A DNA stretch of 37,189 nucleotides from a virus: the IMG/VR virus record IMGVR_UViG_3300021964_000196, positions 1-37,189 of that record; one strand, written 5' to 3'. Below, piece by piece: positions 1-37,189 of this stretch. Positions within the stretch are counted from its first letter, which is position 1; every line of letters begins with the position of its first letter. Below the pieces are notes generated by a model. It searched no databases. It was not told where the DNA came from and was given only the letters and a program-made list of their open reading frames with translations. The translations under genes and the position numbers were made by a program.

Positions 1-425
1 CAATTGACCCATGAACTATCAATAAAGTCATCTAAGAGTCTGGGAAACGGAATGATATCATCTACCTTACGCCATTCGTCCCATCTTGTTAAATCGTCAC
101 CAGATCTCAATCCTTCAGCAACTAAATCAATTTGACCTTTGTGATAATCAACTGATAGATGCCTTCCTTCAAACCATTCACACCAAAAATGTCCAAGAGG
201 AAGATGTGTCGTGTCTTTTTCTATCCATATCTTTTTAGAACCTAATCCCATTCCCATCATATTGACACAAGGCCTTACAATATACCAACCCGGATCTGGA
301 ACATCTTGACCAACAGGACCTGCTTTATATCCCATCTTTCTCGAAACGATTAATTTGTCCATCACCCATAAATGATTAGGATGTATTCTTTCCCAAACAT
401 CATCTTCACTATAATCTCTTAGCAT
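1..425 (-). CDS. Conserved T4-like phage protein, 3' end outside window
   Basis: An open frame of 141 codons that runs off the left edge without a stop. I chose the ATG at 423-425, which overlaps the last codons of the gene before it (stop 419-421), a normal coupled arrangement here; an internal Met at about residue 24 is a weaker alternative. The visible product is rich in Trp, Gly and Met and contains PGWYIVRPCVN and GHFWCEWFEGRHLSVDY. I see no signal peptide or membrane segment. From memory, similar sequences recur as uncharacterised proteins in marine T4-like phages; I do not know the function. It is the last visible gene of the nucleotide-metabolism run. Confidence 0.75.
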   Translation of the reverse strand, partial: MLRDYSEDDVWERIHPNHLWVMDKLIVSRKMGYKAGPVGQDVPDPGWYIVRPCVNMMGMGLGSKKIWIEKDTTHLPLGHFWCEWFEGRHLSVDYHKGQIDLVAEGLRSGDDLTRWDEWRKVDDIIPFPRLLDDFIDSSWVN

Positions 426-613
426 CCCACATTCTCATCTTTAAGATCTAAATCCATTAAACATTGTTCTGATGCCTCGACCCACATCTGAGTAGTAGTG
501 TTATCTTTATACATTTCGTTGTCTTTATAACTCGAGATAACCCATTCACAGACATCTCTAGATTGTCCATGCATAGTTAATAATTTTGAATAATGTAAAT
601 TACCACCCCTCAT
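419..613 (-). CDS. Small hypothetical protein (64 aa)
   Basis: A 64-residue product starting MRGGNLHYSK and ending DLKDENVGC. The frame stays open upstream to 727, but that extension lies wholly over the zinc-ribbon gene and reads as an unnatural Met/Arg/Trp-rich stretch, so I place the start at the ATG at 611-613, just before the neighbour's stop (600-602). Central residues around CEWVISSYKDNEMYKD and WVEASEQCLMDLDL look like an alpha-helical globular fold. No catalytic motif is visible and the function is unknown. Confidence 0.6.
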   Translation of the reverse strand: MRGGNLHYSKLLTMHGQSRDVCEWVISSYKDNEMYKDNTTTQMWVEASEQCLMDLDLKDENVGC

Positions 614-758
614 CAGTCCAGTCCTCATCGTCATCATCATCCACCTCGGGTATAACTTCTGAACCACAATTCGGACAAAATGCGACAGGTAACAAGGTTG
701 GTGTTTCGATTGTAAACTCTCCGTCACAGGAATTACAATAAACCTCTTGTCTTATCAT
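600..758 (-). CDS. Small zinc-ribbon protein (52 aa)
   Basis: A 52-residue ORF with two Cys pairs, C8-x2-C11 and C28-x2-C31 (YCNSCDG and FCPNCGSE), which is the signature of a single zinc ribbon, followed by a very acidic tail (VDDDDDEDW). Its ATG (756-758) overlaps the TGA of the dCMP deaminase gene (755-757) as ATGA, so it is translationally coupled. It probably binds zinc and may bind nucleic acid or protein; the acidic tail recalls DNA-mimic or transcription-factor-binding peptides, but that is speculation. Confidence 0.75.
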   Translation of the reverse strand: MIRQEVYCNSCDGEFTIETPTLLPVAFCPNCGSEVIPEVDDDDDEDWTDEGW

Positions 759-1162
759 ATTTGTCTAACCTCTATATTACATTTTTCTAAGAATTGAATA
801 CCTGCTTCATTGCGGTATTTATTTTTATAATAAACTGATTTTATTCCCATCGTATAGATTTGTTTTGCACAATCTAAACAGGGAGCATGCGTAATATACA
901 TGTCTGCATCTTTACCGCCCTCAGCAGCAGCTGCTAACTTTGCTATAGCATTTGCTTCAGCATGTATAACCTCAGGTTTTGTCTTTGTGTTTAAAACATT
1001 ACCTAAATCATCCCACTCGGTTGGATATTCACATTCGTTGTCCCAACCAGTCGGCATTCCATTATACCCTATACTTATAATACGATTATCCTTGACAACA
1101 ATAGCGCCTACTTGTAATCGTTTAGCAGTTGACAGAGCAGCGAACCGCTCTGCCGTATCCAT
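755..1162 (-). CDS. cd: dCMP deaminase
   Basis: Converts dCMP to dUMP, the substrate of the ThyX encoded 3 kb upstream. The zinc site of the cytidine/deoxycytidylate deaminase family is visible: H67-A-E69 (catalytic Glu) and P94-C95-x2-C98, and the GYNG motif near residue 32 is typical of phage dCMP deaminases. The chosen start (ATG 1160-1162) gives 135 residues, short for T4 Cd (about 190), and has no clear ribosome binding site. The frame stays open to 1279 inside nrdB, and residues just before this Met (NKWQVAY) look like family sequence, so a non-ATG start near 1180-1200 is possible. The stop overlaps the zinc-ribbon gene start. Confidence 0.88.
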   Translation of the reverse strand: MDTAERFAALSTAKRLQVGAIVVKDNRIISIGYNGMPTGWDNECEYPTEWDDLGNVLNTKTKPEVIHAEANAIAKLAAAAEGGKDADMYITHAPCLDCAKQIYTMGIKSVYYKNKYRNEAGIQFLEKCNIEVRQI

Positions 1163-1181
1163 GTATGCTACTTGCCATTTA

Positions 1182-2384
1182 TTAGGCTGCAGAATATGCT
1201 TCGTCCCAGGATCCTTTGAGACCTGCGACCTCATATTCTGTAACACGGTTTTCAAAGAAGTTGGTATGATCTGCACCATTTAACACCCATTCTAACCAAG
1301 GCAGAGGATTATCCTTTACCTTAAAGTTTGGTTTCATTCCTAATTGTAGAAGACGTCTATCAGTAATATATTTGATATATTGTTTAACTTCTTCTTTGTT
1401 TAGGCCCTCAATATCACCTAGTTTATATGCAAGGTCAACAAATTTATCTTCTAGCTTAACGCTATGTTTAGCCATTTCATAAATTTCTTTCTTGAACTCA
1501 TCGTCAACAATTCGTGGATGCTCTTTACAGAATGCCTTAAATAGTTTTGAGATGCCCTCAACATGCATTGACTCATCACGGATTGACCATTCAACAACTT
1601 TACCCATGCCTTTCATCTTTCCATAACGTTGGAAATTAAGAAGCATTACAAAAGATGCAAATAAAGCAACACCTTCATTAAATACTGATTTAGCAAGTGC
1701 AAGGCCCAAACCACGTAACGAATTAACGTCAGACTCCATCATAAAGTCAATCTTATCTGCCATTTCTGAATATTCAAGAAACGCATGATATTCTGAATCT
1801 GGCAATCCTAATGTTTCATTTAATAGCGCATAGGCACGTTGATGAATACCTTCACGGGTAGCAAACGAACCCAACATATTACGAACTTCATTGTTCTTGA
1901 ACTTTGGAATAAATTGGTCAAAATAATTCTGACCAACTGCAACATCTGATTGTGTGAAAAGACGTAAAATGTTTGTAATATATTCCTTTTCAATTTCGGT
2001 CATCTTGCCACCTTTCCAATCAGTGACATCTTCCGATAGATCAATTTCATCTTCAATCCAGTGGGCTTTTTCATGTCTAGTTGTCATTTCAACTGCCCAA
2101 GGATAGTTAAACGGCTTATACGTTTCAGAAAACTCAAGCAGGCCGCCTTTCTTTTTTATTAATGAATCCGCTACATTCATCAGATCGTTATATGTACCGA
2201 TGTGCTTATCATCAATAAAAATTTGTGGGACAGATCTTGCGTTAGGCAAACGCTGATAAAACGCTAAACGCTGTTCTTCATCATCGAGTTTAATCTGTGT
2301 GTACTCAATGCCATGCTGCTTAAACCAAGCTTTTGCTTTTTCGCAGAATGGACAATTTGATTTTGTGTAAATAAGTGCTTCCAT
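1182..2384 (-). CDS. nrdB: Glutaredoxin-NrdB fusion: class I ribonucleotide reductase small subunit
   Basis: Radical-generating beta subunit of ribonucleotide reductase, with its own reductant. Residues 1-80 are a glutaredoxin domain (active site C11-P-F-C14; SVPQIFID is the usual cis-Pro loop). Residues about 85-400 are the ferritin-like R2 fold. All metal ligands are present: D147, E178, H181, E237, E271 and H274, as is the radical tyrosine Y185 (EGIHQRAY). The start has a good site (AAGGAG) about 12 bases ahead and follows nrdA by 17 bases. The fused glutaredoxin should reduce the NrdA C-terminal cysteines, removing the need for a separate NrdC. Such fusions are known in some bacteria and phages. 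Confidence 0.95.
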   Translation of the reverse strand: MEALIYTKSNCPFCEKAKAWFKQHGIEYTQIKLDDEEQRLAFYQRLPNARSVPQIFIDDKHIGTYNDLMNVADSLIKKKGGLLEFSETYKPFNYPWAVEMTTRHEKAHWIEDEIDLSEDVTDWKGGKMTEIEKEYITNILRLFTQSDVAVGQNYFDQFIPKFKNNEVRNMLGSFATREGIHQRAYALLNETLGLPDSEYHAFLEYSEMADKIDFMMESDVNSLRGLGLALAKSVFNEGVALFASFVMLLNFQRYGKMKGMGKVVEWSIRDESMHVEGISKLFKAFCKEHPRIVDDEFKKEIYEMAKHSVKLEDKFVDLAYKLGDIEGLNKEEVKQYIKYITDRRLLQLGMKPNFKVKDNPLPWLEWVLNGADHTNFFENRVTEYEVAGLKGSWDEAYSAA

Positions 2385-2400
2385 TTATTGTTATATCTCC

Positions 2401-4209
2401 TTAACCTTGACAAGCAACACATGCGTCTTGCGATTCTTCATTTCCATTTACAAAATTTACTTTATTTGCATCAATATTAATAACATTATCTAGCTTTTCA
2501 CGCTCAACTTTTGCAGATACATTTTCTGCTCTATTTGACGTTTCAGTTCTCAAATAATATAATCCTTTACACCCTTCCTCCCATGCTTTGAAGTGAACCT
2601 TATGCAAGTATGCTTTATCGGCACCAGCTGGAAAGAATAAGTTAAGCGATTGACCTTGGCATAGATATCTTTGTCTATCGCCACCCAGCTTAACAATCCA
2701 ATTTTGATCTAGTTCAATTGCTGTTTTGAAAACTGCTTTCATGTGGTCATCTAAGAATTCAAGGTGTTGAACAGAACCACCGCTTGTAATAATCGATGAC
2801 CAAATCTCATCTGTGTTCTTACCTAACTTTTCAAGTTCTTCTTCTAAATAAACATTCTTATTTAAATGTGAACCTACTCGAGTGCGAGACGTAAATGCAT
2901 TTGCTTTCCATGGTTCAATAGAAGGGCTTGTACCCAGAATCATAGATGAATTAGCATTGGGTGCAATAGCAAGCATGTGTGCATTTCTACGACCTGTACC
3001 TTTCATATCAGGTGCTTCGCCTAACTTGGTGCCTAAATCGATAGATGCCTGAACTGCCTTTTCGTATATGTCTTTTGCGATTTCTGTATTAGTAGTGACT
3101 GCTTCTGTACTTTCAAATGCAATACGATGCCTTTGCAAATATGAATGAAAACCCATCATACCTAAACCAAGAGACCTTTCCTGTTGTGCCGAATATCTTG
3201 CACGACTGATCTCATCACCCGCATTATCGATAAAGAACTGCAAAACATTATCTAGGAAACGAATAAGGTCTGCAACCATTTCCGTATCTTTCCATTCATC
3301 ATACAACTCAAGATTAACAGATGATAAACAACAAACAGCAGTACGATCTTCGGACGTTGCAAGATGAATTTCATTACAAAGATTTGAACCACGAATCTTT
3401 AGTCCCAAATCTTTCTGTGTTTGAGGCATAGCACGGTTTGCAGTATCAATAAAGTTTACATATGGTTCACCTGTACGATAACGAGTTTCTAAAATAAGTT
3501 CCCATAACTTACGAGCGGGCATTGTATCACGTACTTCATTTGAATCTGGATCAACAAGATTCCACATGCTTCCCACTTTTACTGCTTCCATAAATTCGTC
3601 AGTTACATTAACCGCATGATGGAGATTTAAATTTTTACGATTTACATCTCCTGTAGGGACTCGCATATTTAGGAACTCAATAATATCTGGATGCGATACG
3701 TCCATATATGCTGCGTAAGATCCTTTACGTGTGCGGCCTTGGCGATACGCAACCATATCAGCATCTACTGTATGTAGGAATGGCATAGGACCCGGGGCCT
3801 TCTTAGACACTGCACGAACATCAGACCAGTGCCCACCAACACCGCCACCTTTGACTGATAACCATCGTAATTCTGCAGAGTGGTCAATAAGACCCTCCAA
3901 AGAGTCAGGTACGTATGTTAAAAAGCAAGAGATAGGTAATGCTTTTGCTTTTTCACCTGGCGCAGGAGCGTTTGACAACACCGGCGAGGCATACATAAAC
4001 CAACCTTTCGAAACATAGTCGTATATTCTTTGTGCCAAATCATTATCACCATATGAATAAGCAACTGCTGCTCTTGCAAATGCCTCTTGTGGTGAATTTT
4101 CTTCTTCTGTGCAATAATAATCTGTAAGAAGTTTTAATGATTGTTCTGATAAATTTTTATCTCTTTCGGTGTGAATAACTACACCGAAATGGTTGCGACC
4201 TTTAGCCAT
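2401..4209 (-). CDS. nrdA: Ribonucleotide reductase class I large subunit
   Basis: Reduces ribonucleoside diphosphates to dNDPs together with the NrdB encoded directly downstream. From the chosen start (ATG 4207-4209, preceded by AAGGAG; the open frame to 4368 only overlaps thyX) the protein is 602 residues. Catalytic residues of the family are visible: C95 (PISCFL), N276-x-C278-x-E280 (SNLCNEI, thiyl radical site), C293 (AVCCLSSVNL), and a C-terminal CxxC pair (ACVACQG) that passes electrons from glutaredoxin. The usual LYYLRT radical-transfer tyrosines are near the end. The N terminus has no ATP-cone domain, so dATP shut-off is not expected. Confidence 0.96.
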   Translation of the reverse strand: MAKGRNHFGVVIHTERDKNLSEQSLKLLTDYYCTEEENSPQEAFARAAVAYSYGDNDLAQRIYDYVSKGWFMYASPVLSNAPAPGEKAKALPISCFLTYVPDSLEGLIDHSAELRWLSVKGGGVGGHWSDVRAVSKKAPGPMPFLHTVDADMVAYRQGRTRKGSYAAYMDVSHPDIIEFLNMRVPTGDVNRKNLNLHHAVNVTDEFMEAVKVGSMWNLVDPDSNEVRDTMPARKLWELILETRYRTGEPYVNFIDTANRAMPQTQKDLGLKIRGSNLCNEIHLATSEDRTAVCCLSSVNLELYDEWKDTEMVADLIRFLDNVLQFFIDNAGDEISRARYSAQQERSLGLGMMGFHSYLQRHRIAFESTEAVTTNTEIAKDIYEKAVQASIDLGTKLGEAPDMKGTGRRNAHMLAIAPNANSSMILGTSPSIEPWKANAFTSRTRVGSHLNKNVYLEEELEKLGKNTDEIWSSIITSGGSVQHLEFLDDHMKAVFKTAIELDQNWIVKLGGDRQRYLCQGQSLNLFFPAGADKAYLHKVHFKAWEEGCKGLYYLRTETSNRAENVSAKVEREKLDNVINIDANKVNFVNGNEESQDACVACQG

Positions 4210-4225
4210 GCAACGCTCCTTCTTG

Positions 4226-4894
4226 TTATTTGTTAATGTAATCTCTTGATAGTGGGAATATTTTAGCGATAGCTTCGCCACATGCTCTGGCCACTTCAAT
4301 GTGCTCTTTTTGAGTTCCGTTTGCGGAACGAAGTTCAATAAAATGAATCCACGACCTAATTGTGCCATTCATATATAATCTACTAATTGTGTTACCTTCT
4401 GGTAGCACAGCCCGTGCTTGTTCTTTGGCAATACCATTTTCAATTGCCCATCGATAAGCCTTACGTGCTTCTATGATAACCCTTTCTTGAGCGAGTGCCC
4501 ATTCGGTTTTTAATTCAACATCATCTACATCGATAGAATTTTGACGATTCTTTTCGTCTTGCAATCTTGCTTCACGTATTTCAAATTCTAGATCTTTTGT
4601 AGGATCTGCATATCTTTGTGAAAATTCTTGAAATGAAAACGACCTATGCCTTAGCATTTGTCTTGCAATATCACGGGTTGTTTCGATTTCTAAGCAAGCA
4701 GATGCCATCTCAAATGGCGACCAATGCTTGTGTTTTGCTAAGTAGTTGAGTAATTTACCAGAGGTCTCTGTATTAAGTTGATTTGACGGATTAGATACTC
4801 TAGCTGCATATGCAATAAGATCTTGTACATCTTCTAATCCTTCATTTTTAATATCTTCTGTGGGTTGTGTGTAACCAATCAACTTAACTTTCAT
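4226..4894 (-). CDS. thyX: FAD-dependent thymidylate synthase ThyX
   Basis: Makes dTMP from dUMP using methylene-tetrahydrofolate, FAD and NADPH. The ThyX signature RHRSFSFQEFSQRY (RHRxxSx4-5SxRY type) lies at residues 82-95, and the 222-residue length fits the family. The start is ATG 4892-4894, overlapping the TAA of the primase gene as TAATG with GGAG 8 bases ahead; an in-frame ATG at 4909 would add five residues and lacks support. T4 itself uses the unrelated ThyA-type enzyme; ThyX is the usual replacement in marine relatives. It works with dCMP deaminase and NrdAB in the same run of genes. Confidence 0.95.
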   Translation of the reverse strand: MKVKLIGYTQPTEDIKNEGLEDVQDLIAYAARVSNPSNQLNTETSGKLLNYLAKHKHWSPFEMASACLEIETTRDIARQMLRHRSFSFQEFSQRYADPTKDLEFEIREARLQDEKNRQNSIDVDDVELKTEWALAQERVIIEARKAYRWAIENGIAKEQARAVLPEGNTISRLYMNGTIRSWIHFIELRSANGTQKEHIEVARACGEAIAKIFPLSRDYINK

Positions 4895-5922
4895 TAACAT
4901 TTTCTCCAATTACTTAATTCTAATTTACCTGACAATCCCTTGTAGGAATTTTCATCTATAATAAGTTCAATAGCTGCCTGAGACAGGCCAGCCATAACCA
5001 TATCGTTAATATCTTTTTGAGCTATAGTTTTGGGCCAGATGCATACTTGCAATCCTTTGTTTAAACAGTTTTCTATATGTTGGCATATCTGCTTATTCCT
5101 AGGTTCGTTATCGTATACAAAAATTGCATTTTCAGTATTTTTTAACCCTGTTATGTTACCGTCAGCTCCTGCCATAGCCAATGAGTTTGTAAGAAACAAA
5201 CTATCAATAGGTCCTTCGGTTACATAATACTTCTTGTTGAAGTTTATGGTTTCGAGACCAAAGACTTTGGGCATAGATTCATCAAGCATAATTGTAATAT
5301 ACCTGAGTGAACTACTCCGCAAAGCACGTCCTTGAAATCCAAAGACGTTTCCATTACTATCAATGAAGGGTAATACGAGTCTTGGTTCATCTAAATCTGA
5401 AGGCATCTTGCCTGGAAGTAAACTGTTGACCCATTCATTGAATTTTGGTGCGTAATATAATTTATAATGCTTTGAACCTGGAACTAGGCGTTTTTGTAAA
5501 TATTTTTTTAAAAAATGTTCAGGTTCTAGTTGACTTACTTTTTTCAGTCCATGTAAAGGTGACTCCTTCTTTTTGAATGAAGGTTGTTTCTTTACAAGAG
5601 TTTCTATAGGTGATTCTATCTCTGTATTAGCAGAACGTATCCTACGTTCAAGCCCCATGTCTATTATATATTCATTATATAACGCAGGTTCAATGGATTT
5701 TAGTAGATTTTTTAATGACATTGATGCATTACAGTTATGACAATAATACAATGCAAGATTGTCTTTCTCAAGTATCCAACCTCGAGCCTTTGTTTTGGAT
5801 TTTTGCGAGTCACCACAAATAGGACACCGCATATTTGCTTTATACGGTGTGTTTGATTTTATAGTGAATCTTTCTAGACGTACAGATAGATAACCTGCGT
5901 ACTTAAGATCAACAGGGTGCAT
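4894..5922 (-). CDS. 61: DNA primase, T4 gp61-type
   Basis: Synthesises RNA primers for lagging-strand replication as partner of the gp41 helicase (also in this window). At the N terminus is a zinc-binding domain (C33-x2-C36 ... C61-x2-C64: CPICGD and CHNC). A TOPRIM catalytic fold follows: E236-G-P-I-D240 (YVTEGPIDSLF) and the acidic D271-N-E273 (VYDNEPRN). The length of 342 residues equals T4 gp61. It is the first gene of the nucleotide-metabolism transcript: a near-consensus sigma70 promoter sits 38 bases before its start. The start ATG at 5920-5922 follows AGGTATAT. Confidence 0.92.
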   Translation of the reverse strand: MHPVDLKYAGYLSVRLERFTIKSNTPYKANMRCPICGDSQKSKTKARGWILEKDNLALYYCHNCNASMSLKNLLKSIEPALYNEYIIDMGLERRIRSANTEIESPIETLVKKQPSFKKKESPLHGLKKVSQLEPEHFLKKYLQKRLVPGSKHYKLYYAPKFNEWVNSLLPGKMPSDLDEPRLVLPFIDSNGNVFGFQGRALRSSSLRYITIMLDESMPKVFGLETINFNKKYYVTEGPIDSLFLTNSLAMAGADGNITGLKNTENAIFVYDNEPRNKQICQHIENCLNKGLQVCIWPKTIAQKDINDMVMAGLSQAAIELIIDENSYKGLSGKLELSNWRKC

Positions 5923-5959
5923 AATATATACCTACAGTTGTTTTTGCTATATAAACAAC

Positions 5960-5987
5960 ATTATACAGGTTTTGAGTGAAATGTCAA
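5960..5987 (-). promoter_or_regulatory. Early sigma70 promoter for primase-thyX-nrdAB run
   Basis: On the minus strand TTGACA (5987-5982), 16 bases, TATAAT (5965-5960): both boxes perfect. It lies 38 bases before the primase start. The -35 box contains the TGA stop of the 132-residue gene. Confidence 0.85.
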
Positions 5988-6382
5988 GAGAAAATTGAAA
6001 TAAAATTTCCTGCTTGAAGTAAGGTAGCAATTAGAAAACCAATGGCCCATGCCGTACCCATAATATACCATTTCCACTTTTCAAGAGTTCCTATTCTTGC
6101 GTCCATTTTAGCACATAACTCTTGAATTTGCAAGTGGTATTTTTCAAAATCTTGTTTAATTTCTTTTTCACCATCAGATATTCTTTGGTGAATGATTTCT
6201 ATATCTTTTGTTGTTGCTTGCTGCTTCGCTTCATGTACAGCAAGTATAGAATTAATGCCCGTAGAAACATCTGCAATCTTATCGATGGCACTGTCTAATT
6301 TTTCCAGAACTGCATTGATACCTTCTACATCACGTTTAAGGATTTCAACGTCAGTAATTAATTTTTGAGTTTGTTCAGGCAT
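5984..6382 (-). CDS. Coiled-coil protein with C-terminal membrane anchor
   Basis: 132 residues. Residues about 5-100 are charged and heptad-like (long amphipathic helices, no Gly/Pro breaks), followed by WKWYIMGTAWAIGFLIATLL, a single membrane segment near the C terminus, preceded by Lys. The layout resembles XhlA-type (haemolysin/holin-associated) proteins: an N-terminal coiled coil and a C-terminal anchor. I cannot prove membership. The start overlaps the end of the previous gene by 8 bases, so it belongs to the late structural/lysis run to its right, and its stop codon sits within the primase promoter. Confidence 0.7.
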   Translation of the reverse strand: MPEQTQKLITDVEILKRDVEGINAVLEKLDSAIDKIADVSTGINSILAVHEAKQQATTKDIEIIHQRISDGEKEIKQDFEKYHLQIQELCAKMDARIGTLEKWKWYIMGTAWAIGFLIATLLQAGNFISIFS

Positions 6383-6917
6383 TTGTTTTTACCGTAGATT
6401 TAAATCTTCTAAGAGGTGTTTCATTATTCTTTTTATACCTTTTCATTTGCTTAGGCGTCAATCCAGGCTCTCCTGCATCTCCACCTGTTCCGGCAACGTT
6501 ACCCACAACATTAGCAATTGCTCCATCCTCATCCATAATTTGTTCAAAAACTTTATTCACATCATAAGATTCTGATAGAATCTTATATTCATTTAATTTT
6601 TCTTCCAAATATTCTTCTGTAATCATATCGGGATCTTCTACGTGACTACCTTCTTTAATCAACCATAGTGCGGCAGCATAAGATCCTATTCTTGTAGAGC
6701 CACCAGGAACCTTTTCAAGCAATCTCTTTAACTTCATAACCAGAACGTCAAATAGGCCAAAGGCTCTATGTTGCTCTTGTTTTCTAAAGTCTTTTCGCTT
6801 TATTAATTGATTGCCCTTTTCATCGATAATACCCAACTTATAAGCGTCCCATTCCGCAAAAGGCGTAGCAAGGCGCTTAATAAACTGATATAACATGAAA
6901 AGATCTATAATAGCCAT
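6375..6917 (-). CDS. Conserved late protein, unknown function (180 aa)
   Basis: Starts MAIIDLFMLYQFIKRL with a hydrophobic/aromatic N-terminal helix, followed by a mixed region (KLGIIDEKGNQL) and a strongly basic C terminus (QMKRYKKNNETPLRRFKS). A Gly-rich linker (NVVGNVAGTGGDAGEPG) precedes the basic tail. From memory, similar proteins are widespread beside virion genes in marine T4-like phages and are often called structural without proof. It is tightly packed (2 bases after the 127-residue gene) with a run of late genes, which supports a virion or assembly role. Confidence 0.65.
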   Translation of the reverse strand: MAIIDLFMLYQFIKRLATPFAEWDAYKLGIIDEKGNQLIKRKDFRKQEQHRAFGLFDVLVMKLKRLLEKVPGGSTRIGSYAAALWLIKEGSHVEDPDMITEEYLEEKLNEYKILSESYDVNKVFEQIMDEDGAIANVVGNVAGTGGDAGEPGLTPKQMKRYKKNNETPLRRFKSTVKTNA

Positions 6918-6918
6918 T

Positions 6919-7302
6919 TTATATTTTCCTAAGTTCTTCTACAATTTTATTATCTAAAGGTATCTCATAATTATTAATAGTAAAACCATTATACTCAATT
7001 TTTTCAGGCATAAATCCTAACATAACAATAAAAGGTTTTAAATAAGAATCATATTCACTCAATTTCATAAAAAGCATATTTGTAGCCGCTGGCCCAAAAC
7101 AATTATATAAAACTATAAGATGGTTTAATATTAAACGAACTTTTAAATCATCATCTTCTTCATATCTTTTAAATAATCTTTTCAAGTATTGAAACCGCTT
7201 CAGGTCATCGTAAAATTCTTCAACTGAAGCGGCTTTCTTTTGGTCATAGTATTTTGCAGCATAAATTATAAAATTATTATTATTCAATATCATTTCCACC
7301 AT
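6919..7302 (-). CDS. Conserved phage protein, unknown function (127 aa)
   Basis: All-helical looking protein (EEFYDDLKRFQYLKRLFKRYEEDDDL ... ILNHLIVLYNCFGPAATNMLFMKL, given in parts) with Tyr/Phe-rich amphipathic helices and no membrane segment. The start is unsure: ATG 7302 or the in-frame ATG three codons later (7293), which has GGTGG just ahead but with a short spacer. It resembles an uncharacterised family that sits beside structural genes in T4-like phages (memory only). Possible function: assembly or morphogenesis; not shown by the sequence. Confidence 0.65.
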   Translation of the reverse strand: MVEMILNNNNFIIYAAKYYDQKKAASVEEFYDDLKRFQYLKRLFKRYEEDDDLKVRLILNHLIVLYNCFGPAATNMLFMKLSEYDSYLKPFIVMLGFMPEKIEYNGFTINNYEIPLDNKIVEELRKI

Positions 7303-7323
7303 CCAATATTATTGATTCAATAA

Positions 7324-7331
7324 TATTTATT
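7324..7331 (-). promoter_or_regulatory. Weak late-promoter-like site
   Basis: Minus strand AATAAATA, one mismatch to the T4 late box TATAAATA, 22 bases before the start of the 127-residue gene and overlapping the TAA stop of the gene before, as two better sites in this window do. Confidence 0.35.
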
Positions 7332-7623
7332 AGGTGTCAGAAACCACCAGATCTTCAGCAGCTGTATTACCTGTTGGTCCCAAGTCACTACCAGCATCAG
7401 CTTGTGCAATAGACATTGCAACTAATGATTCTGCTCTATGTCTTGTGCCTTCAGATGTAGAATATGTATCATACAAATTCCATCCAGCAGTCTTAAGACC
7501 TTTTGCTCTGTTAGACGCAACACCAGCTTCTGTATTATCTACAAAATATGTTTTTGCTGCATCTTCAGTGCTTAAATACTTCGGTGCGCTATTCGCATCG
7601 TCAGTGTTTCCCCATAGTGCCAT
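7330..7623 (-). CDS. Small late protein, MALWGN family (97 aa)
   Basis: Starts MALWGNTDDANSAPKYL behind a clear ribosome binding site (AAGGAG). The product is small, acidic and rich in Ala, Thr, Gly and Ser, typical of small virion proteins. Proteins beginning MALWGN are, as far as I recall, common in marine T4-like phages and some are found in virions; a precise role is not known. The motif THRAESLVAMS in the second half is the most conserved-looking part. Two bases separate its start from the stop of the next protein (7625). Confidence 0.7.
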   Translation of the reverse strand: MALWGNTDDANSAPKYLSTEDAAKTYFVDNTEAGVASNRAKGLKTAGWNLYDTYSTSEGTRHRAESLVAMSIAQADAGSDLGPTGNTAAEDLVVSDT

Positions 7624-7624
7624 T

Positions 7625-8056
7625 TTATTTCTCCTTGTTTAGTGCTTTTGAAATAGCTTTTCTTCTCATATGTAAATACTTATCAGAGTCATCTTCGTCT
7701 CCGTCATTATCTAGATCAGCATCTTCACGGTCTTCATAATCACCTTTTAGCTCATCTTTATCGACTGGATCCAATTTTTTCTTTTTAGCTTCTTGAACTT
7801 CTTCGTTTGTTTTCTTTTTCTTTCCGCCATGCATGTGAGACTCTGCGACTGTTACTTCTAAATGTTCTACTGGCACACGAGTTTCAATACCATGGTCAAA
7901 TACTACATCGTACCATTCAACGTAACCATCTTCTGTTGCTTCAGCGTGCATTGTTGGGATGCAGTCACCTTTACCCCACTTCTCATGTACTACCTGCTTT
8001 GCACAAAGATGTTCTCTGTTCGCAGGATTATCACTTGCGCTTAGTTTTTCTGACAT
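7625..8056 (-). CDS. Late protein with EF-hand-like acidic motif (143 aa)
   Basis: Residues 17-70 form a compact beta-looking domain (VVHEKWGKGDCIPTMHAE ... WYDVVFDHGIETRVPVEHLEV). A Lys/Glu-rich linker follows, then D114-L-D-N-D-G-D-E-D-D-S-D125, which matches a calcium-binding EF-hand/dockerin-like loop, and a basic C-terminal helix (HMRRKAISKAL). The same kind of acidic loop appears in the 1310-residue protein. A V-Q-E/A sequence (87-90) in the linker resembles a prohead protease site. Driven by a late promoter 28 bases ahead (8084-8091) with AAGGAG. Probably a prohead core or virion protein; not proven. Confidence 0.7.
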   Translation of the reverse strand: MSEKLSASDNPANREHLCAKQVVHEKWGKGDCIPTMHAEATEDGYVEWYDVVFDHGIETRVPVEHLEVTVAESHMHGGKKKKTNEEVQEAKKKKLDPVDKDELKGDYEDREDADLDNDGDEDDSDKYLHMRRKAISKALNKEK

Positions 8057-8083
8057 TGTTGTTCTCCTTTATGTATATTCATA

Positions 8084-8091
8084 TATTTATA
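8084..8091 (-). promoter_or_regulatory. T4-type late promoter
   Basis: Minus strand TATAAATA, exact match, 28 bases before the ATG at 8056. The stop codon TAA of the upstream membrane protein (8087-8089) lies inside the box. Confidence 0.75.
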
Positions 8092-8443
8092 ATTTTGTCT
8101 TTATACGTCTCGCTATAATAAAAACTATAGCAGCCCCTAATCCTGTTAAAGCGGCTTCAGCATAGAATACATTACCAACCCCGCTAGAATGTACAATCAT
8201 ATCTGCCATCATTGTTAAAATACCTATCATCCATGCTTCTAACCATTCATTTTTACCAAATGTAAAAAACTCAAAAATTGAAGTTCCTACAGCAAATATT
8301 CCTACCAAAAACCCTGTTATCAAGGCTGTGCATATAATGTCATATGATAGTGCAAGTAAATTTCCTTGGACCATCATAAAGGCACATGCTACAAACGCAT
8401 CCCGACATTTATCTAGGAATAGTTCGATGTTTCTGCCCAACAT
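8087..8443 (-). CDS. Small membrane protein, holin candidate (118 aa)
   Basis: Very hydrophobic protein with about three membrane segments: roughly residues 33-57 (IICTALITGFLVGIFAVG), 68-85 (AWMIGILTMMADMIV) and 92-111 (AALTGLGAAIVFIIA), ending in a basic tail (RRIKTKL). An amphipathic N-terminal helix (LGRNIELFLDKCRDAF) comes first. Size, topology and the endolysin gene 1.3 kb upstream in the same transcript make it a fair holin candidate, but no holin signature exists to confirm it. It starts on the TAATG shared with the upstream gene. Confidence 0.7.
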   Translation of the reverse strand: MLGRNIELFLDKCRDAFVACAFMMVQGNLLALSYDIICTALITGFLVGIFAVGTSIFEFFTFGKNEWLEAWMIGILTMMADMIVHSSGVGNVFYAEAALTGLGAAIVFIIARRIKTKL

Positions 8444-8796
8444 TAATTATCAACCTTAGCTCCTGCCCTCCACTGATAACATGACCAATATTTTGCTTTC
8501 CATTTAGGACCTGGGTTATCACAACCATGTCTTGCTCTAAACGACTTTCTGCGCTCCGGATCATCTCTTTTGATTTCCATGTTTGGATCGCCAAAGTTGA
8601 CCTTTACAACATTACCTTTATCGTTTTTAACATATACGCTAAATTTAGAATTACCATCCGAATTACGGAATGGGTCATTTAATTTAACTTTTCTTCCTTG
8701 ATACTCAGCGGCTTCTACAACCAAATCATCGTAAAGATCACATTCTTCACAAATCTGGTCGACTAAATCTTCGTTATGTTGCTTAAATGATTTCAT
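8443..8796 (-). CDS. Conserved late protein with RKSFRARH domain (117 aa)
   Basis: Residues about 30-117 hold a conserved-looking small domain: YQGRKVKLNDPFR, VYVKNDKGNVVKVNFGDP, then KRDDPERRKSFRARHGCD and NPGPKWKAKYWSCYQW, with two Cys that could pair or bind metal. I recognise this as a domain common in marine phage capsid-region proteins, function unknown. The N terminus MKSFKQHNED recalls the capsid-targeting peptides of neighbours but lacks the hydrophobic-x-Glu end; V26-V-E28/A29 just before the domain could be a cleavage site. Start ATG overlaps the TGA of the 331-residue gene (ATGA). Confidence 0.7.
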   Translation of the reverse strand: MKSFKQHNEDLVDQICEECDLYDDLVVEAAEYQGRKVKLNDPFRNSDGNSKFSVYVKNDKGNVVKVNFGDPNMEIKRDDPERRKSFRARHGCDNPGPKWKAKYWSCYQWRAGAKVDN

Positions 8797-9788
8797 TTTT
8801 TAATTCTATTTAATCCAGCCATACGATTCTTTTGCTTACGTCTATAATAAGCCTCCGAATCTTTTGCACCCATCTCTCTTGCAATATCTGCAGAAAACTG
8901 TTGATGCCCGTAATCAGATTTTGCTTTCTCTCCGTAGCGAGATTTAAGCTCAGGTGACAACTCAGCTAACTCAAACGATTCTTTGTTCATTGGCATCAAT
9001 CGTAAATTGCCTGATACATACAAAGGATGATTCTTAATTTTTGCTTGAGCATCCTTTTCATCGTTCTGGTCGACCTGCACAAAGTGTTTCTTTCCACGCA
9101 TTACGATATTGTGCTTAATGTTACCCATTGCTTTTTTAATATCGGAATGTGTTTGTGCCATACCTTCTGGAATATAAGATTCATTTGTTTCTGACTTACC
9201 TGTCTTATACCCATAAACAGATTTCAAATAATCAGTCGCTTTTGTTAACTTATTTTGAACCCATTCTTCCATATCACCGTCTGCTTTGACCATCTTTTCG
9301 ATGCCGTCAACATAGTGGCGAATTTGCTTAACCTGGTTCATTGCCATTGACACTTCTTCTTCACCGCCTGTGTCTGTCGGATCAACATCTTCGTTAACAC
9401 GCTGTAATACAGCTCTAACCTGCGGATGATCTGAAAGACCTCTTGCGATCTTCTCAATTTGCTTGACTGCACCGGTCATATTGCCTCTTTTATATCTCGG
9501 ATCGGTTGCAATACCGATTGCCGTTTTTACGTGTTTTGGATCATATGCTTCGTTCACTCTATCTCCCTCCAAGTCTGCATGTCCTGTTAATCTTAATCTA
9601 TAATCTTTTTTAACTTCTGTAGGAGTGACACGTTTAATATCGCCTATAGTATCTCCGGGATTCTTTAATAATTTTCTAAGAGAGTTTTTAACCTCACCCG
9701 CAGATTTCCCGTTCATGTACATTCCTGGAAGACCTTGTACATCGACCTTCCATGTTGCTTCACCTAATGTGTCTTTGAATTTCTTCAT
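8793..9788 (-). CDS. Modular late protein with capsid-targeting-like N terminus (331 aa)
   Basis: Starts MKKFKDTLGE/A: an aromatic at 4, Leu at 8 and Glu at 10 followed by Ala, the layout of the T4 internal-protein capsid-targeting peptide. The rest is a string of basic, helical modules: DPKHVKTAIGIATDPRYKRG (83-102), a helical region 145-200, and ELSPELKSRYGEKAK (276-290), joined by linkers with VNE/A (78-81), VNE/D (131-134) and NE/S. Such modules recur in marine phage virion-associated proteins (memory). I predict a packaged internal or prohead core protein processed by a gp21-like protease; no enzyme motif is visible. Its start overlaps the endolysin stop. Confidence 0.72.
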   Translation of the reverse strand: MKKFKDTLGEATWKVDVQGLPGMYMNGKSAGEVKNSLRKLLKNPGDTIGDIKRVTPTEVKKDYRLRLTGHADLEGDRVNEAYDPKHVKTAIGIATDPRYKRGNMTGAVKQIEKIARGLSDHPQVRAVLQRVNEDVDPTDTGGEEEVSMAMNQVKQIRHYVDGIEKMVKADGDMEEWVQNKLTKATDYLKSVYGYKTGKSETNESYIPEGMAQTHSDIKKAMGNIKHNIVMRGKKHFVQVDQNDEKDAQAKIKNHPLYVSGNLRLMPMNKESFELAELSPELKSRYGEKAKSDYGHQQFSADIAREMGAKDSEAYYRRKQKNRMAGLNRIKK

Positions 9789-10633
9789 CCTAGCAATTCA
9801 CCCAATGTTGCGGGTCCTGCAATACCGTCTGCAGTCAACCCGTTAGCGGCTTGCCATTCCTTAAGTGCTTTTTCAGTACCTGGTCCAAATACTCCGTCTG
9901 CACCAATACCTAATGCCTCTTGCATTAATTTGACACCTTCGCCACGAGCACCTCTACGAAGAACACCAATGTCATCTACATCAAACTCACCTTCTTCTGC
10001 TTCGATATGCTCAGGTGCTTCACCTGTTAACATTTCAAGAGCAATTTCCCAGTGATGAATACGATCTTCTAATCCGATATAACCACCATTGATACGCTTG
10101 GTCATACCCTTAACATCACCATCATCGCAGTATGAGTTAAGGTTATTTGTATCCCAATACCAGCATGCAGATTCTAGAGCACCTTCTACAGTACCTAAAT
10201 ATTCGACCACATCTTCGATATCCATGCCCACAGACTCTGCGAACTTCGTGTAGTTGTTGCAGCCCGTGAGTTGGATGTATCCTCTACCACGGAATCTCCA
10301 CCCGTCACCAGACTCTGTATCTCCGTTGCCCATACGAGATGCGTATACGACATTGGCAATTTTTTCTGGTTGTCTGTGGTATTCTTGTGCATCTCTACCT
10401 CCTCTGACAAAGTACTTACCGAACACGGCATCTAAAGCCTTTGCGCTATAGTTTAAATTTTCTTCAATAACACGAAACCCACCTGATTCATGTCCACATT
10501 GCGCTAAAAATCCAGCGACTCTTTGTTCTGTTGTAATATCGTACCTAGGAAACAATTCGTTCATTGCTTCTATTAATTCGTCTACATTTTTCGCATTAGG
10601 AAAGATCGCAGTGATTAAAGGGGCTGTTACCAT
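9785..10633 (-). CDS. Endolysin: GH19-type lytic domain plus peptidoglycan-binding domain
   Basis: Cuts host peptidoglycan at lysis. Residues 1-205 match the chitinase-class GH19 lysozyme fold: CGHESGGF with the candidate acid E49, followed by E57/E58, and GRGYIQLTGCNNY (the usual GRGxxQLTG motif). Residues about 222-280 are a PG_binding_1 domain (LRRGARGEGVKLMQEALG ... DGVFGPGTEKALKEWQ, ADGIAGPATL). No signal peptide, so release should depend on a holin. It lies downstream of the 1310-residue gene (12 bases) and its stop overlaps the next start. T4 lysozyme gpE is unrelated. Confidence 0.93.
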   Translation of the reverse strand: MVTAPLITAIFPNAKNVDELIEAMNELFPRYDITTEQRVAGFLAQCGHESGGFRVIEENLNYSAKALDAVFGKYFVRGGRDAQEYHRQPEKIANVVYASRMGNGDTESGDGWRFRGRGYIQLTGCNNYTKFAESVGMDIEDVVEYLGTVEGALESACWYWDTNNLNSYCDDGDVKGMTKRINGGYIGLEDRIHHWEIALEMLTGEAPEHIEAEEGEFDVDDIGVLRRGARGEGVKLMQEALGIGADGVFGPGTEKALKEWQAANGLTADGIAGPATLGELLG

Positions 10634-10645
10634 GTGTTATTACTC

Positions 10646-13600
10646 CTATTTGTATTCAATTGTTTTGTTAGGTGTTGTAAAGTTTTTCTTTCGCATAATC
10701 GTTTTATTAACGACTTCAAACTCATCCGTATCCTTTCTATATTTAATTACTACCGGAAGATTCAAATCTTTTTGAATATCTTTTAATACTACTTCTGCAT
10801 CTGCATTTTGCTTAATATTGGTTCCTTTCTGCTTTGCAATCTTTTTAAACAATTGCTGCAGTTCAGCAATTTTGATTTCCGGATTGTTTCTACTATCATT
10901 CATCCTATCTGCAAAATGCCTTGTAAACTCAATATCAATATCAAACTTATTGAGCAACCTGTCAGCAAAAACTTCAAGGTCCTTAATTTGCTTTTGTGAT
11001 ACTTCTTCATTCATCTCCCTATGTTTACTAGAATCATATTGTATTGCATGAACAGGTGTTTTTCCTGCACCGGGATGATTTCCGTGGGTGTTATGAGTTA
11101 ATCTTGTATTACCCGCCAATAAATGCATATGTCCCGTATGTGTATCATGTAACACTATAGGTTTTTGCATTGGCTTGCCACTAGCAAATTGCTTTCTTAC
11201 CCTAGTATCTTTTTCTTTATCTAATTGGACGGGTTTGGATGAAGATGCATCAGTATTAGACATTTTCTTAACATTCATCTTATTCACAGTTATTGTCTTG
11301 GCTTTGTTCATTGCTGAATGATAATTGTCTTTATCAGCTAAATGATTTAACATTTTATGCACATGATCTGGATATGCTCCATGTGGCGCCTGTTGTTGAG
11401 TGTGAACTTCGTCATGTTCTTCATGTGGTTTAGGAGCAGTCCATGTACGATGTGGTGTATGTGTATCACCTGTTGTAGTTGTCACACCTTCATTCATCTC
11501 CCGGAAAGATTTAGGTTTCTTTCTATTAGTTGTAACAAACAATTCATCGGATTCAGTGTATGTTCCGTCCTTTTGTTTTGTCACGCCATTAGGAATGACT
11601 TGATACGGTGTATCCTTGACATATTTTTTAGTTAAGGAAGGTGTGCCTCGATCCATATCGCCATATGCTTCATAAGCAACTCCAACTTTAGTATGTTGTG
11701 CTTCTTTTTTACGATTTGCAAAATACTTTTTAGTTAAGTTTTCTTTTTCTGCACCTGTTATTTCGTCAGGTGTAGCGACACCCGGCTTATCTAACTCATC
11801 AACATCACCGTCCATATCTCTATCTTTAGCGGCAATTGCATCCTTCATTGCGTGCTTTAAGGTCTTTTTAGGATCTAATTCATGTGCAATCTTTTCATCA
11901 ATTTGATATTCTTCACCTACCATCTTTGCTAATTCACGGGCATCTAAATATTGACCGCCCGCTGTTGTTTGTAATACACGAGCAGCATAATATTCAGGCG
12001 AATGTTTCATTTTCTTTAACCCACCTGCTTCCTTTGCTTTGCGGTCAATAAGCGCTTTCAATGCCTGTGCCGCTTTCGCATACTTACCTTTGAATAAGAC
12101 TTTATTTACTTTCTTTACGGCCCAGTTTTCGTCAATCTCTGTGCCCTGTGTAAAATTTTCGAAAGCCTCATCTAAGTCAACTTCTTCTGCTACTACACGA
12201 ATGATTTCAGCAATCTTTGCTGCAGTTGCTTGTGGGTGACGCTTGACCGCAGAAGCAAACTCTTTTTCAACCATATCTTTAGCAACTTTAGGATTGTTTC
12301 CACGCTTGATTAGAATTTTTACAACGGCATCTTTAGTGATTGGTCTTTTTGCTTCGTCAAGTTCAACTTCTTCTTTGATACCTCTTAATGCTTTTGCCTG
12401 TGTAATCCAGCCCTTTGCAGTTGGATTAGAAGGACCTTCTTTAACCCATGCACCAATACGCTTGTATGCAGAATTAACAGCACCTTCCCAATTTGCACCT
12501 TCTGAATTATCAACGATGTACATATGGCGTCCAAAGAAATTTTGGAATTTGCCGATGTTCTTTTGAACATCTTTCCACATCTTTTCAACTACAGCAGCTG
12601 GTAATGTCCTATCTCTTTTTTCATTTCTTGCCTGCGCTGTGTCAAGATCTGTATTCACAAAGATCATTGCTGTGTCATAACCCATGCCTCTTAGCATTGC
12701 AGCTTGTTTAGCAATCTTATCATAATCTTTACCTGTGCCATCGATAACGAGACCTAAGCGACCGTCAAGAGCAAGTTTCTGTTTTGTCTTTGTTAGTGCT
12801 TTTGCACGACCACGAATTTCTTGTCCTTTATCAGAAAAGATATCTTCGGGTGTTGTAGATAATCCAGCTTTCTTTAACTGTGCTTCAAATGCATCATCTG
12901 AGTTAATTAATTTTAACCCGAATGTTGTTAATGCAGTTTTGCCTACAATAAATGACTTACCTGAACCTGGACCCCCTGCAAGAAATACAGCTTTAAAGAT
13001 ACCTGGATCATTTACACCTTCGGTAAGCGCTTCCAACATGGCATGTTTATCTTCCGAGGTGATGAATCTATTAACTGTCGCAAATCCCAGCTGTTGAGGA
13101 GTATTCGATTCACCTTCTCTCCATTCATGCATACCGAGATTGTACACGAGTTCAATAGTATCATAATCCACTCCTGCCTTATCTGCTTTCTTTGCTAATG
13201 CTTCAACTAATTTATTTTCATCATTTTCAATTGTTTCAAACATTTCTGTTGATAAGACATCAATCCATTCTAAGATTTCTTTATCTGTTTCAACCCAATC
13301 TTCAAGAGATTTCATACGCAGTTCACGCATTTTAGCATCAATCATTTCGTCTTTATGTTGTTGCTTTAGTTGTTCTTTTTCTCTCTTATGTGTAGCTTTT
13401 GTTCTTTCAACGTCTTCATCAACTGGTTCCTTTTTCTTGAAAGGACGGAATCTGCCATCAAATTTCATCGTACCGTCTTTTTTTCTAGCTTCATGGTAGC
13501 GAGGCTTAAGTGTATTCGATGCTTGTGTCTCCTCCATAAAGTTTTCAAATTCCATATCAAAATCTTCAGACACTTTTTTACCCGATAGACGCATTAAGTC

Positions 13601-14578
13601 AGCTCTACGAACTTGTGGAATCATACGTTTAGCAATACGGTCAATTGCCGCTTTACGCTTTTCAACTTTCTTATCGATAATCATTTTTTCGCCAGGCGAG
13701 AGTTCTGCATAATTCAAACCCTTTGAACCTGCAACCTTTTTACGAATAATATTAATTGCTTTCTTTCTTGCACGAGTTTTTAATTTATCCATAGTAGCAG
13801 CTCTACGCATAGCACGTTTTCTTGCAGCAGCAATTTTTGTTTTATACTTACGCATAATCATAGCACGCTTTCTACGCTGCTGTTGTGTTAATACCGCTTC
13901 AATTAAAACATTTTCTGCTTCTAATTCTTCTGCAAGTTGCATACCTGCACGAACCATATCAAACACCGCTGACGCAGATGATTTAAGTCCTTTAGGAAGA
14001 CCTTGTTTGAATTTAGCTAGATTATTATCTTTAGCAAGTTCACGCATCTTAGATGCGGACATACCTGATACATCATCCGCATCTGGGTCTCTTTCACCCG
14101 CAGAAACTACATCGATGTTATCAAATGTAAAATCTTTGCCGTTGTATTTGTTAAGGAGTGTATCGAATTGTTGAACACGATCTGAACCTACAACAAGAAT
14201 AACTTCTTTAAATTTCTTTTGTAATTCTTGCATTACCTGAATGATTGTTTTTGCTTTTGTTTTAACAATCATATTACCAAACGCTTTCTGAGCTAGTTTG
14301 ATTTTATCGTTGTATGATAATGGATTCTTTTTAGGATCTTCTGATTGTGTTAGGTACACTTGTGCAACTGCTCTTTCGTCTTGAGCAACTTGCTTAATCT
14401 TATTGATGAGTTTTTCGTGTCCTGTTGTGATTGGGTTCATTCTGCCCCAACCTAAGACTACGGTACCAGATGCGGCTTCTTTGAGTGAGCTGGCATTGTC
14501 GTCTAATTTAGGATTGATTTCAATAGTATTATTGACAGTATTTGCGGAAGATTTCTTCCCTGGGTTTTTCTTTTCCAT
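10646..14578 (-). CDS. Giant multidomain protein: nucleotidyltransferase, P-loop kinase, ParB-like and further modules (1310 aa)
   Basis: Residues about 38-185 are a cytidylyltransferase-like nucleotidyltransferase (GWGRMNPITTGHEKL at 43-57, HxGH-type; SGMSASKMRE at 171-180 as the SxxxxR motif). A Lys/Arg-rich helical part (230-345) and a charged linker follow. Residues 528-715 are a P-loop kinase (GGPGSGKS 535-542, VIDGTGKD 611-618), like polynucleotide kinase or zeta-type kinases. Then come basic modules, an acidic DxDxDGDxDxxD loop near 920, a ParB-like segment (KPIVLHDTHTGHMHLLAGNT, R1159), and a C-terminal domain with HFADRMNDSRN. LxE sites lie at domain borders. Late promoter ahead; start ATG follows GAGG. 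Probably virion-internal; role unknown. Confidence 0.85.
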   Translation of the reverse strand: MEKKNPGKKSSANTVNNTIEINPKLDDNASSLKEAASGTVVLGWGRMNPITTGHEKLINKIKQVAQDERAVAQVYLTQSEDPKKNPLSYNDKIKLAQKAFGNMIVKTKAKTIIQVMQELQKKFKEVILVVGSDRVQQFDTLLNKYNGKDFTFDNIDVVSAGERDPDADDVSGMSASKMRELAKDNNLAKFKQGLPKGLKSSASAVFDMVRAGMQLAEELEAENVLIEAVLTQQQRRKRAMIMRKYKTKIAAARKRAMRRAATMDKLKTRARKKAINIIRKKVAGSKGLNYAELSPGEKMIIDKKVEKRKAAIDRIAKRMIPQVRRADLMRLSGKKVSEDFDMEFENFMEETQASNTLKPRYHEARKKDGTMKFDGRFRPFKKKEPVDEDVERTKATHKREKEQLKQQHKDEMIDAKMRELRMKSLEDWVETDKEILEWIDVLSTEMFETIENDENKLVEALAKKADKAGVDYDTIELVYNLGMHEWREGESNTPQQLGFATVNRFITSEDKHAMLEALTEGVNDPGIFKAVFLAGGPGSGKSFIVGKTALTTFGLKLINSDDAFEAQLKKAGLSTTPEDIFSDKGQEIRGRAKALTKTKQKLALDGRLGLVIDGTGKDYDKIAKQAAMLRGMGYDTAMIFVNTDLDTAQARNEKRDRTLPAAVVEKMWKDVQKNIGKFQNFFGRHMYIVDNSEGANWEGAVNSAYKRIGAWVKEGPSNPTAKGWITQAKALRGIKEEVELDEAKRPITKDAVVKILIKRGNNPKVAKDMVEKEFASAVKRHPQATAAKIAEIIRVVAEEVDLDEAFENFTQGTEIDENWAVKKVNKVLFKGKYAKAAQALKALIDRKAKEAGGLKKMKHSPEYYAARVLQTTAGGQYLDARELAKMVGEEYQIDEKIAHELDPKKTLKHAMKDAIAAKDRDMDGDVDELDKPGVATPDEITGAEKENLTKKYFANRKKEAQHTKVGVAYEAYGDMDRGTPSLTKKYVKDTPYQVIPNGVTKQKDGTYTESDELFVTTNRKKPKSFREMNEGVTTTTGDTHTPHRTWTAPKPHEEHDEVHTQQQAPHGAYPDHVHKMLNHLADKDNYHSAMNKAKTITVNKMNVKKMSNTDASSSKPVQLDKEKDTRVRKQFASGKPMQKPIVLHDTHTGHMHLLAGNTRLTHNTHGNHPGAGKTPVHAIQYDSSKHREMNEEVSQKQIKDLEVFADRLLNKFDIDIEFTRHFADRMNDSRNNPEIKIAELQQLFKKIAKQKGTNIKQNADAEVVLKDIQKDLNLPVVIKYRKDTDEFEVVNKTIMRKKNFTTPNKTIEYK

Positions 14579-14631
14579 GTTTTCCTCACATGTAGGTTTT
14601 CCGTAGACTTACTACAATTAATTGTTTATGA

Positions 14632-14639
14632 TATTTATA
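14632..14639 (-). promoter_or_regulatory. T4-type late promoter for the 1310-residue gene
   Basis: Minus strand TATAAATA, exact, 54 bases before the ATG at 14578. The TAA stop of the GT25-like gene (14635-14637) lies inside the box. Confidence 0.75.
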
Positions 14640-15420
14640 TTTTTGAGGAGTGCTGTGTATAAGAATCTATAAGTTCGTAATTAAAGTTTGCAGAAGCTCC
14701 CCAAATAGTAGATCTTCTCAACCATCCTAAAGCACAAATAGGGTCTGTAATACCCAAATTAACTGATGTTATTTTATCTGGTTGCCCTGCAAACCTTAGC
14801 TTTTCCCTCATAAAATATCTATTATCAACTGCTTCTGTAATACCTTGGTCGTCAAGTTCTTTTAATAATCTTTTAGCAGTTTTGGGTGTAATAGCGTATG
14901 CATGAGCACCCGAATGTCTATCAGCAGGAACAACCTTTTGTGGGGGTCCTGCGATTTCGTGGTGATAGTTTTCCGGATCATTTCTCTTGTATCCCAAAGC
15001 AACAATAGCATCATCTGGGATATCAATCTCAGGTTTATGTAGCATAATTGCGTCATGCTCTAATACAATACCCACAACATCATCTTCAATTATCTTATCC
15101 CAGATTAAATAGTGACCTGCAGTTGCACAAGCAGCTCTAACATCCATCCAATGCTTATTGACAATAGGTTTTGTTAAATTTTTAATTTCTTTACTAAGTG
15201 ATGCCCATAGGTTGAGTTGATCTAATGTAAGGTTTCCATCCGAATTAATTATCTTTAATTCTTCGTTGAATTTAATAATAGAATCAGAGTTAGATACACT
15301 ATATCCTAGAACACATTCGTAGGGTATACCTACTTTTTCACAACTTTCAATTGCAGTATCTCTATACTCTTTTGAATAATGATTTTCAATATAAAGTATA
15401 TACGCCTTTTCAGCTTTCAT
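14635..15420 (-). CDS. GT25-like glycosyltransferase
   Basis: Resembles LPS/LOS glycosyltransferases of family 25: N-terminal AYILYIENHYSKEYRD, a C-rich region, the acidic motif VLEHDAIM (118-125; D123 likely binds metal-nucleotide sugar) and the characteristic GAHAYAITPKTAKRLLKEL. It would transfer a sugar to a glycan, either host surface polysaccharide or a phage virion glycan. Length 261 is normal. It is last in a five-gene cassette with ATGA-type overlaps; its start lies 11 bases inside the sulfotransferase gene with GAGAG ahead. No signal peptide, so it acts in the cytoplasm. Confidence 0.82.
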   Translation of the reverse strand: MKAEKAYILYIENHYSKEYRDTAIESCEKVGIPYECVLGYSVSNSDSIIKFNEELKIINSDGNLTLDQLNLWASLSKEIKNLTKPIVNKHWMDVRAACATAGHYLIWDKIIEDDVVGIVLEHDAIMLHKPEIDIPDDAIVALGYKRNDPENYHHEIAGPPQKVVPADRHSGAHAYAITPKTAKRLLKELDDQGITEAVDNRYFMREKLRFAGQPDKITSVNLGITDPICALGWLRRSTIWGASANFNYELIDSYTQHSSKI

Positions 15421-16069
15421 TTTTCACTCTCTCATATAACTCAAAATCTTTTTCATAGAATCTATAAACTGCTTTTCTTGTCGCATCATCATAAAACTCA
15501 TCTAGCAAACTATGATTAGTTATACCCATCTTAAGTTTACCTAATGGAAATTTAGCAACACCATGAGTTTCTTCAAACTTCGTAACATGATAATCTAAGT
15601 TATCATATCCCCACCATGTTCCGTAATCGACACCATCAACAATAGTGTAATCGGATTGTAAAATTTTATTATTAGTATCGTCTATATGGTGGCCTTCCCA
15701 AAAATGCTCTCTAAATTTACCAGGTTCGGGCTTGTACCGATGCAGTGAAGCAAGAAAGAAATGTAAACTTAACTGTCTCTCTAACGGATTACGTATAACA
15801 GAAATCGTTTCGTAGTCTTTTAGGTGTCCCATATGAACAATACCTTCATCTTTTAATTCTTGTAGTGTCATATGAATAAAATGAGAATCTTTAGAATACT
15901 TAGAATGTAACTTTCTAGCATCGCCTTTACTAGAAATTCCCCCATCATTCACTTCTGTATATACATCATACTCATCTGTATAATTTTTAATAAACCATTG
16001 TGCAAGAGAGGAACTCGCATTTTTAGGTACACGCAAGAAGATAAATTTGTTACTATCACTTCGAATCAT
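15410..16069 (-). CDS. Sulfotransferase
   Basis: Transfers sulfate from PAPS to an acceptor, most likely a sugar given its neighbours. The 5'-phosphosulfate loop is visible as FLRVPKNASSSL (11-22), and the 3'-phosphate site as VIRNPLERQLSLHFF (91-105), the classic pair of PAPS motifs. Other family-like parts are HMTLQEL and the Trp-rich middle (YGTWWGYDNLDYHVTKFE) that often carries acceptor contacts. Length of 219 is near the lower limit for carbohydrate sulfotransferases. Sulfotransferases occur in several marine T4-like phages. It overlaps both neighbours, so it is made with the glycosyltransferases. Confidence 0.85.
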   Translation of the reverse strand: MIRSDSNKFIFLRVPKNASSSLAQWFIKNYTDEYDVYTEVNDGGISSKGDARKLHSKYSKDSHFIHMTLQELKDEGIVHMGHLKDYETISVIRNPLERQLSLHFFLASLHRYKPEPGKFREHFWEGHHIDDTNNKILQSDYTIVDGVDYGTWWGYDNLDYHVTKFEETHGVAKFPLGKLKMGITNHSLLDEFYDDATRKAVYRFYEKDFELYERVKNES

Positions 16070-16673
16070 AAAATTGCTCCCAGGAATTGTATTCCCATTT
16101 GAGTTGCGTTTTAGGGTTGTCGGAAAGATTAACTATCTTACACCCCACTTGATTTGCCTTATTTTGTAATCTTTCTAATAAGGTGCCCATAGGATCTTTT
16201 AAGTCTTTGTAATGATGCCTAAATTGATATAAAGGATCTGGCTCCCCACGGGTTTGCATATCATAACCTAAACCGTAAAAAGATGTTGACCCATCAGATT
16301 GTGGAGTGTAGTCCATATCAAATCCTATACACCCAATAAGTTTAGGTTGAAGGTAATAAAGAGTCCAATACATTGTTGTAAAGTAAATAGGTAATCCGCA
16401 ATATATTCTTGCCTTTTCCCAAGGCATATTATTTGCTCCCCAGATATATGATTTCTGAAAACTACTTCTGGTATATAGTTTTTGCTTTTTCGGATCCTTT
16501 ACTACGATTTTGTCTTTATCATAGTAGTCACCTGCATATATTAAACTTGTCCATCGGTCGGTGCCTTTCCATACATTATTAACACCCACAACATCTATAT
16601 TATCTAGATTAGGTATGTTATTTACATAATCGACACCTTTAGGACCACTACCTACACATACAACTTTTTTCAT
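16056..16673 (-). CDS. Sialyltransferase-like / DUF115-like glycan enzyme (205 aa)
   Basis: The N terminus has a nucleotide-binding-like turn (VVCVGSGPKGVDYV) followed by VVGVNNVWKGTDRWTSLIYAGD, a layout seen in CST-type sialyltransferases and in the MptE-like (DUF115) family, where a Rossmann-like strand is followed by N-x-x residues and a D. A second half has IGCIGFDMDYTP and a C-terminal NSWEQFYDSK. The call is from pattern only; I cannot assign the sugar. It overlaps the GT8-like gene by ATGA (16670-16673) and the sulfotransferase start, so it works in the same pathway. Confidence 0.6.
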   Translation of the reverse strand: MKKVVCVGSGPKGVDYVNNIPNLDNIDVVGVNNVWKGTDRWTSLIYAGDYYDKDKIVVKDPKKQKLYTRSSFQKSYIWGANNMPWEKARIYCGLPIYFTTMYWTLYYLQPKLIGCIGFDMDYTPQSDGSTSFYGLGYDMQTRGEPDPLYQFRHHYKDLKDPMGTLLERLQNKANQVGCKIVNLSDNPKTQLKWEYNSWEQFYDSK

Positions 16674-17368
16674 TTTAAAACCCTTGAATCCTTCCAGTCA
16701 TCTTTCATTTTATGTTTATTTCCTCTATGGTAATGAATAAATGTAGCATCCCATCTCTTTTCATTATACGCCAATCTACCTAAATGATAATTAAAATTAT
16801 GATCTAGTTTGTGAGCTTTCTTTTGTTCACAAAGATATAAGTTAAAGAAAGCCTGGTCATATTTACCCAATGCGCCAATAATTGGATCATTTGCTATAAC
16901 TTTCTTATGATGTTCAGATAGATTAGATTTTATATAATTAGTTAAGGGTCCATATTGTGATCTTGGAATAACCACACAACCGCTGTTCATATGTCCATTT
17001 TGATCTTTCAAAAACTCTAACCTAGGTTTGTTTTTCCAGGCCCCTGTTGTCATAAAATAACCGGATATACTATCTTTACTAGACTCTTCAAATACATTTT
17101 TATAATTTGTTGTAACTAACATATCACTATCTGTAAAACAAACGGCATCATAATCATTAACCCAACCTTCCTCAAAGGGTAAAAATACTCCGTAGAAAGG
17201 ATCTAACTTATGTTCGTGTGATAAGAATTTATATTCAGCACCTATTTCTTTTGCGTATTGTTTAAAAGATGCTCTTGACAAATTCCAATATTCATCTCTG
17301 ACTTCAAGGTGGTCTCTGGTACGTCCAGAAGTTGGAGTCCTGTAGTATTGATACATCAAATATTTCAT
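16670..17368 (-). CDS. GT8-like glycosyltransferase (232 aa)
   Basis: The DxD metal/nucleotide-sugar motif is clear as CFTDSDMLV (D80-S-D82). Before it lies YKFLSHEHKLDPFYG and an acidic strand; after it, MNSGCVVIPRSQYG and ANDPIIGALGKYDQAFFNLYL (with the D-x-x-F step in the acceptor part), then a His-rich end (FIHYHRGNKHKM) in place of the usual HxxG metal ligand. These are the parts of retaining GT-A enzymes such as family 8. It starts on the ATGA overlap with the methyltransferase gene. Acceptor and sugar unknown. Confidence 0.75.
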   Translation of the reverse strand: MKYLMYQYYRTPTSGRTRDHLEVRDEYWNLSRASFKQYAKEIGAEYKFLSHEHKLDPFYGVFLPFEEGWVNDYDAVCFTDSDMLVTTNYKNVFEESSKDSISGYFMTTGAWKNKPRLEFLKDQNGHMNSGCVVIPRSQYGPLTNYIKSNLSEHHKKVIANDPIIGALGKYDQAFFNLYLCEQKKAHKLDHNFNYHLGRLAYNEKRWDATFIHYHRGNKHKMKDDWKDSRVLK

Positions 17369-17928
17369 ACTTTTTCAACTAACCTCACGGGTACATTAAC
17401 TGGCGGTCTTGTACCCCTCATATGGAAAGGTAGAACTGCTTGATATGTTTGCTCTAATAATAATTTAAAATGGCTCTTTGACTCATTATAAGCCTTTTGC
17501 ACATTTTGGTTTTGCATATCGTCAATTATAGCATATTTTAAATCTGATTTCAAGAATAAATCAATATCAGATCTAACTTCTGGATAATTATGGGAACCGT
17601 CAATGAATAAAATATCTGAGTTAGATATATCAGAAGGAGTTAAATTTTTACTATCTTCGATAGTTAACTCAAATCTATTTGAAAATTTATTTTCTACAAT
17701 CTTACCATTAGTTAGAGTAATATCATACATACCTACATCATATGAGGAAACTGTAACGTCATCAAATAAAGAAAGTATAATAGAGGAACTATGACCCGCA
17801 TTGAATCCAATTTCGGACAAGTGTTTAAAGTTGGTAAGTTCTTTTACGTTTTCCCAGAAAGAAATAACTTCATCGGTTGGTGGCATATGACCCGTGCCAC
17901 CTGTATCGGGTAACCAAGATAAATCCAT
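17365..17928 (-). CDS. SAM-dependent methyltransferase (class I)
   Basis: Motif I is SEIGFNAGHSS (38-48), the glycine loop of the Rossmann methyltransferases of the Methyltransf_24 type; the post-loop acidic strand (VSSYDVGMYD) and DILFIDGSHNYPEVRSDI (motif IV region, with the typical DGxHxYxxVxxD) follow. It probably methylates a sugar or similar small acceptor given that it opens the glycan cassette. It is first in the unit: a late promoter lies 28 bases ahead and AAGGAG precedes the ATG. 187 residues, no signal peptide. Confidence 0.8.
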   Translation of the reverse strand: MDLSWLPDTGGTGHMPPTDEVISFWENVKELTNFKHLSEIGFNAGHSSSIILSLFDDVTVSSYDVGMYDITLTNGKIVENKFSNRFELTIEDSKNLTPSDISNSDILFIDGSHNYPEVRSDIDLFLKSDLKYAIIDDMQNQNVQKAYNESKSHFKLLLEQTYQAVLPFHMRGTRPPVNVPVRLVEKV

Positions 17929-17955
17929 AACGATTCTCCTTTCATATCACAATAA

Positions 17956-17963
17956 TATTTATA
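17956..17963 (-). promoter_or_regulatory. T4-type late promoter for the glycan cassette
   Basis: Minus strand TATAAATA, exact, 28 bases before the methyltransferase ATG and directly after the T-run of the terminator at 17965-17992. Confidence 0.78.
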
Positions 17964-17964
17964 T

Positions 17965-17992
17965 GCAAAAAATAAGGGGCCGAAAAGCCCCC
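17965..17992 (-). terminator. Rho-independent terminator
   Basis: Minus strand stem GGGGC / GCCCC with a six-base loop (TTTTCG), then TTATTTTTT. It ends the transcript of the small genes at 18.0-18.7 kb. Confidence 0.85.
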
Positions 17993-17997
17993 ATTAG

Positions 17998-18042
17998 TCA
18001 ATTAAACCATTCATCATGTTCTTCTTGCGTGTAAGGCCACAT
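17998..18042 (-). CDS. Tiny ORF, 14 aa (MWPYTQEEHDEWFN)
   Basis: ATG with a strong ribosome binding site (GGGAG, 6 bases ahead) and a 14-residue product, MWPYTQEEHDEWFN, ended by TGA six bases before the terminator hairpin. Peptides starting MWP(Y/F)T and rich in Glu and Trp recur in marine T4-like phages as far as I recall, which argues that this is a real gene rather than chance. The 100 bases between it and the 70-residue gene (18043-18142) hold only a short hairpin (GTTCG/CGAAC) and no ORF. Function unknown. Confidence 0.5.
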   Translation of the reverse strand: MWPYTQEEHDEWFN

Positions 18043-18142
18043 GAAACTCTCCCTGATTGACTGGTAATCTTTTAGGCTTGCCGCCTGCGTCTGCTATTAC
18101 TATATCTGTACAAAGAAGTAGCACTAGCATCGTTCGGACGAA

Positions 18143-18355
18143 CTACCGGCCCTCCTTGGAATTTAACAGCTTTGTTTTCTCTAGCATTAATGCCCTTGCT
18201 TCTTCGTATCTTCCCATACGAGTAAGTTCGGCTGCTGCTCTTGAGTATCCAATCAATTCCATTGTATTAACGAATCCATTCCATGTTTTCTTAAGGGTTT
18301 TCGCAACCAATTCGCAAAATGCACAATAAGTTTGCTTGATTGTAAGTGTTGTCAT
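18143..18355 (-). CDS. Small helical protein (70 aa)
   Basis: N-terminal part has Cys-x2-Cys (YCAFCEL) and helical residues; the second half, MELIGYSRAAAELTRMGRYEEARALMLEK, (given here in pieces GYSRAAAELTRMGRY and EEARALML) has the look of small helical proteins with an R-x-AAxEL pattern common in phages and alphaproteobacteria. The start ATG shares its A with the stop of the previous gene (TAATG). Not assigned a function; may bind nucleic acid or protein through basic helices. Confidence 0.6.
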   Translation of the reverse strand: MTTLTIKQTYCAFCELVAKTLKKTWNGFVNTMELIGYSRAAAELTRMGRYEEARALMLEKTKLLNSKEGR

Positions 18356-18516
18356 TATTTCATTACTCCTGTAAAATTTGGTTTCTTACCTTGACGCAAC
18401 ATAGCATAAGCATGTTGCCAATCCTTTTTATATTCTGCTCGAGCGTATCTTTCTAGCTCAGACATTCTTTTTTGAGTTTGTATTCCATCGGCAATCATTC
18501 TAAAAATGCTTTCCAT
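18355..18516 (-). CDS. Small hypothetical protein (53 aa)
   Basis: Starts MESIFRMIADGIQ behind GGGAGG five bases ahead (ATG 18514-18516); an upstream in-frame ATG at 18549 has no site and is rejected. The product is helical and basic (ELERYARAEYKKDWQHAY) with no known motif. Its start overlaps the end of the 61-residue gene by 17 bases and its stop touches the next start, so the three are one transcript. Confidence 0.6.
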   Translation of the reverse strand: MESIFRMIADGIQTQKRMSELERYARAEYKKDWQHAYAMLRQGKKPNFTGVMK

Positions 18517-18685
18517 AGATACCTCCCTTGTTAAGAAGGTTGTTGTCAAATTGCCTAACCCAATATTCTACATCAGCAGTTGTCTTAGGATTTTTAGAAG
18601 TAATAAAAATATCTAAATCACTTTGGTATCGTGTCTGCGGTTTAGTCTGTAGTCTCTTTTGAAGACTTTTAAAGAATTTGAACAT
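18500..18685 (-). CDS. Small conserved protein (61 aa)
   Basis: A basic N-terminal helix (MFKFFKSLQKRLQ) is followed by RYQSDLDIFITSKNPKTTAD and VEYWVRQFD. The IxSKNPxTxADVExWxRxFD pattern is, from memory, shared by small proteins in phages and alphaproteobacteria; function is not known. First gene of the short late unit: late promoter 107 bases ahead, AGGAG before the ATG, and a 5' leader with a hairpin and a CA-rich stretch. Confidence 0.65.
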   Translation of the reverse strand: MFKFFKSLQKRLQTKPQTRYQSDLDIFITSKNPKTTADVEYWVRQFDNNLLNKGGIYGKHF

Positions 18686-18769
18686 TGTGTGTTCTCCTAA
18701 TGTGTGTATGTGTAACCCGCACTGAGGATAGGAGGTTTCGTCCCATCGGTATTACTAGTTATGTGGAAA

Positions 18770-18787
18770 TGTTGCAGTGCCGCAACA
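18770..18787 (-). other. Hairpin in late 5' leader
   Basis: Minus strand TGTTGC-GGCACT-GCAACA, a perfect 6-bp stem starting about 5 bases after the late promoter box, so it would cap the 5' end of the 18.7 kb transcript. No T-run follows, so it is not a terminator; a stabilising role is inference. Confidence 0.5.
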
Positions 18788-18791
18788 CATT

Positions 18792-18799
18792 TATTTATA
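18792..18799 (-). promoter_or_regulatory. T4-type late promoter
   Basis: Minus strand TATAAATA, exact, placed two bases after the T-run of the terminator at 18802-18821. Drives the small genes at 18.0-18.7 kb. Confidence 0.75.
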
Positions 18800-18801
18800 T
18801 G

Positions 18802-18821
18802 AAAAGGGGCTAAGAAGCCCC
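18802..18821 (-). terminator. Rho-independent terminator ending the spanin/nuclease unit
   Basis: Minus strand GGGGCT-TCTT-AGCCCC followed by TTTTC: a 6-bp GC stem with a tetraloop. It lies 36 bases after the stop of the nuclease-like gene. Confidence 0.85.
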
Positions 18822-18857
18822 TTGTATTCATAATATTTTTGCATGGGTGCTATGTGA

Positions 18858-19610
18858 TTACTTGATACCTTTAAACGGATTCTTTTTCCGTGTACCAGGT
18901 TTCAAGGAGTATGGCGAATCAGGCATTTTTGCAATCTTAACTTCTGCTTGCACTTCATAGAAAGCAGATCGTGTTGCCACCCTAACTTTAAAAGGACCCG
19001 TACCAGATAATTTAGGAATATCATTAGGTAACTTCAACGGGTTGGTACTACCAATCATATAAAAATCATCACCTGCTTGCATATAGTATGCAGGTTCTGC
19101 TTTATTGTTTAAATAATGATCTGTGACAACTGCACCCAAATCAACATTAGGTAGTGCTGTAATGTAACGATTAATTCCTGGTTGAGAGAAAAACTCTTTC
19201 ATCTTAGCCAGAGGAACGGCGTCTTTATCTTTCAATCCAGTTTTTGTAGTAGGAATTTTAGGATTCTTGATTCCGGAAAACTCAGCTATGTTTTTAATAA
19301 AATCTTTTGCTTCTTGCGACTTGTTCATAATGTCAACTGCTTTCTTAGCAGCTGCCATACCATAAGTTGTATCCCATTTTCTTCCGTTATAAAAAATACG
19401 GGGATTAGTCAAATTATCTGTGTGGTTCATTTTGACTTCTAACCACGACTGTTCGCCACCTTCTAAAGAAATTAGAACATCTGAATATGCAGTCGATACA
19501 CGAGGACGACCTGCAGTAACATTAGGCATTTTATTTAAATAATCAGCAATATCCTTTTCGTACTTATCAGATGCTGCTGACTCTGCTAAAAATGATTTAA
19601 AACTTTCCAT
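18858..19610 (-). CDS. PD-(D/E)xK nuclease-like protein with capsid-targeting-like N terminus (250 aa)
   Basis: Starts MESFKSFLAE/S: Phe at 4 and 7, Leu at 8, Glu at 10, then Ser, closely like the T4 internal-protein targeting peptide (MKTYQEFIAE/A in T4). After this, residues 14-80 have the layout of a PD-(D/E)xK fold: helix with E18, strand SDVLISLE with D44, and WLEVKMNH with E58-x-K60, ended by FYNGRKW. The C-terminal half is unlike anything I recognise and is rich in Pro/Lys. I predict an internal virion protein with DNA endonuclease activity; the fold is inferred from spacing only. Last gene before a terminator. Confidence 0.72.
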   Translation of the reverse strand: MESFKSFLAESAASDKYEKDIADYLNKMPNVTAGRPRVSTAYSDVLISLEGGEQSWLEVKMNHTDNLTNPRIFYNGRKWDTTYGMAAAKKAVDIMNKSQEAKDFIKNIAEFSGIKNPKIPTTKTGLKDKDAVPLAKMKEFFSQPGINRYITALPNVDLGAVVTDHYLNNKAEPAYYMQAGDDFYMIGSTNPLKLPNDIPKLSGTGPFKVRVATRSAFYEVQAEVKIAKMPDSPYSLKPGTRKKNPFKGIK

Positions 19611-19642
19611 CTATATTCCTAATAACATCGACCATGGGAACA

Positions 19643-20089
19643 TTACCAAAACTTTAGCTTTCCCAATCCGGATGGTTCCTCTTGTTGTTGACTATCTACC
19701 TGCTCTTTTGCACCTTCAATTTGTGTATTTGCATCTTCTAGCGCTTTTTCAGATTCCTCATAATAATTTTTATATGCTGTAATAATAGCATTCTGTTGTT
19801 GAATAAATGCCATAATATCGCTATAGTTAAGCGCTAATACTTCATATCCTTCATCAGACATTCCGATTAACACAGGATCCAATTTATCTTTTTCAAGTTG
19901 AGCAAACACTTCTTCAGCATTTTCTCTTGTAATAACGATAAACTGTAATTCTTTTAATCTTAACTCTGCAGGATCCGGCAAAATCAACTTCGGCTTCTCA
20001 ATAGGTTTAGCCGAAATTTCAATACGCTGAGGCGTACTTGAACATCCTACAAGGAACAAACCTACTGCTAATAATGCGACTAATCTCAT
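19643..20089 (-). CDS. Outer-membrane spanin (o-spanin) lipoprotein
   Basis: Signal sequence MRLVALLAVGLFLVGC with a lipobox (LVGC, C16) and Ser-Ser following, so it is lipidated and sorted to the outer membrane. The mature part starts with a Pro-rich stretch (PIEKPKLILPDPAEL) and has ENAEEVFAQLEKDK and IQQQNAIITAYKNYYEESEK, sequences I associate with large o-spanins of T4-like phages. Start ATG (20087-20089) overlaps the i-spanin TGA as ATGA. It joins the outer to the inner membrane through the i-spanin and disrupts the envelope at lysis. At 148 residues it is long for an o-spanin. Confidence 0.85.
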   Translation of the reverse strand: MRLVALLAVGLFLVGCSSTPQRIEISAKPIEKPKLILPDPAELRLKELQFIVITRENAEEVFAQLEKDKLDPVLIGMSDEGYEVLALNYSDIMAFIQQQNAIITAYKNYYEESEKALEDANTQIEGAKEQVDSQQQEEPSGLGKLKFW

Positions 20090-20583
20090 AGGTTCTTCCT
20101 TTTCCATGCTTCGGGTTGAATATCCGGATTAAAGTTCGGATTTGCATCTCTCCAGCACTCTGGATTAATCTCGCTAGGTTTTGTTGCCTCAAGTTCCTTT
20201 TGTGTTAACTCTGCGCCTGAATATATTTCCATGCATCTTTGAGCATTTGCGGTTCCTTGATTAAGAACTCTTTGTGCAATATTCGGTTTAGCGTTAGCAA
20301 GTGCACCAATATCATGTCTTGATAATCTATTCTCAAGCGCACGATTTCTATCTCGGATTGAACTAAACTCCTCATTCAATCTTGCATTTTCTTGTGCCAT
20401 TGCTTCAAATGAGGCTTGTTGTGCCTTTAATGCTTCTTCATTTGTCGCAACAGCGGTTTCTAATTTCGCATTGTTCTCTGTTAAGATAGCAATTCTTTTT
20501 TGGCTATCTTGATAATACCAAGCGAACCCGCCACCTGCAACCATCAAAATAATTGCCATTATACCCGCAAGTTTCATACCCAT
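20086..20583 (-). CDS. Inner-membrane spanin (i-spanin, Rz-like)
   Basis: N-terminal membrane anchor (LAGIMAIILMVAGGGFAWYY, residues 4-23), then a long coiled coil (about 30-105: NNAKLETAVATNEEALKAQQ, ENARLNEEFSSIRDRNRALE) reaching into the periplasm, and a C-terminal part with two Cys (CMEIYSG and ECWRDAN) and Asn/Pro-rich end. This is the layout of i-spanins, and the o-spanin gene overlaps its 3' end. The pair completes Gram-negative lysis after the endolysin at 9.8 kb. Function inferred from topology and neighbour. Confidence 0.85.
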   Translation of the reverse strand: MGMKLAGIMAIILMVAGGGFAWYYQDSQKRIAILTENNAKLETAVATNEEALKAQQASFEAMAQENARLNEEFSSIRDRNRALENRLSRHDIGALANAKPNIAQRVLNQGTANAQRCMEIYSGAELTQKELEATKPSEINPECWRDANPNFNPDIQPEAWKRKNL

Positions 20584-20595
20584 TGTTTAATTCTC

Positions 20596-20841
20596 CTAAT
20601 AACTCCCACCACCACTAGGTGTGTAGTTATCATAATAATCTTTGTCTAATTCACCAACTGCAACATAACCGTTATTGGTTACCTTCCTGCACTTGATGTA
20701 TGTTTGTCTTGTTGATCCACCTAGCGTTGTGTGAGTACGGACACCCGCACTGATTGTACCAGGTGTGTCTGCATAAGTATCAGCAGCAGTTGCTGCATTA
20801 TCATATTCCCAATCTGTATTTGTTATTGCTACCCAGGCCAT
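20596..20841 (-). CDS. Small virion-type protein (81 aa)
   Basis: Starts MAWVAITNTDWEYDNAATA; rich in Thr, Ala, Gly, Tyr and Asp, with TYIKCRKVTNNGYVAVGELD in the second half and a Gly-Ser end. Very similar small proteins beginning MAW(T/V)xIxNxxWxY occur next to structural genes in marine T4-like phages (memory). It has no enzyme motif and is likely a virion or tail component. It sits one base after the stop of the 278-residue structural protein. Confidence 0.65.
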   Translation of the reverse strand: MAWVAITNTDWEYDNAATAADTYADTPGTISAGVRTHTTLGGSTRQTYIKCRKVTNNGYVAVGELDKDYYDNYTPSGGGSY

Positions 20842-20842
20842 C

Positions 20843-21679
20843 TTACACCACCGGATTGTCTACTAGTAGAATATCAAACGCTGCTGTTACACGAGCATTG
20901 TTTGACCGAACTGTTGCTCTAATATCAATGTCTGTCTTTTCAGGCATTTGAATAGGAACAGAAAATTCATATGTGTATTCTCCACCCACGCCTGAAACCT
21001 CGGCAGTATGACCAATTCTAAATGCACCTACTCCACCATAACGAACAAACATATCAACTGTTGCATCAGCGGTGGCACTACATGTTGCGGTACCTTTAGT
21101 TAGGTATGCTGTTTTGCCAGCAGGCACTGTGTAGACAGCCATTAATGTTTGGCCTTTACCAATGTTAATTCTTAAAACTTCGGTTGGTGTGCCTGTTGTT
21201 GTAGATACTCTAACTTGTGTTGTATTGTCTTGAGAAGTAAATGCACGATAAACCCGAGCAAATGTTTGTGTGCCTGTTCCAGAGCTACCACTAATTGTAA
21301 TCGTATCTTGTGCATGTTCAAAGTTTTCATCAAGCCCAATAATCGTTACGGTCATTCCACTATCACCAGGATCTAATGTCCCATTTGCTGTCGTAGTAGA
21401 AATCGTTAAAGGCCCAGGTGTATCAAACGCACTCCAAGGATAAAGCGTATCGTCTTTATCCCAAACAGAACCATAACCTGGGTTTGTTGACATAAGAGGC
21501 ACCGCTCCGAACTTATGGATCGATGACCATCCTTCAACCTCGCCTGCTGCAATAGGCACATTCGATGCTACACCGAATGAGTTAATGATGTTGCCGTCTT
21601 TATCTGCAAGGTTAAACGCCTCAAATAGCGTCTTATTTCCCTGCAGGAAAGACTGTGTATCTTTATTCCAAATTGCCAT
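20843..21679 (-). CDS. Virion structural protein, beta-rich (278 aa)
   Basis: Starts MAIWNKDTQSFLQGNKTLFE; contains SSIHKFGAVPLMSTNPGYG and SVWDKDDTLYPW, which I recognise as conserved in uncharacterised structural proteins of marine phages. The rest is Thr/Gly/Ser-rich and beta-looking (ITISGSSGTGTQTFARVYRA, VYTVPAGKTAYLTKGTATC) with a C-terminal strand set (YTYEFSVPIQMPEKTDIDIR), like receptor-binding or decoration proteins. Follows the ligase-like gene with no gap, stop 21680 versus start 21679. No ligand-binding motif seen; exact role (fibre, decoration) unknown. Confidence 0.75.
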   Translation of the reverse strand: MAIWNKDTQSFLQGNKTLFEAFNLADKDGNIINSFGVASNVPIAAGEVEGWSSIHKFGAVPLMSTNPGYGSVWDKDDTLYPWSAFDTPGPLTISTTTANGTLDPGDSGMTVTIIGLDENFEHAQDTITISGSSGTGTQTFARVYRAFTSQDNTTQVRVSTTTGTPTEVLRINIGKGQTLMAVYTVPAGKTAYLTKGTATCSATADATVDMFVRYGGVGAFRIGHTAEVSGVGGEYTYEFSVPIQMPEKTDIDIRATVRSNNARVTAAFDILLVDNPVV

Positions 21680-22915
21680 TTATCGTTGCCAACCTTTAAT
21701 TACTTCAGGCGAAAAGTTTGCTTGTGAGAATTGCATACGGTCAACCAATTTAACTGCGTTCTTTCCGATACGGTCAATCGCTACAAATCCCTCTTGCTCT
21801 GTCACTTTATACCCATCTTTTGTTAGCAAGAATGTTCCAATAGTTTTCGCTTTGTCTAGTTTTCTAACTACCATATGCTTTGCTTGTAAAATCAAATTAT
21901 ATAGCTTAAACATATTTATAATCTGCGCCTTCGACACATTGGAAAAATACGACATTACTTCTTTTTGCTTTTGTCGCTTGCCGGCCTTGCCTCTTTCTGT
22001 TTTTAATTTATCGATTTCTTTCTGATAGTAATCATAAATCCAATCCATCATTTCCCCAACAAACCTAGTTGGGTTAGCGATTTCTTCTCCTTTACGGACC
22101 TTTGAGTTAATAAATGCTTTAACACGAATTAGCAATTCTTCGTTTTCAGAAATACCATTTAGAGTTTTTGCATCTACCTTATTAAATAATTTACCTGCAT
22201 CAGATAGAACTTTAGTTACAGCTTCTGTTTCTGCCTTATTAAATGTTGCTGTGCCTGATGCATCTTTATACATTGCATCTACTGCCCAGACGTTTTTCGA
22301 CTTTGAGAGATTTGATGCAATCTCCTTTCCAAAACTTGCTGACATTGAATCAAAAGTTGATCCTCTGTAAGTTGTGTGCCATACCACACCGAGCTCGGTG
22401 CTAAGGATTTGTTTAGCAAGATCGCTTTTCGCTGGTACAGTATAAACAATCGTATTAGGGTGGAAAGTAATATACGATTCACCATCAATTTCCACCGTCT
22501 TGATATCGTCTTTCGAATATAAGAAATCACCTTGTACCACTCCTTCAATTCCCAGCTCCGGAAGATGTTTTAGAGCTAGTTTCATTTTCTTGTTTAAATC
22601 TGGTGATGCAATATCATCATCAATGTCTTTATTGGTTTTGTAAATTTTTGGATTCTTATTAAAAATGCCTTTCTTCGCAACAAAGAATTTACCATCAGAC
22701 GGATCCTTTCCAGCAAACACAGCAGGTGCTCCGTCCCATTTAACAGTTACGGTGACTGATCTTGGGCTATGACCTGCGAGCATATCTCTCAATGCTCGCA
22801 AGTAATTTATAGCCTGGCGTGTACCGTCAACACCTGCATTGAGGAGAATATCCTCAAGGTGTTCCATGTGTACATTCTTTTCTTCTTGTAAATAATTACT
22901 CAGACTTAGCGGCAT
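21680..22915 (-). CDS. KxDG ligase/nucleotidyltransferase-like protein (411 aa)
   Basis: Covalent nucleotidyltransferase motifs are visible: K59-W-D-G62 (motif I, lysine AMP site), GVVQGDFLY (125-133, motif III-like), EGFV (375-378, motif IV) and K389-L-V-D (motif V-like). Conserved phage parts include DMLAGHS and FFVAKKGIFNKNPKIYKT. I would call it an RNA/DNA ligase relative; it is a known uncharacterised family in marine T4-like phages (DUF6267-type, from memory). The chosen start (ATG 22913-22915) lies inside the Cys-rich gene; the frame open to 22972 is rejected. The N terminus MPLSLSNYLQE/E looks like a capsid-targeting peptide shifted by one. Confidence 0.82.
   Translation of the reverse strand: MPLSLSNYLQEEKNVHMEHLEDILLNAGVDGTRQAINYLRALRDMLAGHSPRSVTVTVKWDGAPAVFAGKDPSDGKFFVAKKGIFNKNPKIYKTNKDIDDDIASPDLNKKMKLALKHLPELGIEGVVQGDFLYSKDDIKTVEIDGESYITFHPNTIVYTVPAKSDLAKQILSTELGVVWHTTYRGSTFDSMSASFGKEIASNLSKSKNVWAVDAMYKDASGTATFNKAETEAVTKVLSDAGKLFNKVDAKTLNGISENEELLIRVKAFINSKVRKGEEIANPTRFVGEMMDWIYDYYQKEIDKLKTERGKAGKRQKQKEVMSYFSNVSKAQIINMFKLYNLILQAKHMVVRKLDKAKTIGTFLLTKDGYKVTEQEGFVAIDRIGKNAVKLVDRMQFSQANFSPEVIKGWQR
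21913..21920 (-). promoter_or_regulatory. Internal late-promoter-like box
   Basis: Minus strand TATAAATA inside the ligase-like coding region, 234 bases before the 278-residue structural gene. May boost that gene, or be chance in AT-rich sequence. Confidence 0.3.
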
Positions 22916-23045
22916 TATTATCATTCCTATAATCTTCACAGGGTTCACATCTACATTGTGTGCATACATCATTTACGCAATCTGGACATTCATAATCGCC
23001 ATGGCAAGCATGTCCGCAAGAGTCGCATAAAGGTAGATTTTCCAT
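22896..23045 (-). CDS. Tiny Cys-rich putative zinc-binding protein (49 aa)
   Basis: Nine Cys in 49 residues: CDSC (7-10), C14, CPDC-type CxxC (20-23), then C28, C31, C33 and C36 (CTQCRCEPC), which reads like two or three metal-binding knuckles. The tail is Asn/Asp-rich. The ATG (23043-23045) shares a base with the stop of the membrane protein upstream (TAATG) and has AAGGA ahead. The ligase-like gene starts within its last codons. Function unknown; might bind DNA, RNA or a host protein. Confidence 0.7.
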   Translation of the reverse strand: MENLPLCDSCGHACHGDYECPDCVNDVCTQCRCEPCEDYRNDNNAAKSE

Positions 23046-23209
23046 TACTTTTCCTTTTTCCAGATAGTCCACAGGCCATATGCAACAGCAATACCACCTG
23101 CGATTTTAGCCAACCCGGAAGCGAATATTGCTAGTAGGCCCATCACCACTAAGCCTGCTCCGTCCCAAGTCGTTCTTTCTTTCATTCTGTTCTTTAACCA
23201 ATTCGTCAT
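23045..23209 (-). CDS. Small membrane protein (54 aa)
   Basis: A basic N terminus (MTNWLKNRMKERTTWDG) is followed by two short hydrophobic segments (LVVMGLLAIFASGLAK and GGIAVAYGLWTIW), with a Lys-rich end. This resembles small membrane proteins in marine phages starting with WLKNRxKERTTWDG (memory). A holin or superinfection-exclusion role is possible; nothing in the sequence decides. The ATG (23207-23209) has AAGGAG about 10 bases ahead. It overlaps the 63-residue gene upstream by about 100 bases in another frame. Confidence 0.7.
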   Translation of the reverse strand: MTNWLKNRMKERTTWDGAGLVVMGLLAIFASGLAKIAGGIAVAYGLWTIWKKEK

Positions 23210-23297
23210 TTTTTACATTCTCCTTTTTGTATTCGTCCGGGACTTTGCCGTAACCCACAATCCTATCCCATTGTCTTTGTGTGTAACCATCTTTCAT
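23106..23297 (-). CDS. Small hypothetical protein (63 aa), overlaps next gene
   Basis: Starts MKDGYTQRQWDRIVGYGKV at ATG 23295-23297, sharing ATGA with the stop of the upstream gene (23294-23296), with GGGAAAG ahead; this start is preferred to ATG at 23342, which lies within the upstream gene. N-terminal YTQRQWDRIVGYGKVPDEYKK looks conserved; the last 35 residues read in a different frame across the start of the membrane protein, and are low complexity, so the overlap is unusual but the start is well supported. Function unknown. Confidence 0.5.
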   Translation of the reverse strand: MKDGYTQRQWDRIVGYGKVPDEYKKENVKNDELVKEQNERKNDLGRSRLSGDGPTSNIRFRVG

Positions 23298-23533
23298 ATC
23301 GCTTTCCCAAATATTTTGTCTATTGCATCTTCGTTTACACAAAAAACCTTATCAACCGGTCTCAGAGGATATACTGTTAGAATATGATCTTTTAGTATCC
23401 TATTAGTATCACCCTCTCCAACATATCTTATACATTCCTCAATAGTATTAAATTCCGGATCTGTCAATTGATAAGTTTCTAAAAATCCCTCACCTTCGTA
23501 CTGCATCATAACAAAGATGATGAACCATTTCAT
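23294..23533 (-). CDS. Small hypothetical protein (79 aa)
   Basis: Hydrophobic N-terminal MKWFIIFVMMQYEGEGF that could be a beta strand rather than a signal peptide (only about 9 hydrophobic residues), then EFNTIEECIRYVGEGDTNRIL and a final VDKVFCVNED. Starts on the ATGA overlap with the 361-residue gene. The pattern (short aliphatic strand, TxExC helix) recalls small proteins with a ferredoxin-like fold, common in phages. No known motif. Confidence 0.65.
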   Translation of the reverse strand: MKWFIIFVMMQYEGEGFLETYQLTDPEFNTIEECIRYVGEGDTNRILKDHILTVYPLRPVDKVFCVNEDAIDKIFGKAI

Positions 23534-24615
23534 GGCATTACCTTTTTTATATTTTTAAATTTAATATCGTTAGGATATTCCCCTCGCTTAGAATTTCTAA
23601 TTTCAATAGTATATTGCATGTATTTATTAGAACATTTAATTGTGATTTGCTTACTATTGCGACTAGGGTATCTAATTTCATCAATTCTTATGTTATTTGT
23701 TAACTTTTTTAGCGTAGGTCTATCTAACCAAAATACACTAAATCCTATTCTTTCTCTCTTAACATAGAAATAGTTCATACCCCAAGCTCGCTCAAATATA
23801 GGAATGAGGTTTGTACTGCTAAATTTAGGAGTTTTAAATTCAGGTTGTCTATTGACTGGTGGTGTTTTTCTTTCGTCAAATCCTTGTTGTACTTTATTCA
23901 AATCAACACCAAAAGCACTCAAAAAATCCGCCCCTGCAGACGGATATTGAAGAACACCATCTGCATTAAATAATGAAGCGGCGCCTGAGTATGCACTGAA
24001 TGTCAATCCATTAATATCTTTTAATGAGACATACCATTTTTGATTTGTTCTGTCTGTTAATACGATATCACCAATGACTTCACCTAATTTTTCAATTGCA
24101 ATACCTTCTTTTTTAGTTGAACCTTTTCTCTGCTCAACTTTTTGTATTTCCACATCTGCAAAGGGAGGCCAAGCATGTTCCATCTGCTTAACTAGTTTGG
24201 CAAATTGTTCATCTTGTCTTGTGTCAAAATACTCTTTTAAATTACTAACTGTAGATAGTTCGTAATTTTCGCCATTGTTTGAACCACGGGATATTACCAC
24301 ATCGATATCAAACCCATCTATTGTAAAGGAGTAACTTGAAAACTTAGAACTATTAGGACTTATGGGATTGAATTTTATATTGGATATTCCAGAAGTGTAT
24401 TTTAATTGTGTATCTAAAAAAGTGATTAAATCTTCTCTAGTATCTCTTTCTGGATTAATGAGTTGTAATCTAAATTCTCTTTGATTAGGATAGTATCTTG
24501 AATTTCTTCCGGCAGGTTTCGTGTCCTCAACCTTAAACCCTTGTGTTAAGACTAATTTATTTAGGTCTTCACCAAATTGCTTGTAAAAAGTTATTGCTTT
24601 GTCTGAGGTTGCCAT
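23530..24615 (-). CDS. Unknown late protein (361 aa)
   Basis: No family recognised. N-terminal half: helix FYKQFGEDLNKLVLTQGF, basic strand RYYPNQREFRLQLIN, and FDIDVVISRGSN, then helical (LKEYFDTRQDEQFAKLVKQ). Middle: LTDRTNQKWYVSLKDINGLTF, with GAASLFNADGVLQYPSAG. C terminus is basic and beta-rich (YFYVKRERIGFSVFWLD, KQITIKCSNKYMQYTIEIR). The acidic FDIDVV and later KWYVSLK could form a nuclease-like metal site (D...x-K), which I cannot demonstrate. Made from the late unit starting at 25112; the start follows the 105-residue gene stop by 3 bases. Confidence 0.65.
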   Translation of the reverse strand: MATSDKAITFYKQFGEDLNKLVLTQGFKVEDTKPAGRNSRYYPNQREFRLQLINPERDTREDLITFLDTQLKYTSGISNIKFNPISPNSSKFSSYSFTIDGFDIDVVISRGSNNGENYELSTVSNLKEYFDTRQDEQFAKLVKQMEHAWPPFADVEIQKVEQRKGSTKKEGIAIEKLGEVIGDIVLTDRTNQKWYVSLKDINGLTFSAYSGAASLFNADGVLQYPSAGADFLSAFGVDLNKVQQGFDERKTPPVNRQPEFKTPKFSSTNLIPIFERAWGMNYFYVKRERIGFSVFWLDRPTLKKLTNNIRIDEIRYPSRNSKQITIKCSNKYMQYTIEIRNSKRGEYPNDIKFKNIKKVMP

Positions 24616-24618
24616 GCA

Positions 24619-24936
24619 TCATTTCTTTAGCACAAGGTCTTCTTTTCTCCCAAAAAATACATCACAATAAATGTCGCCCATATCTGTGCCATATACATTG
24701 TTTTGCCACAAATAAAAAAGAAAATCTGCTTCTAAAGTCCCATCCCTTTTGCTTTGTAGAGGATCTGCGCCAAAACCATGCCAATCCCACAAAAGTGCTT
24801 TAGACATGGAAATGTTATAGTCAGCCATCATACTAGTTATTCTTTGCCCAAATAAACGTTCAGCAACAAGTTGCTCTTGTTGCTTAAGTTCAACTTGTGT
24901 TTCAAGTTTGTCGAAATATGATTTTGCCCAGCTAAT
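24619..24936 (-). CDS. Conserved small phage protein (105 aa), probable ATT start
   Basis: The longest ATG-start frame (24831) gives 70 residues, but the frame is open upstream and reads natural sequence from ATT at 24934-24936: SWAKSYFDKLETQVELKQQE and LVAERLFGQRITS before MADYNISMSKAL. An AAGGAG is six bases before the ATT, exactly where a site should be, and there is no ATG/GTG/TTG in the right place. So I place the start at ATT (as used by infC in E. coli). The C-terminal part (LLWDWHGFGADP, FLFYLWQNNVYGTDM) is rich in aromatics. Function unknown. Confidence 0.65.
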   Translation of the reverse strand: MSWAKSYFDKLETQVELKQQEQLVAERLFGQRITSMMADYNISMSKALLWDWHGFGADPLQSKRDGTLEADFLFYLWQNNVYGTDMGDIYCDVFFGRKEDLVLKK

Positions 24937-25093
24937 AGCGTTCTCCTTCAGAAATTAATTTAGGCAATGCCCAAATCATTAGAGCAATTCCTAGTAAGGA
25001 ACCTGAAATTGCTTGAGTAAATGTTGCTGTGTCTTGTTCTAACCCACCAACAGAACCCATAATCAAAAGCAAACCGAGAACAAAACGAATCAT
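24932..25093 (-). CDS. Small membrane protein (53 aa)
   Basis: Hydrophobic segments at residues 2-17 (IRFVLGLLLIMGSVGG) and 29-46 (ISGSLLGIALMIWALPKL), a short polar loop (LEQDTATFTQ) between. Typical of small phage inner-membrane proteins; no signature. The start ATG (25091-25093) has GGAG ahead and is 18 bases after the late promoter box. Its stop overlaps the ATT start of the 105-residue gene. First gene of the long late unit to 18.8 kb. Confidence 0.7.
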   Translation of the reverse strand: MIRFVLGLLLIMGSVGGLEQDTATFTQAISGSLLGIALMIWALPKLISEGERY

Positions 25094-25111
25094 TATTATC
25101 TCCGATAAAAC

Positions 25112-25119
25112 TATTTATA
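25112..25119 (-). promoter_or_regulatory. T4-type late promoter, start of the 25.1-18.8 kb unit
   Basis: Minus strand TATAAATA, exact, 18 bases before the 53-residue gene. It marks the switch from the early region (right) to late genes (left). Confidence 0.78.
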
Positions 25120-25121
25120 AT

Positions 25122-25319
25122 TTAAAACAACTGCTCAAGGACTTTTTGATAAACAAAGTCACTATTATGATTCAGAAAGTCAAGTTCAGCCTCTGTCATT
25201 TCTCGACCGTCAATAATACCTTCCGAAATAAAAGCATCACAAAAATCTGGGTAGTCATGCATGTCAATTCCATCAACAACTACATCTTCAATCAAATCTA
25301 ACATTTCATTAGTAAGCAT
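25122..25319 (-). CDS. Small acidic hypothetical protein (65 aa)
   Basis: Start ATG 25317-25319 (MLTNEMLDLIEDVVVDG) with GGAG 5 bases ahead, overlapping the end of the previous gene by 11 bases; an upstream in-frame ATG (25346) has no site. The product is acidic and helical (DFCDAFISEGII, MTEAELDFLNHN). Acidic early phage proteins often bind host enzymes, but no target can be read. Last gene of the early run before the late promoter at 25112. Confidence 0.65.
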   Translation of the reverse strand: MLTNEMLDLIEDVVVDGIDMHDYPDFCDAFISEGIIDGREMTEAELDFLNHNSDFVYQKVLEQLF

Positions 25320-25518
25320 ATTCACTCCAATATTCATTCCAAACAAAAGACGCTACACTGCGAATATCTGAAGCAGACATTTTTGCAAGCAGTGTTTCGT
25401 TATTCAAACAAGTGTCTAGAAACTCTTGATAACATTCTGCATTTGATACTGCTGACTCATCAACAGTATCGTAGAATGTTTCTTCAAGGTCCATGACCAT
25501 ATCTTTAACAGCACCCAT
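25309..25518 (-). CDS. Small acidic hypothetical protein (69 aa)
   Basis: Starts MGAVKDMVMDLEETFYD at 25518, sharing TAATG with the stop of the 85-residue gene. Acidic and helical, with Cys in ECYQEFLDTCL and a final WNEYWSEYAY aromatic tail. No motif known. Co-transcribed from the strong promoter at 25806-25833. Confidence 0.65.
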   Translation of the reverse strand: MGAVKDMVMDLEETFYDTVDESAVSNAECYQEFLDTCLNNETLLAKMSASDIRSVASFVWNEYWSEYAY

Positions 25519-25775
25519 TATACAATCTCCACACGGTCGTCATAATCAAGAGTTGTTTCGAATGGGACATATCCCAAGTCACCTACTCGACCAAAGTCAG
25601 CACCGTCTTTATCAATTTGAATGGTATAGCCATCAAACATCATGTAGGCACCTTCTTCGTTTTTGATAGGGCCTTTGTCGATGATAACACCTTCAATGAA
25701 AGCGTCTTTCATACCACGGAAGTCATAAGCACGGATACGGTCACCGATTTGAGCAAGATTTTGATACTTCAACAT
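25518..25775 (-). CDS. Conserved early protein (85 aa)
   Basis: Beta-rich small protein (IGDRIRAYDF, FIEGVIIDKG, YTIQIDKDG, YVPFETTLDYDDRVEIV) that resembles a family found in many marine T4-like phages (memory). I chose ATG 25773-25775 (AGGTGA 7 bases ahead) over 25796, because the promoter -10 box is at 25806-25811 and the transcript would start at or just before 25796, leaving no room for a ribosome site. An SH3/KOW-like fold is suggested by the strand pattern. Confidence 0.75.
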   Translation of the reverse strand: MLKYQNLAQIGDRIRAYDFRGMKDAFIEGVIIDKGPIKNEEGAYMMFDGYTIQIDKDGADFGRVGDLGYVPFETTLDYDDRVEIV

Positions 25776-25805
25776 ATTTTTCACCTTTTGTTTCATTATG
25801 TATTC

Positions 25806-25833
25806 ATTATAAGATATTTAAACCGAATGTCAA
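25806..25833 (-). promoter_or_regulatory. Consensus early sigma70 promoter
   Basis: Minus strand TTGACA (25833-25828), 16 bases, TATAAT (25811-25806): perfect boxes. The TGA stop of the 85-residue acidic gene (25830-25832) is inside the -35 box. Confidence 0.85.
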
Positions 25834-26087
25834 GCATTTTTTTCAAATAATTTTGACATATTTTCGAAAACGACATTATAGGCAGAACACTCATAACCCC
25901 AATTGTCAAAGAAGTCATCATCATCTTCATACATCTCTGACATTTCAGTGTTGCAGTAATCGTCCCACAACTTGTTCATGCTCTCCATGCCCTCGAGCAA
26001 ATCACCGCCACCACGCTTAGTCATAATGTCAACTGCCTCAGTAAAAGACAATGTATCAACATTATAATAATCTGGAATACGGAACAT
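25830..26087 (-). CDS. Small acidic early protein (85 aa)
   Basis: MFRIPDYYNVDTLSFTEAV with an acidic run (MYEDDDDFFDNWG) and Cys/Tyr-rich end. ATG has AGGAG 7 bases ahead and its own promoter at 26120-26147. Net charge is strongly negative; early acidic proteins of phages often bind host polymerase or nucleases, but the target is unknown here. Confidence 0.7.
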   Translation of the reverse strand: MFRIPDYYNVDTLSFTEAVDIMTKRGGGDLLEGMESMNKLWDDYCNTEMSEMYEDDDDFFDNWGYECSAYNVVFENMSKLFEKNA

Positions 26088-26119
26088 ATCTTATCTCCTG
26101 TTTTTCAATCTATACATGT

Positions 26120-26147
26120 ATTATAAGGTATTCGGAGAAAATGTCAA
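26120..26147 (-). promoter_or_regulatory. Consensus early sigma70 promoter
   Basis: Minus strand TTGACA (26147-26142), 16 bases, TATAAT (26125-26120). The first spacer bases, TTTTCTC-GA, match those of the promoter at 27453. Confidence 0.85.
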
Positions 26148-26163
26148 CACATTTTTTTCAATC

Positions 26164-26304
26164 TTAAACGATATTTTGATAGCCTGTGACTATGAATCCT
26201 TTTGCCTCTAAAACCTTTAGACAATGCTGTAGACGATCCATCTGAACAATCCAGTTTCCGTCAATTCCTTGAGCATCTTTATAGAAAATTATAATTTGAT
26301 TCAT
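26164..26304 (-). CDS. Tiny hypothetical protein (46 aa)
   Basis: MNQIIIFYKDAQGIDGNWIV ... LEAKGFIVTGYQNIV. ATG (26302-26304) has GGAG about 8 bases ahead and starts three bases after the previous stop, so the ribosome site and packing support it. Likely a small beta-alpha fold. Function unknown. Confidence 0.62.
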   Translation of the reverse strand: MNQIIIFYKDAQGIDGNWIVQMDRLQHCLKVLEAKGFIVTGYQNIV

Positions 26305-26307
26305 GTC

Positions 26308-26577
26308 TTATACTCCAGAAATTGATGCAACCTTCATTAGAATTGCCGATACTTGCTCCTCAGTGAGATAGCCCTTTACTGTATCACCTTCTTCTGTAAT
26401 ACCTGGAAGTTCGCATCCTTTTTCATCTCTCCAAACACCTATTTCATATAAACCGCTTCTACCACCATATGAGTAGTCGCTCTTAATAACAGAGATTTCA
26501 TAAGGACCAATAAAGGTAACTGCCCGAATACCTTCACCAAATTCTAAATTTTCAAACACTAGATCTTCAAATTTCAT
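26308..26577 (-). CDS. Small hypothetical protein (89 aa)
   Basis: Beta-rich N-terminal half (AVTFIGPYEISVIKSD, GLYEIGVWRDEKGCE) and a helical end (YLTEEQVSAILMKVAS). Looks like a small mixed alpha/beta domain of unknown function, in the same early transcript. Its ATG is directly after the stop of the 68-residue gene (26578). Confidence 0.65.
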   Translation of the reverse strand: MKFEDLVFENLEFGEGIRAVTFIGPYEISVIKSDYSYGGRSGLYEIGVWRDEKGCELPGITEEGDTVKGYLTEEQVSAILMKVASISGV

Positions 26578-26784
26578 TTACCACTCCTTGAAGTTACCTA
26601 AATCTTCATTTTCATTATAGCCTTTTGTATAAGCTACGATTTCTTCTGGATTCATATTCTCTAGTTCTATCCGAGAACTGTTGTATGTATCACCCAAGTA
26701 ATAGTGTGGGTGATAACCACGGCGATAGTATGAATCCGCACCGCCACGGTCATAAGGACCGCCATGTCGTTTATCATATGACAT
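26578..26784 (-). CDS. Conserved small Tyr/Gly-rich protein (68 aa)
   Basis: Starts MSYDKRHGGPYDRGGADSYY, then RRGYHPHYYLGDTY and IVAYTKGYNENED. The MSYDKRHGGPxDRGxAD(S/A)YY pattern is one I recognise from many marine phages and some bacteria, always uncharacterised. The composition (Tyr, Gly, Arg, Asp) suggests a flexible or nucleic-acid-binding peptide. Overlaps the 63-residue gene (TAATG). Confidence 0.75.
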   Translation of the reverse strand: MSYDKRHGGPYDRGGADSYYRRGYHPHYYLGDTYNSSRIELENMNPEEIVAYTKGYNENEDLGNFKEW

Positions 26785-26975
26785 TAAAATTCTCCTACTG
26801 TACCATGCTTTGCATAATACTCTGCTGCCCGCTTTTCATACAGGCCTTCAATACTTTTAAGACGGTTATATTCGTCTCTTTTCATTTCGATATGTTTCTC
26901 AATCGCAACTGGCAAAAATTCACGGAAGGCTTTATTGTCCGTGAATGTTCTTAGCATTTCGTGTAATGTAATCAT
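26784..26975 (-). CDS. Small helical protein (63 aa)
   Basis: MITLHEMLRTFTDNKAFREF, VAIEKHIEMKRDEYNRL, KSIEGLYEKRAAEYYAKHG: amphipathic helices with alternating charges, possibly a coiled coil. Starts on the ATGA overlap with the 151-residue gene. Function unknown. Confidence 0.6.
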   Translation of the reverse strand: MITLHEMLRTFTDNKAFREFLPVAIEKHIEMKRDEYNRLKSIEGLYEKRAAEYYAKHGTVGEF

Positions 26976-27427
26976 GCTAACTCCTCATAGTAGCCCAGCG
27001 CACCATCTTCTTCTGCATCAAGCATACTTTCCATGCGAGTGTTGAGAGACTTCAATGCAGGCTCAATGTACTTCGCCATTGAGTATGGAAGACCCATGCA
27101 GTAGCAAATATAACTTGGGTCATACTCACCAGTGTGTCCTTCACCCTCAATGATGAACTCAATAGCAGTTTGCTTTGACACTTTGCACATCTGACGAACC
27201 TCCGCAATACGACCACGGAAAGCACGAACAGTATCCGCATACACGGAACGCTCACGCTTGTATTCAGCAGCCGCAATGTCATCAATGCGGATAGCCTCTG
27301 CTTCGAGTTCGTCATAAGACATTGACTCAAAGTCATAATGGCGACCTTTGACGCCATAAGCATCTTTATGACGGTAGTAAATGAAGTCAGCGAGTTCTTC
27401 ACGGGTTGGGATAATTGCTTTGGACAT
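26972..27427 (-). CDS. Early protein, unknown function (151 aa)
   Basis: Start ATG 27425-27427 (MSKAIIPTREELADFIYY) with AGGAG 7 bases ahead, 26 bases after the -10 box of its promoter; the open frame further up to 27484 lies in the promoter. Helical and charged (SYDELEAEAIRIDDIAAAEY, FRGRIAEVRQMCKVSKQTA), with a helix-turn-helix-like piece near residues 70-90, which I cannot confirm. Opens the early operon 27.4-26.2 kb. Confidence 0.68.
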   Translation of the reverse strand: MSKAIIPTREELADFIYYRHKDAYGVKGRHYDFESMSYDELEAEAIRIDDIAAAEYKRERSVYADTVRAFRGRIAEVRQMCKVSKQTAIEFIIEGEGHTGEYDPSYICYCMGLPYSMAKYIEPALKSLNTRMESMLDAEEDGALGYYEELA

Positions 27428-27452
27428 ATCGTTTCTCCTAATTTCAGATTTA

Positions 27453-27480
27453 ATTATAGCCCATCTGAGAAAATTGTCAA
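27453..27480 (-). promoter_or_regulatory. Consensus early sigma70 promoter
   Basis: Minus strand TTGACA (27480-27475), 16 bases, TATAAT (27458-27453). Spacer start ATTTTCTC-GA resembles the promoter at 26120-26147. Confidence 0.85.
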
Positions 27481-27500
27481 CCACTTTTCGATTGTCTTTA

Positions 27501-27836
27501 TCAATCTAAACGACAACGAGCAACAGCATTAAGACCTAAACCTTCAAGCACTTCTACAAAGGCTTGTGCGCCGGCATATTTAGCGTCCATGTCTTGAGTA
27601 TAGTGACCAGAAGGATTCCAAAGACTGAAACCAGGTCCATCATACTTTTTCTTGAATCCGTATACTTTAAGAAAGTCTAATTTCTTACCACGAACCTTTG
27701 AAACTTCAACCCAGGCAAAACCACAACCCATTGGGTTTTCACCATTTTTGTTAATGTATTCAAAAGTAGCGTTTGCTGCTGCTTGCTTTGCAGAGTCTAA
27801 TTTTTTCGCAAAAGCGACTTGTTCAGTAACGTTCAT
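27501..27836 (-). CDS. Conserved small protein (111 aa)
   Basis: MNVTEQVAFAKKLDSAKQAA, then NGENPMGCGFAWVEVSKVRG, FSLWNPSGHYTQDMDAKYAG and an end with VEVLEGLGLNAVARCRLD. I recognise this from many phages and bacteria as an uncharacterised conserved family with the NPMxCGFAWV and NPSxHYxQDMDxKYAGA motifs. Start ATG 27834-27836 has AAGGAGG ahead; the longer frame to 27962 lies over the neighbour. The conserved Cys, His and Asp residues hint at a metal or catalytic site. Confidence 0.8.
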   Translation of the reverse strand: MNVTEQVAFAKKLDSAKQAAANATFEYINKNGENPMGCGFAWVEVSKVRGKKLDFLKVYGFKKKYDGPGFSLWNPSGHYTQDMDAKYAGAQAFVEVLEGLGLNAVARCRLD

Positions 27837-27837
27837 A

Positions 27838-28047
27838 TTAAAAACCCTCCTTAAGGTAAACTCCGATAGGCGAACCGGCAGGTTGAAAGTAATCGTCACG
27901 GATATCTTCTTGATCCATAACTTTGACTGAACCGTCATCAAACATAATTGTAACGGTTTCATCGCTATTTACTTTAACAATTTCACCTGAATCTTCTGCG
28001 AACATCGCTCCCCAAACACCGATAACTTCTTGGCCTACTGTCAACAT
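27838..28047 (-). CDS. Small early protein with SH3-like strands (69 aa)
   Basis: Start ATG 28045-28047 (MLTVGQEVIGVWGAMFAED) has GAGG 7 bases ahead. Upstream in-frame ATGs at 28053, 28068 and 28089 are less likely: the last lies in the promoter. Beta-strand pattern (GEIVKVNSDETVTIMFDDGS) recalls KOW/SH3-type small domains. Stop is one base after the next start region (TAA 27838-27840 just before ATG 27836). Unknown function. Confidence 0.68.
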   Translation of the reverse strand: MLTVGQEVIGVWGAMFAEDSGEIVKVNSDETVTIMFDDGSVKVMDQEDIRDDYFQPAGSPIGVYLKEGF

Positions 28048-28077
28048 TGTCATACCTCTTTCGTTCATCATGCTTAT

Positions 28078-28105
28078 ATAATAGCACATTCTAGAGATTT
28101 GTCAA
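28078..28105 (-). promoter_or_regulatory. Early sigma70 promoter
   Basis: Minus strand TTGACA (28105-28100), 16 bases, TATTAT (28083-28078). It follows the terminator at 28113-28145. Confidence 0.8.
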
Positions 28106-28112
28106 CACCTAA

Positions 28113-28145
28113 AATAAAAAAACCAACATTTTTAAATGCTGGTTT
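28113..28145 (-). terminator. Rho-independent terminator after the ketoacyl synthase gene
   Basis: Minus strand AAACCAGCATT / AATGTTGGTTT with one G-T pair, then TTTTATT. The plus strand also has a short T-run, so it may work both ways. Confidence 0.8.
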
Positions 28146-28176
28146 TTCAAGTGGTTACAAATTTAATACAAAATAA

Positions 28177-29349
28177 TTATACCTCAATAATTTGAGCCAT
28201 ACATTTTCCGCCAAAGCCAAAGGAATTATTAAGAGTTCTTAGTTTTCCATTTTTCCTTATAGTTGTATTATCTTTAACCAGTATGCTACAAGGATCTTCA
28301 AAAAATCTTGTCCTTGCGATTCTTGGAAGGCATTTGTGCTTCATCGATAGAATAGAATAGATAGTCTCTAATGCACCGGCGCCACCAAGGGTGTGCCCAA
28401 TCATTGACTTCGGTGCCCACAAAGGAATTAGTCCTATTGTGTCTACAACTGCATTATATTCTATAGGGTCTCCTACAGGTGTAGCCGTTGCATGACCACA
28501 AACAAAATCTGGTTTACATCCTGCGTTTTCAATCGCTTTTTCTATTGCAATCCTTTCTCCTATTCCGTCAGGTGCAGGACTAGTCATATCTGTTGCATCA
28601 TTTGCTTTACCTGCAGGGTATAACTTGGCATGTACAGTTGAACCGTATTCTGCAACTTTTTGTGGTGATTGTAAAATCAAAACACCTGCACCTTCGCCCA
28701 TTACAAATCCTTTACGATCTGGGTCAAAAGGAATTGACTCATTTGCCAATGCTCCAATTTGTGCAAAGTATTTCATAGCAAGCGAATTGCATCCTGCATC
28801 GGATCCGCCTACAATGACATAGTCATATTCATCTGCAAGATACATTCCATAATCAATAGAAGTCATACCTGTTGAGCAACTACTATACACCGCAACCGCA
28901 TGTCCATTAAATTTAAAATGTGAGCAGATGTGAGATGGTGCCATATCTGGAATACGATTAACAAGGCGTCTAGGATTATTACGCTTGTTATTCATCACCT
29001 TTGTGAAGATTTCAGGCCCATCCTCAACGTCATTAGATACCGTTGATACAATAACTGCTACGTTTGTACTATGAGGCAACTGACTCATATTTAACGCTTG
29101 GTTTGTTGCGTGTAAAGCCATCTTTTGACTTTTAGTCAATGTAGGTGACACCTTAGGTGAAAAATTATCAGGTAACAGTATATCTTCTGTCACAGTGTAC
29201 CCACGATAGATTTTATAATTTTCTTCTACGAGGTCGGGTATTTCTACACTATGGTCTGCATTATATAACATATTGACCCAGCATTGCTCTGGGTTATTAC
29301 CTAAGGTGTCAATCATTCCATAACCGACTACGTAGCAAGGATTCTGCAT
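28177..29349 (-). CDS. fabF: Beta-ketoacyl-ACP synthase (KAS I/II, FabF-like)
   Basis: Condensing enzyme of fatty acid synthesis: adds malonyl-ACP to acyl-ACP. The full catalytic set is visible: C158 in VYSSCSTGM, H286 in CGHATATPVGD, K314 and H319 in PKSMIGHTLGGAGA, and the NSFGFGG loop at 375-381. Length 390 residues (FabF about 410). The start ATG (29347-29349) follows the 58-residue gene by three bases; no strong ribosome site is seen, so translation may be coupled. GHATATP replaces the usual HGTxTxxGD, so the family is divergent. A phage-encoded KAS suggests lipid remodelling or a non-standard acyl product; not shown. Confidence 0.92.
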   Translation of the reverse strand: MQNPCYVVGYGMIDTLGNNPEQCWVNMLYNADHSVEIPDLVEENYKIYRGYTVTEDILLPDNFSPKVSPTLTKSQKMALHATNQALNMSQLPHSTNVAVIVSTVSNDVEDGPEIFTKVMNNKRNNPRRLVNRIPDMAPSHICSHFKFNGHAVAVYSSCSTGMTSIDYGMYLADEYDYVIVGGSDAGCNSLAMKYFAQIGALANESIPFDPDRKGFVMGEGAGVLILQSPQKVAEYGSTVHAKLYPAGKANDATDMTSPAPDGIGERIAIEKAIENAGCKPDFVCGHATATPVGDPIEYNAVVDTIGLIPLWAPKSMIGHTLGGAGALETIYSILSMKHKCLPRIARTRFFEDPCSILVKDNTTIRKNGKLRTLNNSFGFGGKCMAQIIEV

Positions 29350-29352
29350 AAT

Positions 29353-29529
29353 TTAAAACTCTAAATGTTTAGGTTTTTGGTCCTCAAAAATTTGTTTAAC
29401 AAAACCAAAAGGGCAACCTGATAATTTTTGTGCAACAAATAAGACATGGTCTTCGTCATATTCGTCTCTTGCACATTCCATAATACGAGCCTCGACAATG
29501 GCTTCTTCGATAATTTCTCTCACATTCAT
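29353..29529 (-). CDS. Small hypothetical protein (58 aa)
   Basis: MNVREIIEEAIVEARIMECA, then DEYDEDHVLFVAQKLSGCPF and a basic end. ATG (29527-29529) shares ATGA with the stop of the SprT-like gene, so it is coupled. Helical, with two Cys; unknown function. It is too short to show up as an obvious gene but the coupling and position support it. Confidence 0.6.
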   Translation of the reverse strand: MNVREIIEEAIVEARIMECARDEYDEDHVLFVAQKLSGCPFGFVKQIFEDQKPKHLEF

Positions 29530-29960
29530 ACCTCAATACCCTCTTTTTTACATAAACGAACAAAGTTCCGCATCATCTTTTTATCTAGATCATACGCTTC
29601 AATTTCCCAAGGTTGATTGGCATAATCATCATAATTAGGCTTACCCAACCAACGGTTAGGTTTACGACCTTCACCTGAAACCAAGCGACCAGTTGCATAT
29701 TGATTTATATGCACTAGTTCATGCAATAGAGTGTGTATCATCTGTCTGGGAGTTTGATTTTTATCAATTGTAATTTCAAACTCTAGTTCATCGATATCTT
29801 GCTCCATAGCATATCCGACTGCTACACCATCCAAATTATCAAATTCAATGGTAAGGTCTATATCAAAAGGCATCTTAAGATATGATTCCGCATAATCTAA
29901 AGCCTTATAGATAAGGTTCTTTTTCAGATTTCTAGGTTTCTTAATGATGGCTAGATACAT
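29526..29960 (-). CDS. SprT-like zinc metalloprotein (144 aa)
   Basis: Zincin signature H80-E-L-V-H84 (TLLHELVHINQYA) in a helix; an acidic PWEIEAYD (about residues 117-124) could supply the third ligand. The first half forms alpha/beta strands (DIDLTIEFDNLDG, EFEITIDKN), the layout of SprT/WSS1-type metallopeptidase domains. Such small proteins in T4-like phages are annotated as SprT-like. Role unknown, perhaps protein processing or DNA-protein crosslink repair. Its own promoter lies at 29991-30019. Confidence 0.8.
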   Translation of the reverse strand: MYLAIIKKPRNLKKNLIYKALDYAESYLKMPFDIDLTIEFDNLDGVAVGYAMEQDIDELEFEITIDKNQTPRQMIHTLLHELVHINQYATGRLVSGEGRKPNRWLGKPNYDDYANQPWEIEAYDLDKKMMRNFVRLCKKEGIEV

Positions 29961-29990
29961 TTTTTGACCTCACTATCAAACAATATATAC

Positions 29991-30019
29991 ATTATATTTG
30001 AAAAAACTTAGGATGTCAA
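29991..30019 (-). promoter_or_regulatory. Early sigma70 promoter for the SprT-like gene
   Basis: Minus strand TTGACA (30019-30014), 17 bases, TATAAT (29996-29991). It is back-to-back with the plus-strand late box at 30042. Confidence 0.82.
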
Positions 30020-30041
30020 CCGGTTTTCAAAATATTTTTTA

Positions 30042-30049
30042 TATAAATA
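30042..30049 (+). promoter_or_regulatory. Plus-strand T4-type late promoter
   Basis: TATAAATA on the plus strand, exact; the only good plus-strand late box seen. Transcription would start near 30056. Confidence 0.6.
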
Positions 30050-30055
30050 ACAGTG

Positions 30056-30226
30056 CATGGGTGCGTGTGAATGTGTTCTACACAAGAGGCAAGTGTGATA
30101 TTAGATTTTTTTAAAGTTTTCACAGAAGGAATAGTCGAGGTAGCATCAAGTATGCCACTGGGGTTGTGCTCGACCACGCAGGGGTGCTAAAGACTCTAAT
30201 TAGGTAACTGATTAGAGTCTTTTTTT
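30056..30226 (+). ncRNA. Candidate phage noncoding RNA
   Basis: About 170 nt between a plus-strand late box and a plus-oriented terminator, with no reading frame of note (longest a 13-codon ORF without a ribosome site) and no tRNA-like fold. Paired parts: TGTGT/ACACA at the 5' end, GTCGAG/CTCGAC enclosing GCAT/ATGC in the middle, and the 12-bp terminator stem AAAGACTCTAAT (30189-30200) / ATTAGAGTCTTT (30211-30222) with seven Ts (30220-30226). All other genes are on the minus strand. Its targets, if any, are unknown. Confidence 0.5.
30189..30226 (+). terminator. Strong plus-oriented terminator
   Basis: 12-bp perfect stem, 10-base loop, then TTTTTTT on the plus strand; on the minus strand only TTT follows, so orientation is plus. 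Overlaps the helicase stop (30225-30227). Confidence 0.85.
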
Positions 30227-31592
30227 ATGTAAAATCAGCAAATGCTTTCGACTTTTTCTTCTTTAAACTTAAATCATCTAAAACAGGACTATCATCAACT
30301 AGAGTCTGTGCTTCATCTTCTACATCAAATAATCTCATTTTAGATCTATCTATACCTACAACAAAACGTTTAAGTGTATTAACATCTCCCCATCTGTTCT
30401 TCAACTGTTTAATCATTATCTGTCCTAAAGACTCTAATTCTTCAGTTGATATCAAACCAATCATTAAGTCAGCTGTTGCAGGCAAACCAAATGATTCTGA
30501 AGTATCTTCCAATCCGATATCCGAATTACTGTAACCAGAACGAGTTGTTTGTGTTGCCGTAACAACAGGCACATTACATTCAACTGCTAACCCACGCAAT
30601 TCTTCAGCAATCGCTTTAATTACCGTATAGGAGTTTACATTTGAACCCATACGAATACGACTAGACATACAGATGTTTAGATAATCAATGTACACGATAT
30701 CTGGATGAAAATTCTTTTTTAATCTTAGTTCATTAATAAGATGCCTAAAGTGTGCTGAACCTGCAGATGCTGTAGGATATTCTTTGATAATTAACTTACC
30801 TGTAGTTTTACCCTTAACACGTTCAATTTTTTTGTCGTACACATCTTTTGGAATTTCTTTCAAATCATCTAATGTCACATCAAGCAAGTTAGCATCAATA
30901 CGTTCAGCTATTCGTTCCTCTGCCATTTCCATTGTAATATACAGTACATTTAAGCCTGCCATTAAGTTTGCACCAGCACAATGAGTCATAAACAATGTTT
31001 TACCGACACCCGTACCCGCTAGAGCAACTGACAAAGATTTACGACTAACTCCACCTTTAGTTATCTTATTCATCAATTCAAGATCAAATTCTACTTTGTC
31101 TTCTTTTGTGTGATAAAATTTGTATCGCTCATCGGTATACTCAAGAAAGTCATGTCCAATATTAGTATCAAAAGATACACCTAATGCCTTTGAAAGCATT
31201 TCAGGTATAGAACCTTTATCCTTTTCCTTATGATTACCGTCTAAAACTGTAATTGATTCTCGAACTGCATTATACACGGCTCTATCTTGACAAAACTTTT
31301 CTGTATTGTCAACCAACCACTCGATATCGGTATTCGGTTCATAGTTGTAAGAATCAATTTTATCAACGATAAGATTATATTGATCTTCTGATATTTTATC
31401 GTTTGTATCGAATATAACTTTTATTGCTTGCTTTGTAGGCAATACGTTATATTCATCAACATAATTTCTTACTACTTCAAAAATATACCTGTCTGTTAAA
31501 TCATCAAAGTATTCAGTTTTTAAAAAAGGTATTACTTTTCTTGTGTAATCTTCATCATGTAATAAACCAGATAAGATTGTCTGTTCAATCAT
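30225..31592 (-). CDS. 41: Replicative DNA helicase, T4 gp41-type
   Basis: Unwinds DNA ahead of the replication fork and recruits the gp61 primase. Walker A AGTGVGKT is at 192-199, Walker B YIDYL at 301-305, and the RecA-like C-terminal domain continues with VTATQTTRSGYSNSDIGLED (DnaB motif 4-type region) and LKNRWGD. Residues 1-150 are the helical N-terminal domain. At 455 residues it is close to T4 gp41 (475). Its start overlaps the UvsX stop by 4 bases (ATGA), placing it in the UvsX transcript. Confidence 0.93.
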   Translation of the reverse strand: MIEQTILSGLLHDEDYTRKVIPFLKTEYFDDLTDRYIFEVVRNYVDEYNVLPTKQAIKVIFDTNDKISEDQYNLIVDKIDSYNYEPNTDIEWLVDNTEKFCQDRAVYNAVRESITVLDGNHKEKDKGSIPEMLSKALGVSFDTNIGHDFLEYTDERYKFYHTKEDKVEFDLELMNKITKGGVSRKSLSVALAGTGVGKTLFMTHCAGANLMAGLNVLYITMEMAEERIAERIDANLLDVTLDDLKEIPKDVYDKKIERVKGKTTGKLIIKEYPTASAGSAHFRHLINELRLKKNFHPDIVYIDYLNICMSSRIRMGSNVNSYTVIKAIAEELRGLAVECNVPVVTATQTTRSGYSNSDIGLEDTSESFGLPATADLMIGLISTEELESLGQIMIKQLKNRWGDVNTLKRFVVGIDRSKMRLFDVEDEAQTLVDDSPVLDDLSLKKKKSKAFADFT

Positions 31593-32653
31593 TCTTGTTC
31601 TGCTTCCTCAACCACTTCTTCACTAGCCATAAGAGACGAACCACCTACACTAAATCTATTTTTAACGTCTTGTGCAAAGTTTGTTCTTTCAATCATCATT
31701 TTCCAAAACTCGCCACTATTAGCAATCTGCTTTGCTCTCATCAAGTTTTCGGTCAATACCTCACCTGTTGCAACGTCAACTGCTTCATACCAACCAACTT
31801 TTGGTTTACGTACATATCCCAATTCTTCGGCAACATCAAGTAAACCTGACCATTTACTAATACCACCTTCGAATGTTACTGTAATTGGAAGTTTTGATTT
31901 TTCACGCACATGTCTAGATTTCTCAATATTAATAACAAAGTGATACCCTGCAATCTCGGTGCCTTCTTTTTCTTGCTGGCGACCAATAATCCAAATTGCA
32001 TCTGCAGAATAATATGCACCTGTTCCACCCGAAACAACGTCTTTTGGGAACATGCCGATTTCTTTGTAAGTATGATTAACACATACCATAGGAATGTCTT
32101 TGAGATTCAGATGCGGTGTAACGATACGGAACAATGATTTCAATTGTTTCGCTCGAGACATATCCGCAACTGATTTCTCATTCATGGCGTCCTCGACTTC
32201 TTTCTTCGAAGCCAAGTTACCAATAGAGTCAATAACAATGACAACGTGGTCACCTTTTTCTATTGCGTCTAGTTGCTTTGTAATGTCAAACTTTAATTGT
32301 TCAACATCGGTTACCGGAGTATGAACTACTCTATCTAAGTCAATATCAAATGACTCAAAATAAGATTGGGGTGTTCCGAACTCAGAATCATAAAACAACA
32401 CAACAGCATCTTTATACTTCTTTTGATATGCCGCTGCCATCATCAATGCAAATGCAGATTTAAAATGCTTAGATGGTCCTGCAAGCATTAATAAACCAGG
32501 AACTAACCCACCATCAAGACGACCTGATAGAGCTACATTAACCATTGGAACGGTTGTGGGTGCCATATCTTTTTTACCGAACACCGTTGAATCCATCAAT
32601 GGTGCAGTCATTTTGATAGTACTATTCTTCGTCAATTTTTCAATCAATGACAT
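31589..32653 (-). CDS. uvsX: UvsX recombinase (RecA-like)
   Basis: Strand exchange for recombination-dependent replication. Walker A GPSKHFKS (59-66) is the T4-type variant seen in UvsX proteins; Walker B VVIVIDSIG (137-145); FYDSEFGTPQSYFES (87-101) and VCVNHTYKEIGMFPKDVVSG in the L1/L2 region follow. The acidic tail (EEVVEEAEQE) is also a UvsX feature. Length 354 (T4: 391). Promoter at 32681-32709; start with AGGAG about 8 bases ahead of ATG. Confidence 0.93.
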   Translation of the reverse strand: MSLIEKLTKNSTIKMTAPLMDSTVFGKKDMAPTTVPMVNVALSGRLDGGLVPGLLMLAGPSKHFKSAFALMMAAAYQKKYKDAVVLFYDSEFGTPQSYFESFDIDLDRVVHTPVTDVEQLKFDITKQLDAIEKGDHVVIVIDSIGNLASKKEVEDAMNEKSVADMSRAKQLKSLFRIVTPHLNLKDIPMVCVNHTYKEIGMFPKDVVSGGTGAYYSADAIWIIGRQQEKEGTEIAGYHFVINIEKSRHVREKSKLPITVTFEGGISKWSGLLDVAEELGYVRKPKVGWYEAVDVATGEVLTENLMRAKQIANSGEFWKMMIERTNFAQDVKNRFSVGGSSLMASEEVVEEAEQE

Positions 32654-32680
32654 AATATTCTCCTTATACGAATTTCAACC

Positions 32681-32709
32681 ATAATACAACAAAATAACAA
32701 ATTTGTCAA
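32681..32709 (-). promoter_or_regulatory. Early sigma70 promoter for uvsX-41
   Basis: Minus strand TTGACA (32709-32704), 17 bases, TATTAT (32686-32681). The TGA stop of the 86-residue gene (32706-32708) lies within the -35 box. Confidence 0.8.
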
Positions 32710-32966
32710 CCGTTATAAATTTTTTGCAAATGGTCCTCAAATGCTTCAACTTTAGCTAATCTATCGGGCCAAAGTATGTACTCCTTTTCTGGGTTCTTTT
32801 TAAGGTTATTTAACAGAGGCACAATAGCATTATACAAAGAATCTAATTTTTCTTGTGTACCAATTGCGCTAGTTGACACTTCTGAAATTGTTGCCTTTGC
32901 CTCTTGAACTGCATTAAGTTCATCTTCATCAACTGCTGTAAATCCAAAATCAAAGATATCACTCAT
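32706..32966 (-). CDS. Conserved small protein near uvsX (86 aa)
   Basis: MSDIFDFGFTAVDEDELNAV, then LDSLYNAIVPLLNNLKKNPE and LWPDRLAKVEAFEDHLQKI. I recognise the NAIVPLLNNLKKNPEKEYILWP-type stretch from marine T4-like phages, always uncharacterised, next to replication genes. Helical; coiled-coil dimer likely. It is not recognisably UvsY. ATG overlaps the preceding 40-residue gene by 8 bases and has GAGGAG ahead. Confidence 0.75.
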   Translation of the reverse strand: MSDIFDFGFTAVDEDELNAVQEAKATISEVSTSAIGTQEKLDSLYNAIVPLLNNLKKNPEKEYILWPDRLAKVEAFEDHLQKIYNG

Positions 32967-33081
32967 CTGATTTCTCCTCTAAATGTTCGTGTAATTGTTG
33001 TAAGAGATCTAATATTCTTTCAATCTCTTTTTTATCTGATTCACTATCCGTATCTATTTCAATGTTTATATTTATCTTCAT
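32959..33081 (-). CDS. Tiny acidic protein (40 aa)
   Basis: MKININIEIDTDSESDKKEI and IERILDLLQQLHEHLEEK: a short strand plus a helix. ATG (33079-33081) has AGGAAA ahead, right after the DNA polymerase stop (33090). Small, acidic, unknown; tight packing supports it as a gene. Confidence 0.6.
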   Translation of the reverse strand: MKININIEIDTDSESDKKEIERILDLLQQLHEHLEEKSDE

Positions 33082-33089
33082 AATGTTTC

Positions 33090-35618
33090 CTAATCAAAGA
33101 AACTTTCTAAAGTGTTTACCTTTTCAAGTTTCCAGTCAATAGCATCTGTAATAATCTTTAAAGGCTCTTTAAACGATTTATCAAACTGCATATCATAATC
33201 AATATATTCTTCTAATTGAAACTCCTTTGGGAGGAACTGAGGAAAAGATATAACATTTTCCATAACAGGATTAGGAACTTTCAAATAACAAAATTTGACC
33301 TTTGATCCATTCTTTAACTGTTCCATAGTTTTATCTAAACCGTGTTTTTTCATATAATGGTTAAACAGTAAAGCACCTCGAACATGAATAGGAGTGCTTT
33401 TCTTATAAATCCTAGAATCGTCATACCACTTAGTTAACGCTGACAACCCTCTAGGAAATGCTATCTCCTCGGGTGATAGAGATACAAACTCATTATAGAA
33501 ATTCTTAACAAACTTCTGAAGTTCTTCTTCTGTAGAAGTAAGCATAATCTTATATGCAAGTTTAAACTTGTCACGCACCACCATAGGTGTAGATGACTTA
33601 ACTGCTTCAATGCCTTGAATCTTCAACTTAGGCTCTGCATACTGGACACCTTCGTTGTTGTAGACATTCATAATGTAACGTTTTTTTGCCGTCCAAATTG
33701 CCTTATCTGCAATTGCCTCACGTTCCATAACCATACGATTATCATAGGCATTCATTTTAGTAAACATGTTATCATATGCCTTTTGTAGCATAGGTTGGAA
33801 CTGTTGTTTACATGCCTCATCGATAAACTTAACGGGATCTTTAGGTTTTACTTTATCAACAAGAGGACCCATATTTACATAAACAGAATCTGTGTCCATA
33901 GCAATAACATAATCAGATTCTGTCTTAAGAATCTTGTTCATAAACTTGTTCATATTATTTTCTGCCCATCTAACTGCAAGTTGTCCGGACAAAGTAATAC
34001 CTTCAGCGACTTTCAAGTCATAATATCTAAAATACTGATTACCCAAAGCACCATAAAGAGAGTTTAACAAAATCTTTACAGCTTGCTGTGTATTGTCAAG
34101 TCGATTGATTTCACGTTTAAGTTCTTTTTTGTTTTCTTGCTCATACTTTTGTTTCGTATCAAGCATTTGACGCTTAACTGCTTTTCGTTCATCATACAAC
34201 TTTATAATAATATCCGGAAGGTGACCTCTTTTATCTTTTTTAAAACAGGCACCGTTTGCAGCAACCGCATATTCAATATCAATATTATGCTCAGGCATTT
34301 TATCATTGGTTGCATACTTCAGATAATATTCGACACCTGAAGGCAGTATAGGTCCATCCTCAACTAAAGTTTCAGGTGACATATTGTATTGAACAATCAA
34401 GTTGGGGTATAGGGAGTTTAAGTCAAATGATGTAACCCAATCGGTCATACCCACATGTGGTTCCTTAACATACCCGCCAGGATAATCACCTCTTTGTTGT
34501 GACTTTGTGGGAGGAACAGCAATCTTACGATCTGATAGATATCTATATATTAATGAATCCCATATAGCGGTTGTGCCAAAAGTGTCCATATAGTTAACGC
34601 CACCTTTGTACGCAACAATCATAGACAAATCCATCAAATCCAAATATTGATCTAATGCATCAACTAGCAATACATCTCGAATGTTGTAGTCGATGAACTT
34701 TTGATGGTCGTTCTTATATAAAGAGTGCAATGTACCGTATTCTTCATATGACAGCTTGTTTTCACCTAGAACAGTATATGCAATATGGTCGAGTGAATAT
34801 GATTCCTGGGTTCCGTATGTGTAACCGAATTTTTGGAATAAATCGATATAGTCAACTTGTTGCACACCATAGATTTCGTATGCATCAAGTGCTTTACCTT
34901 TGATGCCGATTTCTCGATAATTAACAACCTTGTATGGAGAGAATCTTTTACTTTCACTCTCACTCATAATATTTGTAACACGATTTACTAAGTATGGAAT
35001 ATCAAATAATCTAATGTTCCAACCTGTAATAACATCTGGGGTATTGTTTTCCCAGAATATCATAAATTTAGTTAGCAGATCATGCTCATCTTCACACTTG
35101 CGATATTGTATGAGATAATCTTTATAATCGTCCTTAAGTCGTTCTCTGCCTTTTGCAACATCAAAGTCACCTAACCCCCATACGTGGAATACGTTAGATT
35201 TTGAACTAAGATATGCAATTGATATTACGGGATGTGCCGCATCTTTAGGCTCTGGAAATCCATCATCAGATGCAACCTCGATATCAAAATTACCCACATC
35301 AATAAATGCTTTATTGTGCTTAGGTACACCAGGAAATGCTTCTTGTATAAATTGAGCAACATAATTTTGGTTGCCGTAAACTTTCATATTAGAAATATCG
35401 CCATGCTCTTGGACAAACTCTTTTGCCTGAGCCATAGTATCTAATTGAAATGGTTCAACAGGAGTGCCATCAATGCCTACCCATTCTGTTGAAGGTTTCT
35501 TTGAAGGGAGATACAGTGTTGGTTTAAACTTTACTCTTTTGTTAAATGGTTTGCCTTCATTGTTATAACCACGGACTAATATATGATTACCAAATCGGTT
35601 TACACAAGTATAAAACAT
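33090..35618 (-). CDS. 43: DNA polymerase, family B (T4 gp43-type)
   Basis: Replicative polymerase with proofreading. Exonuclease motifs: D112-I-E114 (FDIEVA), N201...D206 (WNIRLFDIPYL), Y311-N-I-R-D315. Polymerase motifs: A SFDLNSLYPNL (397-407), B KILLNSLYGALGN (515-527), C MDTDSVYV (574-581), and KKRYIM later. 842 residues versus 898 in T4, so slightly shorter. The start ATG at 35616-35618 is near the edge of its promoter (35665-35693). One of four T4-type replication proteins in this window. Confidence 0.97.
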   Translation of the reverse strand: MFYTCVNRFGNHILVRGYNNEGKPFNKRVKFKPTLYLPSKKPSTEWVGIDGTPVEPFQLDTMAQAKEFVQEHGDISNMKVYGNQNYVAQFIQEAFPGVPKHNKAFIDVGNFDIEVASDDGFPEPKDAAHPVISIAYLSSKSNVFHVWGLGDFDVAKGRERLKDDYKDYLIQYRKCEDEHDLLTKFMIFWENNTPDVITGWNIRLFDIPYLVNRVTNIMSESESKRFSPYKVVNYREIGIKGKALDAYEIYGVQQVDYIDLFQKFGYTYGTQESYSLDHIAYTVLGENKLSYEEYGTLHSLYKNDHQKFIDYNIRDVLLVDALDQYLDLMDLSMIVAYKGGVNYMDTFGTTAIWDSLIYRYLSDRKIAVPPTKSQQRGDYPGGYVKEPHVGMTDWVTSFDLNSLYPNLIVQYNMSPETLVEDGPILPSGVEYYLKYATNDKMPEHNIDIEYAVAANGACFKKDKRGHLPDIIIKLYDERKAVKRQMLDTKQKYEQENKKELKREINRLDNTQQAVKILLNSLYGALGNQYFRYYDLKVAEGITLSGQLAVRWAENNMNKFMNKILKTESDYVIAMDTDSVYVNMGPLVDKVKPKDPVKFIDEACKQQFQPMLQKAYDNMFTKMNAYDNRMVMEREAIADKAIWTAKKRYIMNVYNNEGVQYAEPKLKIQGIEAVKSSTPMVVRDKFKLAYKIMLTSTEEELQKFVKNFYNEFVSLSPEEIAFPRGLSALTKWYDDSRIYKKSTPIHVRGALLFNHYMKKHGLDKTMEQLKNGSKVKFCYLKVPNPVMENVISFPQFLPKEFQLEEYIDYDMQFDKSFKEPLKIITDAIDWKLEKVNTLESFFD

Positions 35619-35664
35619 AGTTCCTCATCATCTAAAATATGCAATTCTGCACAATGTAAAGTAC

Positions 35665-35693
35665 ATGATACATTACTTATACATTATTGTCAA
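35665..35693 (-). promoter_or_regulatory. Early sigma70 promoter for gene 43
   Basis: Minus strand TTGACA (35693-35688), 17 bases, TATCAT (35670-35665). It begins three bases after the terminator T-run. Confidence 0.78.
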
Positions 35694-35695
35694 CC

Positions 35696-35718
35696 AAAAA
35701 ATGGGCCCGAAGGCCCAT
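35696..35718 (-). terminator. Rho-independent terminator
   Basis: Minus strand ATGGGCC-TTCG-GGCCCAT then TTTTTGG: a 7-bp stem with the stable UUCG tetraloop. Ends the unit of the two small proteins at 35.7-36.1 kb. Confidence 0.88.
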
Positions 35719-35723
35719 CTAAA

Positions 35724-35951
35724 TTATTCTCCGGATTTTGTTGATACGAAAGTGTACATTTCTTTCGCTTTTTGCATCAAGTCATCCATAGAATACATTT
35801 TTAATGCTTCTTGCATTTCTTCAGTTGTCTTTTTACCCTGTTCAAACATTTGGCGTGTAAAGTCAACATTCATGTGCCATTGTTGGTCCATGTAATCTTT
35901 TGCAAGTTGAAGCATTTCTGCACGAATTTCAAAAGGATTCTTATTAGACAT
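35724..35951 (-). CDS. Small conserved protein (75 aa)
   Basis: MSNKNPFEIRAEMLQLAKDY, MDQQWHMNVDFTRQMFEQGK and KMYSMDDLMQKAKEMYTFVS: helical with an NPFEIR start that I recognise from marine T4-like phages. Overlaps the upstream gene by 8 bases (ribosome site GGGG ahead of ATG). Function unknown. Four bases separate its stop from the terminator stem. Confidence 0.7.
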   Translation of the reverse strand: MSNKNPFEIRAEMLQLAKDYMDQQWHMNVDFTRQMFEQGKKTTEEMQEALKMYSMDDLMQKAKEMYTFVSTKSGE

Positions 35952-36147
35952 TATACTTCCCCTTCATAACTGAACCAATCTTTTCAACAGTAGTGTCTAC
36001 TGTGTCAAGTTGAGTTTTATAGAAAGAGTTAGTATAAGCGTTAACCGCTTTAGAATAAGACTTCCAACCTTCTACTTTGAGGTCAACCATTGACTCCCAA
36101 AATGTTTTGTTGTGATCTACTGCTTGATTAAAATTTAATGGAAACAT
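35944..36147 (-). CDS. Small helical protein (67 aa)
   Basis: FNQAVDHNKTFWESMVDLKV and SYSKAVNAYTNSFYKTQLDT, with repeating aromatic/hydrophobic helices. The D-x-K-x-E-G-W-x-x-Y-x-x-A-x-N-A-Y-T piece has a faint resemblance to phasin-type proteins, too weak to name. AGGAG ahead of ATG, with an AC-repeat leader (ACACACAC) before it. Unknown function. Confidence 0.65.
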   Translation of the reverse strand: MFPLNFNQAVDHNKTFWESMVDLKVEGWKSYSKAVNAYTNSFYKTQLDTVDTTVEKIGSVMKGKYNV

Positions 36148-36179
36148 AATGTTCTCCTGTGTTTGTGTGTGTTTTAAAT

Positions 36180-36731
36180 TTAAGCGGGCAAATTACCTCT
36201 TGTAAGTGCCGCCATTACATTTGCAGGTGCAGTTTCTCCATAAGGATCTGAACCAGCATTATCGCTTCGACCAGGTTCTTCGAACCAAGCTTCTACGACT
36301 CCGTTGTTAACGACCATAGCGTAACGCCATGAGCGATAACCAAATCCGAGATTGCTCTTTTCAACGAGCATTCCCATCTGACGAGTGAAGTCACCATTTC
36401 CGTCAGCAATTACTCTAATATTATTTATACCTAAATGTTGTGCCCAAGCGTTCATCACAAAAGAATCATTGACAGAAATACAGTAAATTTCGTCAACGCC
36501 TTGTGCTCGGAAGTCCTCGAATCCTTCTTCGAATCCGGGTAACTGATATGTTGAACATGTTGGTGTAAATGCACCAGGCAATGAAAATACGATAACTCTT
36601 TTATCTTTAAAAAGGTCTTCAGTTGTTAACTGTTGCCAGACCCCACCAATAGGACATCCGCCTTCCTCTGGTTCTATATCTCCCACTCTTGTTTTAAATG
36701 TGACTTGTGGGACGCATACTCCAGTTTTCAT
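36180..36731 (-). CDS. Prx5-type peroxiredoxin (183 aa)
   Basis: Reduces peroxides with a catalytic Cys. PGAFTPTCS (52-60; peroxidatic C59) is the Prx5-type active-site motif, and FSLPGAF plus GFGYRSWRYAMVVNNGVVEAW (in pieces: YRSWRYAM, VNNGVVEAWFEEPG) completes the fold. It probably protects the infected cell or virion assembly from oxidative stress; peroxiredoxins are known in several marine T4-like phages. The start is behind AAGGAA; a CA-rich leader precedes it. Length 183 is typical. Confidence 0.9.
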   Translation of the reverse strand: MKTGVCVPQVTFKTRVGDIEPEEGGCPIGGVWQQLTTEDLFKDKRVIVFSLPGAFTPTCSTYQLPGFEEGFEDFRAQGVDEIYCISVNDSFVMNAWAQHLGINNIRVIADGNGDFTRQMGMLVEKSNLGFGYRSWRYAMVVNNGVVEAWFEEPGRSDNAGSDPYGETAPANVMAALTRGNLPA

Positions 36732-36753
36732 AATTAATTCCTTGTGTGTGTGA

Positions 36754-36773
36754 GGGGCGAGTTTCCCCGCCCC
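36754..36773 (-). other. GC-rich hairpin between hsp20 and peroxiredoxin genes
   Basis: Minus strand GGGGCG / CGCCCC around an eight-base loop, 23 bases before the peroxiredoxin ATG. No T-run follows on either strand, so it is not a normal terminator; it may stabilise or separate transcripts. Confidence 0.5.
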
Positions 36774-36783
36774 GGTCTTAGTT

Positions 36784-37188
36784 TTACTCTTGTGTTTCTG
36801 TTAAGAGTTCTTTAGTATCATGTTCCAAAGCAGGTGCTTGAATTTCAATCTTCTTAGGCTTCTTATGCTCTGGGATAATGTTCTCAAGTTGAACAGTCAA
36901 GATACCATCTTCTAACGATGCTCCATTTACAACAACGGTATCGGCTAATTGGAATGTTCTACGGAAAGATCGTAGAGCGATACCTTTGTGAAGAAATTCA
37001 GAATCTGCATCCTTTTCGGGTGCAATACCTTCAATCTTCAATTCACCGTCCTCGACTGTAATGTCAATATCTTCTTGTTTCCAACCAGCAATAGCGACTT
37101 GGACAAGATACTTGTCATCGCCATCTTTGATGATATTGTATGGAGGATAGTTGGTTGTTTTTTGTTGGTGTGTGTTAATATGATGCAT
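36784..37188 (-). CDS. Hsp20 (alpha-crystallin type) small heat-shock protein, possibly 5'-truncated
   Basis: Alpha-crystallin domain with YPPYNIIKDGDDKYLVQVAI (start of IbpA-like domains), AGWKQEDIDITVEDGELKIE and the C-terminal GILTVQLENIIPE (LxxLxV-type end). Probably a holdase chaperone. The visible Met (37186-37188) lies at the window edge; Hsp20 proteins usually have 20-30 more residues before YPPYNI, and only 14 are seen here, so the true start may be outside. Hsp20 genes are common in T4-like marine phages. Followed by a GC hairpin and the peroxiredoxin gene. Confidence 0.9.
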   Translation of the reverse strand: MHHINTHQQKTTNYPPYNIIKDGDDKYLVQVAIAGWKQEDIDITVEDGELKIEGIAPEKDADSEFLHKGIALRSFRRTFQLADTVVVNGASLEDGILTVQLENIIPEHKKPKKIEIQAPALEHDTKELLTETQE

Positions 37189-37189
37189 T

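Follow-up and report, generated by a model that had tools for sequence, protein, structure and literature searches.

A genome fragment of an uncultured T4-like phage encodes, on its minus strand, a protein that is strongly supported by sequence and structural model as a nuclease of the PD-(D/E)xK type. Its residues 1-10 are likewise strongly supported, from the sequence, as a cleavable capsid-targeting propeptide of the T4 type ending at E10/S11. Taken as a whole, the best reading is that the nuclease is made late, packaged through its tag, cut by gp21, ejected and active on DNA early in infection; this is considered probable. The window, meaning the whole stretch of DNA analysed, is the IMG/VR viral record IMGVR_UViG_3300021964_000196 of 37,189 bases. 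Its genes include what we take to be DNA polymerase, UvsX, gp41 helicase, primase and NrdA/NrdB-like proteins, a set that presumably marks a T4-like phage. The features concerned are as follows.

18858..19610, minus strand: coding sequence of the predicted tagged PD-(D/E)xK nuclease, 250 aa, P0001 (one open frame; IMG/VR relatives; AlphaFold).
19581..19610, minus strand: codons 1-10, MESFKSFLAE, predicted T4-type capsid-targeting propeptide (pattern statistics; disorder in the model; the sister clade lacks it as a whole).
19578..19583, minus strand: predicted prohead-protease cleavage junction E10/S11 ([LIFM]xE before S/T in 20/20 tagged main-clade members; Met-Ser start in untagged ones).
19557..19559, minus strand: E18 codon, first acidic residue of the PD-(D/E)xK signature (invariant in 32 homologues; within helix 12-26).
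19479..19481, minus strand: D44 codon, predicted catalytic D (invariant; adjoins strand 45-49).
19431..19439, minus strand: E58-V59-K60 codons, ExK motif (all three invariant; end of strand 54-60).
19643..20583, minus strand: overlapping spanin genes, Rz1-like 19643-20107 and Rz-like 20086-20583 (PHROGs; immediately upstream of the nuclease).
21913..21920, minus strand: late-promoter-like site TATAAATA (motif scan; 5′ of the gene run ending with the nuclease).
21680..22972, minus strand: DUF6267 / phrog_455 protein, PF19782, E 1.5e-112 (Pfam/PHROGs).
10646..14578, minus strand: cytidylyltransferase and P-loop kinase protein, 1310 aa, of the same block (Pfam/PHROGs).
8793..9788, minus strand: 331-aa protein with a second CTS-like N terminus in the window, MKKFKDTLGE/A (N-terminal pattern survey).

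The nuclease frame is uninterrupted on the minus strand, and the plus-strand reading contains many stops. A preliminary description, made from the sequence, had the coordinates right and left the strand unstated. The N terminus of the gene, MESFKSFLAESAASDKYE, reads MESFKSFLAE/S, and the N-terminal stretch carrying the tag is MESFKSFLAESA.

The D44...E58-x-K60 arrangement noticed in that description was verified, and its residues are invariant across 32 aligned homologues. The signature is fuller than was first seen, with E18 added to D44, E58 and K60; V59 is also invariant. A D...ExK arrangement on its own would be weak evidence, which the invariance in 32 homologues strengthens. The AlphaFold model, built from the homologue alignment, has a mean pLDDT of 90.4, with disorder (pLDDT <50) at residues 1-9 only. 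It contains a helix at 12-26 and strands at 31-34, 45-49 and 54-60. The E, D and ExK residues are placed as in PD-(D/E)xK enzymes, and the predicted core follows the order of that fold, a helix and then neighbouring strands bearing D and ExK. A Foldseek search of the PDB returned HhaI (6uke, E 1.7e-3), then VRR_NUC (4qbn) and Hjc (2wcz), with HindIII and EcoRV among the next. These scores against solved structures are weak, with no E <= 0.001 and TM <= 0.36, and the top neighbours belong mostly to the PD-(D/E)xK superfamily. The active-site signature nevertheless points the same way as the kind of enzyme that recurs among the neighbours. The phage protein shares the E-D-ExK signature and the core strand order with HhaI, VRR-NUC and Hjc; it differs from them in its virion-type propeptide and an extra C-terminal part. 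At sequence level, no significant match was found among all PDB chains, no significant family match in Pfam, PHROGs or NCBIfam, and no match to known defence proteins in a PADLOC search.

The internal proteins of T4 provide the comparison for the tag. In T4 DNA, these proteins begin MKTYQEFIAE/AR and MKTYQEFIAE/AS. The tag of the nuclease has the same spacing: F7, A9 and E10 are shared, position 4 holds an aromatic residue, position 8 is L/I and position 11 is a small residue. The position-by-position match to T4 proposed earlier was therefore borne out against the IP sequences. Published mutagenesis assigns targeting chiefly to residues 4 and 7, and processing to residues 8 and 10 (PMC9026906). 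The end of the tag, a hydrophobic-x-E followed by a small residue, corresponds to a prohead-protease site in 20/20 tagged main-clade members, and nowhere is the tag better conserved than at these xE/small cleavage residues. 

A looser N-terminal pattern gave counts near chance and was dropped in favour of the T4-spaced pattern M..[FYW]..F[ILVM].E[SAG], which was applied to 1589 ORFs from ten T4-like genomes or fragments with shuffled N termini as the control. Seven matches were observed, whereas shuffling gave 0.04 on average and never more than 1. Four of the seven are independent, because two T4 proteins and the window nuclease shaped the pattern. The seven are T4 IPII, T4 IPIII, the window nuclease, SSM1_190 of S-SM1, Melnitz CDS15, a gene of P-SSM2 and, on contig G013, a gene resembling a cytidylyltransferase. 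Three of them (T4 IPII, T4 IPIII and the S-SM1 cytidylyltransferase) are known virion proteins. SSM1_190 is T4-GC190, which was detected in purified S-SM1 virions by Sullivan et al. (PMC3037559).

The tag behaves as a swappable module. The homologues of the nuclease have two types of N terminus: in one, a propeptide ending in [LIFMV]xE leads up to the first conserved residue; in the other, the protein begins with Met at exactly that point. In the 20 tagged members, the propeptide is 10-42 residues long and [LIFM]xE stands immediately before S or T. In the 26 untagged members, the initiator Met lies at the predicted mature residue (M/SAASDKYE; M/S). A single branch separates these two groups, and a 79-row tree of a wider homologue sample shows at least 3-4 changes in the presence of the tag. 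Two genes carry the tag ahead of a former Met-Ser start, namely MKTFKGYLIE/MSPADKYE (L292) and MRTFKGYLVE/MSAADQYE (L296). Four further members (L378, L384, L386 and L389) carry a tag, a 7-residue linker and the former ATG, as in MQNFKLFLEE/EKELLLM/SAASD (L384) and MKSFKSFIGE/ELELLLM/SARSD. A Shine–Dalgarno-like GGAG or AGGA lies 9-10 nt 5′ of the inner ATG in the linker type. To judge by their N termini, both types look like snapshots of tag addition, and the four linker-type genes could be dual-start genes giving a tagged, packaged product and an untagged one from a single gene.

The late-promoter box of T4 is [CT]ATAAATA. In 65 of the 98 distinct upstream regions of the nuclease family, this box lies no more than 70 bp from the gene, mostly at 25-45 bp, and its background density is 0.017 per 100 bp (first set of loci). 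It is common to tagged and untagged members. Late transcription is thus indicated at the level of the family; for the window itself, the motif scan found no box directly upstream of the nuclease, and the nearest usable site on the same strand, at 21920, is at operon level. This TATAAATA site may drive the nuclease. The spanin pair directly 5′ of the gene is, on gene order, a late lysis context. As for head maturation, a contig of the tagged clade (G002) encodes the prohead protease gp21 (PF03420, E 1.1e-43) and a gp23 with the cleavage site QLTE/A, keeping the LxE site where T4 gp23 is cut. PF03420 is also present on several contigs of the untagged clade. No gp21 was found in the 37-kb window, a genome fragment.

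Computation supports the nuclease signature and fold, the modular tag, the conserved cleavage site, the late promoter of the family, and the protease and gp23 site in a relative; packaging in the phage of the window, ejection, enzymatic activity and the target are steps that we infer. Under the favoured reading, the PD-(D/E)xK DNA nuclease would be synthesised late in infection and sorted into the prohead core by its first 10 residues. The gp21 prohead protease would then cut after E10 to give a mature nuclease with an N-terminal Ser11. This would stay in the head beside the packaged DNA and be ejected with the genome into the next host. There, it could cut host chromosome, plasmid, prophage or competing phage DNA before any phage gene is expressed, attack on host DNA being only one option for the target. 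Packaging of this kind raises the question of how DNA survives next to a nuclease in the capsid. T4 carrying packaged staphylococcal nuclease had its own DNA cut only after calcium was added (PMC9026906), and on this calcium dependence a packaged nuclease could lie dormant.

The gene belongs to a recurring block. In relatives, the usual order is the nuclease, immediately next DUF6267, and then genes for cytidylyltransferases and kinases; in the window, it lies ~2 kb downstream of the DUF6267 gene. Several proteins of the block carry the same tag: DUF6267 (often, in relatives), the cytidylyltransferase, AAA and small basic proteins. The DUF6267 protein of the window (21680-22972, minus strand) contains KWDG, which presumably recalls motif I (KxDG) of nucleotidyltransferase/ligase enzymes. 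In other isolates, the slot before DUF6267 is occupied by different proteins, some of them tagged. HTVC008M gp126 (L093:4935-5993) and CDS15 of Melnitz EXVC044M (L092:4941-6026), both from cultured phages and directly before DUF6267, form a second tagged family with a K-T-D..SLK motif. The AlphaFold model of gp126 (pLDDT 39) was unusable, and no fold is assigned to this protein on its D..SLK motif. A 361-aa protein near DUF6267 in the window (23530-24615, minus strand) contains a stretch of the D..SLK kind (GDIVLTDRTNQKWYVSLK) and matched no family; from this stretch, it is possibly another nuclease-like slot protein. Two relatives (L015:1867-3369 and L022:3209-4768) encode, just 5′ of the nuclease, a tagged protein of ~500 aa with a P-loop-like GRGGIGKT, matched in L015 to phrog_1250 (E 6e-30). 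Elsewhere in the window, a 390-aa protein (28177-29349, minus strand) reads like a beta-ketoacyl synthase (CSTGMTSIDYG), which is unusual for a T4-like phage.

A tblastn search of IMG/VR gave 200 relatives of the nuclease. No bacterial homologue was found in a scan of 84,980 genomes, and no named phage had a tblastn match among 50,697 records. A profile search gave no match in five phages. Among the best Foldseek hits to viral models was Q58MG2 of Prochlorococcus phage P-SSM2 (E 1.5e-9), a protein of 225 aa that is uncharacterised. It is taken to be the 225-aa ORF at 157263 with a PD..LEVK motif, annotated PSSM2_192, which lies two genes before the cytidylyltransferase T4-GC190. Relatives of PSSM2_192 in S-8S53, P-TIM40 (P-TIM40_181) and S-H25 lie directly before DUF6267 or in the equivalent position. 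These uncharacterised cyanophage proteins resemble the nuclease in structure, in a PD..ExK-type motif and in block position, but they have ~20% identity to it and an untagged N terminus.

The avoidance of palindromes was considered as a clue to nuclease specificity. CGCG is absent from the window (0 against 24 expected), from G001 (0 against 84) and from G013 (0 against 149), and is absent or nearly so in G002, G006, G009, G011, P-SSM2, HTVC008M and Melnitz. Other avoided palindromes differ by phage, and the carriers G007, G008 and G016 avoid none; their DNA may be modified. The clue was dropped and the absence of CGCG is not attributed to the nuclease, because CGCG is normal in some carriers and is missing from the unrelated SAR11 podovirus HTVC019P (0 against 13 expected).

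The main rival to a packaged nuclease is a late DNA-processing role inside the cell, in which the enzyme would resolve or trim replicated DNA for packaging, replacing T4 endonuclease VII, with the tagged form tethered to the prohead and its injection incidental. Because the same late promoter is also found in a large clade whose members lack the tag, packaging by the tag would not be essential to the shared function and a late function can exist in the cell; genes with a tag and an inner start could produce both forms. Hjc is among the fold neighbours, and endonuclease VII (gp49, PF02945) was matched in T4 only and in 0/14 other records searched, relatives included, although several of the IMG/VR records are fragments. 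Endonuclease VII is likewise missing from P-SSM2, Melnitz and HTVC008M, yet these phages show no sequence match to the nuclease family, P-SSM2 having only the distant fold relative. Moreover, the portal would separate an enzyme in the prohead core from the branched DNA that jams outside, and in-cell processing has no need for a cleavable propeptide. This role is regarded as unlikely.

The two other alternatives concern the target and the tag. The nuclease could be packaged and ejected as a weapon against competitors or defences, cutting DNA of a co-infecting phage, prophage or plasmid, or a defence element, and not the host chromosome. The T4 CTS cargo IPI* acts in such a defence conflict (PMC3012670), an intron endonuclease is reported to mediate phage competition (PMC11620839), and the absent palindromes suggest restriction pressure on these phages. 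PADLOC found no sequence match to known defence proteins, and this version is rated improbable. The N-terminal motif might instead be a common start of late proteins in the block, with no capsid address and no packaging, since DUF6267, the cytidylyltransferase, AAA and the small basic proteins carry it too. This is highly improbable: the identically spaced motif of T4 IPIII has been proven to act as its capsid address (PMC9026906), S-SM1 virions contain T4-GC190, one of the tagged proteins of the block (PMC3037559), and conservation of the tag is strongest at its cleavage residues.

The packaged nuclease of the favoured reading has known counterparts. T4 IPI, IPII, IPIII and Alt share with it the 10-residue tag (aromatic 4, F7, L/I8, A9, E10 and a small residue), late expression and a gp21-type site; their cargo consists of small basic proteins, an anti-restriction protein and an ADP-ribosyltransferase, whereas that of the window is a nuclease-type protein. 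T4 has been engineered to package EcoRI and staphylococcal nuclease via the CTS and to deliver them to cells (PMC9026906). The tag is the same there but the combination artificial, while the window case is natural, with repeated gain or loss of the tag. Restriction endonucleases occur naturally in the particles of chloroviruses (PMC7019647). The virus-encoded DNA-cutting enzymes in PBCV-1 virions are believed to begin breaking down host DNA within minutes (PMC7019647); PBCV-1 is a virus of eukaryotic algae with companion methyltransferases, and uses neither a T4-type tag nor the prohead protease route. Injected polyvalent phage proteins, predicted RNases included, are also known (PMC5512222). 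The earlier suggestion of novelty stands for a natural phage case, as no CTS-tagged or packaged DNA nuclease of this kind was found in the open-access literature; it does not extend to packaged nucleases as such, in view of engineered T4 and the chloroviruses. What seems new here is a nuclease as the natural cargo of T4-type capsid targeting.

A wider proposal is put forward tentatively, at somewhat below an even chance. In T4-like phages of sea and freshwater, a late nuclease may repeatedly have been made into an injected weapon by a 10-residue address placed before its start codon; some genes would give both products, and the block would pack further enzymes acting on nucleotides or nucleic acids. 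The natural tagged and untagged pairs are ready-made controls, and the occurrence of the gene block in cultured phages makes the cargo of oceanic T4-like heads directly testable. If the reading is true, these phages attack their host or their rivals with a nuclease that arrives beside the genome, before gene expression, and the capsid-targeting route of T4 would be a general delivery system, swappable in evolution.
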